DNA of 64,000 bases from Paenarthrobacter sp. GOM3. Its GTDB lineage: Bacteria > Actinomycetota > Actinomycetes > Actinomycetales > Micrococcaceae. The notes beneath the pieces were generated by a model, which was given only the letters and a program-made list of their open reading frames with translations, searched no databases and was not told the origin of the DNA. Of this stretch, positions 1 to 64,000 are shown piece by piece (positions within the stretch are counted from its first letter, which is position 1; each line of letters begins with the position of its first letter). Both the position numbers and the translations under genes were made by a program. Location of the stretch: positions 3,844,001-3,908,000 of the forward strand of contig NZ_CP136562.1 in assembly GCF_018215265.2 (NCBI RefSeq), written 5' to 3'.

Positions 1-1274
<1,274 letters not shown>

Positions 1275-1368
1275 ATCTTGTTTCCTTTCAATGGCCGATG
1301 TTGGAGATTGCGTCCGGCATCGGTCCGCTGGGCGGTTGACGAGCCGGGAGCCTGCTCAACAATCGGCT

Positions 1369-1391
1369 AGTTGAGCGTTCTGCACTCAACT
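1369..1391. promoter_or_regulatory. HAIR element, proximal (HspR operator)
   Basis: TTGAGC-N7-ACTCAA at 1371-1389, extended by AG and CT on the flanks. The established HspR (HAIR) consensus is CTTGAGT-N7-ACTCAAG. One position of the left arm differs. It overlaps the dnaK -10 hexamer and the likely transcription start. Confidence 0.85.
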
Positions 1392-1416
1392 GTACTCAGC
1401 CTCAGTTAGATGTCAA
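1389..1416 (-). promoter_or_regulatory. dnaK promoter (-35 TTGACA, -10 TACAGT)
   Basis: Reading the minus strand, TTGACA (1416-1411) is followed after 16 bases by TACAGT (1394-1389). That is a good sigma-A type promoter about 115 bases upstream of the dnaK ATG. It lies between two HspR-type inverted repeats; the proximal one overlaps the -10 edge, so a bound repressor would block initiation. Confidence 0.75.
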
Positions 1417-1420
1417 TCCA

Positions 1421-1445
1421 AAGTTGAGTCGAGTACACTCAACTT
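1421..1445. promoter_or_regulatory. HAIR element, distal (HspR operator)
   Basis: A perfect inverted repeat: AAGTTGAGT at 1421-1429, seven bases, ACTCAACTT at 1437-1445. It sits just upstream of the -35 hexamer. With the proximal copy it brackets the dnaK promoter, the arrangement used for heat-shock repression by HspR in actinobacteria. Confidence 0.9.
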
Positions 1446-1505
1446 TACTTCTGGGTGTAAGAAATTCCCCGGAATCCCGCGCCAGAAGGGCTGGTTTCGC
1501 CCTCG

Positions 1506-2087
1506 GTGAACTGGCAAACTGGCGCGATGGAGTTCTCGGGATACGTGCCGCCGGACGAGTTCTGGGCCATGAACGACCGGCTGGATCAAGAGGTGCGGAA
1601 CGGCGCCGAGGCCCTCCCACTGTTCCGGATCACCGGTTGGGAAGGCCCCGCAATGCTGGGCGGTTGGCAACTGGACAACAGCGAGGGCAGCGTCAGTCAC
1701 GGAGACCCATCCCCCGGAAGCCAAGCCCAGTACATTGAGGTGGTCACCACGACACAAGACCCCTATGCGGCAGCCAGGAACAGATGGGTCGTCACGGCCG
1801 GCATTCCTCACAGCCGGGACGAACTCCAGGCCAGCCAAGCAGCCTTTGCAGCCCTTGATCCCGAGGCCCAGGAAATCGCCGTGGACGGGATTCCGACAAA
1901 CTTCTCAGTCTGGCGCGGATACGCCTCCTGGCTCGCTGCCGGGACAGTGGCAGGCTACGGCATCGTCATCGACGCCCAACGCAGACCGCCGGAACCGGAA
2001 GCCGTCAGCCTGACGCGAGTGCCCGACGTCGAGCCCTTGCTTCAAGCCCGGCGCGCGGCAATCAAGGCGCTACGCGGCGAAAATTAG
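1506..2087 (+). CDS. Conserved hypothetical protein
   Basis: A 193-residue soluble protein with no signal peptide or membrane segment and no recognised domain. It contains an aromatic-rich N-terminal stretch (YVPPDEFW, ITGWEGP) and a middle segment RNRWVVTAGIPHSRDEL. The GTG at 1506 gives the longest form; the ATG at 1527 (MEFSGY) is an alternative, and neither has a clear ribosome binding site. The end overlaps the convergent DUF817 gene by 26 bases. No function can be assigned from sequence alone. Confidence 0.7.
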   Translation: MNWQTGAMEFSGYVPPDEFWAMNDRLDQEVRNGAEALPLFRITGWEGPAMLGGWQLDNSEGSVSHGDPSPGSQAQYIEVVTTTQDPYAAARNRWVVTAGIPHSRDELQASQAAFAALDPEAQEIAVDGIPTNFSVWRGYASWLAAGTVAGYGIVIDAQRRPPEPEAVSLTRVPDVEPLLQARRAAIKALRGEN

Positions 2088-2955
2088 GAACAACTGCGCC
2101 TTCGCCAGTGGCAGGCGGCTCGGGCTTGTACACCCACGCCACCAGCACCACCGAGATGATCATCAGCAGGAACCACGCCAGGAGCTTGTCGATCGAGACC
2201 GCCTGCCACCCATTCAGTTGGTTCGGATACAGCCACGCCCGCGACCACGTGCCGATGTTCTCCGCGAACCAGATGAACAGCGCCACCAGCAGGAAGGACA
2301 CCAGGATCGGCATCCGGAAGCGACGCCGGAACACCCGGAAGTGCATGACGCACCGTCCGTAGACAAGAACGACGGCGGCCAGCAGCACCCAGCGCAGGTC
2401 AACGATGTAGTGGTGCGAGAAGAAGTTCACGTAGATCGCCCCTGCCACAAAAGCCGTGATCCACCGGCAGGGATACCTGTCAAAGCGGAGATCGAATAAC
2501 CGGAAAACGCGCACCATGTAGGAACCCACGGCCGCGTACATGAAGCCGCTGAACAACGGGACTGCACCGATCCGGAGGAAGCCCTCGGCCTCGTAAGCCC
2601 AGGAGCCAACGTCGGTTTTGAACAATTCCATGGCCGTCCCCACCACATGGAACAGCAGGATTACCCGCAGCTCCCGCAACGTCTCCAGCCTGAATGAGAT
2701 CATCAGGACCTGGATGAGGACGGCGGCAAGAGTGAGGAAGTCGTTCCGGGCGAGCGCCGCGTTGTCCGGGTACCAAAGGCGGACGGCGATGATCACCGCG
2801 AGCAGCGCTGCACCGAAGACGCACGCCCAGGCCTGCTTCAGCCCGAACACTACAAACTCGGTGAGCCCGGACTGCAGGCGACTGCCCCGCCTGCCGTCCA
2901 GATACCGGTGGGCGAGGTTGTCGATGGACTGTTCAACCGGGGTGGAGTTACGCAT
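2062..2955 (-). CDS. DUF817 family integral membrane protein
   Basis: A 297-residue polytopic membrane protein. Hydrophobic segments fall at about residues 30-50, 58-75, 85-105, 125-145, 160-180, 190-215, 225-245 and 265-290, with many aromatic residues near membrane edges (VNFFSHHYIVDLRW). This matches the DUF817 family, whose function is unknown. Start is the ATG at 2955, which overlaps the end of the upstream MpaB-like gene by 8 bases (ATGCGTAA), so the two are probably translationally coupled. A longer frame extends upstream but is only the antisense register of the preceding gene. The 3' end overlaps the convergent hypothetical gene. Confidence 0.85.
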   Translation of the reverse strand: MRNSTPVEQSIDNLAHRYLDGRRGSRLQSGLTEFVVFGLKQAWACVFGAALLAVIIAVRLWYPDNAALARNDFLTLAAVLIQVLMISFRLETLRELRVILLFHVVGTAMELFKTDVGSWAYEAEGFLRIGAVPLFSGFMYAAVGSYMVRVFRLFDLRFDRYPCRWITAFVAGAIYVNFFSHHYIVDLRWVLLAAVVLVYGRCVMHFRVFRRRFRMPILVSFLLVALFIWFAENIGTWSRAWLYPNQLNGWQAVSIDKLLAWFLLMIISVVLVAWVYKPEPPATGEGAVVPNFRRVAP

Positions 2956-3739
2956 TGCCGCTCTTCGGATCGGCGGAGAGTTGGCCAAGGTAGTAGTCGC
3001 GCGGCCAATGCCGGATCCGCTGGGGCAGCCGTGGGTAGAGACGGCCAACCATCCGCATGGTCCGTTCGAAACGCCGCGCCCGGGCCGGCCCCCAGTCGAA
3101 TCCGAAGCCGGCACGCAAATGATCGGGCAGCAGGCCGGCTGTGAGGAACCGGGCCAGGGGCATCGCCAGGCGCAGGAGCTGCGGACCTCCAGCGGGATAG
3201 AGGAGGTCCTGGGCGACTTTGATTGCCTTGTCGTCCGGTTGAAGTCCCCGCACGTGGGAGTCCCAGTATTTGGCGAAGGCCTCCCGATCGGCCGGCCACT
3301 TATCCGCCGGGAGCTGCAGGGCTGTCCCGATCCGAGCGTACTCGCGGTAGATGCGGTCGGCATCGCCGCCGTCGAGCGGTCCATGAACCTGCTCATAAAC
3401 GGTGACGGCGGTGTCGTAAAGGGTGGCGACCACCCAGAGTTGGGACTCTGCGTCGAAGGCGCTGTACCCGCCGGAGGTGGCGTCGGGTCCGCGTCGGACC
3501 GGGGCGTGGGAACGATTGACGGCGCGGCGGACGGCCTTCAGCTGGTCTTCCGAGCCGTACACCACCGCGTAGACATAGGTCATGGTGGCGCGGAGCCGGT
3601 CCATGGGGCGCTCGGCGAAATTGCTGTGCTCTGCCACGCCGTGGCCCACCTTGGGGTCGGCGATCTGCAGGAGGATTGCGCGGCCCGCCCCGGCAAGGAG
3701 GACGCCCTCCGCACCAATGTCAGCCAGTCCACGAACCAT
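2948..3739 (-). CDS. Oxygenase MpaB family protein (DUF2236)
   Basis: A 263-residue protein of the DUF2236/MpaB-like family, named after the fungal mycophenolic acid enzyme MpaB and found widely in actinobacteria, usually with unknown substrate. Typical features are the N-terminal GRAILLQIADPKVGHGV segment, the RLRATMTYVYAVVYG block, and the helical core with ATLYDTAVTVYEQVHGPL and DHLRAGFGFDWGPARARRFE. The ATG at 3739 has no Shine-Dalgarno. A TAAAGT hexamer sits six bases before the start codon (3751-3746), suggesting a leaderless mRNA. Coupled to DUF817 downstream. Confidence 0.85.
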   Translation of the reverse strand: MVRGLADIGAEGVLLAGAGRAILLQIADPKVGHGVAEHSNFAERPMDRLRATMTYVYAVVYGSEDQLKAVRRAVNRSHAPVRRGPDATSGGYSAFDAESQLWVVATLYDTAVTVYEQVHGPLDGGDADRIYREYARIGTALQLPADKWPADREAFAKYWDSHVRGLQPDDKAIKVAQDLLYPAGGPQLLRLAMPLARFLTAGLLPDHLRAGFGFDWGPARARRFERTMRMVGRLYPRLPQRIRHWPRDYYLGQLSADPKSGNA

Positions 3740-3762
3740 CTGAATACTTTACCGTTCGCGGC

Positions 3763-4491
3763 TTAGAGCCCCACGACGCCCTGGAGAACGCTCAGTTGGT
3801 GCTCGAAAAGCTCATCGCGGGCAGCAAAGGTATCGGCGCCATACTGCCCGAAAACCTCGAAACTAACGGCACCGAACACGGACGTCCAGGCCAGCACACC
3901 CCGCGCCAAGGACGGGTCGGGCGCTGCGAGGTTCATCTCGTCGCGGATGGCCGCCAGGTCTTTGGCCAGGGCCGGAGGAACCACGACGGCGGGACTCACG
4001 TCTGCGCGCATGGCTCCGGCGCGGAATGCGGCGTCAAAGATGCCCACGAGGCGGACGATGACGCGTGTTCCGGGGACGGTGGTGCGCTCGCCCGGCGCCT
4101 GGTAGCCGGGGACGGGACTACCGAACAGCAGGGCGTAGCTTGCCGGCTCGCGAAGCGCCCAGGACCGGACGGCGTTGCCGAGTGCCCGGAACTGTCCGGC
4201 GAAATCGCTGCCGGGCACGGCCGCCACGGCTGCGTCCACGTGGTCGCCCAGCTCGTTGTACGCGTCGATGAGCAGGAGCGTGAGGAGCTCGTCACGGTTC
4301 TCCACGTAGCGATACACGGCTGAGGACACGACGCCGAGGTCCCTGGCCACCGCGCGGAGGGACAGTGCTGCCGCGCCGTGGAGGGCCAGGTGCTCACGGC
4401 CGAGCCGGATGATGTCCGCGATGGTTTGCGCGCGGGCCCGCTCCCTGGGCGTGGGGGGTTTGGCCTTGGTTGCAGCTGGAGTCATGCCCAT
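3763..4491 (-). CDS. TetR/AcrR family transcriptional regulator (WHG C-terminal domain)
   Basis: A 242-residue dimeric repressor. The N-terminal DNA-binding domain is at about residues 18-65 (LSLRAVARDLGVVSSAVYRYVENRDELL). The C-terminal ligand domain carries the SVFGAVSFEVFGQY motif of WHG-type TetR proteins. It is divergent from the NAD(P)-dependent reductase at 4633, and two CAAGAGCA-type palindromes lie between them, so it probably represses itself and the reductase. Start taken as the ATG at 4491; the ATG at 4485 and a TTG at 4503 are in frame, and no strong ribosome binding site decides. The ligand is unknown. Confidence 0.88.
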   Translation of the reverse strand: MGMTPAATKAKPPTPRERARAQTIADIIRLGREHLALHGAAALSLRAVARDLGVVSSAVYRYVENRDELLTLLLIDAYNELGDHVDAAVAAVPGSDFAGQFRALGNAVRSWALREPASYALLFGSPVPGYQAPGERTTVPGTRVIVRLVGIFDAAFRAGAMRADVSPAVVVPPALAKDLAAIRDEMNLAAPDPSLARGVLAWTSVFGAVSFEVFGQYGADTFAARDELFEHQLSVLQGVVGL

Positions 4492-4523
4492 AGCTTGCCA
4501 CAAATGAGAGCGGTGTCAACAAA

Positions 4524-4540
4524 CAAGAGCAGTGCTCTTG
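4524..4540. promoter_or_regulatory. TetR operator 1 (CAAGAGCA-G-TGCTCTTG)
   Basis: A perfect 17-base palindrome with 8-base arms around a central G. Its right arm overlaps the TTGACA hexamer (4538-4543) of the promoter reading toward the reductase, so a bound dimer would occlude RNA polymerase. It lies 33 bases from the regulator's own start. Confidence 0.8.
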
Positions 4541-4566
4541 ACATCGATTGCAGGGGCAGTCATTCT
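4538..4566 (+). promoter_or_regulatory. Promoter for the NAD(P)-dependent reductase gene
   Basis: TTGACA at 4538-4543, a 17-base spacer, then CATTCT at 4561-4566. The -35 hexamer is a perfect match and is embedded in TetR operator 1; the -10 is weak. It is located 67 bases upstream of the ATG at 4633. Confidence 0.6.
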
Positions 4567-4572
4567 GGATTC

Positions 4573-4589
4573 AGAGAGCACTGCTCTTG
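4573..4589. promoter_or_regulatory. TetR operator 2 (AGAGAGCA-C-TGCTCTTG)
   Basis: A second copy of the same palindrome with a degenerate left arm, centred 49 bases from operator 1. It lies between the putative -10 hexamer and the reductase start codon, a position suited to roadblock repression. Two copies flanking the promoter suggest cooperative binding. Confidence 0.72.
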
Positions 4590-4632
4590 CTTTGAAACAT
4601 CGTCTCCAAAAATCCAAAGAAAGAGGACCATC

Positions 4633-5565
4633 ATGTACGTCGTCACAGGAGCAGGACCCGTGGGCTACACCATCGCCGAACAACTCGCCGAACTGGGGCA
4701 CCCGGTACGCGTACTGACGCGCTCCGGCAGCGGCCCGGACCACCCACTGGTGGAGAAGATGCGCGTCGATGCATCCGATCCTGAACAGCTCAAGGAAGCC
4801 GTCGCAGGATCAGCGGCTATCTTCCACTGCATCCACGGATCCGCGTACAGCGCTGCGGCTTGGGCCGCGGAACTCCCCCGGGCCGAACAAGTGGTGATGG
4901 ACGCAGCCGCGACCGCGGGCGCCGTCGTCGTATTTCCCGAAAGCCTGTACTCGTACAGCGAGCCCGGGCAGATCATGACCGAATCGAGCCCCCGCGAAGC
5001 TTCGGGCGGAAAGCGTGGCATCCGGACGGCACTGTTGAATGCGCGGCGCGCGCATGCGGCCAACACCGTGAGCGTAGTGGCCGGCGACTTCTTTGGACCG
5101 CGCGTGAAGATGGCCCACGCCGGCGAGCGCATGGTCACGCCAATCCTGGCGGGCAAAAAGCTGCAGTTCATTGGTAGTGCCAGCCAGCCGCATTCCTTCA
5201 CCTATGTACCGGATCTTGCTGCGGCCATGATCGCCGCCTCAGGGAAGCCCGAACTCTGGAACAGCGTGCTGCATGCACCCACCGGCGCGGCCGTGACTCA
5301 GCGGGAAATCGCGGTAGCGCATGCCCAAGCCGCAGGCCTGACGACACCAAAGGTGAGCGCTGTTCCCGGCTGGGCGCTGCGGGCCGCCGGACTGGTCTCG
5401 ACCGATATGCGCGAATTGGCTGAGTTGCTGTACCAGTTTGAGCGCCCGTTCGTGATGGATTCCTCTGAGAGTCAACGAGCCCTGGGCCTCCAGCCGACTC
5501 CCCTGCCGGAGGCCGCTGCCGCGACCATGGCGTGGTGGCGCGGGGCGGACCAGCGCGGTTCTTAA
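4633..5565 (+). CDS. NAD-dependent epimerase/dehydratase family protein (extended SDR/NmrA-like)
   Basis: A 310-residue Rossmann-fold protein. It begins MYVVTGAGPVGYTIAEQL, with the GxGxxG-type nucleotide loop at residues 6-11 followed by an acidic-to-basic turn (VRVLTRSG). Later segments are HCIHGSAYSAAAW and VVVFPESLYSYSEPG. The SDR-like YxxxK is not canonical: the SLYSYS segment lacks the lysine. It may therefore be an atypical or NmrA-like redox sensor rather than an ordinary dehydrogenase. Start is the ATG at 4633 with AAGAGGA seven bases upstream; a longer reading frame crosses the operators and is rejected. Probably induced when the divergent TetR releases its ligand-controlled operators. 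Confidence 0.85.
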   Translation: MYVVTGAGPVGYTIAEQLAELGHPVRVLTRSGSGPDHPLVEKMRVDASDPEQLKEAVAGSAAIFHCIHGSAYSAAAWAAELPRAEQVVMDAAATAGAVVVFPESLYSYSEPGQIMTESSPREASGGKRGIRTALLNARRAHAANTVSVVAGDFFGPRVKMAHAGERMVTPILAGKKLQFIGSASQPHSFTYVPDLAAAMIAASGKPELWNSVLHAPTGAAVTQREIAVAHAQAAGLTTPKVSAVPGWALRAAGLVSTDMRELAELLYQFERPFVMDSSESQRALGLQPTPLPEAAAATMAWWRGADQRGS

Positions 5566-5576
5566 CGAGTTCTTAA
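5559..5576. promoter_or_regulatory. Candidate response-regulator box: TTCTTAA direct repeat
   Basis: TTCTTAA occurs at 5559-5565 and again at 5570-5576. The 11-base period is the geometry used by OmpR/PhoB-family regulators bound head to tail on one face of DNA. It overlaps the stop codon of the reductase gene and lies 50 bases upstream of the PAP2 start, at the head of an operon that encodes an OmpR-type regulator. Autoregulation is an inference. Confidence 0.45.
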
Positions 5577-5625
5577 AACCCGCGGCGGAGAATCCAAGAA
5601 ACGAGTCGTCCTGTCGAGGGGTTCC

Positions 5626-6345
5626 ATGTTTCCGCATTCCACGCCGCATCCGTTGCGCTTCAAGCCCCTGCCCGTACCCAAGCACTGGCTGATCATCGGG
5701 CTGGTACTTGCGGCCGCCGTAGTCGTGGCAGGGTGGGCTGTTCAGGTGGTGCCTGGCCTGACCTTGGCTGAACTGGCGGTGGACGATGACTTCAGCCGCC
5801 ATCACACACCCGAGCTGACCGGGCTGGCCCTGGTGTTGAACGTCCTTTTCGGTCCAGTCGCCGGCGCGCTTATCGTGATCGCTGTCAGTTTGTATCTGGC
5901 AGTGATCCGACGCTCTCCGCAGAATGCAGCGCTCTTTTCCGTAACGGTGGCGTCTGGATGGCTGACGTGCCAATTGTTCAAGGTGGTTACCGGCCGGATC
6001 AGGCCCGATCCTGCCTTGCTGTTCGACCCCCTGGTGCCGGAGCCCGTGTCCAACAGCTTCCCCAGCGGCCACACGTCCTTGGCCGTCGCACTCACGCTGG
6101 CGGCGTTCCTTCTGGTTCGTGAAACACGGTGGGCCAAACCCGTCCTCTGGGCAGGGACGGTCATGGCCGTGGTGGTCGCTTGGTCCCGGGTGTACATCGG
6201 CGCCCACTACCCGTTGGACGTTGTTGCCTCGTTCCCGGCAACGATCGCGGCGGTCCTGATCATGGCCGGAACCTGGAACCGCTATGCACCAGCTGTCATG
6301 GCCACGATTCATTCCCGGGCTACGTCCCCACGCTCTCCCAAATGA
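5626..6345 (+). CDS. PAP2 superfamily phosphatase
   Basis: A 239-residue membrane phosphatase with the three signature motifs of the PAP2/lipid phosphate phosphatase family: KVVTGRIRP (KxxxxxxRP), PSGHT, and SRVYIGAHYPLDV (SRxxxxxHxxxD). About six membrane segments put the active site at the outer face, where substrates would be undecaprenyl or phosphatidyl phosphates. ATG at 5626 follows GAGGGG at 5613-5618. It is the first gene of an apparent operon with a DedA protein and a two-component system, a combination pointing to membrane lipid or envelope stress. Exact substrate unknown. Confidence 0.92.
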   Translation: MFPHSTPHPLRFKPLPVPKHWLIIGLVLAAAVVVAGWAVQVVPGLTLAELAVDDDFSRHHTPELTGLALVLNVLFGPVAGALIVIAVSLYLAVIRRSPQNAALFSVTVASGWLTCQLFKVVTGRIRPDPALLFDPLVPEPVSNSFPSGHTSLAVALTLAAFLLVRETRWAKPVLWAGTVMAVVVAWSRVYIGAHYPLDVVASFPATIAAVLIMAGTWNRYAPAVMATIHSRATSPRSPK

Positions 6346-6355
6346 AAGAGTCTTT

Positions 6356-7024
6356 ATGGAAGCCTTTGCCTTGGTGCCTGCACTGAACCCGACCGAGCTC
6401 CTCCCCATCCTGGACCCGGCCAGCCTTCTGCAGGGCTTGGGACCCGCGACCCTTGGGGTGGTGGCCCTGATGATCTTCATTGAATCAGGTGTTCTGTTCC
6501 CCTTCCTGCCCGGTGACTCCTTGCTCTTCACTGCCGGGCTCCTTCACCAGCAACTGAACCTGACACTTCCTGTGCTGATAACAGTGGTGACTGTGGCCGC
6601 CATCGCGGGTGATCAGGTGGGCTATCTGCTGGGGCGCCGCTTCGGACGCCGATGGTTCTCCGACGACGCCCGGGTCCTGAAAACGTCCCATCTGGCAAAG
6701 GCTGAAGACTTCTTCCAACGCCGGGGCGGGCCCGCGTTGATCCTTGCCCGTTTCGTGCCGGTGGTTCGCACCTTCGCGCCCCTCAGTGCAGGCATCGCCC
6801 GGTATCACTACAAGTCATTTGCCCTCTGGAACATCACTGGTGCGATCCTTTGGGCGAGCTCCGTTACGCTCCTAGGCTCTTGGTTGGGCCATTTCGAGAT
6901 CATCGCAAAGAACATCGACGTCATTGCCGTGGTGATGGTGTTGGTGTCTGTGCTGCCGTGGGGCATCGAATACCTCAAACGCAGGCGTGCCCGCGCCGCG
7001 GAGTCCTCCTCCGCGCAAGAATAG
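6356..7024 (+). CDS. DedA family membrane protein
   Basis: A 222-residue integral membrane protein of the DedA/SNARE-associated family, members of which act as lipid carrier flippases such as undecaprenyl-phosphate or phospholipid translocases. Visible family features: the FIESGVLFPFLPGDSLLF re-entrant segment near residue 40, GDQVGYLLGRRFGRR, and RFVPVVRTFAPLSAGIARY with the conserved arginine. ATG at 6356 follows GAAAGAG and lies 10 bases after the PAP2 stop. A PAP2 phosphatase next to a DedA flippase suggests cooperation in recycling isoprenoid or phospholipid phosphates. Confidence 0.92.
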   Translation: MEAFALVPALNPTELLPILDPASLLQGLGPATLGVVALMIFIESGVLFPFLPGDSLLFTAGLLHQQLNLTLPVLITVVTVAAIAGDQVGYLLGRRFGRRWFSDDARVLKTSHLAKAEDFFQRRGGPALILARFVPVVRTFAPLSAGIARYHYKSFALWNITGAILWASSVTLLGSWLGHFEIIAKNIDVIAVVMVLVSVLPWGIEYLKRRRARAAESSSAQE

Positions 7025-7028
7025 ATCC

Positions 7029-7703
7029 GTGGCCACTGACTCCAAGCTGTCCGTCCTGCTGGTGGAAGACGATCCTGCCCTGGGGCCCCTGATCGCGGAG
7101 CTCCTCGAGCCCGACTATCAGGTGCACATCGCCGTCGACGGCCATGAAGGCTTGAGCCACGCACTGGTGGGAAGCTGGGATGCCATGGTCATCGACCGGG
7201 GGCTTCCGGGCCTGGATGGCATCTCGTTGATCGCCGCGCTACGTTCCAAGGGGATCGCCACCCCCATCCTCATCCTCACCGCCATTGGTTCTGTGGACGA
7301 GAAGGTTCGGGGGCTCGACGCCGGCGCGAACGACTACATGACCAAGCCCTTCGACGCCATGGAATTGGGGGCACGCCTGAGGGCCTTGACCCGCAGCTAC
7401 CACCAGGCACCCCGGATCACCGTCATCGGCGACTGGGAACTGGACTCCACCACCAGATCCATCCGCTCCATTCACGGGTTCCTTGCCTCGTTGACGGCGA
7501 CCGAATCGGAGTTGCTGTCAGTCCTGGCCGCTGAACCGGACCGGGTGTTCACCAGGGAGGAGCTGATTGTCGCCACCGATAGCCAAGGTGACTTGCCCGG
7601 AGTCATTGACACCCATGTTCACCACCTTCGCCGAAAAGTCGCCAGATCGGTCATCCGGACTGTCCACGGGGTGGGTTACCAGATAGGCGAAGCCCATGAC
7701 TGA
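7029..7703 (+). CDS. Response regulator, OmpR/PhoB family
   Basis: A 224-residue two-component regulator. The receiver domain has the acidic pair D14-D15, the phospho-acceptor Asp56 (VIDRGLPG), and the conserved lysine in TKPFD. The C-terminal winged helix covers about residues 130-222 and ends HVHHLRRKV...IRTVHGVGYQIG, as usual for this family. The GTG at 7029 begins four bases after the DedA stop; no strong ribosome binding site is visible. It overlaps the sensor kinase by 8 bases. Probably controls this PAP2-DedA operon through the TTCTTAA repeats upstream. Confidence 0.93.
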   Translation: MATDSKLSVLLVEDDPALGPLIAELLEPDYQVHIAVDGHEGLSHALVGSWDAMVIDRGLPGLDGISLIAALRSKGIATPILILTAIGSVDEKVRGLDAGANDYMTKPFDAMELGARLRALTRSYHQAPRITVIGDWELDSTTRSIRSIHGFLASLTATESELLSVLAAEPDRVFTREELIVATDSQGDLPGVIDTHVHHLRRKVARSVIRTVHGVGYQIGEAHD

Positions 7704-8682
7704 TCAGTCCATGGCCCCGGCCCAGGATCAGGCAATCCTTCGCAAGGCCTCCCTGAAGATCGCGGTCCGAATCAGCGCAGTCTGCGCCCTGCTGGTCCTA
7801 TGCCTCCTGACCGCGGCCACCATGTACCTGCTGAGCCAGTCCGGCAACCCGGAACCAGCCGAACCTGGGGCCGTCTATGCCTATCTCGACACCAAAGACC
7901 TGATCAAAGCCATGGTCATCGCCGGGGCAGCAGGCATCCTGCTGGCGGGCGGTGTGGGCTGGCTCAGCGCCCGCAGTGCCATCCGCCCCCTCGGCGACGC
8001 CCTGATCCTGCAACGACGCTTCATCCAGGACGCCAGCCATGAAATGCGGACGCCCTTGGCCATCCTTGATGCCCGGATCCAAGTGGCACAACGCAGCACC
8101 GCTCCGGAATCGCCTGCCGGCCGGCAACTGTCACGGATCCGGGATGACACAGCCGCCCTCACCGGAATCGTCAACGAACTCCTCGAATCCGCTACCGGCA
8201 CCCTCCAGGAACCTGCCGCCACCGCAACGAATATCCCCGACGTCACCCAGGAGGTGGTGGACAGCCTCCAGCAATTGGCCACAGACCGGGGCATCACCGT
8301 GCATTGTTCGAGCACTGGCCACCCCCGGGCCATGATCACCCCGCAGCGACTTCACCGCGCCATCCTCGGTTTGGCCGAGAACGCACTCGTCCACACGCCA
8401 GCGGGCGGCCACATCACGGTTGCCAGCACCGTGGCCGCTAACCAGGCAGTCATCACCGTCACCGATACCGGCCACGGTATTACTGGTATTGACCAGGACC
8501 GGATCTTCGACCGTTTCGCCCGGACAACCGACCCCCGTGCCGCCCAACAGCAGCGTAGCTTCGGCATCGGATTATCGCTGGTCCGCGATATAGCCGTCGC
8601 CGCGGGCGGCTCCGCGGACGTCGCATACACCGGCCCGGAAGGCACCTGCATGCGGATTACGCTGCCCCTGGCAACGAACTGA
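7696..8682 (+). CDS. Sensor histidine kinase
   Basis: A 328-residue inner-membrane kinase partner of the preceding regulator. Two membrane segments (about 25-45 and 72-92) enclose a short extracytoplasmic loop of about 27 residues, so it may sense within the membrane. The dimerisation box DASHEMRTPLAILDARI contains the phospho-acceptor His115. The ATPase domain has the N box (LGLAENALVHTP), G1 (VTDTGHGI) and G2 (FGIGLSLVRDIA). ATG at 7696 overlaps the regulator's end. The extracytoplasmic domain is much shorter than in classical ligand sensors. Confidence 0.93.
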   Translation: MTDQSMAPAQDQAILRKASLKIAVRISAVCALLVLCLLTAATMYLLSQSGNPEPAEPGAVYAYLDTKDLIKAMVIAGAAGILLAGGVGWLSARSAIRPLGDALILQRRFIQDASHEMRTPLAILDARIQVAQRSTAPESPAGRQLSRIRDDTAALTGIVNELLESATGTLQEPAATATNIPDVTQEVVDSLQQLATDRGITVHCSSTGHPRAMITPQRLHRAILGLAENALVHTPAGGHITVASTVAANQAVITVTDTGHGITGIDQDRIFDRFARTTDPRAAQQQRSFGIGLSLVRDIAVAAGGSADVAYTGPEGTCMRITLPLATN

Positions 8683-8713
8683 CTCTCGCGTGCGCCCGCG
8701 GTAAGAAGCAGAA

Positions 8714-8763
8714 AACAGAAGCGTTCGACGGCGGGTGCGCACCCGCCGTCGAACGCTTCTGTT
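8714..8763. terminator. Perfect 50-bp palindrome, probable bidirectional terminator
   Basis: The arms 8714-8738 and 8739-8763 are exact reverse complements with no spacer (AACAGAAGCG... to ...CGCTTCTGTT). It lies between the convergent kinase (+) and reductase (-) genes. Read on the minus strand the hairpin is followed by TTCTGCTTCTT, a passable U-tract, so termination of the minus-strand gene is most convincing. The perfect symmetry is unusual for a terminator. Confidence 0.75.
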
Positions 8764-8776
8764 GGAAGATGACCAG

Positions 8777-9385
8777 CTACGACTGGCTGATATCAATGCC
8801 CGTAACGGGGTCGCCGGCGCGGTCGTAGGCGAGCAGGATGGCGCCATTGGGGAATGCCTGGGGTGGCTGGGCCAATCGGAAGGCTGCGGGCACGCCGGCG
8901 CCGTCCGGGAACAATCGCTTACCCGTTCCGAACGTCAGTGGGTACAGGTACAGGTTGAGCCGGTCCACGAGGTCGGCTTCGAGGAGCGAGCGTGCCAGGA
9001 CGCCGCTGCCTATGACGTGGACGTCATTGAACCGCTCCTTCACCGCAGCCACCTCCTTCACATCCGTCAGGGCCGTCGTTCCTTCCCACCCGGGGTCGGT
9101 CAGGGTCCGCGATACGACGAACTTGGGCAGGGCGTTCAAGGTGTCGCCTATGTGGTCGCTTTGCTTTGGCCAGTACCCCGCGAAGATGTCGTAGGTCCTG
9201 CGTCCCAGGAGGAGCGCGTCCATGCGGTCAATCCCGGCGACGATCGCAGCGCCGGCTTCTTCGTCTGAATACGCAGCCTGCCAGCCGCCGAACGTGAAGC
9301 CGTCGGAAGTGTCCTCGTCGGGCCCACCCGGTGCTTGGTAGACGCCGTCGAGGGTGAGGAAAAGGTCAACAGAAAGAGTGCCCAT
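8777..9385 (-). CDS. Dihydrofolate reductase family protein (RibD C-terminal domain)
   Basis: A 202-residue NADPH-dependent reductase-fold protein of the RibD_C family. Recognisable pieces are SVDLFLTLDGVYQAPGG at the N-terminus, DALLLGRRTYDIFAGYWP, KFVVSRTL, and VIGSGVLARSLLEADLVDRL near residue 130, followed by LYPLTFGTGKRLF. These stand-alone proteins are annotated as dihydrofolate-reductase-like but rarely have that activity in vivo. The ATG at 9385 has GAAGGAA seven bases upstream; the longer frame upstream lacks support. Monocistronic, with a palindromic terminator just past its end. Confidence 0.9.
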   Translation of the reverse strand: MGTLSVDLFLTLDGVYQAPGGPDEDTSDGFTFGGWQAAYSDEEAGAAIVAGIDRMDALLLGRRTYDIFAGYWPKQSDHIGDTLNALPKFVVSRTLTDPGWEGTTALTDVKEVAAVKERFNDVHVIGSGVLARSLLEADLVDRLNLYLYPLTFGTGKRLFPDGAGVPAAFRLAQPPQAFPNGAILLAYDRAGDPVTGIDISQS

Positions 9386-9537
9386 AGTGTGTTCCTTCGG
9401 TGAAAGTCCGAGCCTGCCCTTGGATGCGGGCCATCCTAGTCCCGCTGGGCGGCAAGCGGGAGGGCGTCCGGAATCAGGGTCCACAGACCGGCCACGAACC
9501 CTCGCGCACACGGAGCAATGGGACTATTCTGGCGCGC

Positions 9538-10056
9538 ATGGCCCAGGCAACCTCGCCCGCACGTGCGTGGATCGGGACGATCGTCTTCCTCTTCCTAGCC
9601 CCCGGCGTGGTCGCGGGCCTCATCCCATGGATCATCTCCGGCTGGCGTTGGCACGACTGGGGCAGCGCCGCGGGGATCGTGGCGATATCCTCCTGGGTGG
9701 TGATCGGTGCCGGGGTGGCTTTCCTGCTGCATGCCTTCGCTCTGTTCGCCCTGCACAGCGGGACCCCTGCTCCGATCGCTCCGACGCGGACGCTCGTGGT
9801 GACGGGAGCGTACCGGTTCGTTCGGAACCCGATGTACCTCGCGGTCCTTGCAATCATCCTGGGCCAGTCCTTGTTGTTCGCCAGCTGGGCGTTGGTCCTC
9901 TATGCCCTGCTGGCGCTCGCGGCTGTGGTCGCCTTCGTGAAGGGCTACGAGGAACCAACCCTCACCAGGACATACGGTGAGCAGTACTTGGATTACCGGC
10001 GAAATGTCCCGGGATGGTGGCCCCGGCTCACCCCGTGGCGGCCAACGGAGGTGTGA
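9538..10056 (+). CDS. Isoprenylcysteine carboxyl methyltransferase (ICMT)-like membrane protein
   Basis: A 172-residue membrane methyltransferase-fold protein with about four to five hydrophobic segments. The C-terminal signature of the ICMT/phospholipid methyltransferase group is present: GAYRFVRNPMYLAVLAI and EEPTLTRTYGEQYLDYRRNVP. In bacteria such proteins probably methylate small lipids; substrate unknown. The ATG at 9538 has no Shine-Dalgarno, but TATTCT lies exactly seven bases before it (9525-9530), so the mRNA is probably leaderless. It precedes the P-type ATPase gene by five bases and may be cotranscribed with it. Confidence 0.85.
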   Translation: MAQATSPARAWIGTIVFLFLAPGVVAGLIPWIISGWRWHDWGSAAGIVAISSWVVIGAGVAFLLHAFALFALHSGTPAPIAPTRTLVVTGAYRFVRNPMYLAVLAIILGQSLLFASWALVLYALLALAAVVAFVKGYEEPTLTRTYGEQYLDYRRNVPGWWPRLTPWRPTEV

Positions 10057-10061
10057 GTGGC

Positions 10062-12485
10062 ATGGAGAAGGACCTTCAAAGGGCAACCGTCCGGCAGAAC
10101 GTGTCATCGACGCAGGGGCTGGGCGCGGCAGACGTTGCCGAGAGGGTCGCCGCCGGACAAACCAACGCCTTTGTCCAGGACACCAGCCGCAGCGTGTGGA
10201 GCATCGTCCGCGCCAACGTTCTCACACTGTTCAACGGCATCATCCTTGCCTGCTTCATCGTCCTCTTCGCGATCGGTCGCTGGCAGGATGCCCTGTTCGG
10301 CTTCAGTGCCATCGCGAACGCAGTTATCGGCAGTGTCCAGGAATACCGGGCCAAGCGGGCCTTGGACCGCTTGGCACTGCTGAACGCACCACATGCACGG
10401 GTAATGCGCGAAGGTTCGGAAGCGGAAATCCCACTGGGTGATGTGGTTCTGGACGACACCCTTGTCCTCAGGGCCGGGGACCAGGTGCCGGCAGATGCGG
10501 TGGTCACGGGATCACGCGGCCTGCAGGTGGACGAATCCATGCTCACGGGTGAGTCCGATGCCGTGGAGAAGACGTCCGAAGACAGGGTCCTGTCCGGCTC
10601 CGTGGTGGTTGCCGGGGAGGGAACGGCCGTGGTGGACAAGGTTGGTGCTGATTCCTTCGCGAACTCGCTCGCCGCGGAAGCCAAGAGATTTTCGCTGGTG
10701 GCCTCGGAACTGCGCTCCTCCATCGATCGGGTCCTCAAGTGGGTGACGTGGTTCGTGGGCCCCGTGGCTTTGTTGGTCCTGAACGCACAGATGATTGCCC
10801 AGGGCGGGTGGGCCCATGCCTCCTCGAGTGGCGCCTGGCTGGACGCGGCCACCGCCACCATCGCGTCCGTCGTCGCGATGGTTCCTTTGGGGCTGGTGCT
10901 CATGACCAGCATTACGTTCGCCGTGGGGGCCGTGAAACTGGCCCGCCAGCAGGTCCTCGTCCAGGAGTTGCCCGCCGTCGAAGGCCTGGCGCGCGTGGAC
11001 ATCATCTGCCTGGACAAGACGGGTACCCTCACCCAAGGCGACATCGTTTTCGACGCCGCCCACCCACTGACAGTCCGGGCAGGGTGGGAAGCCATTCTGG
11101 CTTGGTATGGGGTGCAAAATGACGCCAATGCCACGGCCCGCAGCCTCGCCGGGCAGTTCACCATTCCACCCGCCGAACCACCAACGGACCGGGTTCCGTT
11201 CTCCTCGGCCCGCAAGTGGAGCGCCGTGGTGTTCGACCAGGGCATGTGGATCCTGGGCGGACCTGAGATGGTGTTCCCGGCCCGCAACTCCACCGACCCC
11301 GCCCAGCAGCAGCTCGCGATCAAGGCCCGGGACCTGGCCGCAACCGGCCGCCGGACACTGGTCCTGGCCCACGGAACTCCAACACAGGACGAGACCGTTC
11401 CCGCTGACGCTGTTCCCGTGGTGCTGCTGACCTTCAAGGAGAACATTCGCTCCGACGCTGCCGAAACGCTCTCCTACTTCGCCGCACAAGATGTGGATGT
11501 ACGGATCATTTCAGGGGACAACCCGCACACAGTGGCCGCGATTGCGCGGGAGGTAGGGCTCCAGGCACCGCATGGTTTCGATGCCCGGGAACTGCCGGAA
11601 GGGGACCAGGAATTCCTGGAAGCCATCAACAACAACGTGGTGTTTGGCCGAGTGACGCCCGACCAGAAGAAGCGGATTGTCCTGGCCCTGAAGTCGGCCG
11701 GCCGTACCGTGGCGATGACCGGTGACGGGGTGAACGATGCCCTGGCCATCAAGGAGGCCGACATCGGCGTCGCCATGAATTCCGGCGCGGCGGCCACGAA
11801 GGCAGTGGCACGGCTGGTGCTCCTCGATGGGAAGTTCTCGCACTTGCCAAGCGTGGTGGCTGAAGGCAGGCAAGTGATCGCGAACATCGAACGGGTTTCC
11901 ATGCTGTTCCTGACCAAGACCGCCTACGCCACCTTCCTGGCCATCGCGTTCGGCATCCTCCTGCTCCCGTTCCCTTTCCTCCCCCGGCAGCTCTCGGTCA
12001 CCGACGGACTCACCATCGGCATCCCGGCCTTCTTCCTGGCGCTGTTGCCCAACGCCCAGCGCTACATTCCGGGTTTCCTCCGGCGGTCGCTGACCTTCGC
12101 CGTCCCGGCGGGAGTGGCCGTGACGCTGGGGCTTGCGTCCTATGCGCGCCTGGCCGCCAACATGGCCATCCCCGAAGTCGAGATCAGGACGGGGTCCACC
12201 CTCATCCTGGCCATCATCGGCATCTGGATCCTGGTGGTGCTATCACGGCCAGTGACCCGGTTCAAGGGACTGGTGATCGGCGCCATGATGGTGGGCCTGG
12301 TCCTGGTGTATTCCGTGCGCGCCGCGCGGGACTTCCTGCAGTTCACTGACCCCACGCTCCCTACTGCGCTACTCATCCTGGGAACGTCCGCGGCCTGTAT
12401 CGGGCTGATCGAGATTGTCCGTTTCGTGCACCGCCGGGTGGCGTACCGGGACGCCCAGGAAGCCCTGCATCACCCCTCGAAGTAG
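10062..12485 (+). CDS. Cation-translocating P-type ATPase, CtpE-like
   Basis: An 807-residue pump. It has the actuator TGES loop near residue 161, the phosphorylation site DKTGTLTQG with Asp at about 318, and the hinge motif TGDGVNDALAIKEADIGVAM. The M4 helix reads VVAMVPLGLVLM rather than the CPx of heavy-metal pumps. The pattern resembles mycobacterial CtpE, a Ca2+-uptake type ATPase. Two N-terminal and about six C-terminal membrane segments flank the catalytic domains. ATG at 10062 follows GGAGG at 10047-10051. The last 16 bases overlap the convergent membrane-protein gene. Ion specificity (Ca2+ likely) is inferred from family resemblance. Confidence 0.9.
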   Translation: MEKDLQRATVRQNVSSTQGLGAADVAERVAAGQTNAFVQDTSRSVWSIVRANVLTLFNGIILACFIVLFAIGRWQDALFGFSAIANAVIGSVQEYRAKRALDRLALLNAPHARVMREGSEAEIPLGDVVLDDTLVLRAGDQVPADAVVTGSRGLQVDESMLTGESDAVEKTSEDRVLSGSVVVAGEGTAVVDKVGADSFANSLAAEAKRFSLVASELRSSIDRVLKWVTWFVGPVALLVLNAQMIAQGGWAHASSSGAWLDAATATIASVVAMVPLGLVLMTSITFAVGAVKLARQQVLVQELPAVEGLARVDIICLDKTGTLTQGDIVFDAAHPLTVRAGWEAILAWYGVQNDANATARSLAGQFTIPPAEPPTDRVPFSSARKWSAVVFDQGMWILGGPEMVFPARNSTDPAQQQLAIKARDLAATGRRTLVLAHGTPTQDETVPADAVPVVLLTFKENIRSDAAETLSYFAAQDVDVRIISGDNPHTVAAIAREVGLQAPHGFDARELPEGDQEFLEAINNNVVFGRVTPDQKKRIVLALKSAGRTVAMTGDGVNDALAIKEADIGVAMNSGAAATKAVARLVLLDGKFSHLPSVVAEGRQVIANIERVSMLFLTKTAYATFLAIAFGILLLPFPFLPRQLSVTDGLTIGIPAFFLALLPNAQRYIPGFLRRSLTFAVPAGVAVTLGLASYARLAANMAIPEVEIRTGSTLILAIIGIWILVVLSRPVTRFKGLVIGAMMVGLVLVYSVRAARDFLQFTDPTLPTALLILGTSAACIGLIEIVRFVHRRVAYRDAQEALHHPSK

Positions 12486-12877
12486 CGGCGACCCCGCGCC
12501 GTCCACAACGGCACCAGCACCATCACCGTTGCGATGGATTGGGAAATGACCGCGGACCAGTCTCCGTCAGCGCCGATGATGAGGTCCAGCACGGCGAAGG
12601 CCACCCCGAGCAGCATGACCGCTGTAGCACCGCGACGGGCCGCTGCGCTTCCCCGCGCTACACCGGACGCCAGGCCGATGACCAACAACCCAAAAAGGAC
12701 CATCCCCGCACCGAGCAGGGTGATGGGAAAGGCGATGCCACCGGACTGGGCCTCGGGCGTGTAGCGCAGGAAGATTGTGAGGATTCCCAGAAGGATCTGG
12801 GCGATGCCGCCGATGTACATCAGCACCACCGAAAACGTCACCGCGCCAGGGCGCTTGGGTCGCTCCCCCGTCATCAT
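12470..12877 (-). CDS. Small integral membrane protein, four predicted TM segments
   Basis: A 135-residue protein with hydrophobic stretches at about 12-35, 47-68, 80-100 and 108-126 and a basic tail (RGRRYFEG). It resembles the small DUF7144-type four-helix membrane proteins common in actinobacteria, with no known activity. The two ATGs at 12877 and 12874 are equally placed, with GGGGG A upstream. It overlaps the end of the convergent P-type ATPase gene by 16 bases, so expression of each may influence the other. Confidence 0.78.
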   Translation of the reverse strand: MMTGERPKRPGAVTFSVVLMYIGGIAQILLGILTIFLRYTPEAQSGGIAFPITLLGAGMVLFGLLVIGLASGVARGSAAARRGATAVMLLGVAFAVLDLIIGADGDWSAVISQSIATVMVLVPLWTARGRRYFEG

Positions 12878-12957
12878 GGACTGAGCATAGACGAGCGCTC
12901 CTGAGGACTGGCAGGGGTCCAGTGCGGGTTAACACGTTTTGTCACACAATTAACCGA

Positions 12958-13003
12958 CTATTCATACCCGGCTTGAACGCGGTCAACTCGGGCTTCATAG
13001 GGT
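12958..13003 (+). promoter_or_regulatory. Candidate promoter and Pho-box-like repeats upstream of phoD
   Basis: TAGGGT at 12998-13003 lies seven bases before the phoD ATG, with TTGAAC at 12973-12978 as a possible -35 (19-base spacer). The stretch 12960-12999 holds TTCATACCCGG, TTGAACGCGGT and TTCATAGGGT at roughly 11-base steps, loosely like the actinobacterial PHO box GTTCACC. PhoP control is plausible for a secreted phosphatase but the match is weak. Confidence 0.35.
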
Positions 13004-13010
13004 CGGCTGT

Positions 13011-14603
13011 ATGGAAAACATCTCCCGCAGGTCCCTCATCTCCGCCGGACTCGGCGCCGGTCTCGTCGCCGGTGTGTCAGCCGCGATGCCGCAGGCCGCT
13101 GTTGCGGTTTCAACAGCGGACGACGCCGGTCTCCGCACCTACCCGTTTACGCTCGGCATCGCGTCGGGCGAACCATGGCCCGACGGGTTCGTCATCTGGA
13201 CACGCCTGGCAGTGAATCCCGTGGCCGAGGATGGCCTGGGCAGCATGCCTTCCCGCAACGTCGCCGTCTCCTGGGAAGTCGCAGAAGACCCCGCCATGCG
13301 CCGGGTGGTAGCCCGCGGCGTCGAGCATGCCAGGATCGAATCCGCCCATTCCGTGCACGCCGAGATTAAGGGCCTTAGGCCGGGCCGGGAGTACTTCTAC
13401 CGTTTCCGTACCGGACGGCACCTGAGCGAAGTGGGCCGCACACTGACCAGCCCTGCGCCCGGAGAGACCCCAGCTGCGCTGGCCATGGCCTTCGCGAGCT
13501 GCGCCCAGTATGAGCACGGCTATTTCACCCCGTACAGGCGACTTGCCGAAGACCACCCTGACCTGGTGCTCCACCTTGGCGACTACCTCTACGAGTACAA
13601 GAAGGGCGGCTACGTGATCGGCGGCGGGAATCCCCGCGACCACGAAGGGCCCGAGACGGTCAGCCTGGCAAGCTACCGCCAGCGGCACGCCCAGTACAAG
13701 GCCGACGCCGACCTGCAGGCCGCGCACGCGATAGCCCCGTGGCTGGTGGTGTGGGATGACCACGAGGTGGACAACAACTGGGCTGACGACGTACCCGAGA
13801 ACAGCGACGCCAGCCAACTCAACGACACCACCGAGCATTTCCGGCAACGTCGCGCGGCCGCGTTCCAGGCGTACTACGAGAACATGCCGCTTCGTCCGTC
13901 GTCGGTCCCGGCTGGGTTCGACATGAAGATCTACCGCACCATCCAGTGGGGCCAGCTGGCCAACTTCCACATGATGGACACCCGCCAGTACCGGGACGAC
14001 CAGCTCGCCGGCGACGGTTGGCGGAAGAACGTGGCCGAACGTTTGGACGAGAACAGGACCATCACCGGCGCTGAGCAGGAAAAATGGCTCCTTGACGGCT
14101 TCAGGAGCTCCACCCAGCGGTGGGACATCATTGGCCAGCAGGTGTTCTTTGCCGAGCGCGACAGGGACAAGGCACCGGACATCGACGACGTCTCCATGGA
14201 CGGCTGGGACGGTTACGCTGCGTCCCGCCGCCGCATCACCCAAGGTTGGGTAGACGCCAAGGTGCGCAACGCCGTCGTGCTCACCGGCGACGTCCACCGC
14301 CACTGGGCCACCGACCTCAAGGTGGACTACAAGGACCCGGCCGCAGCCGTTGTAGGGTCGGAACTGGTGTGCTCGTCCATCACTTCGACGGGCGACGGGA
14401 CGGGGTCCACCACGGACGCCACCATGGCCTGGAATCCACACCTGAAGTTCTACAACGACAACCGCGGCTACGTGAACACGCGCATCACCAAGGACGCAAT
14501 GACCGCGGACTTCCGGGTGCTTGACCACGTCACCACACCGGGCGCTCCCGTTAGGACCAAGAAGTCCTTCACGATCAACGACCGCGTCCCCGGCAGGAGC
14601 TGA
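13011..14603 (+). CDS. phoD: Alkaline phosphatase D family protein, Tat-secreted
   Basis: A 530-residue exported phosphodiesterase/alkaline phosphatase of the PhoD family, which needs Fe3+ and Ca2+ in characterised members and scavenges phosphate from organic esters. The twin-arginine signal is SRRSLI at residues 5-10, followed by a hydrophobic stretch and AVA cleavage region near 33. The N-terminal PhoD domain has FTLGIASGEPWPDGFVIWTRL; metal-binding motifs include FASCAQYEHG, LHLGDYLYEY, VWDDHEVDNN and LTGDVHRHW. The ATG at 13011 has a -10-like hexamer directly before it, suggesting a leaderless transcript. The end overlaps the convergent GMC oxidoreductase gene by 29 bases. Confidence 0.93.
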   Translation: MENISRRSLISAGLGAGLVAGVSAAMPQAAVAVSTADDAGLRTYPFTLGIASGEPWPDGFVIWTRLAVNPVAEDGLGSMPSRNVAVSWEVAEDPAMRRVVARGVEHARIESAHSVHAEIKGLRPGREYFYRFRTGRHLSEVGRTLTSPAPGETPAALAMAFASCAQYEHGYFTPYRRLAEDHPDLVLHLGDYLYEYKKGGYVIGGGNPRDHEGPETVSLASYRQRHAQYKADADLQAAHAIAPWLVVWDDHEVDNNWADDVPENSDASQLNDTTEHFRQRRAAAFQAYYENMPLRPSSVPAGFDMKIYRTIQWGQLANFHMMDTRQYRDDQLAGDGWRKNVAERLDENRTITGAEQEKWLLDGFRSSTQRWDIIGQQVFFAERDRDKAPDIDDVSMDGWDGYAASRRRITQGWVDAKVRNAVVLTGDVHRHWATDLKVDYKDPAAAVVGSELVCSSITSTGDGTGSTTDATMAWNPHLKFYNDNRGYVNTRITKDAMTADFRVLDHVTTPGAPVRTKKSFTINDRVPGRS

Positions 14604-16119
14604 GGAGCAGCTCCGATGCCTTCTCCCCGATCATGATGGACGGGGCGTTCGTGTTTCCGCTGGGAACGAACGGAATGATGGATGCATCGGCCACCCGCAG
14701 ACCCTCGATTCCGCGGACACGGAGCTGCGGATCCACCACCGAGAGGTCGTCAACGCCCATCTTGCACGTGCCAACCTGGTGGTGATAGGTCCCAGCTACC
14801 TGACGGGCGAACTCCCGGACCTGATCCCGGCTCTGGACAGTGGGTCCGGGGGTGAACTCGGACTTCCGGAAGGGCGCGAAGGCCTCCTGCTCTCCGATTT
14901 CCCGGCACATAATGATCGCGTCCACCAACGCCTCAACGTCGTACTCCTCCGCGAGGATATTGGGATCCACCAGCGGCGCTGCCGCAGGATCAGCCGACGC
15001 CAGGCGCAGCGTTCCACGGGACCTGGGACGCACAATCCCGGGCGCAATGGTGTACCCGTGTTGGGGAGCAGCGCCACCGTCGGTGGGATACGGCAAGTGG
15101 AGGAAAAGCGGCTGGAGGTCCGGGGCTTCCTCGTCGGTCTGGTTGCTGTGGGCGTAGAGCTGGCTTTCCAGCAGGTTGTGGCGGCCGGCAACCAACGGTC
15201 CTGATGCCTCGTAGATGTTTCCCGCCAGCAGGTGGTCGTGGAGGTTTTCTCCAACGCCCGGCAAATCCACCACCGAGTCGATCCCAAGGTCCCGGAGCTG
15301 TTCCGACGGACCGATCCCCGAAAGCAACAGGATCTTCGGGGAACCAATGGCACCGGCGCTGATGATCACTTCAGCGCCCGCCTCCGCCCGAAGCACCTCA
15401 CCATCACGGTGATATTCGACGCCGGTGGCTCGCCCGCCGTCGACTACTATCCGGCTGACCAGCGCGTCCGTGGTGACCTTCAAACCAGGATGGTCCAGCA
15501 CCGGCGCCACGAAGCTCTGCCACGCGCTGGCGCGCTTTCCGTCCTTGGTGGTGGTGTGATTAAAGCCGACGCCGGTCATCTGGATTCCGTTGAAATCCTC
15601 CGTTTCGGTGTGGCCCAGTTCCTTCGCGGCATCAACAAATGCCTGGGCAGCAGGATGCCGCTCCGCGATGCGCTCCACGTGGAGAGGCCCGCCTTTGCCG
15701 TGGAACTCGCTGGCGCCGTCTGCGTGGTCTTCGGACTTCTTGAAGAGCGGCAGGACCTCGTCCCAGGACCAGCCTTCGGCACCGTTGGCGGCCCACGAAT
15801 CGTAGTCGCTCTTGTGTCCACGGATGTAGATCATGCCGTTCAGGGAGCTGCTGCCGCCAAGGACCCTGCCACGCGGCCAATAGAGGCTCCGGTTATGGGC
15901 GTGCTTCTGCGGTGTGGTCATGACAGCCCAGTCGTTGACCCCGGTCAACAACAAGGGCCAGCCTTGCGGGCTGTGGATGTTGGGGTCGGTGTCCACGGAT
16001 CCGGCCTCAATGACGTGGACCGTGTGTCCGGCGTCCAGCAGACGGCGCACGACGACGCTGCCTGCCGAGCCTGCTCCGACCACTACATAGTCGGCACGAT
16101 GGGTTTGGTTTTCAGCCAT
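14575..16119 (-). CDS. GMC family oxidoreductase (choline dehydrogenase-like)
   Basis: A 514-residue FAD-dependent glucose-methanol-choline oxidoreductase. The N-terminal ADP-binding motif is YVVVGAGSAGSVVVRRLLDAG, then VIEAGS. GMC signature 1 is RGRVLGGSSSLNGMIYIRGH, signature 2 is GAIGSPKILLLSGIGP. The C-terminal catalytic histidine region is GTYHHQVGTCKMG, and a conserved asparagine follows in VPSGNTNAPSIMIGEKA. Oxidises an alcohol, probably choline-like or another primary alcohol, with electrons passed to an unknown acceptor. ATG at 16119 follows AAGGAGG. It is divergent from an AraC-type activator, its likely regulator. Confidence 0.93.
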   Translation of the reverse strand: MAENQTHRADYVVVGAGSAGSVVVRRLLDAGHTVHVIEAGSVDTDPNIHSPQGWPLLLTGVNDWAVMTTPQKHAHNRSLYWPRGRVLGGSSSLNGMIYIRGHKSDYDSWAANGAEGWSWDEVLPLFKKSEDHADGASEFHGKGGPLHVERIAERHPAAQAFVDAAKELGHTETEDFNGIQMTGVGFNHTTTKDGKRASAWQSFVAPVLDHPGLKVTTDALVSRIVVDGGRATGVEYHRDGEVLRAEAGAEVIISAGAIGSPKILLLSGIGPSEQLRDLGIDSVVDLPGVGENLHDHLLAGNIYEASGPLVAGRHNLLESQLYAHSNQTDEEAPDLQPLFLHLPYPTDGGAAPQHGYTIAPGIVRPRSRGTLRLASADPAAAPLVDPNILAEEYDVEALVDAIIMCREIGEQEAFAPFRKSEFTPGPTVQSRDQVREFARQVAGTYHHQVGTCKMGVDDLSVVDPQLRVRGIEGLRVADASIIPFVPSGNTNAPSIMIGEKASELLLSSCRGRGR

Positions 16120-16330
16120 GGGTTCCTCCTTGAACACATCAAACTCCGGGTCTGGCGGGGTGCCTTCCCCAGCAGTCTGCCGCGAACCGCCGTCGTGATT
16201 CTTGACCCGGCGCGCACAGCACTGCGCACCATCCGCACGTTTGTGATACGGATCACCATCACTCCGGGAGCCGTGGGACACTGGAGGAACCGCCACCTGC
16301 GTCCGAGCGTCATTTCAAAGGAGAGTCGAC

Positions 16331-17308
16331 GTGACCGGTGTCATCACCAGACAGCCGCGTGAAGAATTCACTACCAAGGCCCTTGCCAGGACCGATCGTT
16401 TTGACGCGTGGAACCAGGCCGTCAACAATGCTTTCGTCCCGCTGACCGTCGTGGCCCGGGACCCGGGAGAGTTCGACGGCGGACTCATCAACCAAACCGT
16501 CGGACCGGTCTTCCTCAGTGCTGTGTCCGGCACGGCGAGCCACGTCAGCCGCGACCAACGCCAGATTCAGGCCAACGATCCCGGCCTGGTGAAACTGGGC
16601 CTCCAACTCAGGGGCTACTCCGTGGTGGCCCAGGACGGGCGCGAGGCCGCCCTGACCCCGGGCGACTTCGCCATCTACGACACCACCCGGCCGTACGACC
16701 TCTACTTCGACGACGCCTTCCGGATGATGGTGGTCATGTTCCCGCCCGAAGCCCTCCACCTGAACCGCAAAAGCATCGCCACACTCACCGCTTCAAGGGT
16801 CTCCGGCAGGCAGGGCCTGGGGTCCCTGACGTCCGCCCTTCTCGGGGCAGTGGCGAAGCAACTCCACGAAGGCGCAGTGTCTGACGCCGCCACTGTTTCG
16901 GATGCGCTCATGAACCTGGTGTCGGCCGTGTTCGCCGAACGGGTCCCGCCGTCGTCGCCCTTATCGTCCGAGCGGCTCGCGTTGATGGAGCGGATCGAGG
17001 CGTTCGTTGCGGACCGCCTGGGCGACCCCGAACTGACCGTCAGTGACATCGCCGCGGCCCACAATGTATCCGTCCGGTACCTCCAAAAGCTCTTCGAAGA
17101 GCGCGAAGACACTGTGAGCGCCTGGCTGCGCCGGCAGCGATTGGAGAAATGCCGCACAGATCTGGTGGACCCGCGCCTACAGACCCGCCCGGTCTCCGCC
17201 GTCGGGATGCACTGGGGCTTCACCGATGCGTCCAGTTTCTCGCGAGCGTTCAAGACCGCGTTCGGCTATTCGCCGTCGGAGTATCGCTACTCGTACCGCC
17301 CGGCCTAG
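16331..17308 (+). CDS. AraC family transcriptional regulator with N-terminal ligand-binding domain
   Basis: A 325-residue activator. The N-terminal 180 residues form an AraC-binding-like domain of the type found in FeaR (DRFDAWNQAVNNAFVPL, GDFAIYDTTRPYDLYF). The C-terminal double helix-turn-helix spans about residues 225-325, with YLQKLFEEREDTVSAWLRRQRLE and the second-helix motif WGFTDASSFSRAFKTAFGYSPSEYR. GTG at 16331 follows AAAGGAG. It is transcribed away from the GMC oxidoreductase; FeaR-type proteins often activate a neighbouring alcohol or amine oxidation gene, so that gene is the likely target. Inducer unknown. Confidence 0.9.
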   Translation: MTGVITRQPREEFTTKALARTDRFDAWNQAVNNAFVPLTVVARDPGEFDGGLINQTVGPVFLSAVSGTASHVSRDQRQIQANDPGLVKLGLQLRGYSVVAQDGREAALTPGDFAIYDTTRPYDLYFDDAFRMMVVMFPPEALHLNRKSIATLTASRVSGRQGLGSLTSALLGAVAKQLHEGAVSDAATVSDALMNLVSAVFAERVPPSSPLSSERLALMERIEAFVADRLGDPELTVSDIAAAHNVSVRYLQKLFEEREDTVSAWLRRQRLEKCRTDLVDPRLQTRPVSAVGMHWGFTDASSFSRAFKTAFGYSPSEYRYSYRPA

Positions 17309-17444
17309 CCCGGGGCCGCATTCAACGACAGGGCCCGCATTCAACCGAATGGAGTTACCCCTGAATCCCAGTGACTAGGGGCATCTGCGGGAGTAGCCTT
17401 GTTCCAGTTGATTTAGTGGATCTCTGTCCGGCTGGGGTTCTGCC

Positions 17445-18104
17445 GTGGGCCATGTGCGTTCGTCGCTGTCCGACCTCTTGGGGGTACTTTCCGACGCCGT
17501 CGCCCCTCAGCACGTCAGGTTCGACGACGGGTCCCCCACCGCCGTCGTTCCTCCACCAGACGCTCCGGTCACGGTGCGGGCGGTAACCCTAAGCAGGGTT
17601 GGGCGGTCCCGCCGCGAGGGGCCGGTCCTGGACCTCGAGCTGAGGGTTGCGGTGGAGTGCCACGGTCCGGAACAGCTGGACAACATGGAGCAACTGCTGC
17701 TGGCGGTTGAACTCCACAGCCAGTACTCCGTGGTTTCCAACGGCGAATTCCGGCAGGACGAGTACTCCGGCGCCATCCAGCAGGGACTGGGGTTCCTGGT
17801 TCGCATCCCGGTGTCCCTCCGCTTCGAGGAACCGTCCGATCCTCCAGCCCGGCCTGCGGAGGGGATGTCAGGAGCGGGCCGCCGGATCCGGGGACGGCTG
17901 GTGGACGTGCATAACAAGGGCATTCCCGACGCCTACATCCATGCCCATTCATCCGCTACTGCTGCCGTGAGTGACGCGACGGGGCACTTTGAGGTCCTGA
18001 CATCTTCCGATGAACTCCAACACTTCGCTGTTGCCGTGGACGGCACCGAACGGGAAGTCTCGGCCAGCACCAAGAGCCTTCCCTTGATTATTCGCTGGGT
18101 CTGA
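17445..18104 (+). CDS. Protein of unknown function with C-terminal carboxypeptidase-regulatory-like (Ig-type) domain
   Basis: A 219-residue soluble protein in two parts. Residues 1-120 include VLDLELRVAVECHGPEQLDN and MEQLLLAVELHSQYSV, loosely like the N-terminal DUF4255 (Pvc16) fold. Residues about 145-219 are a small beta-sandwich: GRRIRGRLVDVHNKGIPDAY, then VSDATGHFEVLTS, typical of carboxypeptidase-regulatory-like repeats. GTG at 17445 with GGGG nine bases upstream. No contractile injection genes are nearby, so the Pvc16 resemblance is only a suggestion. Monocistronic between the AraC gene and the aminotransferase. Confidence 0.7.
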   Translation: MGHVRSSLSDLLGVLSDAVAPQHVRFDDGSPTAVVPPPDAPVTVRAVTLSRVGRSRREGPVLDLELRVAVECHGPEQLDNMEQLLLAVELHSQYSVVSNGEFRQDEYSGAIQQGLGFLVRIPVSLRFEEPSDPPARPAEGMSGAGRRIRGRLVDVHNKGIPDAYIHAHSSATAAVSDATGHFEVLTSSDELQHFAVAVDGTEREVSASTKSLPLIIRWV

Positions 18105-18152
18105 TTCTGGAATCATTTGTTCACCCGGGCCGATCCCATGAAATGATCAACC

Positions 18153-19388
18153 ATGCGTCCGATGCAGCACTCCAGCAAACTCCAGAACGTCCGCTATGAA
18201 CTCCGCGGTCCCATCCTCCAAGCCGCCAAGGCCATGGAAGCGGAGGGTCACAGGATCCTCAAGATGAACCTTGGGGACACCGCACCGTTCGGCCTGGAGG
18301 CGCCGGAGTCGGTGGTGGTGGACATGATCCATCACCTCCGCGGCGCGCAGGGTTACAGCGATTCCAAAGGGATTTTCTCCGCCCGCACCGCCATTTCGCA
18401 GTACTACCAAACCCGCGGACTGATGAACATCGGCGTCGAAGACCTCTTCATTGGCAACGGCGTCAGCGAACTGATTTCCATGACCCTCCAGGCGTTCATG
18501 GAGAACGGCGACGAGATCCTCATTCCCGCCCCTGACTACCCCCTCTGGACCGCCGCCGTGACGTTCACCGGTGGCCAAGCTGTTCACTACCTCTGCGATG
18601 AGGACGAGAACTGGTGGCCGGACATGGCCGACGTCGAAGCGAAGATCACCCCGCGCACCAAGGGGATCGTGATCATCAACCCGAACAATCCCACCGGGGC
18701 CGTGTACCCGCGGCACATCCTTGAGCAGTTCGCCGCCCTGGCCCGGAAGCATGACCTGGTGCTGTTCTCGGACGAGATCTACGAGAAGATCCGCTACGTC
18801 GACGCACCCCACATCCACACCGCGGCAGTGGCTGAGGACGTGTGTGTCCTGACGTTCAGCGGACTGTCCAAGGCCTACCGCATGCCCGGGTACCGGGCCG
18901 GCTGGGTCGCTGTGACTGGGCCACTTGCTGCCACTGCCGCTTACCGTGAGTCGTTGGAACTGCTGGCTTCCTTGCGCCTCTGCGCCAATGTTCCGGCGCA
19001 GCACGCCATCCAGACCTGCCTGGGCGGGTACCAAAGCATCGAGGCCCTCATTCGTCCTGGCGGGCGGTTGCGCGAGCAACGGGACTTGGCCTGGAAACTG
19101 TTGACGGCCATCCCGGGTGTTTCCTGTGTCCCCGCCGCCGGAGCCATGTACCTGTTCCCGCGTTTGGACCCTGAGATTTACCCGATCGAGAGCGACGAGA
19201 AGTTCGTCCTCCAACTCCTGCAGGAACAGAAGATCCTGGTCTCGCACGGCACAGCCTTCAACTGGCCAACGCCGGACCACTTCCGCTTCGTGATCCTGCC
19301 GGCAGTGGAGGACATCGAGGAAGCTGTGCGCCGTATATCGCACTTCCTAGCGGCCTACCGGAACCGGCCGGCACGGGAAGCTAACTGA
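18153..19388 (+). CDS. Pyridoxal phosphate-dependent aminotransferase, AlaA-like
   Basis: A 411-residue fold-type I class I/II aminotransferase. It shows the N-terminal SSKLQNVRYELRGPI block typical of glutamate-pyruvate aminotransferase AlaA, the cofactor-contact segments IGNGVSELI and NPNNPTGAVY, the tyrosine loop FSDEIYEKIRY, and the PLP lysine in FSGLSKAYRMPGYRAGW. It probably interconverts pyruvate and alanine with glutamate. ATG at 18153, with an alternative ATG at 18162; neither has a clear ribosome binding site. The stop directly abuts the stop of the convergent alcohol dehydrogenase. Confidence 0.92.
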   Translation: MRPMQHSSKLQNVRYELRGPILQAAKAMEAEGHRILKMNLGDTAPFGLEAPESVVVDMIHHLRGAQGYSDSKGIFSARTAISQYYQTRGLMNIGVEDLFIGNGVSELISMTLQAFMENGDEILIPAPDYPLWTAAVTFTGGQAVHYLCDEDENWWPDMADVEAKITPRTKGIVIINPNNPTGAVYPRHILEQFAALARKHDLVLFSDEIYEKIRYVDAPHIHTAAVAEDVCVLTFSGLSKAYRMPGYRAGWVAVTGPLAATAAYRESLELLASLRLCANVPAQHAIQTCLGGYQSIEALIRPGGRLREQRDLAWKLLTAIPGVSCVPAAGAMYLFPRLDPEIYPIESDEKFVLQLLQEQKILVSHGTAFNWPTPDHFRFVILPAVEDIEEAVRRISHFLAAYRNRPAREAN

Positions 19389-20426
19389 CTAAAGCGCCGG
19401 GTCCACCATGGTCATGCCGGCCGGGCTGGCCTGATCAAAGCCGGGCAACAGCGCTGCCGCGTCTTCCAGCCCGATGGTGCGTTCGATCAGCAGTTGCGGC
19501 TGAAGCGAGCCCTGTTCGATGAGTGCCATCATGCCCGGATAGTCCGTGGCGGCCATCCCGTGGCTGCCCAACAGGTCCAGCTCCCAACCGATCACCCTTG
19601 CCATGGGCACTTGCGGATTGCCGTCGATGGACGGCAACAAGCCGATCTGGACATGCCGCCCGCGCCTGCGAAGGCTAAGGATCGCGTCGGCGCAGGTCTG
19701 TTCACTTCCGACGGCGTCCACCGCCACGTGGCTGCCACCGCCGGAGAGGACGTTTACGGTGGCAGGGATGTCCGTGCCATCAGCAAGGATCGTGTGTTCG
19801 GCGCCCAGCCGGGCGGCCACAGCCAGAGCTGACGGGTTCCGGTCCACGGCAATGACCCTCGCTCCCATGGCCTTCGCGATCATCACGGCGCTGAGGCCAA
19901 CACCACCCGCGCCCACCACGGTCACCCATTCGCCGACTTTGACCTGCGCACGGGCTGCCAATGCCCGGTAAGCCGTGGCGAAGCGGCAGCCGAGGCTGGC
20001 CGCCGTCGTGAATTCAATACTGTCCGGGATGGCAACCAGGTTGCTGTCGGCTGCGTGCAGCGCCACGTACTCGGCGAACGATCCCCAGTGGGTGAAACCG
20101 GGTTGCTGCTGCTCGGGGCAGACCTGCGCGTCGCCTGCCAGGCACCATTCGCACGTGCCGCACCCGCAGACGAAGGGGACGGTGACTCGGTCGCCCACCT
20201 TCCAGTTCCGGACGCCCTCGCCTACTGCGTCGATGACACCGGCAAGCTCGTGCCCCGGGACGTGGGGCATGGCGATGTCGTCGTGGCCGGCCCACGCATG
20301 CCAGTCGCTGCGGCACATGCCCGTAGCGAGCACTTTCACCACAACGCCCCCTGCGGGTGCCTCTGGTTTGTCGACCTCCCGAACGTAGGGCTGGGTCCGG
20401 ACCTCATCAAAAATCACTGCTCGCAC
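19389..20426 (-). CDS. Zinc-dependent alcohol dehydrogenase family protein
   Basis: A 345-residue medium-chain dehydrogenase. Catalytic zinc ligands lie in GMCRSDWHAW and VPGHELAG; the structural zinc cysteines are in CGCGTCEWCLAGDAQVC. The nucleotide motif is VVGAGGVGLSAVMIAKAMG followed by VIAVDRN, and the aspartate predicts NAD+ preference. Substrate unknown. GTG at 20426 has TAGAGT six bases upstream (20438-20433) and no Shine-Dalgarno, so translation is probably leaderless. Its promoter region is shared with the divergent CMD gene and its ECF-type promoter. Confidence 0.92.
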   Translation of the reverse strand: MRAVIFDEVRTQPYVREVDKPEAPAGGVVVKVLATGMCRSDWHAWAGHDDIAMPHVPGHELAGVIDAVGEGVRNWKVGDRVTVPFVCGCGTCEWCLAGDAQVCPEQQQPGFTHWGSFAEYVALHAADSNLVAIPDSIEFTTAASLGCRFATAYRALAARAQVKVGEWVTVVGAGGVGLSAVMIAKAMGARVIAVDRNPSALAVAARLGAEHTILADGTDIPATVNVLSGGGSHVAVDAVGSEQTCADAILSLRRRGRHVQIGLLPSIDGNPQVPMARVIGWELDLLGSHGMAATDYPGMMALIEQGSLQPQLLIERTIGLEDAAALLPGFDQASPAGMTMVDPAL

Positions 20427-20453
20427 GGATCGACTCTAACAATCGGGCAGCAC

Positions 20454-20480
20454 TGTCACACTTTCGCTACTGCTTCCGAC
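20454..20480 (+). promoter_or_regulatory. ECF41-type promoter (TGTCACA-N16-CGAC)
   Basis: TGTCACA at 20454-20460 and CGAC at 20477-20480, 40 bases before the CMD start. Characterised ECF41 sigma factors recognise TGTCACA in the -35 region and CGTC in the -10 region. The match is complete at -35 and off by one base at -10. The neighbouring CMD gene followed by the ECF41 gene is the standard arrangement for this self-contained module. Confidence 0.75.
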
Positions 20481-20519
20481 ATCACTGTTGTAACGCACCA
20501 ACTCTGAAGGGAAGTCAGT

Positions 20520-20978
20520 ATGACCCGCATCAACATCGGCCGCAGCAACAAACTCGGCTACGCTGCCGTCATTGGCCTGGAAGGTTACGCCCGCACCTCT
20601 GTGGACCCTGATCTTTACGAGCTGATCAAGCTCCGCGCCTCGATCCTCAACGGCTGCGGTTTCTGCGTGGATATGCACGCGACCGATGGCCGCAAGCGTG
20701 GCATCCCGTCACGGAAGTTGCATGCTGTGGCCGCCTGGCAGCACTCGAAGGTGTTCTTCGACGCCCGCGAGCAGGCCGTCCTTGCCCTCACCGATGCCTT
20801 GACCCAGTTGGGGCCCGACACTGTGACCGACGAGATCTGGAACGCTGCGGCAACCCATTTCGACGACGGCCAGATGGGCGGTTTGGTCCTGGCGATCTCC
20901 ACCATCAATGTATGGAACAGGATTGCGATCAGCACACAGATGGAGCCGCCCGTGGACGAGAAGAATCCGCTGATCTGA
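20520..20978 (+). CDS. Carboxymuconolactone decarboxylase (AhpD-like) family protein
   Basis: A 152-residue all-helical protein of the CMD/AhpD family. The redox-active motif is GCGFCVDMH with Cys46, Cys49 and His53, the pattern of peroxide-reducing AhpD-type proteins rather than true decarboxylases. ATG at 20520 follows GAAGGGAAG. The preceding TGTCACA-type promoter and the ECF41 sigma gene 17 bases downstream make this the classical partner and target of ECF41. The physiological oxidant is unknown. Confidence 0.92.
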   Translation: MTRINIGRSNKLGYAAVIGLEGYARTSVDPDLYELIKLRASILNGCGFCVDMHATDGRKRGIPSRKLHAVAAWQHSKVFFDAREQAVLALTDALTQLGPDTVTDEIWNAAATHFDDGQMGGLVLAISTINVWNRIAISTQMEPPVDEKNPLI

Positions 20979-20995
20979 ACGGTAACGTGGCCAGC

Positions 20996-21892
20996 ATGAC
21001 GCTTGCAGTCTCGGCCACGGTGGCGTGGCAAAGCGAACGGAACCGCCTGCTGGGGATTGCCTACCGGATGCTGGGCGACTTCGGCCATGCCGAGGATGTG
21101 GTCTCCGAGGTTGGGATCGACGCCGTACGGCAGGAACGGAAGACCGACGGCGGCCGCGTGGACTCCTGGCCGGCGTGGCTGACCACCGTGTGCGTGCGCC
21201 GTTCCATCGACCGGGTGCGCCAGCTCGCCGCGGTGCGGGAGGACTATACCGGACCGTGGCTGCCTGAGCCCGTGGACACCGCGCAATTGCCTGAGGAGGC
21301 AGTGGCCAACCGCGAACTGCTGTCCTTGACCTTGCTGCATCTGGCCGAGCAACTGGCACCGGAGGCGCGGGCGGCGTTGGTCCTGCACCGTGCCTTCGGA
21401 ATGCCCGCACCGGAGATCGCGGACGTCCTGGGCAAGACGCCGGCCGCCGTTCGCCAGCTGATTTCGAGGGCCGAACGCCGCTTGGATATTGACCCCGAAG
21501 CACCCGCTCCCCGGGCAAAGGACCGGGCCGCCCTGGAGAAACTCGTCCAAGCCATTGAGCAGGGTGAGATCAACACGGTGGTTTCGATGCTCCACCGCGA
21601 CGCAGTGCTGTGGGCCGACGGCGGTGGCAAGGTCAAGAGCGCGATGAACCCGCTGTTCGGGGCTTCGAGGATCGCACGCTTCTTTGCGGGCATCCTCGGC
21701 AAGGCTGTGGCCTTCGATCCCGTGGAGCCGATCCGGGCCTGGCTTGTGGAGATCAACGGTGGAACGGCTTTGGTGCTCAGGCATAACGGCCGCTCCGACG
21801 TCATCGAGGTGGACGCAGCTCCGGATGGAAGCATCCGGGGCCTGCGGCAAGTGTCCAATCCGGACAAACTTACGAGGGTCTGCCGTTCCTAG
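20996..21892 (+). CDS. sigJ: RNA polymerase ECF sigma factor, ECF41 (SigJ-like) with SnoaL-like C-terminal domain
   Basis: A 298-residue extracytoplasmic-function sigma factor. Region 2 includes NRLLGIAYRMLGDFGHAEDVV; region 4 (about residues 110-170) includes HRAFGMPAPEIADVLGKTPAAV. The C-terminal 120 residues form a SnoaL-like domain with the ECF41 hallmark DGGGKV near residue 207, which in this group replaces an anti-sigma factor as an internal regulator. ATG at 20996 is preceded by TAACGT seven bases upstream and no Shine-Dalgarno, so it may have its own leaderless transcript besides readthrough from the CMD gene. The last 23 bases overlap the convergent transporter gene. Confidence 0.94.
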   Translation: MTLAVSATVAWQSERNRLLGIAYRMLGDFGHAEDVVSEVGIDAVRQERKTDGGRVDSWPAWLTTVCVRRSIDRVRQLAAVREDYTGPWLPEPVDTAQLPEEAVANRELLSLTLLHLAEQLAPEARAALVLHRAFGMPAPEIADVLGKTPAAVRQLISRAERRLDIDPEAPAPRAKDRAALEKLVQAIEQGEINTVVSMLHRDAVLWADGGGKVKSAMNPLFGASRIARFFAGILGKAVAFDPVEPIRAWLVEINGGTALVLRHNGRSDVIEVDAAPDGSIRGLRQVSNPDKLTRVCRS

Positions 21893-23201
21893 CCGCGAGT
21901 TCGCGGGAAGGCTGCGGGCTCGCCGGGAAGCTTCCGTGCGAAGTGGCAGGCTTCCCGCGAACTCGCCAGGCAGCCAGGGCCGCCACTCCCAGGCCGGCCG
22001 GGACCAGCAGCGCCCATCCGCTGAACACGAGCACAACGAGCATCACCACCGCCGCCACGATCACCCCGTACCAAGCCGGCGTTCCACGGCGGAGCAGTAC
22101 CACTCCGGCAGCCAAGCCAAAGGCCGTCACCGCAGTGAAGCAAGCCGAGGCCGCGCCGATCTGGAACTCCATGCTCAGCAGACCGGTCGCTGCGAGAGCA
22201 AAGGAGATCGATGCCAACATGCCCAGGACGCCGAGACTCACCGATGGGACCTCCCCCGGCCCGGCGCCGCGCGCCAAAGCCCGCGGCAGCACGCCGTCGG
22301 ACGCCAACCTGGCACCGAGCTTGCTGGCACCGGCCACGAAAGTATTCAACGGACCGAACGTGAGCACCGCCGCCGCGACGGCGGTAACCGGTGCTGCCGC
22401 AGGGCCGAGCCCTTTCGCCAGCAACTCGGCAACCGGAACGCTGCTGCCCGCGAGCGCGGGCCCCAGGACAGCTACGCACGCAGCCACGAGCCCGATGTAG
22501 ACCACACCGACGACGACGAGCGTCAGCCAGGTTGCCCGCTTCAGGTCGCGCTCGGGGTTGCGGAACTCGCCGGCCAGGTGTGTCACGGCTTCCCATCCCG
22601 CGAAACAGAAGAACAACAAGCTGGCCGCACCTCCCACAGCCCAGTAACCATGCGGAGCGAAGGGCTCGAAATTCTCCACCCGGGCATACGGCCCGGCCAC
22701 GGCAACAGCGAAGGCAAGCAAAGCCACCAACAAGACCATGAGGAGCAACTGCAGTTTGCTGGAGACCCTGATGCCTACCGCATTGCTCAGAAAACCAGCC
22801 GCCAGGATCAGCCCGGCGGCAATCAGTGCCGTCTCCCGGCCGCCTCCCATGGCGTGGGCGATGTACTCCCCGCCAATCACCGCCGTGGCGGGCGCGCCGA
22901 AGGGAATCGCAAAGTAGAACAAGTAGCCGGCCACTGCTGACGCCCGGTGCCCGAAGGCCCTCGTGACGAACGTTGCTATGCCGCCGGCGTCGGGCTGTTG
23001 CCTGGACATTTCGGCGAAACTGAATGCCACGGGTGTGCAGAACACCAGGAGCAAGCCCCACGCCAATATCGATGCCGGCCCAGCCACCTGCGCGGCAATA
23101 GCGGGCAGAACCAGCACGCCTGAACCGAGAATGGCACCAACATAGATTCCCGTTGCACGGAAGAGGCCCAGACGCGAACTGTTTGCAGCTTTATTCACCA
23201 T
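21870..23201 (-). CDS. APC family amino acid transporter (YjeH-like)
   Basis: A 443-residue permease with about 12 membrane segments. The first helix carries ATGIYVGAILGSGVLVLPAI, with the GSG unwinding motif of the amino acid-polyamine-organocation superfamily. Helix 6 is LFFCFAGWEAVTHLAGEF. Overall it resembles the YjeH/neutral amino acid exporter branch. Start set at the ATG at 23201; an upstream in-frame TTG (23234) is less likely. The C-terminus is basic and disordered. The 3' end overlaps the sigJ gene by 23 bases. Substrate not determinable from sequence. Confidence 0.9.
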   Translation of the reverse strand: MVNKAANSSRLGLFRATGIYVGAILGSGVLVLPAIAAQVAGPASILAWGLLLVFCTPVAFSFAEMSRQQPDAGGIATFVTRAFGHRASAVAGYLFYFAIPFGAPATAVIGGEYIAHAMGGGRETALIAAGLILAAGFLSNAVGIRVSSKLQLLLMVLLVALLAFAVAVAGPYARVENFEPFAPHGYWAVGGAASLLFFCFAGWEAVTHLAGEFRNPERDLKRATWLTLVVVGVVYIGLVAACVAVLGPALAGSSVPVAELLAKGLGPAAAPVTAVAAAVLTFGPLNTFVAGASKLGARLASDGVLPRALARGAGPGEVPSVSLGVLGMLASISFALAATGLLSMEFQIGAASACFTAVTAFGLAAGVVLLRRGTPAWYGVIVAAVVMLVVLVFSGWALLVPAGLGVAALAAWRVRGKPATSHGSFPASPQPSRELAARNGRPS

Positions 23202-23288
23202 CCCACTGAACAGTATTCGGAAGGGGTCCAACAAGCAGGGATACTGCCTGCAAACAGCAATATCCTGCCGAATTTTTGGGCACTCCGG

Positions 23289-23741
23289 TTAGATGGACTG
23301 CGCCCGGACCCGCCTGAGGCGGGCCACCAGCGTCGAGGCGAGTAACGCCGTCGTGATTTCCAGTGCGATCACCAGCAACAACCCGGCAGAGCCGGATAAA
23401 GCAACAGTGCCGGATGAATCAACAGCGTTCGACGCCGGCCTGCCGCCATGGGCGTGTCCGGAACCGCCCGCTCCGAGCAGCAGCACGGCGTGCAGGGTGA
23501 CCATGGCAAGGGCTGAGCCGGTGACTTGGTGGAGTGCACCGACGCGGCTGTGGCGCCAAATGTGGACTGTGCAGGGGATGCACACGGCTGCAAGGGCGAT
23601 CATGAGGATACCCAGCCAGGCTTCGTGGTGCCCTGAGGCTGCGAGCCCAAGGTGGACCACGCAGGAAAGTGCGGTCAGGACGGCGCAGACCCGGGGGTGG
23701 AGGACGGGTCCGGCCCGTCCTCCACTGATGGCCGTGGCCAC
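23289..23741 (-). CDS. Hypothetical four-TM membrane protein downstream of amine oxidase
   Basis: About 150 residues with four hydrophobic segments (VCAVLTALSCVVHLGLA; WLGILMIALAAVCIPCTVHI; VTGSALAMVTLHAVLLLGAG; GLLLVIALEITTALLAST). A His/Gly patch (GSGHAHGGRP) in the second loop could bind metal. The start is taken as the GTG at 23741, one base after the amine oxidase stop, implying translational coupling; a longer frame exists upstream but only inside the oxidase gene. The location suggests a role in copper handling or in the membrane side of amine oxidation, but that is inference. Confidence 0.72.
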   Translation of the reverse strand: MATAISGGRAGPVLHPRVCAVLTALSCVVHLGLAASGHHEAWLGILMIALAAVCIPCTVHIWRHSRVGALHQVTGSALAMVTLHAVLLLGAGGSGHAHGGRPASNAVDSSGTVALSGSAGLLLVIALEITTALLASTLVARLRRVRAQSI

Positions 23742-23742
23742 G

Positions 23743-25716
23743 CTAGTGGCAGTGCCCGGCGGACTCGCCGTGCTCTTCGCCCGCCGCACCTGAAGCTGCG
23801 GTGCTGTGGCAGCTGGAGCCGGAGGAGTTGGCGGGCACGTCCAACACTGGGTTGCGGTCGAAGAAGCCTTCCGGGCGCAGCTTGAAGCCAACCGTGTCCA
23901 CGGGCATGATCGGCCAATCTTCAACGCGGGGGAAGTGCGTGAGGCCGAAGGTGTGCCACAGCACGATGTCCTGGCCGTCGATGTCGCGGTCGTGGGACAC
24001 ATACGCTGGCAGCCCGGCGCCGCCGGAGTGCTGGTTCACGAAATCGCCTGTGGGGTAGCGTTCCTCGTCGGCGTAGCGGGTGACCCATACGTCCTTGGTG
24101 GCGAACGCGGCGCGTTTGGCAATGGAAGAATCCGGGTCGGCCAGGAGGGTGGGCTGGTTCTCGGAGTGGAGCTTGTAGCCAACAGGCTCACCCAGGCGGT
24201 TGCGGGACTCCGGGTTGGAGATGATCCAAGTGCGTCCCGCACGCGCGTCGGCTTCCCGGACGGCCTCGGATTCGCGGGTGAGGAGGGTGCGCTTGCGGGA
24301 AAACGCGTTGCCGCGCTCGTTGCCTGGGCCCATGGCCTGGCGGAACACATCTTCTTCTTCCACCCGGTTGGTTAGGCCGTCAACAGCCATGTCCAGGCGG
24401 GCACTGAACAGGTGCTGGTGGAAGGGGGCTCCAAGTCCTGGCGCGAGCTGGGAAATGTTGTCCGAGCCGCCTTCCGGGAAAGCGCTGGTGAAGACGACGC
24501 CGGTGGCCTTGGCCTCGAATTCAATGGTCCCGTCCAGGTAGAGGTACCAGTAGAAGCCGTAATCGTAGTTGCCGATGGTGGTGAAGAAGGAGATCACCAG
24601 ACGGCGGTTGCGGCGGGTGTAGTTGATGCCGGTCCAGAGGTCGGAGTGCTTGGAGAGGATTCCCCAGTCTTCCTCGTGCATGCAGATGCCGTTGCGGATT
24701 TCGCGGGGATTCCCGAAGGCATCGCTGATAACCGGGCTCAAGTAGGTGATGTCGCCAAGGCAATCGCAGCCGAGTTCCAGGGAGTTGGCGTACTGGCCCA
24801 CCAGGTATTCGCCGGTGTCAAAGTAGTTTTGCCAGGACCGGATGGGTGAGGGGTCGCCGTAAGGCACCACCATTTCGGCGATGGATGCACGGTTGATGAT
24901 GGGCCTGAGCCGGTCTCCGTCCTTGAAGGCCAGGTTGTGGAGGACCACTCCTTCGCGGACGTCGAAGCCGACATCCACGCTCCACTTTTCCCACTCCACG
25001 TGGTTGCCGCCGGTAACGGTGAAACTGGGGCCTTCCGGCTGGGTGATGCTGATGGGCTTCTGGGTTTCCCGGAGCGGACCAGTCAGTTCCGGGTCCGTGT
25101 AGTTTCCGTGTTCGGCCGGAATGGGCATGGCCCCAAGATCGATGACCTGGGTGACCTCCTTGTTGACCACGTCGACGTAGGCGACCAGCCCATCCACCGG
25201 ATGCGCCCACGCGCTGTCCTCGGGAAAGTCCTGCACGAAGGCCAGCCCGCGGAGGATGCGGCGGCCCTTCTCTTCGTCGTATTCGAAAACACCGGCGGAC
25301 AGCGGGGCCACCCGGACTTTGGCGACGTCCAGGTCGCGGGCTGCAAGGGCTGCGAGCCAACGATCGTCCGTAGCCAGGAGCGTCTCCACTACCTCGAATT
25401 CTTCTTCCAGTACGGGCAGTTCACCGGAGACCTTGGTGTCCAGTTCGGTCGCGGACAGGATCTCGCCACGGGTCACGGAGACGAGGACGTCGGTAGGTGC
25501 GCCACCGGAGATGTCGTGGATGAAGATGCGGAAGCGGCGGTCTTCTTCGGTCTGGCCGCGGGAGGGGTCCACCAGTCCCAGGTAGGCGATTCGTTTTCCG
25601 GAGCCGAGGTGTCCGGCGGCCTGCAGGATTCCCTGGACCTCGGAGATTTCGGCACCCGTGGCGAGGCGGTACTGGGTTTCCTCAATGGCGGCTGTCTCAG
25701 TTGCTGTGGGCGTCAT
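23743..25716 (-). CDS. Primary-amine oxidase, copper/topaquinone type
   Basis: A 657-residue homodimeric copper amine oxidase that deaminates primary amines (phenethylamine, tyramine or histamine types) to aldehyde, ammonia and peroxide. The precursor of the TPQ cofactor is Tyr384 in [11 protein letters not shown]; Arthrobacter globiformis AGAO uses Tyr382. The copper histidine pair is in [16 protein letters not shown] and the third ligand region is in [15 protein letters not shown]. The substrate-binding channel segment IPYG-like [11 protein letters not shown] is present. No signal peptide, as in AGAO. ATG at 25716 follows GAGAGG. Divergent from a TetR regulator, with a small membrane-protein gene coupled downstream. 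Confidence 0.95.
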
Positions 25717-25752
25717 GGCTGCCTCTCGTCCGGGACCGCGTACGGTCAGGAT

Positions 25753-25778
25753 TTATTTTCTATAGTTGTAGAGAATAA
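25753..25778. promoter_or_regulatory. Operator candidate between amine oxidase and TetR genes
   Basis: Inverted repeat TTATTTTCTA (25753-25762), six bases, TAGAGAATAA (25769-25778), with one mismatch between arms. It is the AT-rich centre of the divergent region, 37 bases from the amine oxidase start and 60 from the tetR start. The size and symmetry suit a TetR dimer. Confidence 0.65.
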
Positions 25779-25837
25779 CCAAAACGTAAGATGAGTCACA
25801 AGACCTGTCCGCCATATTTTTTCCGGGAGCCCCAACA

Positions 25838-26428
25838 GTGCCAAAGATTGTGGACCACGATCAACGACGCCTTGAACTGGTGGACGCAACCTGGCGCATC
25901 ATCGCGAGGCTGGGCATGGAAGGCGCCACCATGCGCGAAATCGCCGAGGAAGCAGGCTTCGCCAACGGCGCCCTCAAGCCCTACTTCCCCACCAAGGACA
26001 TGCTGCTGACGTCGGCGTTCGGGCACGTTTTCAACCGCACCAACCAGCGCATTGCCTCGATGACCGAAGGGCTGGCCGGAGTAGCGGCGCTCCGTGCGTT
26101 CTGCGCCGAGGTACTGCCGCTGGATGAAGAACGCGTCAATGAAGCCCGGATCGTGATCCCGTTCTGGCAAAAAGCGCTCAACGATCCTGACATGGCAACC
26201 CTGCACAGCGAGTCCATGAACCAGTGGCACACCACCATCACGGCGCATGCCGCAGCAGCCCGCGCGGCCGGTGAGATCAGCACCCCGATCGGGGACGCCG
26301 CCGTCGCCGACCACCTGCTCAACATGATGCTCGGCGCTCAGATCGTGGCCGCACTATCCCCCAACGAACACTTTTCGCAGGACCTTGCCAGGCAGTTGGA
26401 TAACTACCTGACGCTGCTGGCTGGTTGA
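25838..26428 (+). CDS. TetR/AcrR family regulator, probable amine oxidase repressor
   Basis: A 196-residue protein. The N-terminal helix-turn-helix is in TMREIAEEAGFANGALKPYFPTKDMLL. The C-terminal domain, with ESMNQWHTTITAHAAAARAAGEI, resembles the BetI-type C-terminal group. GTG at 25838 has GGGAG ten bases upstream. It is divergent from the amine oxidase gene, and the TTATTTTCTA palindrome lies between them. The ligand is probably an amine, its aldehyde product or a related metabolite; this is inferred from position. Confidence 0.88.
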   Translation: MPKIVDHDQRRLELVDATWRIIARLGMEGATMREIAEEAGFANGALKPYFPTKDMLLTSAFGHVFNRTNQRIASMTEGLAGVAALRAFCAEVLPLDEERVNEARIVIPFWQKALNDPDMATLHSESMNQWHTTITAHAAAARAAGEISTPIGDAAVADHLLNMMLGAQIVAALSPNEHFSQDLARQLDNYLTLLAG

Positions 26429-26484
26429 GCGCGACTCGCATGCCCCACGCGGAATTCCGCCACCCGAAAACCTCCAGGTTCAGG

Positions 26485-26524
26485 CATTACACATTAGTAG
26501 CGAAACCGATACCATTGTGTAATG
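26485..26524 (+). promoter_or_regulatory. Inverted-repeat operator over a leaderless promoter for the HTH/NTase pair
   Basis: CATTACACA (26485-26493) and TGTGTAATG (26516-26524) are exact inverted repeats. The right arm contains the ATG start at 26522. TACCAT at 26510-26515 is a -10 hexamer placed six bases before the ATG, and TTACAC at 26487-26492 inside the left arm is a weak -35 at a 17-base spacing. A bound regulator would therefore cover both promoter ends, the layout expected for toxin-antitoxin autoregulation. Confidence 0.65.
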
Positions 26525-27208
26525 GTACTGAGCATCCCAGAACTGGCGAGGCGCCTCCACGTCAACGAAAGTCGAGCGCGCCACCTCGTTCAATCCGGAC
26601 GTATCCGAGGGCTACGGGTGGGTGGACGCTGGATTGTTGAGGAAGTCGATGCTTCCCAATACCTGCCTGGCCGGCCTGCGGGACGCCCCCTGTCCGAACG
26701 CAGCGCCTGGCAACTCATGGCATGCTTCTGGGACGACAGCCAGAGCCGCCCCCTCCCGGAGTACTTGGCACCCTCACCCGTAGAACAGCACCGGTTGAAG
26801 GAACGCATCAGCCGACTGAGGGACTCCCCCGCTTCGCTGGAACTCCTGGCGGCATGGTTGGCTAATCGGGCCGAAAAGCTCCAGTTCTCTTCCAGCCCGG
26901 CCGACCTTGCCGAGCTTCGCGAGGACAAACGGATTCACCTTTCCGGAGTCTCGCACCCGTGGTCTGGGCTGCTGGCCAATTCGGAGCTGGAGGCCTACGT
27001 GCAACGCGACGAACTTGAGGACATCGTCAAAGACTGGTTCCTGGTTGAGCCGTCCCCCGGCAAGAGACCCAATGTCGTGCTGCGGGCCGCCGAACGAATC
27101 CCGGATGAGCTCCCACCACTTGCGGTCGCGGTGGACTTGGCCGAACGGCAGGGTGCCCGGGAACAGCAAGCCGCACGCGAAATCCTCAGGACAATCCATG
27201 CCCATTGA
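26522..27208 (+). CDS. Helix-turn-helix protein, putative antitoxin of an AbiE-like pair
   Basis: A 228-residue protein. Residues 1-48 are an excisionase/MerR-type HTH (LSIPELARRLHVNESRARHLVQSGRI, then a wing GLRVGGRWIVEE). The C-terminal half has WFLVEPSPGKRPNVVLRAAE and VAVDLAERQGAREQQAAREIL. This last pattern, a strand with valines, then DLAE followed by several alanine/arginine residues, is also seen at the end of AbiEi-type antitoxins. Start is the ATG at 26522 within an inverted repeat and without a Shine-Dalgarno. It overlaps the next gene by 11 bases, so the two are coupled. Calling it an antitoxin is inference. Confidence 0.75.
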   Translation: MVLSIPELARRLHVNESRARHLVQSGRIRGLRVGGRWIVEEVDASQYLPGRPAGRPLSERSAWQLMACFWDDSQSRPLPEYLAPSPVEQHRLKERISRLRDSPASLELLAAWLANRAEKLQFSSSPADLAELREDKRIHLSGVSHPWSGLLANSELEAYVQRDELEDIVKDWFLVEPSPGKRPNVVLRAAERIPDELPPLAVAVDLAERQGAREQQAAREILRTIHAH

Positions 27209-27926
27209 ACTTCCGGCAATGCCCCGCGAACAACAGGAAGCTTGGCAAGCGGTCTTTGAAATACATAGCGCGATGCCCCAAGGATGGGTTCTGGTAGGCG
27301 GCCAAGCCGTTTTCCTGCACGCTGTCGAGCGAGGTGCTCCGGCCGTGCGGGCTACTAAGGACGCGGACGTGGCACTCGACATCCGGGCATTCCCAACGAT
27401 GCTTCACGACTTCACGGAACTGCTGGTGCATCTCGGCTTCGAATCCCAAGGCGAATCCCTCGAGGGGTACCAACATCGATGGAAACGCGGAGATGCGGTG
27501 GTGGATGTCCTGATTCCTCGACACCTGGGGGAACGGGCGGAGAAGAGACGCGGAGTTACGGGTGGAACCACCATTGCTGCGCCGGCCAGCCAGCAAGCGC
27601 TTGACCGCTCCGAGACCGTCGAGGTCCTGGCAGGATTTGTGTCCGGCAGCGTCATCCGGCCCACCATCCTGGGCAGCCTGATAGGCAAAGCGGGAGCCCT
27701 GACCATCGTCAATGACCCCCTCTGGCGACGGCACGTAGATGATTTCCTGACCTTGGCCTCTGTTGTGCGCGCCTCGGACCTTCGCGGTATCACCTACAAA
27801 CCTGCTGAACAGAACCATCTGGCGAACATGCTGGGCCGTCTTACCAATGAACCAGAGCTCATGGATCAGGTGCCGGAATGTGCCGAGGGCGTGGAACGTC
27901 TTCGTCTCTCGCTGAATTGGCTTTAG
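27198..27926 (+). CDS. Nucleotidyltransferase-fold protein, putative AbiEii-like toxin
   Basis: A 242-residue protein with a minimal nucleotidyltransferase core: the GG motif in WVLVGGQAVFLHA (about residues 31-40), a metal-binding DxD in RATKDADVALDI, and a third aspartate in GDAVVDVLIP. The helical C-terminal half includes IGKAGALTIVNDPLWRRHVDDFLTLA. AbiEii/MenT-type toxins use this fold to transfer nucleotides to RNA or tRNA. The motifs here are intact. ATG at 27198 overlaps the HTH gene. The stop overlaps that of the convergent LysE gene by four bases. Toxin activity is not proven by sequence. Confidence 0.75.
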   Translation: MPIELPAMPREQQEAWQAVFEIHSAMPQGWVLVGGQAVFLHAVERGAPAVRATKDADVALDIRAFPTMLHDFTELLVHLGFESQGESLEGYQHRWKRGDAVVDVLIPRHLGERAEKRRGVTGGTTIAAPASQQALDRSETVEVLAGFVSGSVIRPTILGSLIGKAGALTIVNDPLWRRHVDDFLTLASVVRASDLRGITYKPAEQNHLANMLGRLTNEPELMDQVPECAEGVERLRLSLNWL

Positions 27927-28576
27927 CTCGTAGCCCCCGACGCCACCACACCGACGCCCAGCCCGGCGATCACGCCGCTACTGACACGCTCGACGGCGGT
28001 ACTCACCTTGGGGCGCTTGAGCCACCGCATCGCCTTGAACGCAACCACCGCGATCATCGAGAGATACGCGAAGGCGATGACGGCCACCACCACACCCAGA
28101 ACCAGGGAAGTGCCCATGGTGTCGCCGCCGTGCGGGATGAACTGCGGGACCACGGCCAAATAGAAGAGCCCAACCTTGGGGTTGAGCAGCGTTGACAGCG
28201 CCCCGGCGCCCAAAGCGGACAGCCGGCTGTAAGGGAGGGGCTCATTCTCCGCTGCCCCGTCCACCGTCGGGGCATTGGCGGCCTTCGCGGCCTTCCGGGA
28301 CTTGATGAACGACGACACTCCCAGGTAAAGCAAGTACAAACCGCCCGCGATCTTGAGCCAACGGAAGAGTTCGGCTGACTGCTCCAGGAGCGCGGCAAGC
28401 CCCACGCCCACCAGCGCTGCCCAGACAATCGCGCCAGCCGCCGAACCAGCGGCAGCGGCAATCCCCGCGCTGGGTCGGTTCAAGGCAATCCTGAGCACCA
28501 GGAACGTGTCCGGCCCCGGGGTTACGGAGAGAACCAGGCAGAGACCGGCGAAAGCAGCGAGGGAAGCGAGAGTCAC
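27923..28576 (-). CDS. LysE/RhtB family exporter
   Basis: A 217-residue amino acid exporter-type membrane protein with about six TM helices. The N-terminal signature SVTPGPDTFLVLR is the RhtB/LysE family motif; another conserved stretch is LLNPKVGLFYLAVVPQFI, followed by the C-terminal helices. The GTG at 28576 gives a family-length protein and is preceded by GACAAT seven bases away, so it may be leaderless; a GTG at 28618 in the same frame is a longer alternative. A hydrophilic loop (KSRKAAKAANAPT) lies mid-protein. Substrate unknown. Confidence 0.88.
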   Translation of the reverse strand: MTLASLAAFAGLCLVLSVTPGPDTFLVLRIALNRPSAGIAAAAGSAAGAIVWAALVGVGLAALLEQSAELFRWLKIAGGLYLLYLGVSSFIKSRKAAKAANAPTVDGAAENEPLPYSRLSALGAGALSTLLNPKVGLFYLAVVPQFIPHGGDTMGTSLVLGVVVAVIAFAYLSMIAVVAFKAMRWLKRPKVSTAVERVSSGVIAGLGVGVVASGATS

Positions 28577-28754
28577 AAGACTGATTGTCGGGCATGACGG
28601 GTGGGTTGCGAAAGCCACCCGAACATAAAGCGTTCACTTCCCGTCAAGGGGTGTTCGTGCATAGACAAGGCTCTTCCCCGTGACGCCGACCACACTGGAA
28701 ACATCGCCGCGCGCCTTACTGGCCGCCAAGACTTACTACCCGAGCGGAGTACCA

Positions 28755-30167
28755 ATGGAGACTTACGACGCCCTGCTGGCCTCGATCACCCCAGCCACCG
28801 GCCAGAACAGCCGCACCATCTTCGACCCGGCCACGGGTGAGGATGTCGGCGAAGCCCCCGTGCACACCGTCGAGGACCTCGAAGCCGCCATCGCCGCTGC
28901 CACTGCCGCGCAACCAGCCTGGGCCGCCTTGGGCCACGACGCAAGGTCCGCTGCGCTCATGAAGGCCGCCGACGCCGTCGAACGCTCTGCCGAAGAACTC
29001 GCCCAGCTGCTCTCCCGCGAGCAGGGCAAGCCGCTGAACGGCCCGAACGCGCGCTTCGAAGTCGGCGCCTGCGCGGCGTGGCTGCGCGCCACCGCATCCA
29101 CTCCGCTCGACCCGGAAACCGTAGTGGACGACGGCGAAACCCACGCCGAACTGCACTACCGGCCCATCGGCGTCGTGGGTGCCATTGGACCGTGGAACTG
29201 GCCCATGATGATCACCGTTTGGCAGATCGCCCCGGCATTGCGCATGGGTAACGCCGTGGTGGTCAAGCCCTCCGAATACACGCCGTTGTCCGTTCTGGCG
29301 CTGGCCAGGATCATCAACGAAGAACTGCCCGAGGGCCTGCTTTCGGTCGTTTCCGGGGGCCGCGACGTCGGCGAAGTCCTGGCCTCGCACGACGCGATCG
29401 GCAAGGTCATGTTCACGGGTTCGACTGCCACAGGCAAGGCGATCATTCGCTCGTCCGCCGACACCGTCAAGCGCCTCACCTTGGAACTCGGCGGCAACGA
29501 CGCCGGCATCGTCCTGCCCGATTCCGACCCTAAAGCCATCGCCGAGGGCCTCTTTTGGGGCGCGTTCATCAACACCGGCCAGACCTGCGCCGCCCTGAAG
29601 CGGCTCTACGTGCACGAATCCCAGTACGAGGCCGTGTGCACCGAGCTCGCCGCCGTCGCTGCCGCCATGCCCATGGGTAACGGGCTCGACGAGAACAATG
29701 TCCTCGGTCCGCTGCAGAACCGGCAGCAGTACGACATCGTCGCCCGGCTGGTTGACGCCGCCCGCGAGTCCGGTGCCCGCATTCTGGTTGGTGGCAACCC
29801 CGAGGCTGACCAGCCCGGCAACTTCTACCCCACCACCCTGGTAGCGGACATCGACAACGACAACCCGCTGGTCTCGGAGGAGCAGTTCGGCCCCGCCCTG
29901 CCGATCATCAAGTACAGCACCGTGGACGAGGCAGTCGCCAAGGCAAACGCGCTCGACGTCGGACTCGGCGCCTCCGTCTGGTCCTCCGACCTGGGCGCGG
30001 CCCGCGAAGTCGCCGCACGTATCCAAGCCGGCACCGTGTGGATCAACAAGCACGGCGCGGTGGACCCCCGTGTTCCGTTTGGCGGCGCCAAGCAGTCCGG
30101 CTATGGCCTGGAGTTCGGCGTCGAAGGCCTTAAGGCGCTGGGCGTACCGCAGATCATCAACGGATAG
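28755..30167 (+). CDS. Aldehyde dehydrogenase family protein
   Basis: A 470-residue NAD(P)+-dependent aldehyde dehydrogenase. The cofactor-binding segment is VVVKPSEYTPLSVL and the glycine motif is FTGSTATGKAI. The general base glutamate is in LTLELGGNDAGIVL; the catalytic cysteine is in NTGQTCAALKRLYV. The C-terminal motif is PFGGAKQSGYGLEFG. ATG at 28755 with GAGCGGAG upstream gives the usual family length; a longer frame from 28680 (GTG) exists. Possibly oxidises the aldehydes formed by the amine or GMC oxidases encoded nearby, though that link is only suggested by proximity. Confidence 0.93.
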   Translation: METYDALLASITPATGQNSRTIFDPATGEDVGEAPVHTVEDLEAAIAAATAAQPAWAALGHDARSAALMKAADAVERSAEELAQLLSREQGKPLNGPNARFEVGACAAWLRATASTPLDPETVVDDGETHAELHYRPIGVVGAIGPWNWPMMITVWQIAPALRMGNAVVVKPSEYTPLSVLALARIINEELPEGLLSVVSGGRDVGEVLASHDAIGKVMFTGSTATGKAIIRSSADTVKRLTLELGGNDAGIVLPDSDPKAIAEGLFWGAFINTGQTCAALKRLYVHESQYEAVCTELAAVAAAMPMGNGLDENNVLGPLQNRQQYDIVARLVDAARESGARILVGGNPEADQPGNFYPTTLVADIDNDNPLVSEEQFGPALPIIKYSTVDEAVAKANALDVGLGASVWSSDLGAAREVAARIQAGTVWINKHGAVDPRVPFGGAKQSGYGLEFGVEGLKALGVPQIING

Positions 30168-30184
30168 CCCAACCGTTCGCCCAT

Positions 30185-30240
30185 CCAGGGGACAGATAAC
30201 GTCGCGTTGAGCCCTCATTGCGACGTTACCTGTCCCCTGG
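30185..30240. terminator. Long hairpin, probable terminator after the aldehyde dehydrogenase
   Basis: CCAGGGGACAGATAACGTCGC (30185-30205) pairs with the complement at 30220-30240 with a single G-U/mismatch position and a 14-base loop. TTAGATTCT follows. The AGGGGACAG arm sequence recurs in the hairpin at 49747-49812, so it belongs to a family of related intergenic hairpins. Arms given here only in part. Confidence 0.7.
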
Positions 30241-30313
30241 TTAGATTCTGCCGACGGCTCTGTCCAGTCACAGGGTGGACGCGTTTGGGTCGCTCGGCGC
30301 CCTGCGTGAAAGC

Positions 30314-31180
30314 ATGAGGACCATGGCCCAGAAGATTGCGTATCAAGGTGAACCGGGAGCCAACTCGGATCTCGCGTGCAAGGAAATGTTCCCCGAGCTT
30401 CAGAGCGTGCCGTGCGCGAGCTTTGAGGACGCTTTCGAGTTGGTATCAACCGGGGAAGTCGATCTGGCCATGATCCCGATCGAGAACTCCATCGCCGGCC
30501 GGGTGGCTGACATCCACGTCCTCCTCCCCCAGTCCAAGCTGCAGATCGTCGGCGAGTACTTCCTGCCCATCCGCTTCGACCTCCTGGGAATTCCGGGCAG
30601 CACCATCGAAGGCGCCACCGAGGTCCACAGCCACATTCACGCACTGGGACAATGCCGCCGGATCATTCGAGAAGCAGGCCTCAAGCCCGTGATCGCCGGC
30701 GACACCGCGGGTTCAGCCCGCGAAGTCAGGGACTGGAACGATCCCCGCAAACTGTCCTTGGCTCCGCCGCTTGCCGCCCAACTGTACGGCTTGGAGGTCC
30801 TGGCGTCCGGCGTCGAAGATGACCCCACGAACACCACACGCTTTGTGGTCCTCGCACGGGAACGCGAGCTTCCAAGCAAGGAAGAACTGCCGGGTCCCGC
30901 GATCACCAGCTTCGTCTTCCGCGTCCGCAACGTTCCGTCGGCGCTCTACAAGGCACTCGGCGGATTCGCGACCAACGGCCTGAACATGACACGGTTGGAA
31001 AGCTACATGGTGGGCGATGAGTTCGCCGCCACCATGTTCCTTTCCGACGTCGAGGGACACCCCCAGGACGCCCGCTTGAGGCGGGCGCTTGAGGAACTGG
31101 AGTTCTTCACCACGGAAGTGCGGATCCTGGGCGTTTACGCGGCGGACGGTTACCGCGAGCGGAACACGGTCAGTGCCTGA
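30314..31180 (+). CDS. pheA: Prephenate dehydratase
   Basis: A 288-residue cytosolic enzyme converting prephenate to phenylpyruvate in phenylalanine biosynthesis. The substrate domain begins KIAYQGEPGANSDLA and contains MIPIENSIAGRV and the catalytic threonine region DDPTNTTRFVVL. The C-terminal ACT regulatory domain starts near residue 205 (TSFVFRVRNVPSALYKALG) with ESYMVG, the phenylalanine feedback site. The ATG at 30314 is chosen; the ATG at 30323 (MAQKIAY) is nearly as likely. The enzyme is monofunctional, with no chorismate mutase domain attached. Confidence 0.96.
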   Translation: MRTMAQKIAYQGEPGANSDLACKEMFPELQSVPCASFEDAFELVSTGEVDLAMIPIENSIAGRVADIHVLLPQSKLQIVGEYFLPIRFDLLGIPGSTIEGATEVHSHIHALGQCRRIIREAGLKPVIAGDTAGSAREVRDWNDPRKLSLAPPLAAQLYGLEVLASGVEDDPTNTTRFVVLARERELPSKEELPGPAITSFVFRVRNVPSALYKALGGFATNGLNMTRLESYMVGDEFAATMFLSDVEGHPQDARLRRALEELEFFTTEVRILGVYAADGYRERNTVSA

Positions 31181-31229
31181 CCCGTTGCACTAGTACGCAG
31201 CCCGCCGCGACCAGGAAGCAACACCACTG

Positions 31230-31922
31230 ATGACACAGGCACCACCAAGGCCCCAGCCCGTCGCCGACACCGCCAAGAGAGTGCGGGCCATCGTGTGGAT
31301 CCTGATCGCGGCGGTGGTTGCGGCAGGGGGCATCTGGTTCGCTGTGTCCACGGCCACCAAACCATCACCCAGTACGTCCGCCCCGCTGGACGGGCCGCAG
31401 TTGATCCGTGAAGACAGTCACCGGATCACCACTCCTGCCACGGAGAAGGCGCAACTGGTGGAGTTCCTGGACTTCGAATGCGAATCCTGCCGGGCAGCTG
31501 TGCCCTTGGTGGAGGAACTGAAAAAGGAATACGGGGACCGGATCACGTTCGTCCACCGCTACTTCCCCCTGCCCGGACACCGGAACTCCGGAACCGCTGC
31601 GCTGGCAGTCGAAGCCGCGGCACAGCAGGGAAAGTACGAAGCAATGGCTGCCAAGCTCTTCGAAACCCAGCCTCAGTGGGGCGAAAAGCAAGATTCCCAA
31701 GCAGCGACGTTCCGCAGTTACGCGGAGGAACTGGGCCTCGACATGGCCCAATATGATGCTGCTGTCGCAGATACGAAGACCGAGGCCCGGATTCGGAAGG
31801 ATGCCAGCGACGGCCGGGCCCTCGGTGTCACCGGCACTCCGACGTTCTTCCTCAACGGCAAAAAGCTCACCTTGGACACCGAAGAACAGTTCCGCCAACT
31901 CCTTGACGAAGCCGCTAAGTAG
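31230..31922 (+). CDS. DsbA family thioredoxin-fold protein, membrane-anchored
   Basis: A 230-residue disulfide oxidoreductase. An N-terminal membrane anchor is at about 18-40 (AIVWILIAAVVAAGGIWFAVS), leaving the domain outside the cell. The active-site motif is FECESC, Cys84 and Cys87. The later conserved cis-proline region is GVTGTPTFFLNG. ATG at 31230 follows AGGAAG. Actinobacterial proteins of this kind introduce or isomerise disulfides in exported proteins. The next gene is the convergent thioredoxin reductase. Confidence 0.92.
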   Translation: MTQAPPRPQPVADTAKRVRAIVWILIAAVVAAGGIWFAVSTATKPSPSTSAPLDGPQLIREDSHRITTPATEKAQLVEFLDFECESCRAAVPLVEELKKEYGDRITFVHRYFPLPGHRNSGTAALAVEAAAQQGKYEAMAAKLFETQPQWGEKQDSQAATFRSYAEELGLDMAQYDAAVADTKTEARIRKDASDGRALGVTGTPTFFLNGKKLTLDTEEQFRQLLDEAAK

Positions 31923-31991
31923 AGGTGTCGACTTCCCGACGCCAGGCGTGGAGCTTTGCGATGGACCTGCCGGACCGCGCGCCACCTCAGG

Positions 31992-32969
31992 CTAGAAGTG
32001 CGTGGGCTCCTCAACCAGTGCGGTAGCAATGCTGTGGGCGTCATCGAGCGCAGCCAAGTACCGCTCGGCATCCAATGCGGCAGAGCAGCCAGTGCCCGCA
32101 GCGGTGATCGCTTGGCGATAGCGATGGTCAACCGCATCGCCGCAGGCAAAAACGCCCGAAAGGTTGGTGCACGTCGTGGGAGAGTCCACCTTGATGTAGC
32201 CCTCGGCGTCCAGGTCCACCTGGCCTTCAACCAGTTCAGTGCGGGGTACATGGCCGATCGCGACGAAGATGCCGGCTGCCGCCTGCTCGCGGGTCTCGCC
32301 GGTGCGGGTGTCCTTGAGCGTCACGCCTGTGACCTTGGTGTCTCCGTGAATGGCGGTGATCGCCGAGTTCCAGGCGAAACTGATCTTCGGGTTGTCCTTG
32401 GCGCGCTGCGCCATGATCCGGGATGCCCGCAGTTCGCCTTTACGCACGACGACGGTCACTGACTTCCCGAACCGCGTCAGGAAGGTCGCTTCCTCCATCG
32501 CTGAGTCGCCACCGCCCACCACGATGATGTCCTGTTCGCGGAAGAAGAAACCGTCGCACGTTGCACACCAGGAGACTCCGTGTCCGCTGAGCTTCTTCTC
32601 CTCAGGCAAGCCAAGTTCTTTGTATGCGGAGCCCGTGGCCAGGATGACGGCCGGCGCCTCGTGGGTTTCGCCGGCTCCGGTAACCACGCTCTTCACGTGA
32701 CCTTGCAGCGATACCGAAGTGACGTCGTCGAACACTATGCGGGCCCCGAATTTTTCGGCCTGTTCCTGCAGGCCGTCCATGAGCTCTGGGCCTTGGATGC
32801 CGCCCGGGAACCCGGGAAAGTTCTCCACCTCGGTGGTGTTCATGAGAGCGCCGCCGGCGGTGACCGAACCGGCCAGGACCAGTGGCTCCAGGCCGGCGCG
32901 TGCGGTGTAGATGGCCGCCGTGTAGCCGGCAGGACCGGACCCGATGATGATCAGTTGTTCGTTACTCAT
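31992..32969 (-). CDS. trxB: Thioredoxin reductase (NADPH)
   Basis: A 325-residue low-molecular-weight flavoprotein. FAD motif [19 protein letters not shown] at residues 7-25; redox-active pair CATC in [13 protein letters not shown] near residue 135; NADPH motif [15 protein letters not shown]. The C-terminus reads [33 protein letters not shown], split here for length. Supplies electrons to thioredoxin. ATG at 32969. The divergent-looking neighbour arsC lies 24 bases upstream on the same strand, so they form a two-gene operon in which trxB would support thioredoxin-coupled arsenate reduction. Confidence 0.95.
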
Positions 32970-32993
32970 GAGAGACGCTCCTGGTGGTCGGAT

Positions 32994-33407
32994 TTATGTG
33001 GCAGCAGGGATCAACGAGGCGATCAGAGTTTCTATCCGTGTTCGAATCTCGTCACGGATAGGTCGGACGGCGTCCACACCCTGCCCGGCGGGATCCTCCA
33101 AAACCCAGTCCTCATAACGTTTCCCGGGGAAGTACGGGCATTCGTCGCCACAACCCATGGTGATGACCACGTCGGACTCCTTGACGGCCTCAGTGGTGAG
33201 GACTTTGGGGATCTCGGCGGACATGTCGATCCCAAGCTCCGACATGGCTTCGACGGCGGCCGGGTTCACGGTCTCGGCTGGCTGGGAGCCGGCGGACCGG
33301 ACCTCAATGGCGCCTTGGGAGAGTGTGGTGAGGAATGCGGCAGCCATCTGCGAGCGCCCTGCATTGTGCACACAGACGAAAAGTACGGACGGCTTCTTGC
33401 CGGTCAT
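32994..33407 (-). CDS. arsC: Arsenate reductase / low-molecular-weight phosphatase family (ArsC, thioredoxin or mycothiol type)
   Basis: A 137-residue protein with the phosphatase loop FVCVHNAGRSQM (Cys12 to Arg18, a CX5R motif). Two further cysteines, Cys86 and Cys90 in TMGCGDECPYF, fit the intramolecular redox relay of thioredoxin-coupled arsenate reductases. The C-terminal GKRYEDWVLEDPAGQ provides the catalytic aspartate. It would reduce arsenate to arsenite. ATG at 33407 follows AGGAGAA. Upstream of and cotranscribed with trxB. No arsenite pump is seen in the window. Confidence 0.9.
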   Translation of the reverse strand: MTGKKPSVLFVCVHNAGRSQMAAAFLTTLSQGAIEVRSAGSQPAETVNPAAVEAMSELGIDMSAEIPKVLTTEAVKESDVVITMGCGDECPYFPGKRYEDWVLEDPAGQGVDAVRPIRDEIRTRIETLIASLIPAAT

Positions 33408-33522
33408 TGGTTCTCCTGACGGTAACAACTAAATCGTGGGTGCGCGCCAGGCGATCGGTCAAGCTGGGTCCTCCCCGTTCGCCCTGTTACGTCACCTATC
33501 CTTGTACGCGGGGGGTGTTATT

Positions 33523-34317
33523 GTGCCGAAAAAATCGACCGCGGCAAATGTGCGGCTGGTCTATGCCGTAATGATCGCGGCTATCGTGGCATTGTTCGTT
33601 TGGGTGGCCCACGACGACCTCGTCCCCGCGTCTGTTGCCTTTGCATTGGGCACGGCGTATGCGGCTTTCCTGTTTCGTGCCGTGTGGCGATCGAGCCGCG
33701 CATCAACGGTGATGCATTTCGCTATCGGCCTCATTTCCTTTTCCTTGATCTCCGTCAAGGATGATCTGGGAGCATTGGCGGCCGGCTCATGGTTCTTGGG
33801 GATCCTCGCCGGCGGAATCGCGGGCGGCCACACGTGGTCCGGGAAGCGCGCAGGGTCTGAAGTGACGCAGAAGCGGGAACGCAACGGTGAAGGCTTCACC
33901 GGTGGCCGGCGCCTCGCACTGATCAACGCGGCCTGCGCCGTTGTGCTGCTCGCGATTGGCGTCGCGCATTTCGGCCTGCAATCGCCGACGCCGGCCGTCG
34001 GCGCCGTTCTGATTGGCTCCTTGATTGCCGGCTGGGCATTGTTCCGCTTCCCGCCATCGCTGCAGACCAGGAACGTACTGCTTCTGGTCATACCCGTTGA
34101 ATTCTTTCTCCTGGTTTTCGTGGGCGGCAATACCGGCCAGTTGGCCCTTCCCTTTGTGTGGGCGTACGGCATTCTTGCCGGCATCCTGCTGGGTGGGCGG
34201 TATTGGCGGGGTCCGCGGCTCGGCGAACCCCGCCCACCGTTCAACATTCAAGCCAAGCGACGGCGAAAACGGAAGCGAAAGTCACCGGCTAAGGCGAAGC
34301 AGAAGCAAGTCGCCTGA
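33523..34317 (+). CDS. Hypothetical polytopic membrane protein with a basic C-terminal tail
   Basis: About 264 residues. Six to seven hydrophobic segments (LVYAVMIAAIVALFVWVA, VAFALGTAYAAFLF, FAIGLISFSLI, GSWFLGILAGGIAGG and others) are followed by a highly basic tail, RRRKRKRKSPAKAKQKQ. GTG at 33523 has GGGGGG upstream. No domain recognised; the tail could bind nucleic acid or membrane lipids. Transcribed convergently with the MMPL transporter and divergently from arsC. Confidence 0.72.
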   Translation: MPKKSTAANVRLVYAVMIAAIVALFVWVAHDDLVPASVAFALGTAYAAFLFRAVWRSSRASTVMHFAIGLISFSLISVKDDLGALAAGSWFLGILAGGIAGGHTWSGKRAGSEVTQKRERNGEGFTGGRRLALINAACAVVLLAIGVAHFGLQSPTPAVGAVLIGSLIAGWALFRFPPSLQTRNVLLLVIPVEFFLLVFVGGNTGQLALPFVWAYGILAGILLGGRYWRGPRLGEPRPPFNIQAKRRRKRKRKSPAKAKQKQVA

Positions 34318-34337
34318 ACACCGGCGATCGCCGGCAC

Positions 34338-36512
34338 CTACCGCCCGACGGATGCCTGTTCCTCCTCGGGCGCCCGGACTACGGGTTCGCCGGAGGATCG
34401 TCCGAGCTTACTGGGCCACCAGATCCTGCTGCCGAGGTCGTACGCCAGTGCCGGGACCAGGAGGGAGCGGACCAGTACCGTATCCAGCAGCACCCCGAAT
34501 GCCACGATGAACGCCAACTGCACCAGGAACATGATCGGGATGACCCCCAGGGCTGCGAATGTCGCAGCCAGCACCACGCCGGCTGAGGTGATGACGCCGC
34601 CGGTTACGGCCAGGCCCCGCAGGATGCCGGGCCGCGTCCCGTGCTTCAGAGATTCCTCGCGGACCCGGCTCATGAGGAAGATGTTGTAGTCCACCCCCAA
34701 TGCCACCAGGAACACGAATCCGAACAACGGCACGGTAGCGTCAGCCCCCGAGAATCCGAAGATTCCGTTGAACACCCATGCCGAGACACCCATGGCTGCG
34801 CCGTACGACAACACCACGGAAAGCACCAGCAACACCGGCGCCACAACGGATCGCAGCAGGAGCATGAGGATGAACAGGATGACTACCAGGACGATCGGGA
34901 TGATGACCACAAGGTCTCGCTGCGCGGTGGTGTTGGTGTCCAGCGCAGTGGCGGTCACCCCGCCCACCAACGCTGCGGAATCAACCTCGCGCACGGCAGA
35001 ACGCAGGGACTTCACTGCGTCCTCGGCTTCGATGGAGTCCGCAGCAGAGTTCAACGTGGCGTTGATGAGCACCCGGCCGTCGCGCACGGCCGGTTCGGAC
35101 GGGGCGCCCCGGGCTCCGGTAATCGGCACGTTTCCGTCAGCCAGGAGGTAGGCGTCACCCACGCCGTCGGCCGCTTTGACCTTATCCAGGACCTGCTGCG
35201 CGGCACCCTGGGAGGCGACCACGACGGCGGGGCTGCCGCTGCCGGCGTCGAAATGGCGCGCCAGCGCGTCCTGGCCGTCCACGGCGTCGGACTTGGCCAG
35301 GATGACGTCGGTTTGTGGGACGCCGTTGGCTTTGAGCTGGAGCACGCCCGCGGACGCTACAAGCAGCAGGAGGACCGAGGCAATCCAGACCACCCGGGGG
35401 CGCTTGGAGACGAGGGTTCCGACGCCCTTCCAGAGACCCTTTTGCCCCTCAAGGCCAGTAACAAGCTCAGGTTCGCGTTCGTCGTCGGGCAGTAGCTTGG
35501 GCCGGAAGGGCCAGAAGGCTGCACGTCCGAGCAGTGCCATAAGGGCCGGCAGGAGCGTGAGCGCGGCAAACAGTGAGCAGAGAATGCCGGCCGCCGCGAC
35601 CGGGCCCAGGGCTTTGTTGGAGTTCAGGTCGGAGAAGAGCAGGCAGAGCAGGGCGATGATGACCGTGGCACCCGAGGCGAGGATCGGCTCGAAAGATGCC
35701 TTCCACGCTGTGATGACGGCGCGGGTGCGGTTGGTGGTGTGTGTCAGTGCTTCACGGAACCGCGCAACATAAAGCAGCGCGTAATCGGTGGCGGCTCCGA
35801 TCACCAGGATGGACAGGATGCCTTGGCTTTGTCCGTTGAGCTGGATCCAGCCGAGCTTGGCCATGCCGAAGACCAGCAGGATGGCTGCGCACAGCGCGAA
35901 CACCGAGGTGAACAGCACCGCCAGTGGCAGCACCACGGACCGGTAGACGAGCAGCAGGATCACGAACACTGCGCCCAATGCAACCAGCAACAGGATGCCG
36001 TCAATCCCGCCAAACGCGTTCACGAGGTCCGCGGTGAGCCCGGCAGGGCCCGTCACGAACGCTTTCATACCGTCGGGAGCCCCGGGCTGAACGACGTCGC
36101 GCAGCTCCTGGACCTTATCCCGCAGTTCGTCGGAGGAGGACATGGGGACGATGAACTGGATGGCTTTGCCGTCTTCGGACGGGATAGGCCCGACGACGGC
36201 GCCCCCCAGCTTGAGTGCCTCGATGTCGGCTTTCAGCTGGGCTGCTTCGCCGAGCTGGGCGGGGGTGAACGCAGCACCGTTCTCAACGATGACCACGGCC
36301 GGGATCTCTTCCGAGTCCCTGAATTTGGCCTGCCAGTCGCCGGCCTCCGTGGCTTCGGCGCCGGCAGGGAGGAATGATGCCTGGTCGTTGGAGGAAACTT
36401 CATCCAACCGCCCGAACGTGGGCCCTCCGATTCCGGCGATGCCCAGCCAAGTGATCACCAGCACCACGGGTAGCAGCCATCTCAGCCAGAACGGTACTTT
36501 CTGCGCGTTCAT
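34338..36512 (-). CDS. MMPL family RND-like transporter
   Basis: A 724-residue integral membrane protein with the MMPL/RND layout: TM1, a large extracytoplasmic loop, five TMs, then a repeat of that pattern. First loop includes ASFLPAGAEATEAGDWQAKF; the second half starts RPRVVWIASVLLLL. Conserved motifs are GAATDYALLYVARFRE in the first half and ALGVDYNIFLMSRVREE in the second, with the transport aspartates and tyrosines. Such proteins export lipids, siderophores or drugs. ATG at 36512. Divergent from a MarR regulator with a clear palindromic operator, so probably inducible. Cargo unknown. Confidence 0.93.
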   Translation of the reverse strand: MNAQKVPFWLRWLLPVVLVITWLGIAGIGGPTFGRLDEVSSNDQASFLPAGAEATEAGDWQAKFRDSEEIPAVVIVENGAAFTPAQLGEAAQLKADIEALKLGGAVVGPIPSEDGKAIQFIVPMSSSDELRDKVQELRDVVQPGAPDGMKAFVTGPAGLTADLVNAFGGIDGILLLVALGAVFVILLLVYRSVVLPLAVLFTSVFALCAAILLVFGMAKLGWIQLNGQSQGILSILVIGAATDYALLYVARFREALTHTTNRTRAVITAWKASFEPILASGATVIIALLCLLFSDLNSNKALGPVAAAGILCSLFAALTLLPALMALLGRAAFWPFRPKLLPDDEREPELVTGLEGQKGLWKGVGTLVSKRPRVVWIASVLLLLVASAGVLQLKANGVPQTDVILAKSDAVDGQDALARHFDAGSGSPAVVVASQGAAQQVLDKVKAADGVGDAYLLADGNVPITGARGAPSEPAVRDGRVLINATLNSAADSIEAEDAVKSLRSAVREVDSAALVGGVTATALDTNTTAQRDLVVIIPIVLVVILFILMLLLRSVVAPVLLVLSVVLSYGAAMGVSAWVFNGIFGFSGADATVPLFGFVFLVALGVDYNIFLMSRVREESLKHGTRPGILRGLAVTGGVITSAGVVLAATFAALGVIPIMFLVQLAFIVAFGVLLDTVLVRSLLVPALAYDLGSRIWWPSKLGRSSGEPVVRAPEEEQASVGR

Positions 36513-36546
36513 GTGTCCTTCTTCTCCGGGATGATCAAGGTCTTTA

Positions 36547-36575
36547 TTCCATCATAGATTATCTCTATGATGGAA
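36547..36575. promoter_or_regulatory. MarR operator between MMPL and MarR genes
   Basis: A near-perfect 29-base inverted repeat: TTCCATCATAGA (36547-36558), five bases, TCTATGATGGAA (36564-36575), exact 12-base arms. It sits 35 bases before the MMPL start and about 100 before the marR start, consistent with repression of both. Confidence 0.85.
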
Positions 36576-36676
36576 CTATTCCAAGAGCGCCTGGAGCTGA
36601 TGCCGGAATCCGTGGCCGCTGGGAGTAATATCCGGAAGGCAGTAAACAAGAGACGAACGCTGGCAGGAGGGCGGAA

Positions 36677-37189
36677 ATGTCTGACCCATCAGCCCCGCGG
36701 CCCGAAACCGGCAGGCCCGAAAACGCGGCCCCGCAGGAACTCGTACGGCTTCTCCAGAACTTCACGCTCGAAGCCAACCACTACGTCGACGCAGCCGGCG
36801 GACGCAACGACATGCACCGCACAGACCTCAATGCGCTCGCCGTGATCATGCGCCACTCCGCCGCTGGCCAGGTGGTCACGCCGGGCGTCCTGCGGACCGA
36901 GCTCCGGCTCAGTTCGCCTGCCACCACGGCATTGATCGACAGGCTCCATGCGTCCGGGCACGTTGTCCGGGAACGGCTTGGCACTGACCGTCGGCAGGTC
37001 CAGCTTCATATGACGCCCAAGGCCTACCGCGACGGGAGCGCCATGTTCATGCCGCTGGCCCTCCGAATGGGCAAGGCCATGGCTGCCTACAGCGCCGAGG
37101 AGTTGGACCTTGTCACCCGTTTCATGACGGACATGGTGGAAGCAACGTTGGCCGCCCGCCAGGAAGCCACCAACCCTGAACCCAAGTAG
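36677..37189 (+). CDS. MarR family transcriptional regulator
   Basis: A 170-residue winged-helix dimer. The DNA-binding core is about residues 60-125: VVTPGVLRTELRLSSPATTALIDRLHASGHV with the wing RERLGTDRRQVQLHMTPKA. ATG at 36677 follows GGAGGG. Divergent from the MMPL exporter, with the TTCCATCATAGA palindrome between them, the standard arrangement for a local repressor that releases DNA on binding a phenolic or hydrophobic ligand. Confidence 0.92.
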   Translation: MSDPSAPRPETGRPENAAPQELVRLLQNFTLEANHYVDAAGGRNDMHRTDLNALAVIMRHSAAGQVVTPGVLRTELRLSSPATTALIDRLHASGHVVRERLGTDRRQVQLHMTPKAYRDGSAMFMPLALRMGKAMAAYSAEELDLVTRFMTDMVEATLAARQEATNPEPK

Positions 37190-37246
37190 TTGACTGTTGG
37201 GTGCGCGTTCCGCCTGAATTCGCCTTCCTGGTTGTAGCGTTTCCCT

Positions 37247-38062
37247 ATGAACGCGCAGCAGCCTGAAGATGTCTACACCCACGGGCACCACGAGTCGGTT
37301 GTCCGGGCCCACGCCTCACGGACGGTCGAGAATTCGGCGGCGTTCGTCATGCCGCATCTCACCCCCGGCACTTCCGTGCTCGACGTCGGGTGCGGACCCG
37401 GGAGCATAACCTGCGATTTCGCCGGGCTGGTGGCGCCCGCCCAGGTGATCGGCCTGGACCGTTCACCTGACATCGTGGCCCAAGCAACTGAACTTGCCTC
37501 GGAGCGCGGCGTGGACAACGTGAGCTTCCAGACCGGCAACATCTACGACCTCGACTTTGAGGACGAGACCTTCGACCTCGTCCACGCCCACCAGGTCCTC
37601 CAGCACCTGACCGACCCGGTTGCGGCGCTCCGGGAGATGCGCAGGGTGGCCAAGCCCGGAGCCATCGTGGCGGTTCGCGACGCCGATTTCCACGGCATGA
37701 GCTGGTACCCGGAAGTCCCGGAGCTCGACGACTGGATGGAGCTCTACCAGAAGATCGCCCGCCGCAACGGAGCAGAACCCGACGCCGGACGCCGCCTGGT
37801 CTCCTGGGCCCAGCAGGCAGGATTCACCCAGGTGGCGCCCACCAGCAGCAACTGGCTCTATGCCACCGCCCAGCAACGCGCCTGGCAATCCCGGGTTTGG
37901 AGCGAACGTGTGCTGCACTCCGCTTTCGCTGAACAGGCCCTTGAATACGGCCTGGCAAACGAAGCCGATCTTGCCCGGATCGCTGCAGGCTGGCATCGTT
38001 GGGGCGCCACGGACGACGGCTATTTCCTCATTCCCAACGGCGAGGTGATCGCCCGCGCGTAG
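37247..38062 (+). CDS. Class I SAM-dependent methyltransferase
   Basis: A 271-residue Rossmann-fold methyltransferase. Motif I is VLDVGCGPGSITCDFA (SAM binding), the acidic end of strand 2 is VIGLDRS, and motif II/III include VHAHQVLQHLTDPVAALREM. The C-terminal half gives the substrate pocket and is not diagnostic. ATG at 37247 has TAGCGT six bases before it and no Shine-Dalgarno, suggesting a leaderless mRNA. Substrate unknown; the related ubiquinone/menaquinone-type group is only a fold relation. Confidence 0.88.
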   Translation: MNAQQPEDVYTHGHHESVVRAHASRTVENSAAFVMPHLTPGTSVLDVGCGPGSITCDFAGLVAPAQVIGLDRSPDIVAQATELASERGVDNVSFQTGNIYDLDFEDETFDLVHAHQVLQHLTDPVAALREMRRVAKPGAIVAVRDADFHGMSWYPEVPELDDWMELYQKIARRNGAEPDAGRRLVSWAQQAGFTQVAPTSSNWLYATAQQRAWQSRVWSERVLHSAFAEQALEYGLANEADLARIAAGWHRWGATDDGYFLIPNGEVIARA

Positions 38063-38163
38063 CGACCCGAAAAAGATGTGCCGCACCATGTAGAAATACC
38101 CACCGCAGTTCCGACCCATGAATGAAAGCGCCCACACGGGGCGCCGTTCATAAGGAGTTTGAG

Positions 38164-38523
38164 ATGAAATACATGATCATGATGTTCGGGTCGGCTGAGG
38201 GCATGATGGAAACCGCCGACCCTGAGTGGATCCGGGAAATGATCGGGTTCATGATCCAGATCGATAAGGATCTGACGGAGTCCGGTGAGATGGTTTTCAA
38301 CGCCGGGCTGGCTGATGGCAGCACCGCGAAACTCGTCAAGCAAACCCCGGACGGAGTCATCACCACCGATGGCCCCTTCGCCGAGTCCAAGGAATCCCTG
38401 GTTGGCTACTGGGTGGTTGATGTCGCCAGCGAGGAACGTGCTGTGGAGATCTGCGCGAGCATTGTGAAGTACTCGCAAGTCGTGGAACTACGCGCTATCC
38501 AGGAAGCGCCTCCGGAGGTCTAG
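38164..38523 (+). CDS. YciI family protein (DGPF domain)
   Basis: A 119-residue protein. The DGPF motif is at about residues 70-85 (DGVITTDGPFAESKESLVGYWVVD), split here for length. Such proteins are consistently encoded beside ECF42 sigma factors and are probably the sigma target or sensor partner. ATG at 38164 follows AAGGAG. Its TAG stop (38521-38523) is immediately followed, in the same reading frame, by the sigma factor gene. Confidence 0.92.
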   Translation: MKYMIMMFGSAEGMMETADPEWIREMIGFMIQIDKDLTESGEMVFNAGLADGSTAKLVKQTPDGVITTDGPFAESKESLVGYWVVDVASEERAVEICASIVKYSQVVELRAIQEAPPEV

Positions 38524-39753
38524 CTGGAACACCCGCCGGACAAGCGAATCGAGGACCTGCTGCGCACGCTGGCGCCGCAGGTCCTCGGCGTGCTGGCACG
38601 CAAGCACGGGCAGTTCGACGCTTGTGAGGACGCAGTCCAGGAAGCCTTGCTGGAGGCCTCCCTGCAGTGGCCATCCGAGTTGCCGCGCGACCCGAAAGCG
38701 TGGCTGATGGCCGTCGCCAACCGCCGCTTGGTGGACTTTTACCGGAGCGAAAGCGCACGACGTTCCCGCGAGGAACGCGTCGCCGCCATGGACGTCGACT
38801 ACTCCTACAGCTCCGCTCCGGCAACAGATGACACCCTCACCTTGATGTTCCTCTGCTGCCACCCGGTGCTCACGGCACCCTCACAACTCGCCTTGACGCT
38901 TCGGGCAGTTGGCGGACTTACGACGGCGGAAATCGCCTCAACTTTCCTTGTTCCCGAAGCCACCATGGGACAACGCATCAGTCGGGCGAAACAGGGGATC
39001 CAGAAGGCTGGAGCCACGTTCACCATGCCGCCGGCTTCCGAGCAGAAGGCGAGGCTCGGCGTCGTACTTCACGTCCTGTACCTGATCTTCAACGAAGGCT
39101 ACGCGGCGAGTTCCGGAGCATCGCTGCAGCGCGAAGACCTCACCACCGAGGCGATCCGGCTGACGCGGTTGCTGGTTGCTGCTGCGCCGTCGGAACTGGA
39201 GGCGACCGGCCTGCTTGCACTCATGCTGCTCACGGATTCGCGTCGGAAGGCACGCACGCTGGCGGATGGGACCCCGGTGCCGCTGGCAGAGCAGGACCGG
39301 AGCCTGTGGAACCAGCAGCAGATCCAGGAAGGCATTGCCCTGCTGTCTTCCGTGCTCGGACGCGGCCGTGCCGGTCCCTATCAGCTTCAGGCCGCGATCG
39401 CCGCGGTGCACGCCGAAGCAGCAACGGATGCGGAGACGGACTGGCGTCAGATCCTGGCCCTCTACACAGTCCTTGAAGCCGTGGCGCCCAGCCCGGTAGT
39501 CACCCTGAACCGGGCGGTTGCCGTCGCCATGGTGGACGGTCCCGGTGCCGGGCTTGAGTTGCTGAACGGATTGGATTCCGCGCTGGGCCGCTCACACCGC
39601 CTGGATGCAGTCCGGGGTCACTTGTTGGAGATGGCCGGCTCCCCCGCCGAAGCCCGCGCCGCGTACCTCAGCGCAGCGAAAAAGACCGCCAGCTTGCAGG
39701 AGCGGCGGTATTTGTTGGGAAAAGTAGCGGGGCTGGATACCGCCGGAGCTTGA
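38524..39753 (+). CDS. ECF42 RNA polymerase sigma factor with TPR-like C-terminal domain; probable CTG start
   Basis: About 409 residues. Region 2 includes DACEDAVQEALLEASLQWP, region 4 HPVLTAPSQLALTLRAVGGL and TTAEIASTFLVPEATMGQR. The C-terminal 200 residues are the helical TPR-like extension unique to ECF42, with LNRAVAVAMVDGPGAGLELL. No ATG, GTG or TTG precedes the core in this frame: the frame runs straight from the YciI TAG. The first codon CTG (38524) has GGAGG five bases upstream (38514-38518) and yields the family length. Starting at GTG 38590 would delete RIEDLLRTLAPQVLG, part of region 2. CTG initiation is therefore favoured over TAG readthrough. Confidence 0.85.
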   Translation: MEHPPDKRIEDLLRTLAPQVLGVLARKHGQFDACEDAVQEALLEASLQWPSELPRDPKAWLMAVANRRLVDFYRSESARRSREERVAAMDVDYSYSSAPATDDTLTLMFLCCHPVLTAPSQLALTLRAVGGLTTAEIASTFLVPEATMGQRISRAKQGIQKAGATFTMPPASEQKARLGVVLHVLYLIFNEGYAASSGASLQREDLTTEAIRLTRLLVAAAPSELEATGLLALMLLTDSRRKARTLADGTPVPLAEQDRSLWNQQQIQEGIALLSSVLGRGRAGPYQLQAAIAAVHAEAATDAETDWRQILALYTVLEAVAPSPVVTLNRAVAVAMVDGPGAGLELLNGLDSALGRSHRLDAVRGHLLEMAGSPAEARAAYLSAAKKTASLQERRYLLGKVAGLDTAGA

Positions 39754-39784
39754 CCCACGACACACCCGTCGTGTCGGTCGAAAT

Positions 39785-39796
39785 CACAACGTTGTG
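39785..39796. promoter_or_regulatory. Palindrome CACAACGTTGTG upstream of the NlpC/P60 gene
   Basis: A perfect 12-base palindrome in the 180-base gap 39754-39933. TATGTT lies 14 bases after it. The same gap also has a 6-base-arm hairpin GTCGTG/CACGAC near 39755-39775 after the sigma stop, and CCTCAG/CTGAGG at 39848-39874. Role unknown; it may be an operator for cell-wall hydrolase control. No c-di-AMP riboswitch was recognised here. Confidence 0.35.
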
Positions 39797-39933
39797 GTTT
39801 ATGTTACTGGTGTGACTGCTGTTGCCAATGTGCAAGCGCTCACGTAACCTCAGGACTGCCGAGAGCATCTGAGGGGCGCAGACGCGCCTCCTCCAGAATC
39901 TCGCTCCCCCGTCCCGTTTCGAGGTTTCTGTAC

Positions 39934-41340
39934 ATGGCTTTATCCCGATCCGCCCGAGGGACCGCGGTGCTGTGCGCCGTCGTCGTCCTTTCCGGGGCAG
40001 TGGTAACTCCCTCAGTGGCTGTACCCGCAACAACTACCCCCCTCACCGTCCGGGCGTCTCCGCACGTGCCCTCGCCTGAGGAGATCGCGGCGGCCAAAGC
40101 CAGTGAAGCGGCGACGGCGGACCAGGTCGCCTCCATTGAGCGGACCCTCGCGGACGCAGCCGCTGACCAGCAGGTAGCCGCCACGGCTGCCATGCAGGCC
40201 AACAACGCCTACAGCGAGGCCCTGGTGGAGCTGCAGCAAAGGACCAAAACCGCCTCTACAGCCCGCGCCCAAGCCTCTGCCGCCCGGGAACAGCAGGACA
40301 GGACGCGCAAACAAGTGGGGCAGATCGCCGGCGACCTGTACCGCAACGGTGGACTGAATCCCGCCCTCGTTACGCTGGCCGGCGGCAGTGAAAGCTTCCA
40401 GCAGGCCGCCACGCTGGAGGCTCTCTCAGCCAGGCGAAACCGCGATCTTGAGGTTGCCGTCAGCGCCGCCGCCGCATCCAAGTCCCTGTCAGCAGCTGCG
40501 GATGACGCCACCAAAGCCGCGGACGACGCGGCCAAGACAGCGGAACAGCGCAAAACGCAAGCTGAACAGGCCAACGCGGCACAGGTCAAGGCTGTGGCCG
40601 ACGCGAAAGCGCAGCGGACCACTTTGGTGGACCGGTTGGCCCAGCTCCGCAACTCCACTGTTGAGCTTGAGTCGGCCAGGGTGGATGCCCTGGATCGGCA
40701 GCGCGAAGAGGCACGGCTCGCGGCACTGACCGCCAGCACCGACAAGGCAGAGCAGGATCAGGCTTCCCGGAATCCGGCAACGTCGCCGGACACGCCTGGA
40801 CCCGCTGCTCCGGCTCCGGTAGCCCCGGCTCCGGCCGCTCCGGCTCCCGCGCCAGCACCTGCACCTGCACCTGCACCCGCGCCAGCACCTGCACCTGCAC
40901 CTGCGCCCGCCCCAGCACCTGCACCTGCGCCCGCCCCAGCGCCTGCGCCGCCGTCTGTGCCATCGAGCGGGTCTTACGAAACAGCAATTTCCATCGCCCT
41001 GGGTAAGGTCGGTTCGCCGTTCTACTACCAGTGGGGCGGTACCGGACCCTACGGTTTTGACTGCTCAGGACTGGTGCAGGCCGCCTTTGCCGCAGCCGGG
41101 ATGCAACTGCCGCGCACCGCCTCGCAGCAATATGCCGCAGCGCCCGTCCATGTCCCGCTCTCACAGGCGCGCCGTGGAGACCTCTTGGTATGGGGTTCGC
41201 CGTCCAACTTCTACCATGTGGCGATCTATCTGGGGAACGGGCAAGTGGTGCAGGCTTTGAACCCCCAGGAAGGCATCACGGTCTCCAACATCAGTTCCAT
41301 GGTGGGTATGGAGCTCTACCCCTTCGTGGCCAGATACTAG
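39934..41340 (+). CDS. Secreted C40 (NlpC/P60) peptidoglycan endopeptidase
   Basis: A 468-residue exported cell-wall hydrolase. An N-terminal Sec signal peptide (about residues 1-30) is followed by a coiled-coil region at about 45-270 rich in Ala/Gln/Lys, a Pro-Ala linker at 280-340, and the catalytic domain at 345-468. The catalytic cysteine is Cys377 in FDCSGLVQAAF, and the histidine is in FYHVAIYLGNG. This is the architecture of RipA/PcsB-type separation hydrolases, where the coiled coil controls activity. ATG at 39934 with GAGG upstream. The DNA of the linker is internally repetitive. Confidence 0.95.
   Translation: MALSRSARGTAVLCAVVVLSGAVVTPSVAVPATTTPLTVRASPHVPSPEEIAAAKASEAATADQVASIERTLADAAADQQVAATAAMQANNAYSEALVELQQRTKTASTARAQASAAREQQDRTRKQVGQIAGDLYRNGGLNPALVTLAGGSESFQQAATLEALSARRNRDLEVAVSAAAASKSLSAAADDATKAADDAAKTAEQRKTQAEQANAAQVKAVADAKAQRTTLVDRLAQLRNSTVELESARVDALDRQREEARLAALTASTDKAEQDQASRNPATSPDTPGPAAPAPVAPAPAAPAPAPAPAPAPAPAPAPAPAPAPAPAPAPAPAPAPAPPSVPSSGSYETAISIALGKVGSPFYYQWGGTGPYGFDCSGLVQAAFAAAGMQLPRTASQQYAAAPVHVPLSQARRGDLLVWGSPSNFYHVAIYLGNGQVVQALNPQEGITVSNISSMVGMELYPFVARY
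40830..40950 (+). repeat. In-frame CCTGCACCTGCACCTG-type Pro-Ala repeat inside the NlpC/P60 gene
   Basis: About 120 bases of GC-rich repeats of GCACCTGCACCTGC and GCGCCCGCCCC, encoding an alternating Pro-Ala linker of roughly 40 residues. The repeat lies in frame within the hydrolase gene and separates the coiled coil from the catalytic domain. Tract length is probably variable between strains. Confidence 0.8.
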
Positions 41341-41425
41341 GCACAGGCTCACGGCTGCCGCAGGCATCGGCCGTCCCATGCCTGGGTTGGTTCACCAAAC
41401 CGGAAGGCTGAGGGATGATGAAGAC

Positions 41426-41743
41426 GTGAGCAATCCGGACCCGGACCTCTGGGCAGAATTCCACAACCTCAAACCTGCCCGCCCAGATCCCATGGGCGGC
41501 CATCCAGACAACGAACCTGCGGGCTTCGGCTTCAGAACGGGTGTGCGCAGCGCGAAAGTCGCCCTTGGATTCGCCGTGTATGCCCTCATTCTGGGAACCA
41601 CGCTGGTCATCACAGGCGCCGTAGTATTCATTGCCCGGAGTCAGTGGCTGCTCCTGGCATTGATGGTGCTTGTGCAAGCAGCTTTCGTTTATGGGTTCAT
41701 TCAGCTGGCCCGCCAAGCGCGCAATCGGCGTTCCCCGCGCTGA
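41426..41743 (+). CDS. Small membrane protein, two TM segments
   Basis: A 105-residue protein with a soluble N-terminal 45 residues (DPDLWAEFHNLKPARPDP, HPDNEPAGFGFRTGV) and two hydrophobic helices at about 50-75 and 80-98 (ALGFAVYALILGTTLVITGA, LLLALMVLVQAAFVYGFIQL). GTG at 41426 gives this form, with GAGGGA upstream. No family recognised. It lies between the hydrolase and the aldo/keto reductase and may be cotranscribed with neither. Confidence 0.65.
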   Translation: MSNPDPDLWAEFHNLKPARPDPMGGHPDNEPAGFGFRTGVRSAKVALGFAVYALILGTTLVITGAVVFIARSQWLLLALMVLVQAAFVYGFIQLARQARNRRSPR

Positions 41744-41805
41744 GGATCCCGGCACGGCGTCACCCTCTGTCCCACTTTCTTGGGCAACGTCCCAATCAGG
41801 CAGCA

Positions 41806-41821
41806 TATAGTCGAACGCATG
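41806..41821 (+). promoter_or_regulatory. Leaderless promoter of the aldo/keto reductase gene
   Basis: TATAGT at 41806-41811 is a strong -10 hexamer. Only seven bases separate it from the ATG at 41819, and no Shine-Dalgarno is present, so transcription probably starts at or within one base of the ATG. No convincing -35 element is visible. Confidence 0.7.
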
Positions 41822-42802
41822 GAACAGCGCATACTTGGCAAGACCGGCCGATCCGTCTCAACCGTCGGGCTTGGCACCTGGCAACTCGGGGCGGACTGGG
41901 GAGACGTCAGCGAAGAAGATGCCGTGGCCGTGCTTAAGGCTTCCGTGGACCACGGCGTCACCTTCTTCGACACCGCAGACGTTTACGGCGACGGCCGCAG
42001 CGAGGAAATCATTGGAAAATTCCTCCGCGCCAACCCTGGCCTGGACATCACCGTAGCCACCAAGATGGGCCGTCGCGTTGACCAGGTGCCCGAGAACTAC
42101 ACCCTCGAGAACTTCCGAGCGTGGACAGACCGGTCGCGCCGCAACCTCCAACAGGACACCCTGGACCTCGTCCAACTGCACTGCCCGCCCACCGCCGTCT
42201 ACAGCCGCGACGAAGTCTACGACGCACTGGACACGCTGGTCAGCGAAGGGGCCATCCGCAATTACGGGGTCAGCGTCGAACGGACAGACGAGGCCCTCGA
42301 AGCCATCAAGCGCGGGAACACTGCCTCCGTGCAGATCATCCTCAACGCCTTCCGCCTGAAGCCGCTCGATGAGGTGCTGCCCGCCGCGAAGGCGGCCAAC
42401 GTGGGCATCATCGCCCGGGTTCCCCTGGCCTCGGGTTTGCTGTCCGGAAAATACACAGCTGCAACCGAGTTCCCCGCTGACGACCACCGCAACTACAACC
42501 GGGACGGGTCATCGTTCGATGTGGGGGAAACCTTCTCGGGCGTCGACTTCGAAACCGGCGTCAAAGCCGCCCAGGAGTTCAGTGCGTTGGTTCCCGACGG
42601 CGTCACCACCTCCCAAGCGGCCCTCGCCTGGGTGGTCGCACAAGATGGCGTCACTTCCGTGATCCCCGGAGCACGGTCCGCGGAGCAAGCCCGGATCAAC
42701 GCCGAGGCTGGAGAAATGCCCGTGGTCGGGGCGGGATTGGCCGATGGAGTGCGGGACATCTACGACCGCTACTTCCGCCAAGCGATCCACCCGCGCTGGT
42801 AG
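41819..42802 (+). CDS. Aldo/keto reductase
   Basis: A 327-residue NADPH-dependent TIM-barrel oxidoreductase. Catalytic residues of the family are present: Asp and Tyr in FFDTADVYGDGRSEEIIG, Lys in VATKMGRR, and His in DLVQLHCPP. The cofactor segment GVTSVIPGARSAEQARINAEA lies near the C-terminus. ATG at 41819 is preceded by TATAGT, without a Shine-Dalgarno. Substrates of such AKR members are usually aldehydes or ketones; the physiological one is unknown. Confidence 0.92.
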   Translation: MEQRILGKTGRSVSTVGLGTWQLGADWGDVSEEDAVAVLKASVDHGVTFFDTADVYGDGRSEEIIGKFLRANPGLDITVATKMGRRVDQVPENYTLENFRAWTDRSRRNLQQDTLDLVQLHCPPTAVYSRDEVYDALDTLVSEGAIRNYGVSVERTDEALEAIKRGNTASVQIILNAFRLKPLDEVLPAAKAANVGIIARVPLASGLLSGKYTAATEFPADDHRNYNRDGSSFDVGETFSGVDFETGVKAAQEFSALVPDGVTTSQAALAWVVAQDGVTSVIPGARSAEQARINAEAGEMPVVGAGLADGVRDIYDRYFRQAIHPRW

Positions 42803-42829
42803 CCGCCAGGCCGGCGTCGTACCTGGTTT

Positions 42830-43921
42830 TCACCAACCGCTCCGGGTGGGGGTGTGTCCCTTCCGGGCGTCGTCCGGCATGGCCATTTCGGCGCGAAGTC
42901 CGAGCAGCCTGATCGGGCGGTCCGGCTCGATTTTTCCGGTGAGCTCCAAAGCCTGGGTTAGGACGTCGTCCCGGCTGAAAGTCTCAGGGATTTTCCTTGC
43001 ATAGGTCTTGGTGAAAAACGGCTTGTAACGGACTTTCAGCGTAAGGCCCACCACTGGCCGGTCCTCGGCTGCAACATCCTCGAGGACGCGGGCCGTCAGT
43101 TCCTTGACGGCGGCCTCCACCTGGTCCGGTTCGGTGAGGTCCTGCTGGAAGGTGGTTTCGCGGCCGTGGGCGCGGGCAACCCACGGAGTATCGTCGACTT
43201 CCGTGGCGCCTTCGCCGCGCCCCAGCTGTGCGTACCACGGCCCCATCTTGGGACCGAACTCCGGCACCAGATCCTGCGGGTCGGCCGCGGCGAGTTGCTT
43301 GACTGTGGTGATGCCGTGCTTCGCGAGGCGCTGTGAGATTTTGCTTCCAACACCCCACAGTTCCTTGGTTGGCTTGTCCCCCATGACCTCCAGCCAGTTT
43401 TCCTTCGTCAGCCTGAACACCCCGGCGGGCTTGCCGAAGTCGGTGGCGTTCTTTGCGCGGACCAGGGTGTCGCCGATGCCGATACTGCAGTGGAGCTGGG
43501 TCTGTTCCAGGACGGCTTCTTGGATCTGCCCTGCGTAGGCTTCGGGATCCTCTGTTGTGATGCCGACAAAGGCCTCGTCCCAGCCGAGCACCTGAACCGT
43601 CGCACCCGGTTGTTCCCGCAGAGTCGCCATCACCACCTCTGATGCTGCAAGGTAAGCTTCCTGGTCGACCGGCAGGATGATGGCTTCGGGGACTTTCCGG
43701 GCCGCTACGCGAAGGGGCATCCCTGAGCCAACTCCGTAGGCCCTTGCTTCGTAGGATGCCGTGGACACCACAGCCCTTTCTGTGGGATCTCCCCTGCCGC
43801 CCACAATGATCGGTTTGCCCGCCAGCTCGGGCCGCCGCAGTACCTCGACCGCCGCAATGAACTGGTCCAGATCAACGTGCAACACCCACGGTATTCCGCT
43901 CACGGGATCAGTCTGCCCCAT
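42830..43921 (-). CDS. dinB: Y-family DNA polymerase, DinB2 type
   Basis: A 363-residue translesion polymerase. The palm begins WVLHVDLDQFIAAVEVLRRP with the first metal aspartates; the second acidic pair is in GWDEAFVGI, and SYEARAYGVGSGMPLR is the fingers segment. It aligns with mycobacterial DinB2 (Rv3056-type), including ELAGKPIIVGG and TDFGKPAGVFRLT. The steric-gate position, usually Phe/Tyr, is Ile22 here. The little-finger domain follows residue 240. The extreme C-terminus ends without an obvious beta-clamp peptide. ATG at 43921. Unlike canonical DinB1, DinB2 proteins with aliphatic gates incorporate ribonucleotides. Confidence 0.92.
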   Translation of the reverse strand: MGQTDPVSGIPWVLHVDLDQFIAAVEVLRRPELAGKPIIVGGRGDPTERAVVSTASYEARAYGVGSGMPLRVAARKVPEAIILPVDQEAYLAASEVVMATLREQPGATVQVLGWDEAFVGITTEDPEAYAGQIQEAVLEQTQLHCSIGIGDTLVRAKNATDFGKPAGVFRLTKENWLEVMGDKPTKELWGVGSKISQRLAKHGITTVKQLAAADPQDLVPEFGPKMGPWYAQLGRGEGATEVDDTPWVARAHGRETTFQQDLTEPDQVEAAVKELTARVLEDVAAEDRPVVGLTLKVRYKPFFTKTYARKIPETFSRDDVLTQALELTGKIEPDRPIRLLGLRAEMAMPDDARKGHTPTRSGW

Positions 43922-44075
43922 GGCCGCGGGCCTTGGCTGTACCTTCACCACCTTCTTTGGACTTGGCAGCCGCTGAAATAAACCTTTTTCGGGTGCATCC
44001 CCCGCTCTACACCGGCAAAGTGGGTGGTGACGGGACGCGTCCTGATCACTCCCTTCACCGGCATAAGCTGAGGTG

Positions 44076-44699
44076 GTGCAATTTTCTCTCTGGCTGGCCT
44101 TGGTTGGTGCCGGCACCCTGATCAGTTTCACTCCCGGCGCGGGTGCCATCTTCACCATGAGCAACTCGCTCAACTCTGGCTTCCGACGTTCCATTTGGGG
44201 CATCCTGGGTCAGCAGGTGGCGTTGGTCATCCATATCCTGATCGTGGCCCTGGGTGTGGGTGTCCTGGTTTCCAACTCGCCGGTCATCTTCAATGTGATC
44301 CGATACGCGGGCGCGGCTTATCTGGTGTACCTCGGCATCCGGCAGTTCCTCCGGAAACCCGATCTGGACGAAGAACAGGTTGAGGACAAGAAGAACGAAC
44401 CCGCCCTGTCCATGTTCCAGCGGGGCGTTTGGGTCAACCTGCTGAACCCGAAGGCCATTGTGTTCTTCCTGGCCTTCATGCCGCAGTTCATCCGCCCGGA
44501 CCAGCCGTTGGTCCAGCAATACGTGGTGCTGACCGCCACTGTTTTGGCGATCGACATCATGGTGATGTGGTTCTTCTTCGCCTTGGCAGCGCGTTCATTC
44601 CAGCGTTTCACCCACGACCAACGTGGCCAGCAGGTCCTCAACCGCATTTTCGGTTGCTTGTTCGTGCTGGTGGGCATCCTGTTGGCAGTCATCCACTAG
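44076..44699 (+). CDS. LysE/RhtB family transporter
   Basis: A 207-residue membrane exporter of the LysE family with about six TM helices. The N-terminal motif is FTPGAGAIFTMSNSL, the usual TPGP stretch with Ala for Pro. The second conserved stretch is WVNLLNPKAIVFFLAFMPQFI. The loop KPDLDEEQVEDKKNEP is unusually acidic. The GTG at 44076 has TAAGCT six bases before it; a GTG at 44073 is one codon longer. Probably exports amino acids such as homoserine lactone-like or lysine analogues; the specificity is unknown. Confidence 0.9.
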   Translation: MQFSLWLALVGAGTLISFTPGAGAIFTMSNSLNSGFRRSIWGILGQQVALVIHILIVALGVGVLVSNSPVIFNVIRYAGAAYLVYLGIRQFLRKPDLDEEQVEDKKNEPALSMFQRGVWVNLLNPKAIVFFLAFMPQFIRPDQPLVQQYVVLTATVLAIDIMVMWFFFALAARSFQRFTHDQRGQQVLNRIFGCLFVLVGILLAVIH

Positions 44700-44734
44700 C
44701 CCTTGCAGCCATAGCAAATGCTACGGTCGGAGGC

Positions 44735-45088
44735 ATGGAGTCGAACTGGATCGAGCACCGGCGCGCGGATGACGGCGAGCATGTTGGCTGGATGAAGCCC
44801 GTGGCCGACGGGTTCGTCGCCTTCGACCTGCTTGGCCGCCCGCGGACCGAGGTTGTGGACTGGTTGAGCGCGGAGGAAGTCCTCGATGACCTTGGCTTGC
44901 GCTACCTGGCCGAGCCCCACGAATTACGGCTCGACGACGGCGGCTGGCTGCGCGTGCGGATTGCGGAAGTCACGCCGTCCTCGGTCCGGGTGAAGAAGGA
45001 CGATTGGGGCGACATGACCGCTCCCCAGATCTATTTCACGGTCTCGCTTCCTGTCACAGAGGAACAACTTCGCCCACTGTCGCCGTGA
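44735..45088 (+). CDS. Conserved hypothetical protein
   Basis: A 117-residue soluble protein. Recognisable pieces are HVGWMKPVADGFVAFDLLGR, WLSAEEVLDDLGLRYLAEPH, and the strand-rich end WLRVRIAEVTPSSVRVKKDD. These resemble a small beta-barrel of unknown function common in Micrococcales. The ATG at 44735 has TACGGT seven bases before it, consistent with leaderless expression, and GGAGG too close to act as a ribosome binding site. No partner gene identified. Confidence 0.7.
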   Translation: MESNWIEHRRADDGEHVGWMKPVADGFVAFDLLGRPRTEVVDWLSAEEVLDDLGLRYLAEPHELRLDDGGWLRVRIAEVTPSSVRVKKDDWGDMTAPQIYFTVSLPVTEEQLRPLSP

Positions 45089-45100
45089 TTCCCGGCCTGC

Positions 45101-46129
45101 CTACGAAGTAGAACCCCGCACTACCAGCGAGCTCTCCAAAGTCACATGCGGCTCCGACAATTCACGGCCCTCCATGAGCCCGCGCAGCTGCTCCCCCGCT
45201 TTGCGTCCCAGGGGGGTTGCCGGCAGGTGGACGCTGGTGAGGCTGGGGTTGCTGGTAGCCGAATAGGGCAAGTCGTCGAAGCCGGCCACAGCCAATTCTT
45301 CGGGGATGCGAACCCCCTCCACCCGCGCCTCCTGCAGCATTCCATAGGCGTGGGTATCGGTACCGCAGACGACGGCGGTCACCCCCTCGCGCTGCCATGC
45401 CGGCCAGGCTTCGGCGAAAGCGGCAGCGGCAGCACCGACGTCGATCGCTGTTCTGATGATGTGCTCCCGCGAGACCACCAGGCCAAGGGAAGCGGCTTCC
45501 TCGAGGAAAGCTTCCCGGCGCAACTGGAACGTGGCTGTTCCAGTGATGCCGTCCACGTACGCAGCCCTCGTGTGCCCGGAGGAAGCCAAGTGCCGGGCCA
45601 GTTCGCGGGCACCCTGGGCTACATCGAGATTGACGGACGGCGCGAAACCTTCTAGCCCGGGGGCGTCCAGGAGCACCAGGGGTGCGGCCGCGGAGAGGTC
45701 TTCAAGGAACCCGGCACTGGGAGCGCCCACCAGCAGGCCCGCCGGGCGGAGGGCCAACAATTTGCGTACGTCGGAGGCCTGCGGCGACTCCCCGGCGTCG
45801 GTCACTGACAGAAGCAATTGGTATTCGGCGCCCAGCGATTCCCGCACGCCGGCGATCACGTTGGCGAAGAACGGGTTGGACACGTCCGGCGTCACCAGAA
45901 TGACGATGGAGCTGACCCCACGGGCCAGCGAGCTGCCGATGCTGTCAACTACGTAACCGAGCTCGGAAATGGCCGTGCGAACGCGGGAGATGTTGTCATC
46001 GGATACGCGACCCTGCGTCTTGCCGTTGGCCACCAGCGATACGGTCGCCGTGGAAACGCCGGCTCGGGCGGCCACCATCGCGGCGGTCACTCGTGGCGCG
46101 CGCGCATGGCGCCGATCCAGGGATTCCAT
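45101..46129 (-). CDS. LacI family transcriptional regulator
   Basis: A 342-residue repressor. The N-terminal HTH is at about residues 14-60: VTAAMVAARAGVSTATVSLVANG, with the hinge NISRVRTAISELGYVVDSIGS. The periplasmic-binding-protein-like ligand domain follows, including IVILVTPDVSNPFFANVI. It is divergent from a nucleoside hydrolase operon, and two CAAGCG-type palindromes lie between them. The likely effector is ribose or a nucleoside. The ATG at 46129 fits the usual family start; the longer frame to 46201 would overlap the operator. Confidence 0.92.
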   Translation of the reverse strand: MESLDRRHARAPRVTAAMVAARAGVSTATVSLVANGKTQGRVSDDNISRVRTAISELGYVVDSIGSSLARGVSSIVILVTPDVSNPFFANVIAGVRESLGAEYQLLLSVTDAGESPQASDVRKLLALRPAGLLVGAPSAGFLEDLSAAAPLVLLDAPGLEGFAPSVNLDVAQGARELARHLASSGHTRAAYVDGITGTATFQLRREAFLEEAASLGLVVSREHIIRTAIDVGAAAAAFAEAWPAWQREGVTAVVCGTDTHAYGMLQEARVEGVRIPEELAVAGFDDLPYSATSNPSLTSVHLPATPLGRKAGEQLRGLMEGRELSEPHVTLESSLVVRGSTS

Positions 46130-46175
46130 GCATCGATCGTAGCGCTGATATGCCGCCCTGACCTGCGACAAGGCA

Positions 46176-46187
46176 TCAAGCGCTTGA
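46176..46187. promoter_or_regulatory. LacI operator 1 (TCAAGCGCTTGA)
   Basis: A perfect 12-base palindrome centred on CG, the classical LacI/GalR operator type. It lies 47 bases upstream of the lacI start. Together with operator 2, 34 bases away centre to centre, it would allow a bound tetramer or two dimers to control both divergent promoters. Confidence 0.82.
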
Positions 46188-46209
46188 CGTACGCCTCGCA
46201 ATCAGCACG

Positions 46210-46221
46210 TTAAGCGTTTGA
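46210..46221. promoter_or_regulatory. LacI operator 2 (TTAAGCGTTTGA)
   Basis: An imperfect copy of operator 1 with the same central CG and outer T/A positions. It lies 95 bases before the nucleoside hydrolase start, and shares the N-TNAAGCGNTTGA-N consensus. Confidence 0.75.
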
Positions 46222-46315
46222 CGCCCGACCGGAAACAGTGCCAGAATCACCCCTGAATGCTTAGCGCCCTGCCCCGGGCAAGTACCTGGCAGGCCCCAAT
46301 GACGTGGAGAGAAAC

Positions 46316-47338
46316 GTGGATCCCAACACACGCAAGAAGATAATTCTTGACTGCGACCCTGGCCATGACGACGCCGTAGCAATGCTGCTGGCTCACGGCA
46401 ACCCGGACATCGAACTGCTCGCAGTGACCACGGTGGTGGGCAACCAGACGCTCGAGAAGGTCACCCGCAACGCCCTTTCGGTGGCAACCATTGCCGGCAT
46501 CACTGGCGTCCCCTTCGCCGCAGGCTGCGACCGTCCCTTGGTCCGCACCATCGAGACCGCCCCCAGCATCCACGGCGATTCGGGCATGGATGGTCCGGAG
46601 CAGCCCGAGTCCGCCATCGAGCTGGACCCGCGCCACGCCGTCGACCTCATCATTGAAACCGTCATGGCCCACGAGCCTGGCACCGTCACCTTGGTTCCCA
46701 CTGCGGGCCTGACCAACATCGCCATGGCGGCCCGCAAGGAGCCCCGCATCGTTGAACGCGTCAAGGAAGTTGTCCTCATGGGCGGCGGCTACCACGTGGG
46801 AAACTGGAGCGCGGTGGCCGAGTTCAACATCATCATCGACCCCGAGGCTGCGCACATCGTCTTCAACGAAAAGTGGCCCGTGGTCATGGTTGGCCTCGAC
46901 CTGACGCACCAAGCGCTGGCAACGGACGAGGTTGTGGACAGGATCGCCAAGATCGGCACCAAACCCGCCAAGTTCGTCCTTGAACTGATGGAATTCTTCA
47001 AGAAGACCTACAAGGACGCCCAGGGCTTCGACTTCCCGCCGGTGCATGATCCCTGCGCAGTCGCGTACGTCATCGACCCCACGGTCATGACCACGCGCAA
47101 AGTCCCCGTTGACATCGAACTCCAAGGCAAACTCACCCTCGGCATGACCGTGGCTGACTTCCGCGCACCCGCCCCGGAGGACTGCCACACATCGGTCGCC
47201 GTCGACTTGGACCACAAGAAGTTCTGGGATCTGGTCACCGACGCGATTGTCAGGATCGGCGAACCAACGCACGACGGCGGCGCTCCCGCCACCGCTGGTG
47301 CCGGAACCGCCCCGGTTCTCGCAGGAGGGGCCAAGTAA
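46316..47338 (+). CDS. Inosine-uridine-type nucleoside hydrolase
   Basis: A 340-residue N-ribohydrolase of the IUNH family that releases free base and ribose from nucleosides. The Ca2+-binding fingerprint DCDPGHDDAVAML is at residues 11-23. Other typical segments are LDPRHAVDLIIETVM, VPTAGLTNIAMAARKEP and the C-terminal HDPCAVAYVID. The GTG at 46316 has GGAGAG five bases before it; a GTG at 46304 is a longer alternative. First gene of a three-gene operon with an MFS carrier and ribokinase, which together would import nucleosides and phosphorylate the ribose. Confidence 0.93.
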   Translation: MDPNTRKKIILDCDPGHDDAVAMLLAHGNPDIELLAVTTVVGNQTLEKVTRNALSVATIAGITGVPFAAGCDRPLVRTIETAPSIHGDSGMDGPEQPESAIELDPRHAVDLIIETVMAHEPGTVTLVPTAGLTNIAMAARKEPRIVERVKEVVLMGGGYHVGNWSAVAEFNIIIDPEAAHIVFNEKWPVVMVGLDLTHQALATDEVVDRIAKIGTKPAKFVLELMEFFKKTYKDAQGFDFPPVHDPCAVAYVIDPTVMTTRKVPVDIELQGKLTLGMTVADFRAPAPEDCHTSVAVDLDHKKFWDLVTDAIVRIGEPTHDGGAPATAGAGTAPVLAGGAK

Positions 47339-48780
47339 TGTCGAACCCCGCAGAAACCAAGTCCGCCCGCGGCAACGTCACCGCCCTCATGGTGGCACTG
47401 CTGGCAGCCTGCGTAGCCTTCCAGCTCAACGCCTCCATGCTTAGCCCCGCCCTGGTCACCATGGGCAACGAACTCAACACGGACCAAGCCACCATCGGCC
47501 TGTCCCAGACGTGGTTCTTCACCGCGGCAGCCCTGTTCTCCCTTTTCCTGCCACGTTTGAGCGACATTGTCGGTCGCAAGAAGATCCTGGTCGGCATGAT
47601 GATCCTGATGGCCGTCGGCTCCGTCATCGCAGCAATGGCCCCGGACGTTACCTGGCTCTTTGTTGGCCGCATCATCCAGGGCGTCAGCGGGCCCACGGTT
47701 CCGCTCTGCCTGATCATGCTTCGCTCGGCAGTAAGCAACCCGCGCAAGTACGGAACGCTCATGGGCCTCATCACGGCAGTCAACGGCGGCGTGGCCGGTG
47801 TCGACTCGTTTGTTGGCGGCTACTTCGCAGAGAACTTTGGTTTCCGGAGCATCTTCTGGCTCATGGTGGCACTGGCCGTCGTTGCCACTGTCCTGATTGC
47901 TTTCCTGGCTGGCGAAAGCAAGCCTGCAGCTGGCACCACCATGGACTGGCTGGGCGTCTTCTTCATCGTGATCGCCGTGGGTGCACTGCTGACGGCCCTG
48001 AACGAGGGCTCCAAGCTGGCCACGGCTTTCGACGCCGGCACCCTGACCCTCGCGATCTTCCTGACGGTGATTGCCGTCGTCGCGTTCTTCGCGTTCTGGA
48101 CTGTCGAGAAGCGGGCAAAGCAGCCCATGGTGGAAACCGTGCACCTGCGCCAGCGCTCCACGTGGGCTCCGCTGCTGACCACCACGCTGACCATGACCGG
48201 TATCTTCGCGGTCATCAACGGCATCGTCCCGGCGTACGTTCAGGCAGCCGATCCCGGCTTCGGCGTCGGGCCCACCGAGATGTCGCTCATGATCCTGACC
48301 CCGTACGCACTCCTTGGCTGGATCTTCGGTCCCATCAGCGGCCGACTTGCTCCGGTCCTCGGGTACACCAAGGTGCTCCGCATCGGCCTCATCGGCAGCC
48401 TTGTGGCCCTGGCCATCATCGCGTTCTTCGGCCTGGGTAGCCTCCCGATGATGATTGTTGGCACGGCTTTGTTGGGCATCATGTACGCCGGTACCGTCAA
48501 CATCATGCTGAACGGACTCGGCGTCGTCCTTTCACCGAAGGGCAACCCTGGCTTCCTCCCCGGCATGAACGCAGGAGCTTTCAACCTCGGCGCGGGGCTG
48601 AGCTTCCTGGTACTGCCCGCTGTGCTGGTTGCCACAGCCTCGTTGAGCGACACCAAAGCCTCGTACCTGACGGTGGTTGTGGTGGGCCTTGCGATCACCC
48701 TGGCTGCCTTCGCCGCGTCACTCCTGATCCCCAAGCCGGTGGACGCAGAAGTAACCGAAGATGCTGAGGTGACGGTGTGA
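47338..48780 (+). CDS. MFS transporter, probable nucleoside or ribose importer
   Basis: A 480-residue major facilitator protein with about 14 TM segments (DHA2-type topology). The loop 2-3 signature reads FLPRLSDIVGRKKILVG, split around residue 80, and other helices are WLFVGRIIQGVSGPTV and FLPGMNAGAFNLGAGL. ATG at 47338 overlaps the hydrolase stop by one base (TAATG), with GCAGGAGGGG upstream. Its operon partners are a nucleoside hydrolase and ribokinase, so the likely cargo is a nucleoside or ribose; the DHA2 drug-efflux family is the alternative. Confidence 0.9.
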   Translation: MSNPAETKSARGNVTALMVALLAACVAFQLNASMLSPALVTMGNELNTDQATIGLSQTWFFTAAALFSLFLPRLSDIVGRKKILVGMMILMAVGSVIAAMAPDVTWLFVGRIIQGVSGPTVPLCLIMLRSAVSNPRKYGTLMGLITAVNGGVAGVDSFVGGYFAENFGFRSIFWLMVALAVVATVLIAFLAGESKPAAGTTMDWLGVFFIVIAVGALLTALNEGSKLATAFDAGTLTLAIFLTVIAVVAFFAFWTVEKRAKQPMVETVHLRQRSTWAPLLTTTLTMTGIFAVINGIVPAYVQAADPGFGVGPTEMSLMILTPYALLGWIFGPISGRLAPVLGYTKVLRIGLIGSLVALAIIAFFGLGSLPMMIVGTALLGIMYAGTVNIMLNGLGVVLSPKGNPGFLPGMNAGAFNLGAGLSFLVLPAVLVATASLSDTKASYLTVVVVGLAITLAAFAASLLIPKPVDAEVTEDAEVTV

Positions 48781-49733
48781 GCGGCGCGCCCAAGGCGGGG
48801 ATCGTCGTCGTCGGCTCCCTCAACGCCGACCTGACCATCTACACCGACCGTCTTCCGAATCCCGGCGAAACAGTCCACGGCAACGGCTTTGCGGTGAATC
48901 CCGGCGGCAAGAGCGCCAACCAGGCGGTGGCTGCCAGCAAGCTCGGTGGGCAGGTCACCCTGATCGGCGCCGTGGGCGAGGATCCCAACGGCACCATGCT
49001 CCTGGACTCGACGGCCAGTGCCGGTGTGGACGTGTCCCGCGTCCTCCGTGCGGACGTTGCCACCGGTGTCGCCGTTATTTCAGTGGACGCGAGCGGCGAG
49101 AACAGCATCATCATTTCGGCCGGCGCCAACGGCACTCTGACCCCGGCCGACGTCGAGCCTGCTGCTTTCAGCGACGCCGCCGTGGTGTGCCTTTGCCTGG
49201 AGGTGGGGATCGCTACCGTGCTTGCTGCCGCCCAAGCAGGGCACGACGCCGGAGCTACGGTCCTGCTGAACCTCTCGCCTTACGCCGAGGTGCCGGAGGA
49301 GCTGGCCGGGTTGAGCGACGTGTTGCTGGTAAATGCGCACGAGGCTTCGCTGTTCCTGGGCACGGAAGCGGACATTCCTGACGCTGAGGCTGGCGTGGAG
49401 GCATGGGAGCCCGTCCGGAGCCAGTTCGCTGACCGCGGTATGCAGCGCGTACTGGTGACGCTCGGCGCCCAGGGGTCTGTCGTCCTGGATTCGTTGGCAC
49501 GTAGTGCGGAGGATCAGATCACCCGTATCGCTCCTACCCGCGTGACCGCCGTCGATACCACGGGAGCCGGCGACGCCTTTACAGGTGCTGTGGCTGCGCG
49601 CCTGGCAGCTGGAGATTCACTGGCTCATGCCGCGGCGTTCGCATCGGTGGCAGCCGCGCTTGCTGCCACGAAGAAGGGCACGCAGGCCGCGTACCCGAGT
49701 GCCGCTGAGGTTGAGGAACTGCGGGGCGCTTAG
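48777..49733 (+). CDS. rbsK: Ribokinase
   Basis: A 318-residue PfkB-family sugar kinase. The N-terminal signature is VVVGSLNADLTIY then NPGGKSANQAVAASKLG, and the catalytic loop is VDTTGAGDAFTGAVAARLA with the base Asp. It phosphorylates ribose released by the nucleoside hydrolase. GTG at 48777 overlaps the MFS stop by four bases (GTGA). Last gene of the LacI-controlled operon; a strong hairpin follows at 49747-49812. Confidence 0.94.
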   Translation: MSGAPKAGIVVVGSLNADLTIYTDRLPNPGETVHGNGFAVNPGGKSANQAVAASKLGGQVTLIGAVGEDPNGTMLLDSTASAGVDVSRVLRADVATGVAVISVDASGENSIIISAGANGTLTPADVEPAAFSDAAVVCLCLEVGIATVLAAAQAGHDAGATVLLNLSPYAEVPEELAGLSDVLLVNAHEASLFLGTEADIPDAEAGVEAWEPVRSQFADRGMQRVLVTLGAQGSVVLDSLARSAEDQITRIAPTRVTAVDTTGAGDAFTGAVAARLAAGDSLAHAAAFASVAAALAATKKGTQAAYPSAAEVEELRGA

Positions 49734-49746
49734 CCCCAGCCTCCCA

Positions 49747-49812
49747 CCCAACTAGGGGACAGCAACGGCTCCACTGGGCACTCAGTGGAGCCGTTGCTGT
49801 CCCCTAGTTGGG
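49747..49812. terminator. Perfect 30-bp-arm hairpin, bidirectional terminator
   Basis: Arms 49747-49776 and 49783-49812 are exact reverse complements with a six-base loop. It separates the ribokinase gene (+) from the convergent small membrane-protein gene (-), whose stop codon begins at the base after the arm. The outer part CCCAACTAGGGGACAG shares AGGGGACAG with the hairpin at 30185-30240. No U-tract follows, so termination may be by the hairpin alone. Confidence 0.78.
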
Positions 49813-50139
49813 TTAAGCGGACTTGCGGGCTGTGCGGAGCGCTGAGCGCGCGGCGATCTTACGGCTGAGGTGGCCGTGGCCCGCAAGCATACGCGGAACC
49901 ACCAGGTAGACAGCCGTGGGAACGACGAATGCGGTCAGGACGAGCGCCCGAAGGACAGGGTGCCACGGTTCCATGAAGGGGCCCAGCAGCAGCATGCCAA
50001 TGGAGACCAGCGGGAAGATGGCGAGCCAGGTGATGAGCGCCCGCATGTGAACGGATGGACCTTGGGGACGGGCCGACTCGGTCGCGGGAGCCGGGGCGGG
50101 CTCTGATTCGGCGATGATAGGCGTTGCTTCGGTGGTCAT
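49813..50139 (-). CDS. Small membrane protein of the TetR-divergent pair
   Basis: A 108-residue protein. An unstructured N-terminus rich in Ala/Pro/Glu is followed by two hydrophobic helices (about 38-60 and 65-85: LITWLAIFPLVSIGMLLL, VLTAFVVPTAVYLVVP), then a basic tail (RTARKSA). The ATG at 50139 has GGAGAA six bases upstream. Divergent from a TetR regulator, with two CAACCA-N2-TAGTTG copies between them; the first operator overlaps the probable ribosome binding site. Function unknown. Confidence 0.8.
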   Translation of the reverse strand: MTTEATPIIAESEPAPAPATESARPQGPSVHMRALITWLAIFPLVSIGMLLLGPFMEPWHPVLRALVLTAFVVPTAVYLVVPRMLAGHGHLSRKIAARSALRTARKSA

Positions 50140-50148
50140 CAGATTCTC

Positions 50149-50162
50149 CAACCAGATAGTTG
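50149..50162. promoter_or_regulatory. TetR operator 1 (CAACCAGATAGTTG)
   Basis: An imperfect palindrome, CAACYA-N2-TRGTTG type, 10 bases from the membrane-protein start. It also overlaps the gene's ribosome binding region, so repression would be tight. Confidence 0.65.
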
Positions 50163-50205
50163 CAAATTGGCTTGGAATCACCATAACCGTGGCGCCGAAC
50201 AATTA

Positions 50206-50219
50206 CAACCACTTAGTTG
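50206..50219. promoter_or_regulatory. TetR operator 2 (CAACCACTTAGTTG)
   Basis: Second copy of the same palindrome. It lies upstream of TAAGAT at 50228-50233, the -10 hexamer placed six bases before the tetR ATG, so it occupies the -35 region of the autoregulated leaderless promoter. Confidence 0.68.
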
Positions 50220-50239
50220 GAAAATGCTAAGATGACTCT

Positions 50240-50851
50240 ATGGCATGGGACACAGAGCGAACCAAGGGGCTGCTGCTCAGCGCGGCCACCACAGAGTTTT
50301 GCGCGCGTGGACTGGCCGGCGCCCGCATCGACCGCATCGCAGCGGAAGCCGGCGTCAACAAAGAGCGGATCTACCAGTACTTCGGCAACAAGAACGCTTT
50401 GTTCGACGCCGTGATTGTCACCGCCCTGACCAACCTCATGGATGAGGTCCCCATCGAGGGCAGCGGACCGGAAGCCATGGCTGATTACGCCGGGAGGCTT
50501 TTCGATCACCACCAGGTGGATGCCACCGCCCCGCGGCTGCTGTTCTGGGAAGGGCTGGAACGCGGCACCGACGTCGTGGGCCTGCCCAAGCGGATGGCCA
50601 ACTGCGCATCGAAGGTCAACAGCACCATCGCAGCCCTCCCCGGCATCTCGCGGGAGGACGCGGGCGATCTCCTCATCACCATCGTCAGCCTGTGCGATTC
50701 CGCTCCCGTACTGCCGGCCCTCGACGGGCTCATGGCCGGCGACAACCCGGGCCGCACCGAAAGGCGACGCGCCGCCGTCGTACGTACCGTCCGCTTGATG
50801 GCTGCAGCGTTGGCCGCCGAAGCGGCAACAACCGAAGCGGCAACAGCCTGA
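50240..50851 (+). CDS. TetR/AcrR family transcriptional regulator
   Basis: A 203-residue repressor. The N-terminal DNA-binding domain is residues 8-52, with IDRIAAEAGVNKERIYQYFGNKNAL. The C-terminal domain has RLLFWEGLERGTDVVGLPKRM. The ATG at 50240 has no Shine-Dalgarno and TAAGAT six bases upstream, suggesting a leaderless mRNA. It is divergent from a 108-residue membrane protein; two CAACCA-type palindromes lie between, so both genes are probably repressed by it. Confidence 0.9.
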   Translation: MAWDTERTKGLLLSAATTEFCARGLAGARIDRIAAEAGVNKERIYQYFGNKNALFDAVIVTALTNLMDEVPIEGSGPEAMADYAGRLFDHHQVDATAPRLLFWEGLERGTDVVGLPKRMANCASKVNSTIAALPGISREDAGDLLITIVSLCDSAPVLPALDGLMAGDNPGRTERRRAAVVRTVRLMAAALAAEAATTEAATA

Positions 50852-50945
50852 CTCCAGCAGCTCTGTGACAGGTTTGACACGAAAAATGACTCGCTTGTGA
50901 AGTAGCCCCTAGCCAAGAGGGGGTGGGATCACCCATGCTTGCTTC

Positions 50946-51506
50946 ATGTACTCAACGTCGAGCCCATACCGCATCATCACGGTCTGCACTGGAAACATCT
51001 GCCGCTCGCCCATGGCGGCGCTCATGCTCACCGAAGCCCTCAAAGCGGAAGGGCTCGGCGACCACGTAACCGTCGATTCAGCCGGCACCACTGGTTACGA
51101 GGTCGGGCACCCCATAGACCCCCGTGCAGCCAGGGTTTTGACCGCCAAACACATCGCCTCAGAAGACCATGTCGCCCGCAAATGGCGGCACGAATGGTTC
51201 GCTGAGCGGGACCTCATCCTCGCCCTGGACGTTGATCATTTCGGGTGGCTCCAGGAAGGCGCCCCAGACGCCGGCTCGTTGGCAAAAGTCAGGATGCTGC
51301 GCAGCTTCGATCCGCACGTGGCCGGGCGCAGCTCGCTGGATCTGGGCATCGAAGACCCTTGGTATGGGGGCCACGCGGACTTCGACACCACCTGGACCCT
51401 CATCAAGGACGCCATCCCGGGGATCGTGCAACATGTCAAAACAGCCATCGGCCCCCAGGTCGAGGCCGAATCCGGCGAGCCCCAGCAGGTAACCTCTATG
51501 TCATGA
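50946..51506 (+). CDS. Low-molecular-weight protein-tyrosine phosphatase
   Basis: A 186-residue phosphatase. The active-site loop is VCTGNICRSPM, Cys14 to Arg20 (CX5R), and the catalytic acid is in the C-terminal DPWYGG motif. It dephosphorylates phosphotyrosine in proteins or a low-molecular-weight target. ATG at 50946. It overlaps the P-loop kinase-PabB fusion gene by four bases (ATGA), an unusual coupling of a phosphatase to folate biosynthesis. Confidence 0.92.
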   Translation: MYSTSSPYRIITVCTGNICRSPMAALMLTEALKAEGLGDHVTVDSAGTTGYEVGHPIDPRAARVLTAKHIASEDHVARKWRHEWFAERDLILALDVDHFGWLQEGAPDAGSLAKVRMLRSFDPHVAGRSSLDLGIEDPWYGGHADFDTTWTLIKDAIPGIVQHVKTAIGPQVEAESGEPQQVTSMS

Positions 51507-53536
51507 CCCCTGCACCCGTGATCATCGCTGTTGACGGCAGGTCCGGCGCAGGAAAAACCACACTGGCTGTCGAATTGGCGGCCCGGTTGCGGCAGCACCA
51601 CAAAGTCTCACTGTTCCATCTGGAAGACATCTACCCCGGCTGGAACGGCCTCATGCCGGGCATCGAACGTTACGTGGCCACGGTCCTCCCGCCGCTGAAT
51701 GCCGGCCTCGCCGCCGAATGGACAAGTTGGGATTGGGAACGCCATTACGACGGCGGCCTGAAAGTCACCCTGCCTGCCGAGATCGTGATCGTGGAAGGCG
51801 TGGGTGCCGCTGCTGAGGCTGCCCGTCCGATGCTGGACGCCGTGGTGTGGGTCGAGTCCCCCGGTGACGACCGCCGTCGTCGGGCCTTGACGCGGGACGG
51901 AAGTACCTACGAACCGTACTGGGACAGCTGGGCTGCGCAGGAAGACGCCTGGCTGGACTCGGACCCGGCGGCCAGCGCCGCGGACGTCCACGTCCTCAAC
52001 CTCGCCGATGGCAGCGCACCTGACGACGTGCTGCAGGCCCTCATGTATCTGCCATCCCTGGCGGCAATCCTCGCGCCGGAACTCAGTGCCCGCCGCGGAC
52101 TCCAGTTGCGCTCCGAGCGGCTGGACAGCAGGCCTGACGCAGCTCAGCTCTTCGAGTCCCTCTACGGCCAGTCCGCAAACGCCGTCTGGCTTGATTCCTC
52201 CAACGCGTCGTCCGTTGCAGGGACGGCACAGGCCGCGGCGCGCAGCCGCTTCAGCATCTTGGCGGACGACGGCGGCACTTACGGCCAGCTGGCAACCCAC
52301 CGCTCCGGGGCCACCCAAGTAACAGCAGGCTCCGCCACGGTGACCACATCCGGTACGTTCTTCCGCTGGCTCGACTCCGTGTGGGGCCGCCGGGCCGTCC
52401 GCGCACCCCGCGGCTACGACGGCCAGTTCACGCTCGGCTGGCTCGGATACCTTGGGTACGAGCTCAAACGCGAAACCGGCGGCAGCGACGTCCAGTCCGA
52501 AACCCCTGACGCCGCGCTCCTCTTCGCTGGACGGGCCATCGTCCTCGATCACCGCGAAAAAACCGCGTGGCTTCTCGCGCTGGATGCGCCCGACGCCGAC
52601 GCATGGTTCCACGAAGCACGCACCGCAGTCGGGGCTGCTGCTGTCCCGGCGGGCACCGCCGTCGGCGCCTCATCGGGGATCGTCCCCGAATTCGTCAGCC
52701 GCGACTCCGCGACCGACTACAAGCGGAAAATCGCGGCCTCCCAACACGAAATCTCAGAAGGCAACACCTACGAGGTGTGCCTGACGACCACCCTCGAAGC
52801 CCCCGCTGGCGACCTCGACCCTTGGATTGCGTACCTTAACCTTCGACGCCGGAACCCGGCACCATTTGCCAGTTACCTGCGGTTCGGCGAACTGGTGGTC
52901 GCAAGCACGTCGCCCGAACGGTTCCTTCGTATCCTGTCCGACGGCGGCATGCGCGCCGAACCGATCAAGGGCACGCGCGGACGCAGTGCCAACCCCGCTG
53001 AAGACGCAGCGTTGCAGCATGACCTGGAGACCTCGCTGAAGGACCGCGCGGAGAACATCATGATCGTGGACCTGCTGCGCAACGACCTCAGCCACTTCGC
53101 CATCCCGGGTTCGGTCACTGTAAGCCGGTTGTGCGCGATCGAAAGCTACGCCACGGTCCACCAAATGGTGAGCACGGTGGATGCCCACCTCAATCCGGGT
53201 GCTCCCCGGGCCGAAGCGGTAGCGGCCGCTTTCCCTGCGGGGTCCATGACGGGCGCGCCCAAAATCAGCACCATGGACATCCTCGACCACCTCGAATCGG
53301 GGCCTCGGGGGATCTACTCGGGAGCTATCGGCTACTTCTCGCTGAACGCTGCGACAGACCTCGCCGTGGTCATCCGAACACTGGTGGTAAACCCTTCCGG
53401 TGCAGGCGGGAGGACCCTGAGCCTGGGCGTGGGCGGGGCCATCACGGCGGATTCGGTGGCCGACGACGAGTACGAGGAAATCCGGACCAAGGCGTACGGC
53501 GTATTGTCCACGCTTGGCGCGGAGTTCCCTGGCTAA
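51503..53536 (+). CDS. pabB: P-loop kinase-like domain fused to aminodeoxychorismate synthase component I (PabB)
   Basis: A 677-residue fusion. Residues 1-200 are a P-loop nucleotide kinase domain resembling uridine kinases, with Walker A GRSGAGKTT (Lys18) and VIVEGVGAAAEAARP. Residues about 240-677 are a chorismate-binding domain. The lysine of EPIKGTRGRS marks aminodeoxychorismate synthase rather than anthranilate synthase (which has Ala), and ENIMIVDLLRNDL, AGSMTGAPK and GIYSGAIGYF are the other chorismate motifs. Makes 4-amino-4-deoxychorismate for folate. ATG at 51503 overlaps the phosphatase gene. PabC is encoded 1.6 kb away. No PabA glutaminase is seen. The kinase role is unknown. Confidence 0.85.
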   Translation: MTPAPVIIAVDGRSGAGKTTLAVELAARLRQHHKVSLFHLEDIYPGWNGLMPGIERYVATVLPPLNAGLAAEWTSWDWERHYDGGLKVTLPAEIVIVEGVGAAAEAARPMLDAVVWVESPGDDRRRRALTRDGSTYEPYWDSWAAQEDAWLDSDPAASAADVHVLNLADGSAPDDVLQALMYLPSLAAILAPELSARRGLQLRSERLDSRPDAAQLFESLYGQSANAVWLDSSNASSVAGTAQAAARSRFSILADDGGTYGQLATHRSGATQVTAGSATVTTSGTFFRWLDSVWGRRAVRAPRGYDGQFTLGWLGYLGYELKRETGGSDVQSETPDAALLFAGRAIVLDHREKTAWLLALDAPDADAWFHEARTAVGAAAVPAGTAVGASSGIVPEFVSRDSATDYKRKIAASQHEISEGNTYEVCLTTTLEAPAGDLDPWIAYLNLRRRNPAPFASYLRFGELVVASTSPERFLRILSDGGMRAEPIKGTRGRSANPAEDAALQHDLETSLKDRAENIMIVDLLRNDLSHFAIPGSVTVSRLCAIESYATVHQMVSTVDAHLNPGAPRAEAVAAAFPAGSMTGAPKISTMDILDHLESGPRGIYSGAIGYFSLNAATDLAVVIRTLVVNPSGAGGRTLSLGVGGAITADSVADDEYEEIRTKAYGVLSTLGAEFPG

Positions 53537-53549
53537 AACCTGTTGAGGG

Positions 53550-55079
53550 CTACTGCAGCGTGGCCGTCAATCGGGCCACGTTATCCACATACTTGGCCAG
53601 CGGGGGCCTATCAACCCAGTCTTCCAACATAAGCTCACGGGACACCTCGCGGTACGTGGACTCCACTGCGCGCATGAGGTTCACGGTTTCGGCGCCCAAC
53701 AGCATCACCGAAACCTCCATGTTCAGGGAGAAGGAGCGCATGTCCATGTTGCTGGAACCAAGAACTGCCACTTCGTCGTCAATGGTGAAGTGCTTGGCGT
53801 GGAGGACGTACGGTGCACGGTACAGGTAAATGCGTACCCCGGCACCCAGGAGGGCCTCGTAATAGGAGCGTTGCGCGTGGTGGACCAGGAACTGGTCGCC
53901 CTTCTCGGAGACGAATAGCTCCACGTCCACGCCCCGCTGTGCCGCAGTGGTGATGGCGTAGAGCAGCGAGTCGTCCGGAACGAAATAGGGGCTGCAGATG
54001 GAGATCCTGTGCTGCGCGGAATAGATCAGGGTGTTGAACAGGCGGAGGTTGTTCTCTGTCGCAAAACCTGGACCGCTCGGAACCACCTGTGCCGTGACCT
54101 TGCCCGGAGAAGGCTGGGAAGGCAGCCGGAGCTGGTCTTCCAGGGATTCGTCTGTCTCGCTGAGCCAGTCTGTCGCGAACACCACGTTGAGGGTTGCCAC
54201 GATCGGACCTTCGAGACGGGACATGAGCTCAACCCATTTGCGGCCCACCTTGCGGTGCTTGGGGTTGTTGTACGACGGTTCGATCAGGTTCTGCGAGCCC
54301 GTGAAGGCAACGATGCCGTCAATCACCATGATTTTGCGGTGGTTCCGGAGGTCCGGGCGCCGCCACTGGCCATGGATCGGAAGCAGGGGAAGCATCCGCC
54401 GCCACTGGATCTTTCCTGCCTTGAGCCTGCGTATCAACCGGCGGTAGCCCTTAACCCGGAGTGTGCCGATGTGATCGAAAAGCAGCCTGACAGTGACGCC
54501 ACGTTCAGCGGCTTTTTCCAACTCCGTCAGCAACTCGTCCGTAACGGAGTCGCTGCTCATGATGTAGAACTCTGCGTTGACGTACCGGTTGGCGCCCCTG
54601 ACTGCCTCGGCCATGGCCTTGATGGACTCTTCGTAGCCAGGAATGAGCTCTACCTTGTTGCCGTCAACCATGGGCAATGATCCGAGCCGATGGTTGAGTT
54701 CGCCTGCCGATTTCACCCATTCGGGGCCTGAGTAGACGCTCACGGGATCGGAGAGATCGGAGGTTACGGCGCGGACCCGGCGGTTAACTTCTTCCTGCTG
54801 CTCCCGCCTGCGCTTTGACAGCTTGAAGTTTCCGAAGAGAAGGAACAGGACAAAGCCGACAGATGGGATGAGGAACACAGCCAGAAGCCATGCCATGGCC
54901 GTGGTGGGACGACGATTGCCGGGAATGACGCCAAGCAGCACAATGCGCATGACGACTTCCACAATGGCCCAGACACCCAATAACCAGGTCCACTCCTGGC
55001 CAAAAGGAAAAGGAAAGAGCACCGACCAACCCCCACGTTCCGCGAACAACAGTGACCACAGCCTATCCGGCAAAGTCAT
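53550..55079 (-). CDS. cls: Cardiolipin synthase (phospholipase D family)
   Basis: A 509-residue membrane enzyme condensing two phosphatidylglycerols or related lipids. Two hydrophobic helices lie at about residues 25-70. There are two HKD motifs: NHRKIMVIDGIVAFTGSQN and LHAKHFTIDDEVAVLGSSN. ATG at 55079, with no Shine-Dalgarno; a longer GTG form (55118) overlaps the pabC start and is unlikely. It converges on the kinase-PabB gene with a 13-base gap and is divergent from pabC. Confidence 0.93.
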   Translation of the reverse strand: MTLPDRLWSLLFAERGGWSVLFPFPFGQEWTWLLGVWAIVEVVMRIVLLGVIPGNRRPTTAMAWLLAVFLIPSVGFVLFLLFGNFKLSKRRREQQEEVNRRVRAVTSDLSDPVSVYSGPEWVKSAGELNHRLGSLPMVDGNKVELIPGYEESIKAMAEAVRGANRYVNAEFYIMSSDSVTDELLTELEKAAERGVTVRLLFDHIGTLRVKGYRRLIRRLKAGKIQWRRMLPLLPIHGQWRRPDLRNHRKIMVIDGIVAFTGSQNLIEPSYNNPKHRKVGRKWVELMSRLEGPIVATLNVVFATDWLSETDESLEDQLRLPSQPSPGKVTAQVVPSGPGFATENNLRLFNTLIYSAQHRISICSPYFVPDDSLLYAITTAAQRGVDVELFVSEKGDQFLVHHAQRSYYEALLGAGVRIYLYRAPYVLHAKHFTIDDEVAVLGSSNMDMRSFSLNMEVSVMLLGAETVNLMRAVESTYREVSRELMLEDWVDRPPLAKYVDNVARLTATLQ

Positions 55080-55108
55080 ATTCAATGGCCCGGCACTAAG
55101 CTGGGACC

Positions 55109-56050
55109 ATGACTTCACCTGCCCCCACGGTCCTGGTTTTCCTGGATCCCGCGTTCGAAAACGGCCGTCTTGCCGATTCCAGCCAACCCCAGCTCATGGC
55201 AACGGATCTGGGTGCCACACGTGGCGATGGAGTGTTCGAATCGCTGTTGGCGGTCCAAGGACGCCCCCGCAAGGTGCAGGCACACCTGAACCGTTTGGGT
55301 GGTTCCGCTGCCGCACTCGATCTGGCACTCCCGGAGCAGGACGCCTGGCGCAGGGCAATCGACACCGCCATTACCGAGTTCCGCCACCTCCACCCGGCCG
55401 CGACGCCGGAGGAGGATGAGGTGGTCGTGAAGCTGATCGTGACCCGCGGCGTTGAAGGCGCGGCAAACCCCACTTGTTGGGTACAGGCTTCGCCGTCCCC
55501 CGCGGGCAGTCGCCGGCAGCGCGAGACGGGCATCGACGTCGTCCTTCTGGACCGCGGCTTCGACACGGAAGCCGGCGAGCGGGCACCCTGGCTGCTGCTT
55601 GGCGCCAAGACGCTTTCCTATGCGGTCAACATGGCGGCGCTTCGCTACGCGCACAAGCAGGGCGCTGACGACGCCATCTTCACCTCCACGGACGGCCGCG
55701 TCCTGGAAGGTCCGACGTCCACCGTGTTGCTGGCGCACCTTGAAGAGGTCGACGACGGCGAAGGTTCGGTCAAGACCGTACGACGCCTCATCACGCCCCA
55801 ACACGACAGCGGAATTCTGCCCGGAACATCCCAAGGCGCCCTCTTTGCTGCAGCTAAAGCCGCAGGTTGGGAACTTGGCTACGGGCCCCTCGTCCCACAG
55901 GACCTGTTCGACGCCGACGCTGTCTGGCTTATCTCGAGCATCCGCTTGATCGCTCCCGTGAACCACATCAACGGCAAGGAAATCGGCACGCCAGCGGTAC
56001 GGAAGCAGCTCACAGCCGAGTTGAACGAGCTGTTCGCGGGAATCGAATAA
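55109..56050 (+). CDS. pabC: Aminotransferase class IV / 4-amino-4-deoxychorismate lyase (PabC)
   Basis: A 313-residue fold-type IV PLP enzyme. The PLP lysine is in GAKTLSYAVNM; the catalytic glutamate is in VLEGPTSTV. The active-site start DLGATRGDGVFESL is also characteristic. It would cleave aminodeoxychorismate to p-aminobenzoate and pyruvate, completing the pathway whose first step is the kinase-PabB fusion nearby. Branched-chain or D-amino acid aminotransferases share the fold, so the function is inferred from position. ATG at 55109 has TAAGCT six bases upstream and no Shine-Dalgarno. Confidence 0.85.
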   Translation: MTSPAPTVLVFLDPAFENGRLADSSQPQLMATDLGATRGDGVFESLLAVQGRPRKVQAHLNRLGGSAAALDLALPEQDAWRRAIDTAITEFRHLHPAATPEEDEVVVKLIVTRGVEGAANPTCWVQASPSPAGSRRQRETGIDVVLLDRGFDTEAGERAPWLLLGAKTLSYAVNMAALRYAHKQGADDAIFTSTDGRVLEGPTSTVLLAHLEEVDDGEGSVKTVRRLITPQHDSGILPGTSQGALFAAAKAAGWELGYGPLVPQDLFDADAVWLISSIRLIAPVNHINGKEIGTPAVRKQLTAELNELFAGIE

Positions 56051-56132
56051 GCCCGACCCCGAATCGAGGCCGTGGGAGCTCCGCTTGGAACCTAGCAGAT
56101 CGCAAGCAGAGTAATCGCTCGCGTGACTTATA

Positions 56133-56191
56133 GATAAGAAAAGCTTGGCCTCAGCCCAAAGGTTCCTGCGGGTCCAACCGCATTTCTTATC
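56133..56191. repeat. Inverted repeat GATAAGAAA...TTTCTTATC upstream of the permease
   Basis: Exact 9-base arms at 56133-56141 and 56183-56191, separated by 41 bases, in the 248-base gap 56051-56298. The spacing is too wide for a classical operator and may be two half-sites. Nothing else is evident in this gap besides the permease ribosome binding site at 56288-56296. Confidence 0.4.
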
Positions 56192-56298
56192 CTCCTTGAA
56201 ATGCTCATCCGTCATGTGATGAATCTTGTTCTCGTGTTAGTTGGATCACGTCCGGCTTGCACTACCCAAACTTTGCTGGCTAACTTCCCGGAGGGAAT

Positions 56299-57753
56299 AT
56301 GGGACTCAGCTCCCCCACAGAAGCCGAAGCATCGGCAACCAAGGCGCAGACCCAGACTGACGCCCCGTCAACAGGTCTTCGCCGGTCCATGGAGGCCCGG
56401 CACCTGGTGATGATCGCCATGGGTGGCGTCATCGGCTCTGGCCTGTTCGTCAGTTCCGGTTACACGATCGCCACCGCAGGCCCCTTGGGCGCGGTCCTGG
56501 CCTTCCTCATCGGCGCTGTCGTGGTTTACCTGGTGATGGCCTGCCTCGGAGAACTCGCCGTAGCGTTCCCCGTTTCAGGCGCTTTCCACATCTACGCGGC
56601 CCGGACCATCGGCCCTGCAACAGGCTTCGCCACCGCCTGGCTGTACTGGCTCTGCTGGGCAGTGGCCTTGGGCTCGGAATTCACGGCCGCCGGCCTACTC
56701 ATGCAGCGCTGGTTCCCCGGTGTCGATGTATGGATCTGGTGCTTCGTCTTCGCAACAGTCCTCTTCACACTGAATGCCATCTCATCGCGTGTCTTTGGTG
56801 AATCAGAGTTTTGGTTCGCGCTCATCAAGGTCGCCGCCGTCGTCGGCCTCATCATCCTGGGCGGCGCTGCGCTGGCGGGCTTCCACCCCCTCGCCACAGG
56901 CGGCTTCCCTTCGTTCGGGGAGAACTTCGCGACTCCCGACGGCCTGTTCCCGAATGGCTTCACGGGTGTGTTCGTTACGTGCCTGGCTGTTTTCTACGCG
57001 TTCTCCGGCTCCGAACTCATCGGCGTCGCAGCAGGCGAAACCGCCAACCCGGGGGCGAACATCCCCAAAGCGATGCGTACCACGGTCATCCGGCTCATGA
57101 TCTTCTTCGTCGGCGCGATCGTGGTCATCGCGGCCACCATCCCCTACGAGCAAGTCAGCGTGGACGAGAGCCCGTTCGTCACCGTCTTCTCCATGCTGGG
57201 CATCCCCTTCGCCGCGGACATCATGAACTTCGTGATCATCACCGCCCTGCTTTCGGCCGGCAACTGCGGACTCTTCTCCTGCGCCCGCATGCTGTTCTCG
57301 TTGGCAGACGAAGGCCACGCACCCAAGGCCTTCAAGAAGCTGACCAAACGCGGCATCCCCATGATCGCCCTGTGCGTCAGCATGCTCGGTGGCCTGGCTT
57401 CGCTGATCAGCAGTGTTGTGGCGCCGGCAACGGTCTACTTGGTGCTGGTGTCTGTGGCCGGTTTCGCGACGGTGGGCGTCTGGATGTCGATTGTCGCTTC
57501 ACACTTCATCTACCGCCGAACCTTCATGAAGAACGGAGGTGACGTCTCGACGCTCCCCTACAAGGCCCCGCTCTTCCCCCTGGTCCCGATCCTGGCCTTC
57601 ACCTTGTGCGTGGTGTCGCTGATAGGCATCGCCTTTGATCCCAACCAGGTCGCAGCGCTCTTGTTCGGCGTACCGTTCGTTGGAGCCTGCTACGCATTCT
57701 TCTACTTCAAGTACGGACGACGGCGGTCGCTCAAGAAGGTTGCCGGCGCTTAG
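56299..57753 (+). CDS. Amino acid permease, AAT/GABA-type
   Basis: A 484-residue APC-superfamily transporter with 12 TM segments. Helix 1 contains IAMGGVIGSGLFVSSGYTI and the loop after helix 4 ETANPGANIPKAMR, the amino acid transporter (AAT) signature. It imports amino acids such as GABA, aromatic or basic amino acids by proton symport. ATG at 56299 follows GGAGGGAA. A strong hairpin follows the stop. Specificity not assignable. Confidence 0.9.
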   Translation: MGLSSPTEAEASATKAQTQTDAPSTGLRRSMEARHLVMIAMGGVIGSGLFVSSGYTIATAGPLGAVLAFLIGAVVVYLVMACLGELAVAFPVSGAFHIYAARTIGPATGFATAWLYWLCWAVALGSEFTAAGLLMQRWFPGVDVWIWCFVFATVLFTLNAISSRVFGESEFWFALIKVAAVVGLIILGGAALAGFHPLATGGFPSFGENFATPDGLFPNGFTGVFVTCLAVFYAFSGSELIGVAAGETANPGANIPKAMRTTVIRLMIFFVGAIVVIAATIPYEQVSVDESPFVTVFSMLGIPFAADIMNFVIITALLSAGNCGLFSCARMLFSLADEGHAPKAFKKLTKRGIPMIALCVSMLGGLASLISSVVAPATVYLVLVSVAGFATVGVWMSIVASHFIYRRTFMKNGGDVSTLPYKAPLFPLVPILAFTLCVVSLIGIAFDPNQVAALLFGVPFVGACYAFFYFKYGRRRSLKKVAGA

Positions 57754-57785
57754 GCCCACGGCTCCCTGACCTGGCGTGACGAAGG

Positions 57786-57827
57786 ACCGGCCCCTGGGCA
57801 ACCTCACCGGGTTGCCCAGGGGCCGGT
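57786..57827 (+). terminator. Rho-independent terminator of the permease gene
   Basis: ACCGGCCCCTGGGCAACC (57786-57803) and GGTTGCCCAGGGGCCGGT (57810-57827) are exact reverse complements with a six-base loop, followed by TTCGTCC. It is 33 bases past the permease stop. Confidence 0.82.
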
Positions 57828-57836
57828 TTCGTCCGA

Positions 57837-57911
57837 CCCTCACTCACATCCCACCCCCTACAACCCAACCCTCACTCACACCCCACCCCCTACAACCCAA
57901 CCCTCACTCAC
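57837..57911 (+). repeat. 32-bp tandem direct repeat, 2.4 copies, pyrimidine-rich
   Basis: Unit CCCTCACTCACAYCCCACCC plus CCTACAACCCAA, copies at 57837-57868, 57869-57900 and a partial at 57901-57911. The two full copies differ at one base. It sits between the permease terminator and the CMD gene and is strongly C-rich on the plus strand (G-rich on the minus). No coding frame or hairpin. Confidence 0.85.
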
Positions 57912-57947
57912 TTCGTTGGCCCTCGCGCGGTGCGTTAGGCTCCATCC

Positions 57948-58430
57948 ATGCCCGAACAGGAAACGAAACCACGTCTTGCCGGCTATCTGGATAAGCAGCA
58001 GCCCGACCTTTATGCCACGCTCAGCCACTATTCCCAACAGCTCGTCGAAGAAGCTGACCGGCTAGGTGTTCCGCGGCGAACCCTCGAGCTCATAAATTAC
58101 TTATCCTCGCAAATCAACGGCTGTGCATTTTGCCTGGATCTTCACCACCGGCGGGCATTGAAGTACGGCGAAACAGAGCAGAGGCTTTCCTTGGTGGCCG
58201 TATACCGGGAGGTTCAATTGTTCGAGCCCGCTGAAGTGATAGCCATGGAGGTGGCCGAACAGATCACGCGAATGAGCACATCGCGCCCCAACCCTGAACT
58301 TTTCGAACGGGCGCGACAGCATTACAGCGACGAACAGATCAGCGTCCTCTGCATGGCAGCGATCGGGATCAATGCCTTCAACCGGCTCTCCATTCTGAGC
58401 GAACACCCCGTACGCGTGGCCAAGAAGTAG
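57948..58430 (+). CDS. Carboxymuconolactone decarboxylase (AhpD-like) family protein
   Basis: A 160-residue CMD-family protein with the redox motif GCAFCLDLHH (Cys59, Cys62, His66) of alkylhydroperoxidase AhpD-type proteins. The N-terminal region is longer than in the 20.5 kb homologue and differs in sequence. ATG at 57948 has TAGGCT six bases before it and no Shine-Dalgarno. It is flanked on both sides by 32-bp tandem arrays, and no sigma factor is adjacent. Role unknown. Confidence 0.9.
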   Translation: MPEQETKPRLAGYLDKQQPDLYATLSHYSQQLVEEADRLGVPRRTLELINYLSSQINGCAFCLDLHHRRALKYGETEQRLSLVAVYREVQLFEPAEVIAMEVAEQITRMSTSRPNPELFERARQHYSDEQISVLCMAAIGINAFNRLSILSEHPVRVAKK

Positions 58431-58442
58431 CCGCCCCGAACA

Positions 58443-58666
58443 GAGCGTCCAGCCCAAACGGACGGAACGTGAGCGAGCGTCCGGCCCAAACGGACGGAAC
58501 GTGAGCGAGCGTCCGGCCCAAACGGACGGAACGTGAGCGAGCGTCCGGCCCAAACGGACGGAACGTGAGCGAGCGTCCGGCCCAAACGGGCGGAACGTGA
58601 GCGAGCGTCCGGCCCAAACGGACGGAACGTGAGAGAGCGTCCGGCCCAAGCGGGCGGAACGTGAGA
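58443..58666. repeat. Seven-copy 32-bp tandem repeat array (minisatellite)
   Basis: Seven contiguous 32-bp units starting at 58443, 58475, 58507, 58539, 58571, 58603 and 58635, each GAGCGTCCGGCCCAAACGGA plus CGGAACGTGAGC with one to a few substitutions, mainly in the first and last two units. Within each unit CGTCCG and CGGACG can form a hairpin with a seven-base loop. It lies between the convergent CMD and cysteine-synthase-like genes. It contains no spacers, so it is not CRISPR; copy number is probably variable. Confidence 0.92.
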
Positions 58667-58672
58667 GAGGAT

Positions 58673-59749
58673 CTACTCTCGGGGGTTGCGGGCTTCGGGA
58701 ACGTCGGCAGCCAGGCGGATGCCGTGCTCTGCCAGCCACACCGGGTTGAAGGCTTTGCTCAGGTAGTTGGTGCCGGCGTCGGGGGCTATGGCAACCACCA
58801 CCGAACCGTGCGGCGCTGCGCGGGCCACCCGGAGGGCTGCAGCCACTGCAAGCCCGGACGACGGGCCCAAGGCGAGACCCTCCTCGTCCAGGAGCCGGTG
58901 CACCGTGGTGTAGACCTCGTCGTTGGGTATCCGGAGGAAACGGTCCACGATCCCGCGGTTGAAAGCCTTGGGCCACTCGGGTTCGGGCCACGAGTTCCCC
59001 ACGCCATCCACCAGGATTTCGCCGGGGTGGCCGCCACTGTACGCGGATCCATAGGGGTCTGCGCCCACCACTTCCAGATGACCGCCCGGCCGTGAAGCTG
59101 CCACTTGCTCTTTCAGGAACCGCCCGTTGCCACTGATGGTCCCGCCAGTGCCGATGCTTGCCACGAAATGTGTGATCAAGCCGCCTGTCTGTTCCCAGAT
59201 TTCAGGGCCGGTATTCTCGTAATGCGCGGCGGGATTGGCTGGGTTGTCGAACTGCATCGGCCGCCAGGCGCCGGGCGTCTCCGCGGTGATGCGGGCAGCC
59301 ACGGCACGGGCATTCTCCGGCGATTCCGAGGGCGCGTTCCAGTCCGTGAGGATCACGCGTGCGCCGTAGTTGTGCAGTGCGGCGAGCTTCTCCTGCGAGA
59401 TGGTGTCGCCGGTGACCACAACAACCGGGTGGCCGGTGAGGTGCCCGATCAGGGCCAGTCCGATCCCCGTGTTTCCGGAGGTGCTCTCCACGATGGTGGC
59501 GCCCGGTTTCAACTCCCCTGAGCGTTCAGCGGCACGGACCATACTCAAGGCGGTGCGGTCCTTAATGGAGCCCCCGGGGTTCTCGGATTCGAGTTTGATG
59601 TGGATGGCGCTGCCCAACCCACGGCCCATGGCGTCGAGTTTCACCAGTGGGGTGTTCCCCACCTTGTCCAGGACTGAGGCATCCAGCACGTCCGGCGTCG
59701 GCTCGGCTGAGTGGGCGCCGTGTTTGCGGATAGCGGTGTTCACCATCAT
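58673..59749 (-). CDS. Pyridoxal phosphate-dependent cysteine synthase family protein
   Basis: A 358-residue beta-family PLP protein related to cysteine synthase/CBS. The PLP lysine is in NPGGSIKDRTALS; the phosphate/substrate loop is STSGNTGIG; further motifs are SIGTGGTISGNGRFLKE and GPSSGLAVAAALRVA. The 358-residue size and N-terminal extension differ from ordinary CysK. ATG at 59749 (second ATG 59746) with GAAGGAGGGG upstream. It overlaps the aromatic lyase gene by four bases and is the third gene of the operon. The acceptor and donor substrates are unknown. Confidence 0.88.
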   Translation of the reverse strand: MMVNTAIRKHGAHSAEPTPDVLDASVLDKVGNTPLVKLDAMGRGLGSAIHIKLESENPGGSIKDRTALSMVRAAERSGELKPGATIVESTSGNTGIGLALIGHLTGHPVVVVTGDTISQEKLAALHNYGARVILTDWNAPSESPENARAVAARITAETPGAWRPMQFDNPANPAAHYENTGPEIWEQTGGLITHFVASIGTGGTISGNGRFLKEQVAASRPGGHLEVVGADPYGSAYSGGHPGEILVDGVGNSWPEPEWPKAFNRGIVDRFLRIPNDEVYTTVHRLLDEEGLALGPSSGLAVAAALRVARAAPHGSVVVAIAPDAGTNYLSKAFNPVWLAEHGIRLAADVPEARNPRE

Positions 59750-61305
59750 TCCCCTCCTTCGGACTCGATAAGTTGTTGCACGGCCTCGCGCAGCCCAGAC
59801 CGCGCCCTCTCCACCAAATCCGGCGCGGACGGCCGGTCCGCGAGGACATCGGCCAAACGTCCGACGACGGCGCCCGTCCCCTTCCCGAGTGGCTGCGCGG
59901 CCCCCGCTTCGAGTAGCAAGTAGGACGCAGTGAGGGCCTCAATCGCCAACAGCTTCTCCGCGGCCTCCAGCGACTTTTCAAGTTGCTGCAACGCGAGCGG
60001 GGCCAGGGTGGAGTGGTCTTCGACGTCGGCGGACAGGGTTGGTGCTCCAAGGGTCGCCGGCGCTGCCAGGAATTTGAGTTCAGCCAGGAGCCCCGCGGCG
60101 GAGTACCACAGCAGTCCCGGCAGTTCTTCATGTGCAAGGCCCGACTCGTCGGTGGCTGCGGCGAGGTGCTTGGCCCGGATGGCGCGTTGCGGCGGGTACA
60201 ACTTGGCGATGCGCCGCTCGCTGGAAATGCCCACATGGGCCAAAGCGAGCCGCAACACTTCGAAGGACAGCGCCAACTGCGTGGGCTGGAAATTCCCGCC
60301 GGACACCACCAGCCCGGACCCGACGTCCACCAGCGGGTTGTCACCGCGACCGTTCAGTTCCACCTCCAGCGCCTTGCCCAGGTCTGAAACCAGGGACCGG
60401 AATGCCCCGTGCGTCTGAGGCGCGGCGCGGAAGGAGAGGGCGTCCTGAACCGAAACCCCAGGCCGAACATCTTCCAGCCAGCCGCCGCCCAAAAGGCGTC
60501 GAACAGCAGCGGCCGAGTCCCGCTGGCCGTCCACCGCCTTGGCTGCCTGGATCGCCGGCGAAAACGGGCTGAGGTTCCCACCGCCGTCGTACCTTGCGAT
60601 TGCCTCAAGCGATAGGGAAAGCGCGACGTCGGCAAGTTCGGCTACGTGCCGCAACCGCAGGAGGATCAGGGCGCCGACGCCCACGGAGTAGGAGTTGGCG
60701 CTCACCAGTGACAGGGCCTCGCCGGCTGCGAGGGTGAGGGGCTGCAGCCCGGCGTCGGCGAGCGCTTTGGCCCCCGGAACCAAGGTGCCGTCGGCATCGA
60801 ACGCTTCACCTTCGCCAAGGGCGACAGCAGCGACGGCGGCGAGTTGGGTGAGGTCCGATGAGCCCACTGAGCCTTCGGCCGGGATAGCGGGGTGGACGCC
60901 GCGATTCAGGAGTTCGGCATAGAAGCGGGCCGTGTCGGGACGAACTCCGGAGCCACCACGGCTGAATCCGACGAGCCGGGCCAGGATGACGGCACGGGCG
61001 GCGGTGCGGTCCAGATAAGGGCCCACACCACTGTTGTGGTACCGGACAACCTGCACCTGGTAACTGAGGATCGACTTGTCCTCCACAACGGTGTCCCGAC
61101 CGGATCCCAGCAGCGTGTTGAGTCCGTAGACTCTCTGGCCGGAAGAGGCAGCTTCCTCCAGGATCTCGCGGGAGCGTCCAAGCAAAGTCAACGCATCATG
61201 GTTGAGTTTCACGTGAAACGAGGCATCGCTGGCCGCCAGAGCCACGCGTTCCGCCCGTATTGGGGCCGTTCCTATCACCAGGGTTCTTGGATCATCGGAA
61301 GCCAT
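59746..61305 (-). CDS. Histidine/aromatic ammonia-lyase homologue with atypical MIO site
   Basis: A 519-residue member of the HAL/PAL family. The N-terminal YGLNTLLGSGRDT carries the family tyrosine (Tyr60). The MIO-forming segment, usually GSVG-Ala-Ser-Gly-DL, reads GSVGSSDLTQLA here (145-156), one residue short and without the Ala-Ser-Gly. Later family pieces include FSFSPAIQ-like NLSPFSPAIQAAK and QDALSFRAAPQTHG. It may be catalytically different or use another mechanism. ATG at 61305 overlaps the monooxygenase stop by one base. Its operon partners are a flavin monooxygenase and a cysteine-synthase homologue. Confidence 0.88.
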   Translation of the reverse strand: MASDDPRTLVIGTAPIRAERVALAASDASFHVKLNHDALTLLGRSREILEEAASSGQRVYGLNTLLGSGRDTVVEDKSILSYQVQVVRYHNSGVGPYLDRTAARAVILARLVGFSRGGSGVRPDTARFYAELLNRGVHPAIPAEGSVGSSDLTQLAAVAAVALGEGEAFDADGTLVPGAKALADAGLQPLTLAAGEALSLVSANSYSVGVGALILLRLRHVAELADVALSLSLEAIARYDGGGNLSPFSPAIQAAKAVDGQRDSAAAVRRLLGGGWLEDVRPGVSVQDALSFRAAPQTHGAFRSLVSDLGKALEVELNGRGDNPLVDVGSGLVVSGGNFQPTQLALSFEVLRLALAHVGISSERRIAKLYPPQRAIRAKHLAAATDESGLAHEELPGLLWYSAAGLLAELKFLAAPATLGAPTLSADVEDHSTLAPLALQQLEKSLEAAEKLLAIEALTASYLLLEAGAAQPLGKGTGAVVGRLADVLADRPSAPDLVERARSGLREAVQQLIESEGGE

Positions 61306-62600
61306 CAGAAGTCCAGGAGGTTCTGCCGGAATCCACCGTTGCCATAGCTCTTCCTCAACAGCCCCCGTCGGCGCAGTTCAGGGGTGAGCTTGTCCAGCAC
61401 CCCATGCACCGTCACCGGATCCACGAAGCCGGAGAAGAGGAATCCATCTCCGCCCACGGCAGAGCCGGTTTCCTCGAGGTAGTCGGCGATTTCGCCCACC
61501 GTACCGATGATCGAGTCGCCCGCCCCGCCGCTACGGGCCTGCAGGATCTGGCGAAGCGTGGAACCTGGCGGCGCTGCTTTGGCGAAATGCTCCAGGGTGC
61601 CCTGGTTGCTGTTGGTGCTCAGCTCGGGCAACGGGGCATCGAGGTCGAACTGCTTGAAGTCGATCACGGAGAGGTAGGAGATGGAGTTGAGCTGGCTGTC
61701 GATGTCGCGTTGGGTGAGCTCACGCCGCTGGGCGCGCAGTTCCTCGGCTTCCGCAGCGGAACCGACCACCGTGGGCTTGAGGACAAACAGTACCTTCACG
61801 TCATCGGGGTTCCTGCCGGCCTTCGCAGCCTCAGCACGGATGGAGTCCCGGTACGCCTTCATGCCGTCCGCGCCTCGTGCTAAGGCGATCGCTACATCGG
61901 CATGCCCGCCAGCGAAGGCCTTGCCGCGGGGTGAAGCCCCCGCCTGAACCAAAACGGGTTCCTCCGGCAGGGGCGCCGTGTTCAGCGGGCCACGGACCTT
62001 GAAGAAGTCGCCCTCATGGTTGATCGGGTGCACCTTTGTATGGTCCGCGAATACCCCGGCGGAAACGTCCTCAAGCACGGCGCCAGGTTCCCAGCTCCGC
62101 CAAAGCCGCCTCACGACGTCGACGAATTCTTCCGCCTTCTCATACCGCAAGTCGTGCTCAATCTGTTGATCCAGCCCGTAGTTCTGGGCGGCGAGGTCGC
62201 TGCCCGACGTCACCACATTCCAGCCCAGCTGGCCCTCGGAGAAGTGCTGCAACGTGGCCAGCAGCCTGGCGGCAGTGAAGGGCGGATAGAAAGAGGCGCT
62301 GACGGTAGGCACGATCCCCAGGTGCTCTGTGGCGGAGAGGAGGTATGGGACCAACGCCAATGGGTCGTGCTTCGGCGCGAAGGACGCGTGAGCAAGCGAG
62401 ACCTCCGCCGTACCGCCATACGTGTCCGGAACCGTGAGTGAGTCCTCAATGATGAACAGGTCAAGCCCGGACCGCTCGAAGGCGCGCACGGCCTCTTGGT
62501 ACAGGGCGGGTTTCTTCCAGTCATAGCCCAGCCCGTAGCCGGGCGTCCCCCAACCCTGAACTCCGAATCCGTGGCCCACGAACCATCCAAAATGCAGCAT
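61305..62600 (-). CDS. NtaA/SnaA/DszA family FMN-dependent monooxygenase
   Basis: About 431 residues (442 if the GTG at 62633 is used) of a luciferase-like monooxygenase working with reduced FMN. Typical family elements are LFIIEDSLTVPDTYGGT, APKHDPLALVPYLLSATEHL, GRLGWNVVTSGS-like QLGWNVVTSGSDLAA and NYGLDQQIEHDLRY. The group oxidises C-S or C-N bonds in compounds such as nitrilotriacetate, dibenzothiophene sulfone or sulfonates. The ATG at 62600 has TACACT seven bases before it. First gene of a tightly overlapping operon with a lyase homologue and a cysteine-synthase homologue. Substrate unknown. Confidence 0.88.
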   Translation of the reverse strand: MLHFGWFVGHGFGVQGWGTPGYGLGYDWKKPALYQEAVRAFERSGLDLFIIEDSLTVPDTYGGTAEVSLAHASFAPKHDPLALVPYLLSATEHLGIVPTVSASFYPPFTAARLLATLQHFSEGQLGWNVVTSGSDLAAQNYGLDQQIEHDLRYEKAEEFVDVVRRLWRSWEPGAVLEDVSAGVFADHTKVHPINHEGDFFKVRGPLNTAPLPEEPVLVQAGASPRGKAFAGGHADVAIALARGADGMKAYRDSIRAEAAKAGRNPDDVKVLFVLKPTVVGSAAEAEELRAQRRELTQRDIDSQLNSISYLSVIDFKQFDLDAPLPELSTNSNQGTLEHFAKAAPPGSTLRQILQARSGGAGDSIIGTVGEIADYLEETGSAVGGDGFLFSGFVDPVTVHGVLDKLTPELRRRGLLRKSYGNGGFRQNLLDF

Positions 62601-62797
62601 GGGCTTGAGTGTAGAACTGCTCTGTCCGTTCACCGCGACCTGATTTCTTGCGAAGTTACAGGGGGACGTACTGCGTCAATTATGCTCCCGGGGCGTCATA
62701 AATGGGCCCTGCCACAGCACCCTCCGGTTACGCAACATGACGGCGGGCAAACCCCCGCCACATGCAGCCCAGGCGCCCTGAATGCTACGTTTTTCTT

Positions 62798-62877
62798 GAG
62801 TAATGAGTACCAGCGCGAAGCCCTGACTTGCTGGTCGGCAACCCTCTCTCCGGCGGGGTGCCTCAGGTGACTACTCG
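62798..62877 (+). ncRNA. SAM-IV riboswitch (SAM-I/IV clan)
   Basis: P1 is GAGTA (62798-62802) with TACTC (62872-62876). P2 is ACCAGC (62809-62814) with GCTGGT (62830-62835). The conserved core GGCAACC follows P2, and GGTGC lies before the final strand. A pseudoknot CCTGA in the P2 loop (62822-62826) with TCAGG (62863-62867) is the SAM-IV hallmark. It lies 48 bases upstream of a three-gene operon ending in metZ, so it represses sulfur-amino-acid synthesis when SAM is abundant. Actinobacteria commonly use SAM-IV for this. Confidence 0.92.
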
Positions 62878-62925
62878 GCGTATCGGACAAATTCGAACTG
62901 CAAGCGTGACTGAGGAGCACCAGCA

Positions 62926-63189
62926 ATGCCTGAACCCACTGAAGAAAAACTTTCCTACCGCCTGATAACAGGCCCGGACACCCGCGATTTCTGCGAGCGG
63001 ATCAGCTCCGCACTCGCCGAGGGCTATGTGCTCCATGGCAGCCCGGCAGCTACCTTTAACGGCACGGACGTCATCGTCGCCCAGGCAATTGTGCTTCCCG
63101 CAGCGATCGCCCACGCAGACGCCGCCGTGGCCGACGCCGTCGACCAGCTTGAAAACGACGACGACGAAGCATTCGAGGGGCACGCATGA
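62926..63189 (+). CDS. DUF1737 domain protein
   Basis: An 87-residue soluble protein with the DUF1737 fold: SYRLITGPDTRDFCERIS, LAEGYVLHGSPAATFNG, DVIVAQAIVL. The family is small and of unknown function, often encoded beside rhodanese and metZ as here. ATG at 62926, with TGAGGAG ten bases upstream. It is directly controlled by the SAM-IV riboswitch and overlaps the rhodanese gene by four bases. Confidence 0.88.
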   Translation: MPEPTEEKLSYRLITGPDTRDFCERISSALAEGYVLHGSPAATFNGTDVIVAQAIVLPAAIAHADAAVADAVDQLENDDDEAFEGHA

Positions 63190-63596
63190 GCTACGCAGGT
63201 GACCTGACCCCGCAGGACGCGTGGGCCAAACTTGAAGCGGGCGCCATCCTGGTGGATGTCCGCACCGAGGGTGAATGGGCCCACATCGGCATCCCGGACA
63301 CCAAAGCCACGGAAAACGATCCCCTGTTCATCCAGTGGAACCTCGCCGGCGGCATCCCCAACTCACGCTTCATCGAGGACCTGCGGCAACAGGCGCCCGA
63401 AGACGACGGCGTGGAACTGGTGTTCCTGTGCCGCTCAGGCCAGCGCTCCATCTCCGCGGCCATCGCAGCAACCCAGGCAGGCTTCACCGCATACAACGTC
63501 CTTGAGGGCTTTGAAGGCGAACCCGACCGCTACGGCGAGCGCACTGTGAATGGCTGGAAAAACCGTGGCCTACCGACGAACCTGGGGACCGACTAA
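63186..63596 (+). CDS. Single-domain rhodanese (sulfurtransferase)
   Basis: A 136-residue rhodanese-like protein. Its active cysteine is Cys82 in VFLCRSGQRS, the six-residue loop. It begins with the substrate-type DAWAKLEAGAILVDVRTEGEW. ATG at 63186 overlaps the DUF1737 gene by four bases (ATGA). It probably delivers sulfane sulfur or hydrogen sulfide to the following O-succinylhomoserine sulfhydrylase, in a SAM-riboswitch operon. Confidence 0.93.
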   Translation: MSYAGDLTPQDAWAKLEAGAILVDVRTEGEWAHIGIPDTKATENDPLFIQWNLAGGIPNSRFIEDLRQQAPEDDGVELVFLCRSGQRSISAAIAATQAGFTAYNVLEGFEGEPDRYGERTVNGWKNRGLPTNLGTD

Positions 63597-64000
63597 GTGA
63601 CTTTCAATCCCGACGCCGCTGGCTGGAACCCTGACACCCATGCTGTCCGTGGCGGTCTTGACCGTACCAACTTCCAGGAAACATCCGAACCCGTTTTTCT
63701 GAACTCCGGGTTTGTCTACGAATCCGCTGCCGCTGCCGAACGCGCCTTCACCGGCGAAGACGAACGATTCGTCTACTCCCGCTACGGCAACCCCTCCGTG
63801 GCCACCTTCCAGGAACGGCTCCGCCTGCTCGAAGGAACCGAGGCGTGCTTTGCGACGGCGTCCGGCATGTCCGCGGTGTTCACCGCTTTGGGTGCCCTGC
63901 TGGCTGCCGGCGACCGCGTGGTCGCTGCCCGCTCCCTGTTTGGATCCTGCTTCGTGATCCTCAACGAAATCCTGCCGCGCTGGGGCGTGGAGACGGTATT
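63597..64000 (+). CDS. metZ: O-succinylhomoserine sulfhydrylase, N-terminal part; runs off the right edge
   Basis: The first 134 residues of a Cys/Met-metabolism PLP enzyme. Translation from the GTG at 63597 gives VTFNPDAAGWNPDTHAVRGG, the RGGLDRTNFQETSEPVFLNS signature of MetZ/MetY enzymes, then FVYSRYGNPSVATFQERL and ATASGMSAVFTALGALLAAGD. Such enzymes use O-succinyl- or O-acetylhomoserine and sulfide to make homocysteine. The GTG lies one base after the rhodanese stop (TAAGTG), so it is translationally coupled. The substrate-binding lysine region lies outside the window. Confidence 0.92.
   Translation, partial: MTFNPDAAGWNPDTHAVRGGLDRTNFQETSEPVFLNSGFVYESAAAAERAFTGEDERFVYSRYGNPSVATFQERLRLLEGTEACFATASGMSAVFTALGALLAAGDRVVAARSLFGSCFVILNEILPRWGVETV

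Follow-up and report, generated by a model that had tools for sequence, protein, structure and literature searches.

A predicted MenT-like toxin-antitoxin module with an excisionase-type HTH antitoxin and a leaderless promoter in Paenarthrobacter

Here, we propose that two overlapping genes in the 64,000-nucleotide stretch of DNA that was analysed (the window) form a two-gene, self-repressing toxin-antitoxin module with a MenT-type nucleotidyltransferase as its toxin (gene 2), a helix-turn-helix (HTH) protein as its antitoxin (gene 1) and a leaderless promoter, a reading that we consider probable. The window belongs to the genome of Paenarthrobacter sp. GOM3, a single contig of 4.46 Mb. That the module is a predicted MenT-like toxin-antitoxin with another class of antitoxin is well supported. 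We draw a distinction between what appears to be new here, namely the type of antitoxin that is paired with a MenT-like toxin, and the leaderless transcription of toxin-antitoxin genes as such, which is already known in mycobacteria and is not new (PMC8485053, in part). The original prediction was of an AbiE/MenAT-type pair, and it stands as regards a MenT-type nucleotidyltransferase, a paired HTH gene, the pattern of lesions and the position of an inverted repeat, but not as regards an AbiEi-like C-terminal domain in the antitoxin.

Table 1. Features of the module and its immediate neighbours, in positions of the window.
Feature	Position	Strand	Description
Gene 1	26522..27208	+	228 aa; predicted antitoxin and autorepressor; N-terminal BldC/Xis-type HTH; C-terminal part without a fold match found
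Gene 2	27198..27926	+	242 aa; predicted MenT-type nucleotidyltransferase toxin; motif residues G35, R51, T53, D55, D57, D103, K164, D182
Gene 1 end/gene 2 start overlap	27198..27208	+	11 bases
Predicted operator	26485..26524	.	40-bp imperfect dyad, 15/20 pairs; outer 9-bp arms exact; spans -35, -10, start point and ATG
-35 element TTACAC	26487..26492	+	within left arm; 17-bp spacer to -10
-10 element TACCAT (TANNNT)	26510..26515	+	6 nt before ATG; leaderless geometry
Flanking gene, TetR-like by reading	25838..26428	+	adjoins module in close relatives; outside module
Flanking gene, LysE-like by reading	27923..28618	-	convergent; stop overlaps gene 2 stop; outside module

Pairing and lesions of the two genes

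Both reading frames and their overlap are confirmed as originally described (Table 1). The overlap is 4, 8 or 11 bases long in 71 of 84 intact pairs, the start of gene 2 having been chosen nearest to a 4-base overlap, and a Shine-Dalgarno sequence precedes 9 of 50 gene 1 starts and 14 of 39 gene 2 starts (counts without a control).

With gene 2 as query, 35 of 206 genomes of the genus match at E<=1e-10. By reading of the matches, a close clade is present in 18 of the 206, with 14 full-length and 4 split or truncated copies; one of the 14 (in G147) has an internal stop and is scored as broken in the lesion count below. A wider profile, at E<=1e-12, matches 51 of 396 genomes in a sample of the order (28/109 genera) and 17 of 396 in a sample of the phylum (16/236 genera). 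Plasmids also carry the family (32 matching records), with an HTH gene directly upstream in all 4 that were examined and with one enzyme annotated as AbiEii/AbiGii toxin family, and no phage record matched gene 2. A search of the genus with gene 1 (146/150) is uninformative, since short BldC-like proteins also match. Of 118 loci, counted with their duplicates, 116 have a frame of the HTH family upstream in the same orientation, and at least part of the partner HTH gene is held by 114 of the 116 deduplicated, classified loci, so the upstream regulator is indeed paired with the enzyme.

The two genes do not decay alike. A gene was scored as intact if one uninterrupted frame covered the profile, and among the 116 deduplicated actinobacterial loci 84 have both genes intact and 27 have a broken enzyme beside an intact HTH gene. 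The remainder comprises 2 loci in which both genes are partial (L144, L145) and 3 in which the enzyme is scored as intact without an intact HTH gene: L095 lies at a contig edge, L081 has both genes frameshifted on inspection, and L149 (G362), the sole orphan enzyme, has no HTH gene that could be found, a catalytic lysine changed to glutamate and a frame that ends early. The resulting asymmetry of 27 to 0 gives a two-sided sign-test value of ~1.5e-8 if lesions or sequencing errors hit both genes alike, in a test that ignores shared ancestry, and the positions of the lesions mostly differ between loci. Taking L081 and L149 as reverse cases still leaves 27 to 2. For 2 of the 27 loci (L050, L057) it was solely the search for the HTH gene that led to the enzyme, and without them the count is 25. 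The sample is not random, being pooled from searches with some regions chosen to complete the genus and order lists. Dropped beforehand were three loci with other nucleotidyltransferase types (L002, L029, L173) and four too weak to judge (L131, L132, L133, L134); L162, with an uninterrupted but shorter frame, was set by hand to an intact antitoxin; and duplicates were recognised by 100 nt of the enzyme gene and merged, a step that joined L030 to L028 despite different lesions. A single close-clade case, L043, has the HTH gene without an enzyme in the stretch examined.

Read from the sequences, this is the pattern that would be expected if gene 2 is a toxin and gene 1 its antitoxin. Could the roles be reversed, with a harmful HTH protein and the nucleotidyltransferase as antidote? 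Nucleotidyltransferases can serve as antitoxins, and in HEPN/MNT the MNT enzyme does so (PMC7641770, in part), but the HTH gene survives a broken enzyme in the 27 loci without one plausible reverse case, and the predicted fold of gene 2 is MenT-like, so that we regard the reversed assignment as very improbable.

A MenT-like enzyme and an HTH partner without detected AbiEi kinship

In structure comparisons the best match to the predicted fold of gene 2 is MenT1, and MenT1 and MenT3 both rank higher than enzymes of the ANT/Lnu type. The structural alignments to the MenT1 and MenT3 chains have 15-18% identity, in a comparison that spans 14-18%, which does not amount to close kinship. Gene 2 residues G34-G35, R51, T53, D55, D57, D103, K164 and D182 are invariant in 23 of 23 aligned homologues, and with them the nucleotidyltransferase core that had been called intact from the sequence (GG, D55, D57, D103). 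The series found in MenT enzymes (GG; R-x-S/T-x-D-x-D; D/E; K; D) is present throughout; the positions in TglT/MenT3 were taken from PMC7205606 (in part) and matched to gene 2 by order and spacing, and the R-x-T-x-D-x-D, lysine and RH..D positions are invariant as in TglT. Thus, gene 2 is like MenT1 and MenT3/TglT of MenAT (AbiEii superfamily) in predicted fold and in the order and spacing of its motifs, and the module shares with them a Ser/Thr two residues before the DxD and an upstream antitoxin gene.

Profile searches place the enzyme farther away. Pfam AbiEii (PF08843) is absent among the gene 2 matches at E<=1, its cut-off not being passed, and it has no match in the GOM3 genome; a distant relative of gene 2, P0119, passes the cut-off. 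Against AbiEii-type enzymes of the genus, hhalign gave a probability of 71 (15 sequences, 51 columns) and, with a smaller set, of 37 (6 sequences, 27 columns), and as these matches span only the columns around the first two motifs the link to AbiEii is a remote one. PADLOC reported weak AbiEii matches for the module (E 0.026-0.028), and a sequence search of the PDB with gene 2 returned nothing meaningful. We read gene 2 as an enzyme that would work like the MenT/AbiEii toxins, yet it is not a member of Pfam AbiEii.

Might gene 2 instead be a small-molecule or antibiotic nucleotidyltransferase of the ANT/Lnu type with its own regulator, and no toxin at all? ANT(2'')-Ia matches significantly as well, but MenT1 stands above it in both structure comparisons, and the enzyme does not fall into an aminoglycoside or housekeeping group lacking a paired regulator. 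The higher structural rank of MenT1 and MenT3, the positions held in common with TglT and the survival of the regulator after loss of the enzyme in 27/116 loci, which is unexpected for a beneficial enzyme, all argue against an antibiotic enzyme, and we consider it unlikely.

Two observations concern other enzymes of this kind. L150 (G475) apparently encodes an enzyme with a long N-terminal extension, and the genus AbiEii-type enzymes of L210, L211, L213 and L219 have short proteins beside them on the upstream side, which do not resemble AbiEi and look, by eye, like ribbon-helix-helix proteins.

The partner of the toxin candidate is of another kind. Gene 1 matches Pfam HTH_17 (E 4.1e-6; 27.4 bits against a cut-off of 27) and, below threshold, an excisionase profile, in agreement with the excisionase-type HTH first read from it. 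The phage protein Gp37 (4j2n, Pukovnik Xis) matches the HTH in a PDB sequence search (E 0.007), and structure comparison gives residues 1-52 the fold of BldC and Xis (excisionase). BldC and Xis are small single-domain chains, whereas gene 1 adds a part of 170 residues and a partner enzyme. Fold searches of PDB and BFVD matched the HTH part, with no match at E<=0.001, and barely covered the protein beyond residue ~54; AbiEi is absent from these fold matches, in which the C-terminal part is scarcely represented. Fold comparison and hhalign against an AbiEi set agree with the earlier view that this HTH differs from the winged AbiEi domain.

The C-terminal segment that had been called AbiEi-like is real and conserved (A203, D205, L206, A207, R213 and A218 are invariant in 16 of 16 aligned sequences), but kinship with AbiEi was not found. 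No AbiEi model is among the Pfam matches of gene 1, and hhalign gave a probability of 1.35 against a thin profile of 4 AbiEi-like sequences, this comparison having been redone since a first partner set was mixed and included some proteins that are not AbiEi-like. PF09407 (AbiEi) has no match in the GOM3 genome.

A dyad over the predicted leaderless promoter

Upstream of gene 1, TTACAC, a 17-bp spacer, TACCAT and the ATG fit a leaderless promoter, with a putative start point on or beside the ATG; the original choice of TACCAT as the -10 element of a leaderless start agrees with its distance from the ATG and its spacing to TTACAC. An exact 9-bp inverted repeat, CATTACACA at 26485-26493 and TGTGTAATG at 26516-26524, is the tip of the 40-bp dyad (Table 1). 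The repeat had been predicted to cover the -35 region and the ATG, and it is present as placed but does not, alone, go beyond chance: exact 9-bp arms spaced 22 nt apart are found at 4 centres of the window, and a dyad score of 15/20 is reached at 7 of 63,940 centres, so that the repeat by itself is weak evidence. The weight of the dyad comes from its position and its recurrence in relatives. A mismatch-free copy of the half-site pattern is found in the GOM3 genome at the gene 1 promoter and nowhere else; with <=3 mismatches there are 2 and 3 matches per strand (control 1 and 3), and 2 of these 5 are the two halves of the gene 1 dyad itself.

Among 18 distinct upstream sequences of close relatives, the window included, 17 have TANNNT at a distance of exactly 6 nt from the ATG and L006 has it at 7 nt, while 15 show complementarity of >=6/9 positions between the two 9-bp places, with 9/9 only in the window. 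In the distant relative L070 the arms are 10 bp long, the gap is again 22 nt, and the repeat ends at the ATG. For a wider survey, gene 1 proteins were grouped into 50 clusters (<50% identity) with start codons chosen by homology; an alternative profile that picks the start with the best dyad is biased, and our claim rests on the homology-chosen starts. In 27 of the 50 clusters the strongest dyad with its centre 14-19 nt ahead of the start is significant at p<=0.05, where 2.5 would be expected; 22 clusters reach p<=0.01 and 12 reach p<=0.001. The combined p of 3e-36 is indicative only, because Fisher's method presupposes independent values and each local p was derived from windows that overlap within one locus. 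The centres in the 22 clusters lie at -17 (11), -18 (7), -19 (2) and -16 (2), and the mean dyad score at -17 is 7.64/18, against a mean of 4.86 (sd 0.48) across 150 offsets. The sequences of the dyads differ between clusters, and thus the geometry is conserved rather than the sequence. TANNNT lies 5-8 nt before the start in 19 of the 50 clusters (0.4 expected). One cluster without a significant dyad at its homology start, L098, has an alternative start codon that gives 13/20.

A toxin-antitoxin pair whose dyad is no operator has also to be weighed, in which the dyad would reflect constraint on the promoter elements and the start region, two stretches that are by coincidence partly complementary (TTGACA versus TGTCAT). 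The left arm does overlap the -35 element and the right arm the ATG, 23 of the 50 clusters have no significant dyad centred 14-19 nt before the start, and covariation between operator half-site and HTH beyond overall kinship is not significant (p 0.067). Against this reading, pairing in the clusters with a significant dyad (L116, L122, L162, L168) reaches inwards past these elements while the sequence varies and the centre stays constant, and TTGACA can work without being paired to a start codon. We hold a dyad that is no operator to be improbable.

A second copy of the operator motif lies upstream of gene 1 in L003, L004, L005, L012 and L062 and is absent from the window; Rv2827c, whose inverted repeats come in two sets (PMC7319586, in part), offers a comparison.

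Working scheme, known systems and history of the locus

If the dyad is taken as an operator, how might the module work? By analogy, the gene 2 nucleotidyltransferase would add nucleotides to the 3' ends of tRNA and so stop translation. The N-terminal HTH of gene 1, probably as a dimer, would bind both half-sites of the dyad and thereby cover the -35 element, the -10 element and the point at which its own leaderless transcript begins, and the C-terminal part of gene 1 would neutralise the toxin, either by sequestration or by an induced modification at T53. The presence of T53 makes neutralisation of the phosphorylation type possible, and sequestration is equally likely.

This scheme of a nucleotidyltransferase toxin, an upstream DNA-binding antitoxin and inverted repeats in the promoter is shared with MenAT and AbiE. 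AbiE (AbiEi/AbiEii), a type IV toxin-antitoxin, has the same two-gene operon, an N-terminal DNA-binding domain in its antitoxin and promoter inverted repeats like the dyad of the module (PMC3985639 and PMC7319586, both in part), but it has a winged AbiEi domain in place of the BldC/Xis-like HTH, and no kinship with AbiEi was found for the C-terminal part of gene 1. The repeats of Rv2827c are described as lying between -1 and -131 relative to the start codon (PMC7319586, in part), whereas the dyad of the module includes the start codon. As far as tested, gene 1 is also unrelated to MenA3/MenA4 (AbiEi-type). The antitoxins of nucleotidyltransferase toxins are already known to be diverse, the MenA antitoxins falling into three independent families, two of which lead to phosphorylation of the toxin (PMC11375011, in part). 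A similar antitoxin, with a MerR-like truncated HTH, occurs in the PIN-MerR toxin-antitoxin systems of Makarova 2009 (PMC2701414, in part), in which the toxin is a PIN nuclease and not, like gene 2, a nucleotidyltransferase. In the literature covered, mostly outside subscription journals, we found neither a pairing of an excisionase-type HTH with a MenT-like toxin nor a dyad that extends to the start codon throughout a family.

It stands about even, in our judgement, that Actinobacteria hold a large and so far unnamed class of MenT-type modules, in which an antitoxin with a BldC/Xis-type HTH and an unrecognised C-terminal fold is joined to a composite of operator, promoter, transcription start and start codon, and in which the half-site sequence changes around a constant geometry, with the centre mostly 16-18 nt ahead of the start codon, yielding many insulated copies of one circuit. 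If so, nucleotidyltransferase toxins gain another class of antitoxin, and the question is raised whether the conserved Ser/Thr, here T53, is used by one more antitoxin unrelated to the others. An operator geometry that stays fixed would aid the prediction of binding sites and the correction of start codons across the family, and with the module one could test in harmless soil bacteria whether a leaderless promoter is autoregulated.

In close relatives, which are Paenarthrobacter and Arthrobacter records, the pair is bordered by the same two genes as in the window, and none of these flanking genes is found in the stretches examined of L006-L009, L066 and L067. L084 and L085 have the flanking genes without the pair. 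The former is a clean empty site, and the latter (G008) holds between the flanking genes an operator-like palindrome, which resembles the additional dyad farther upstream in L004 and L062, together with a stretch resembling, by eye, the end of gene 2; L085 is probably the deletion scar of a lost module. The empty and scarred sites suggest that the module, a unit of ~1.5 kb, is lost in one piece and probably gained in the same way. Elsewhere in the GOM3 genome, outside the window (L002, G000:C1:3757231 region), a 370-aa gene is followed by a nucleotidyltransferase gene of another type (285 aa), a pair that we take to resemble MenAT2 in gene sizes only.
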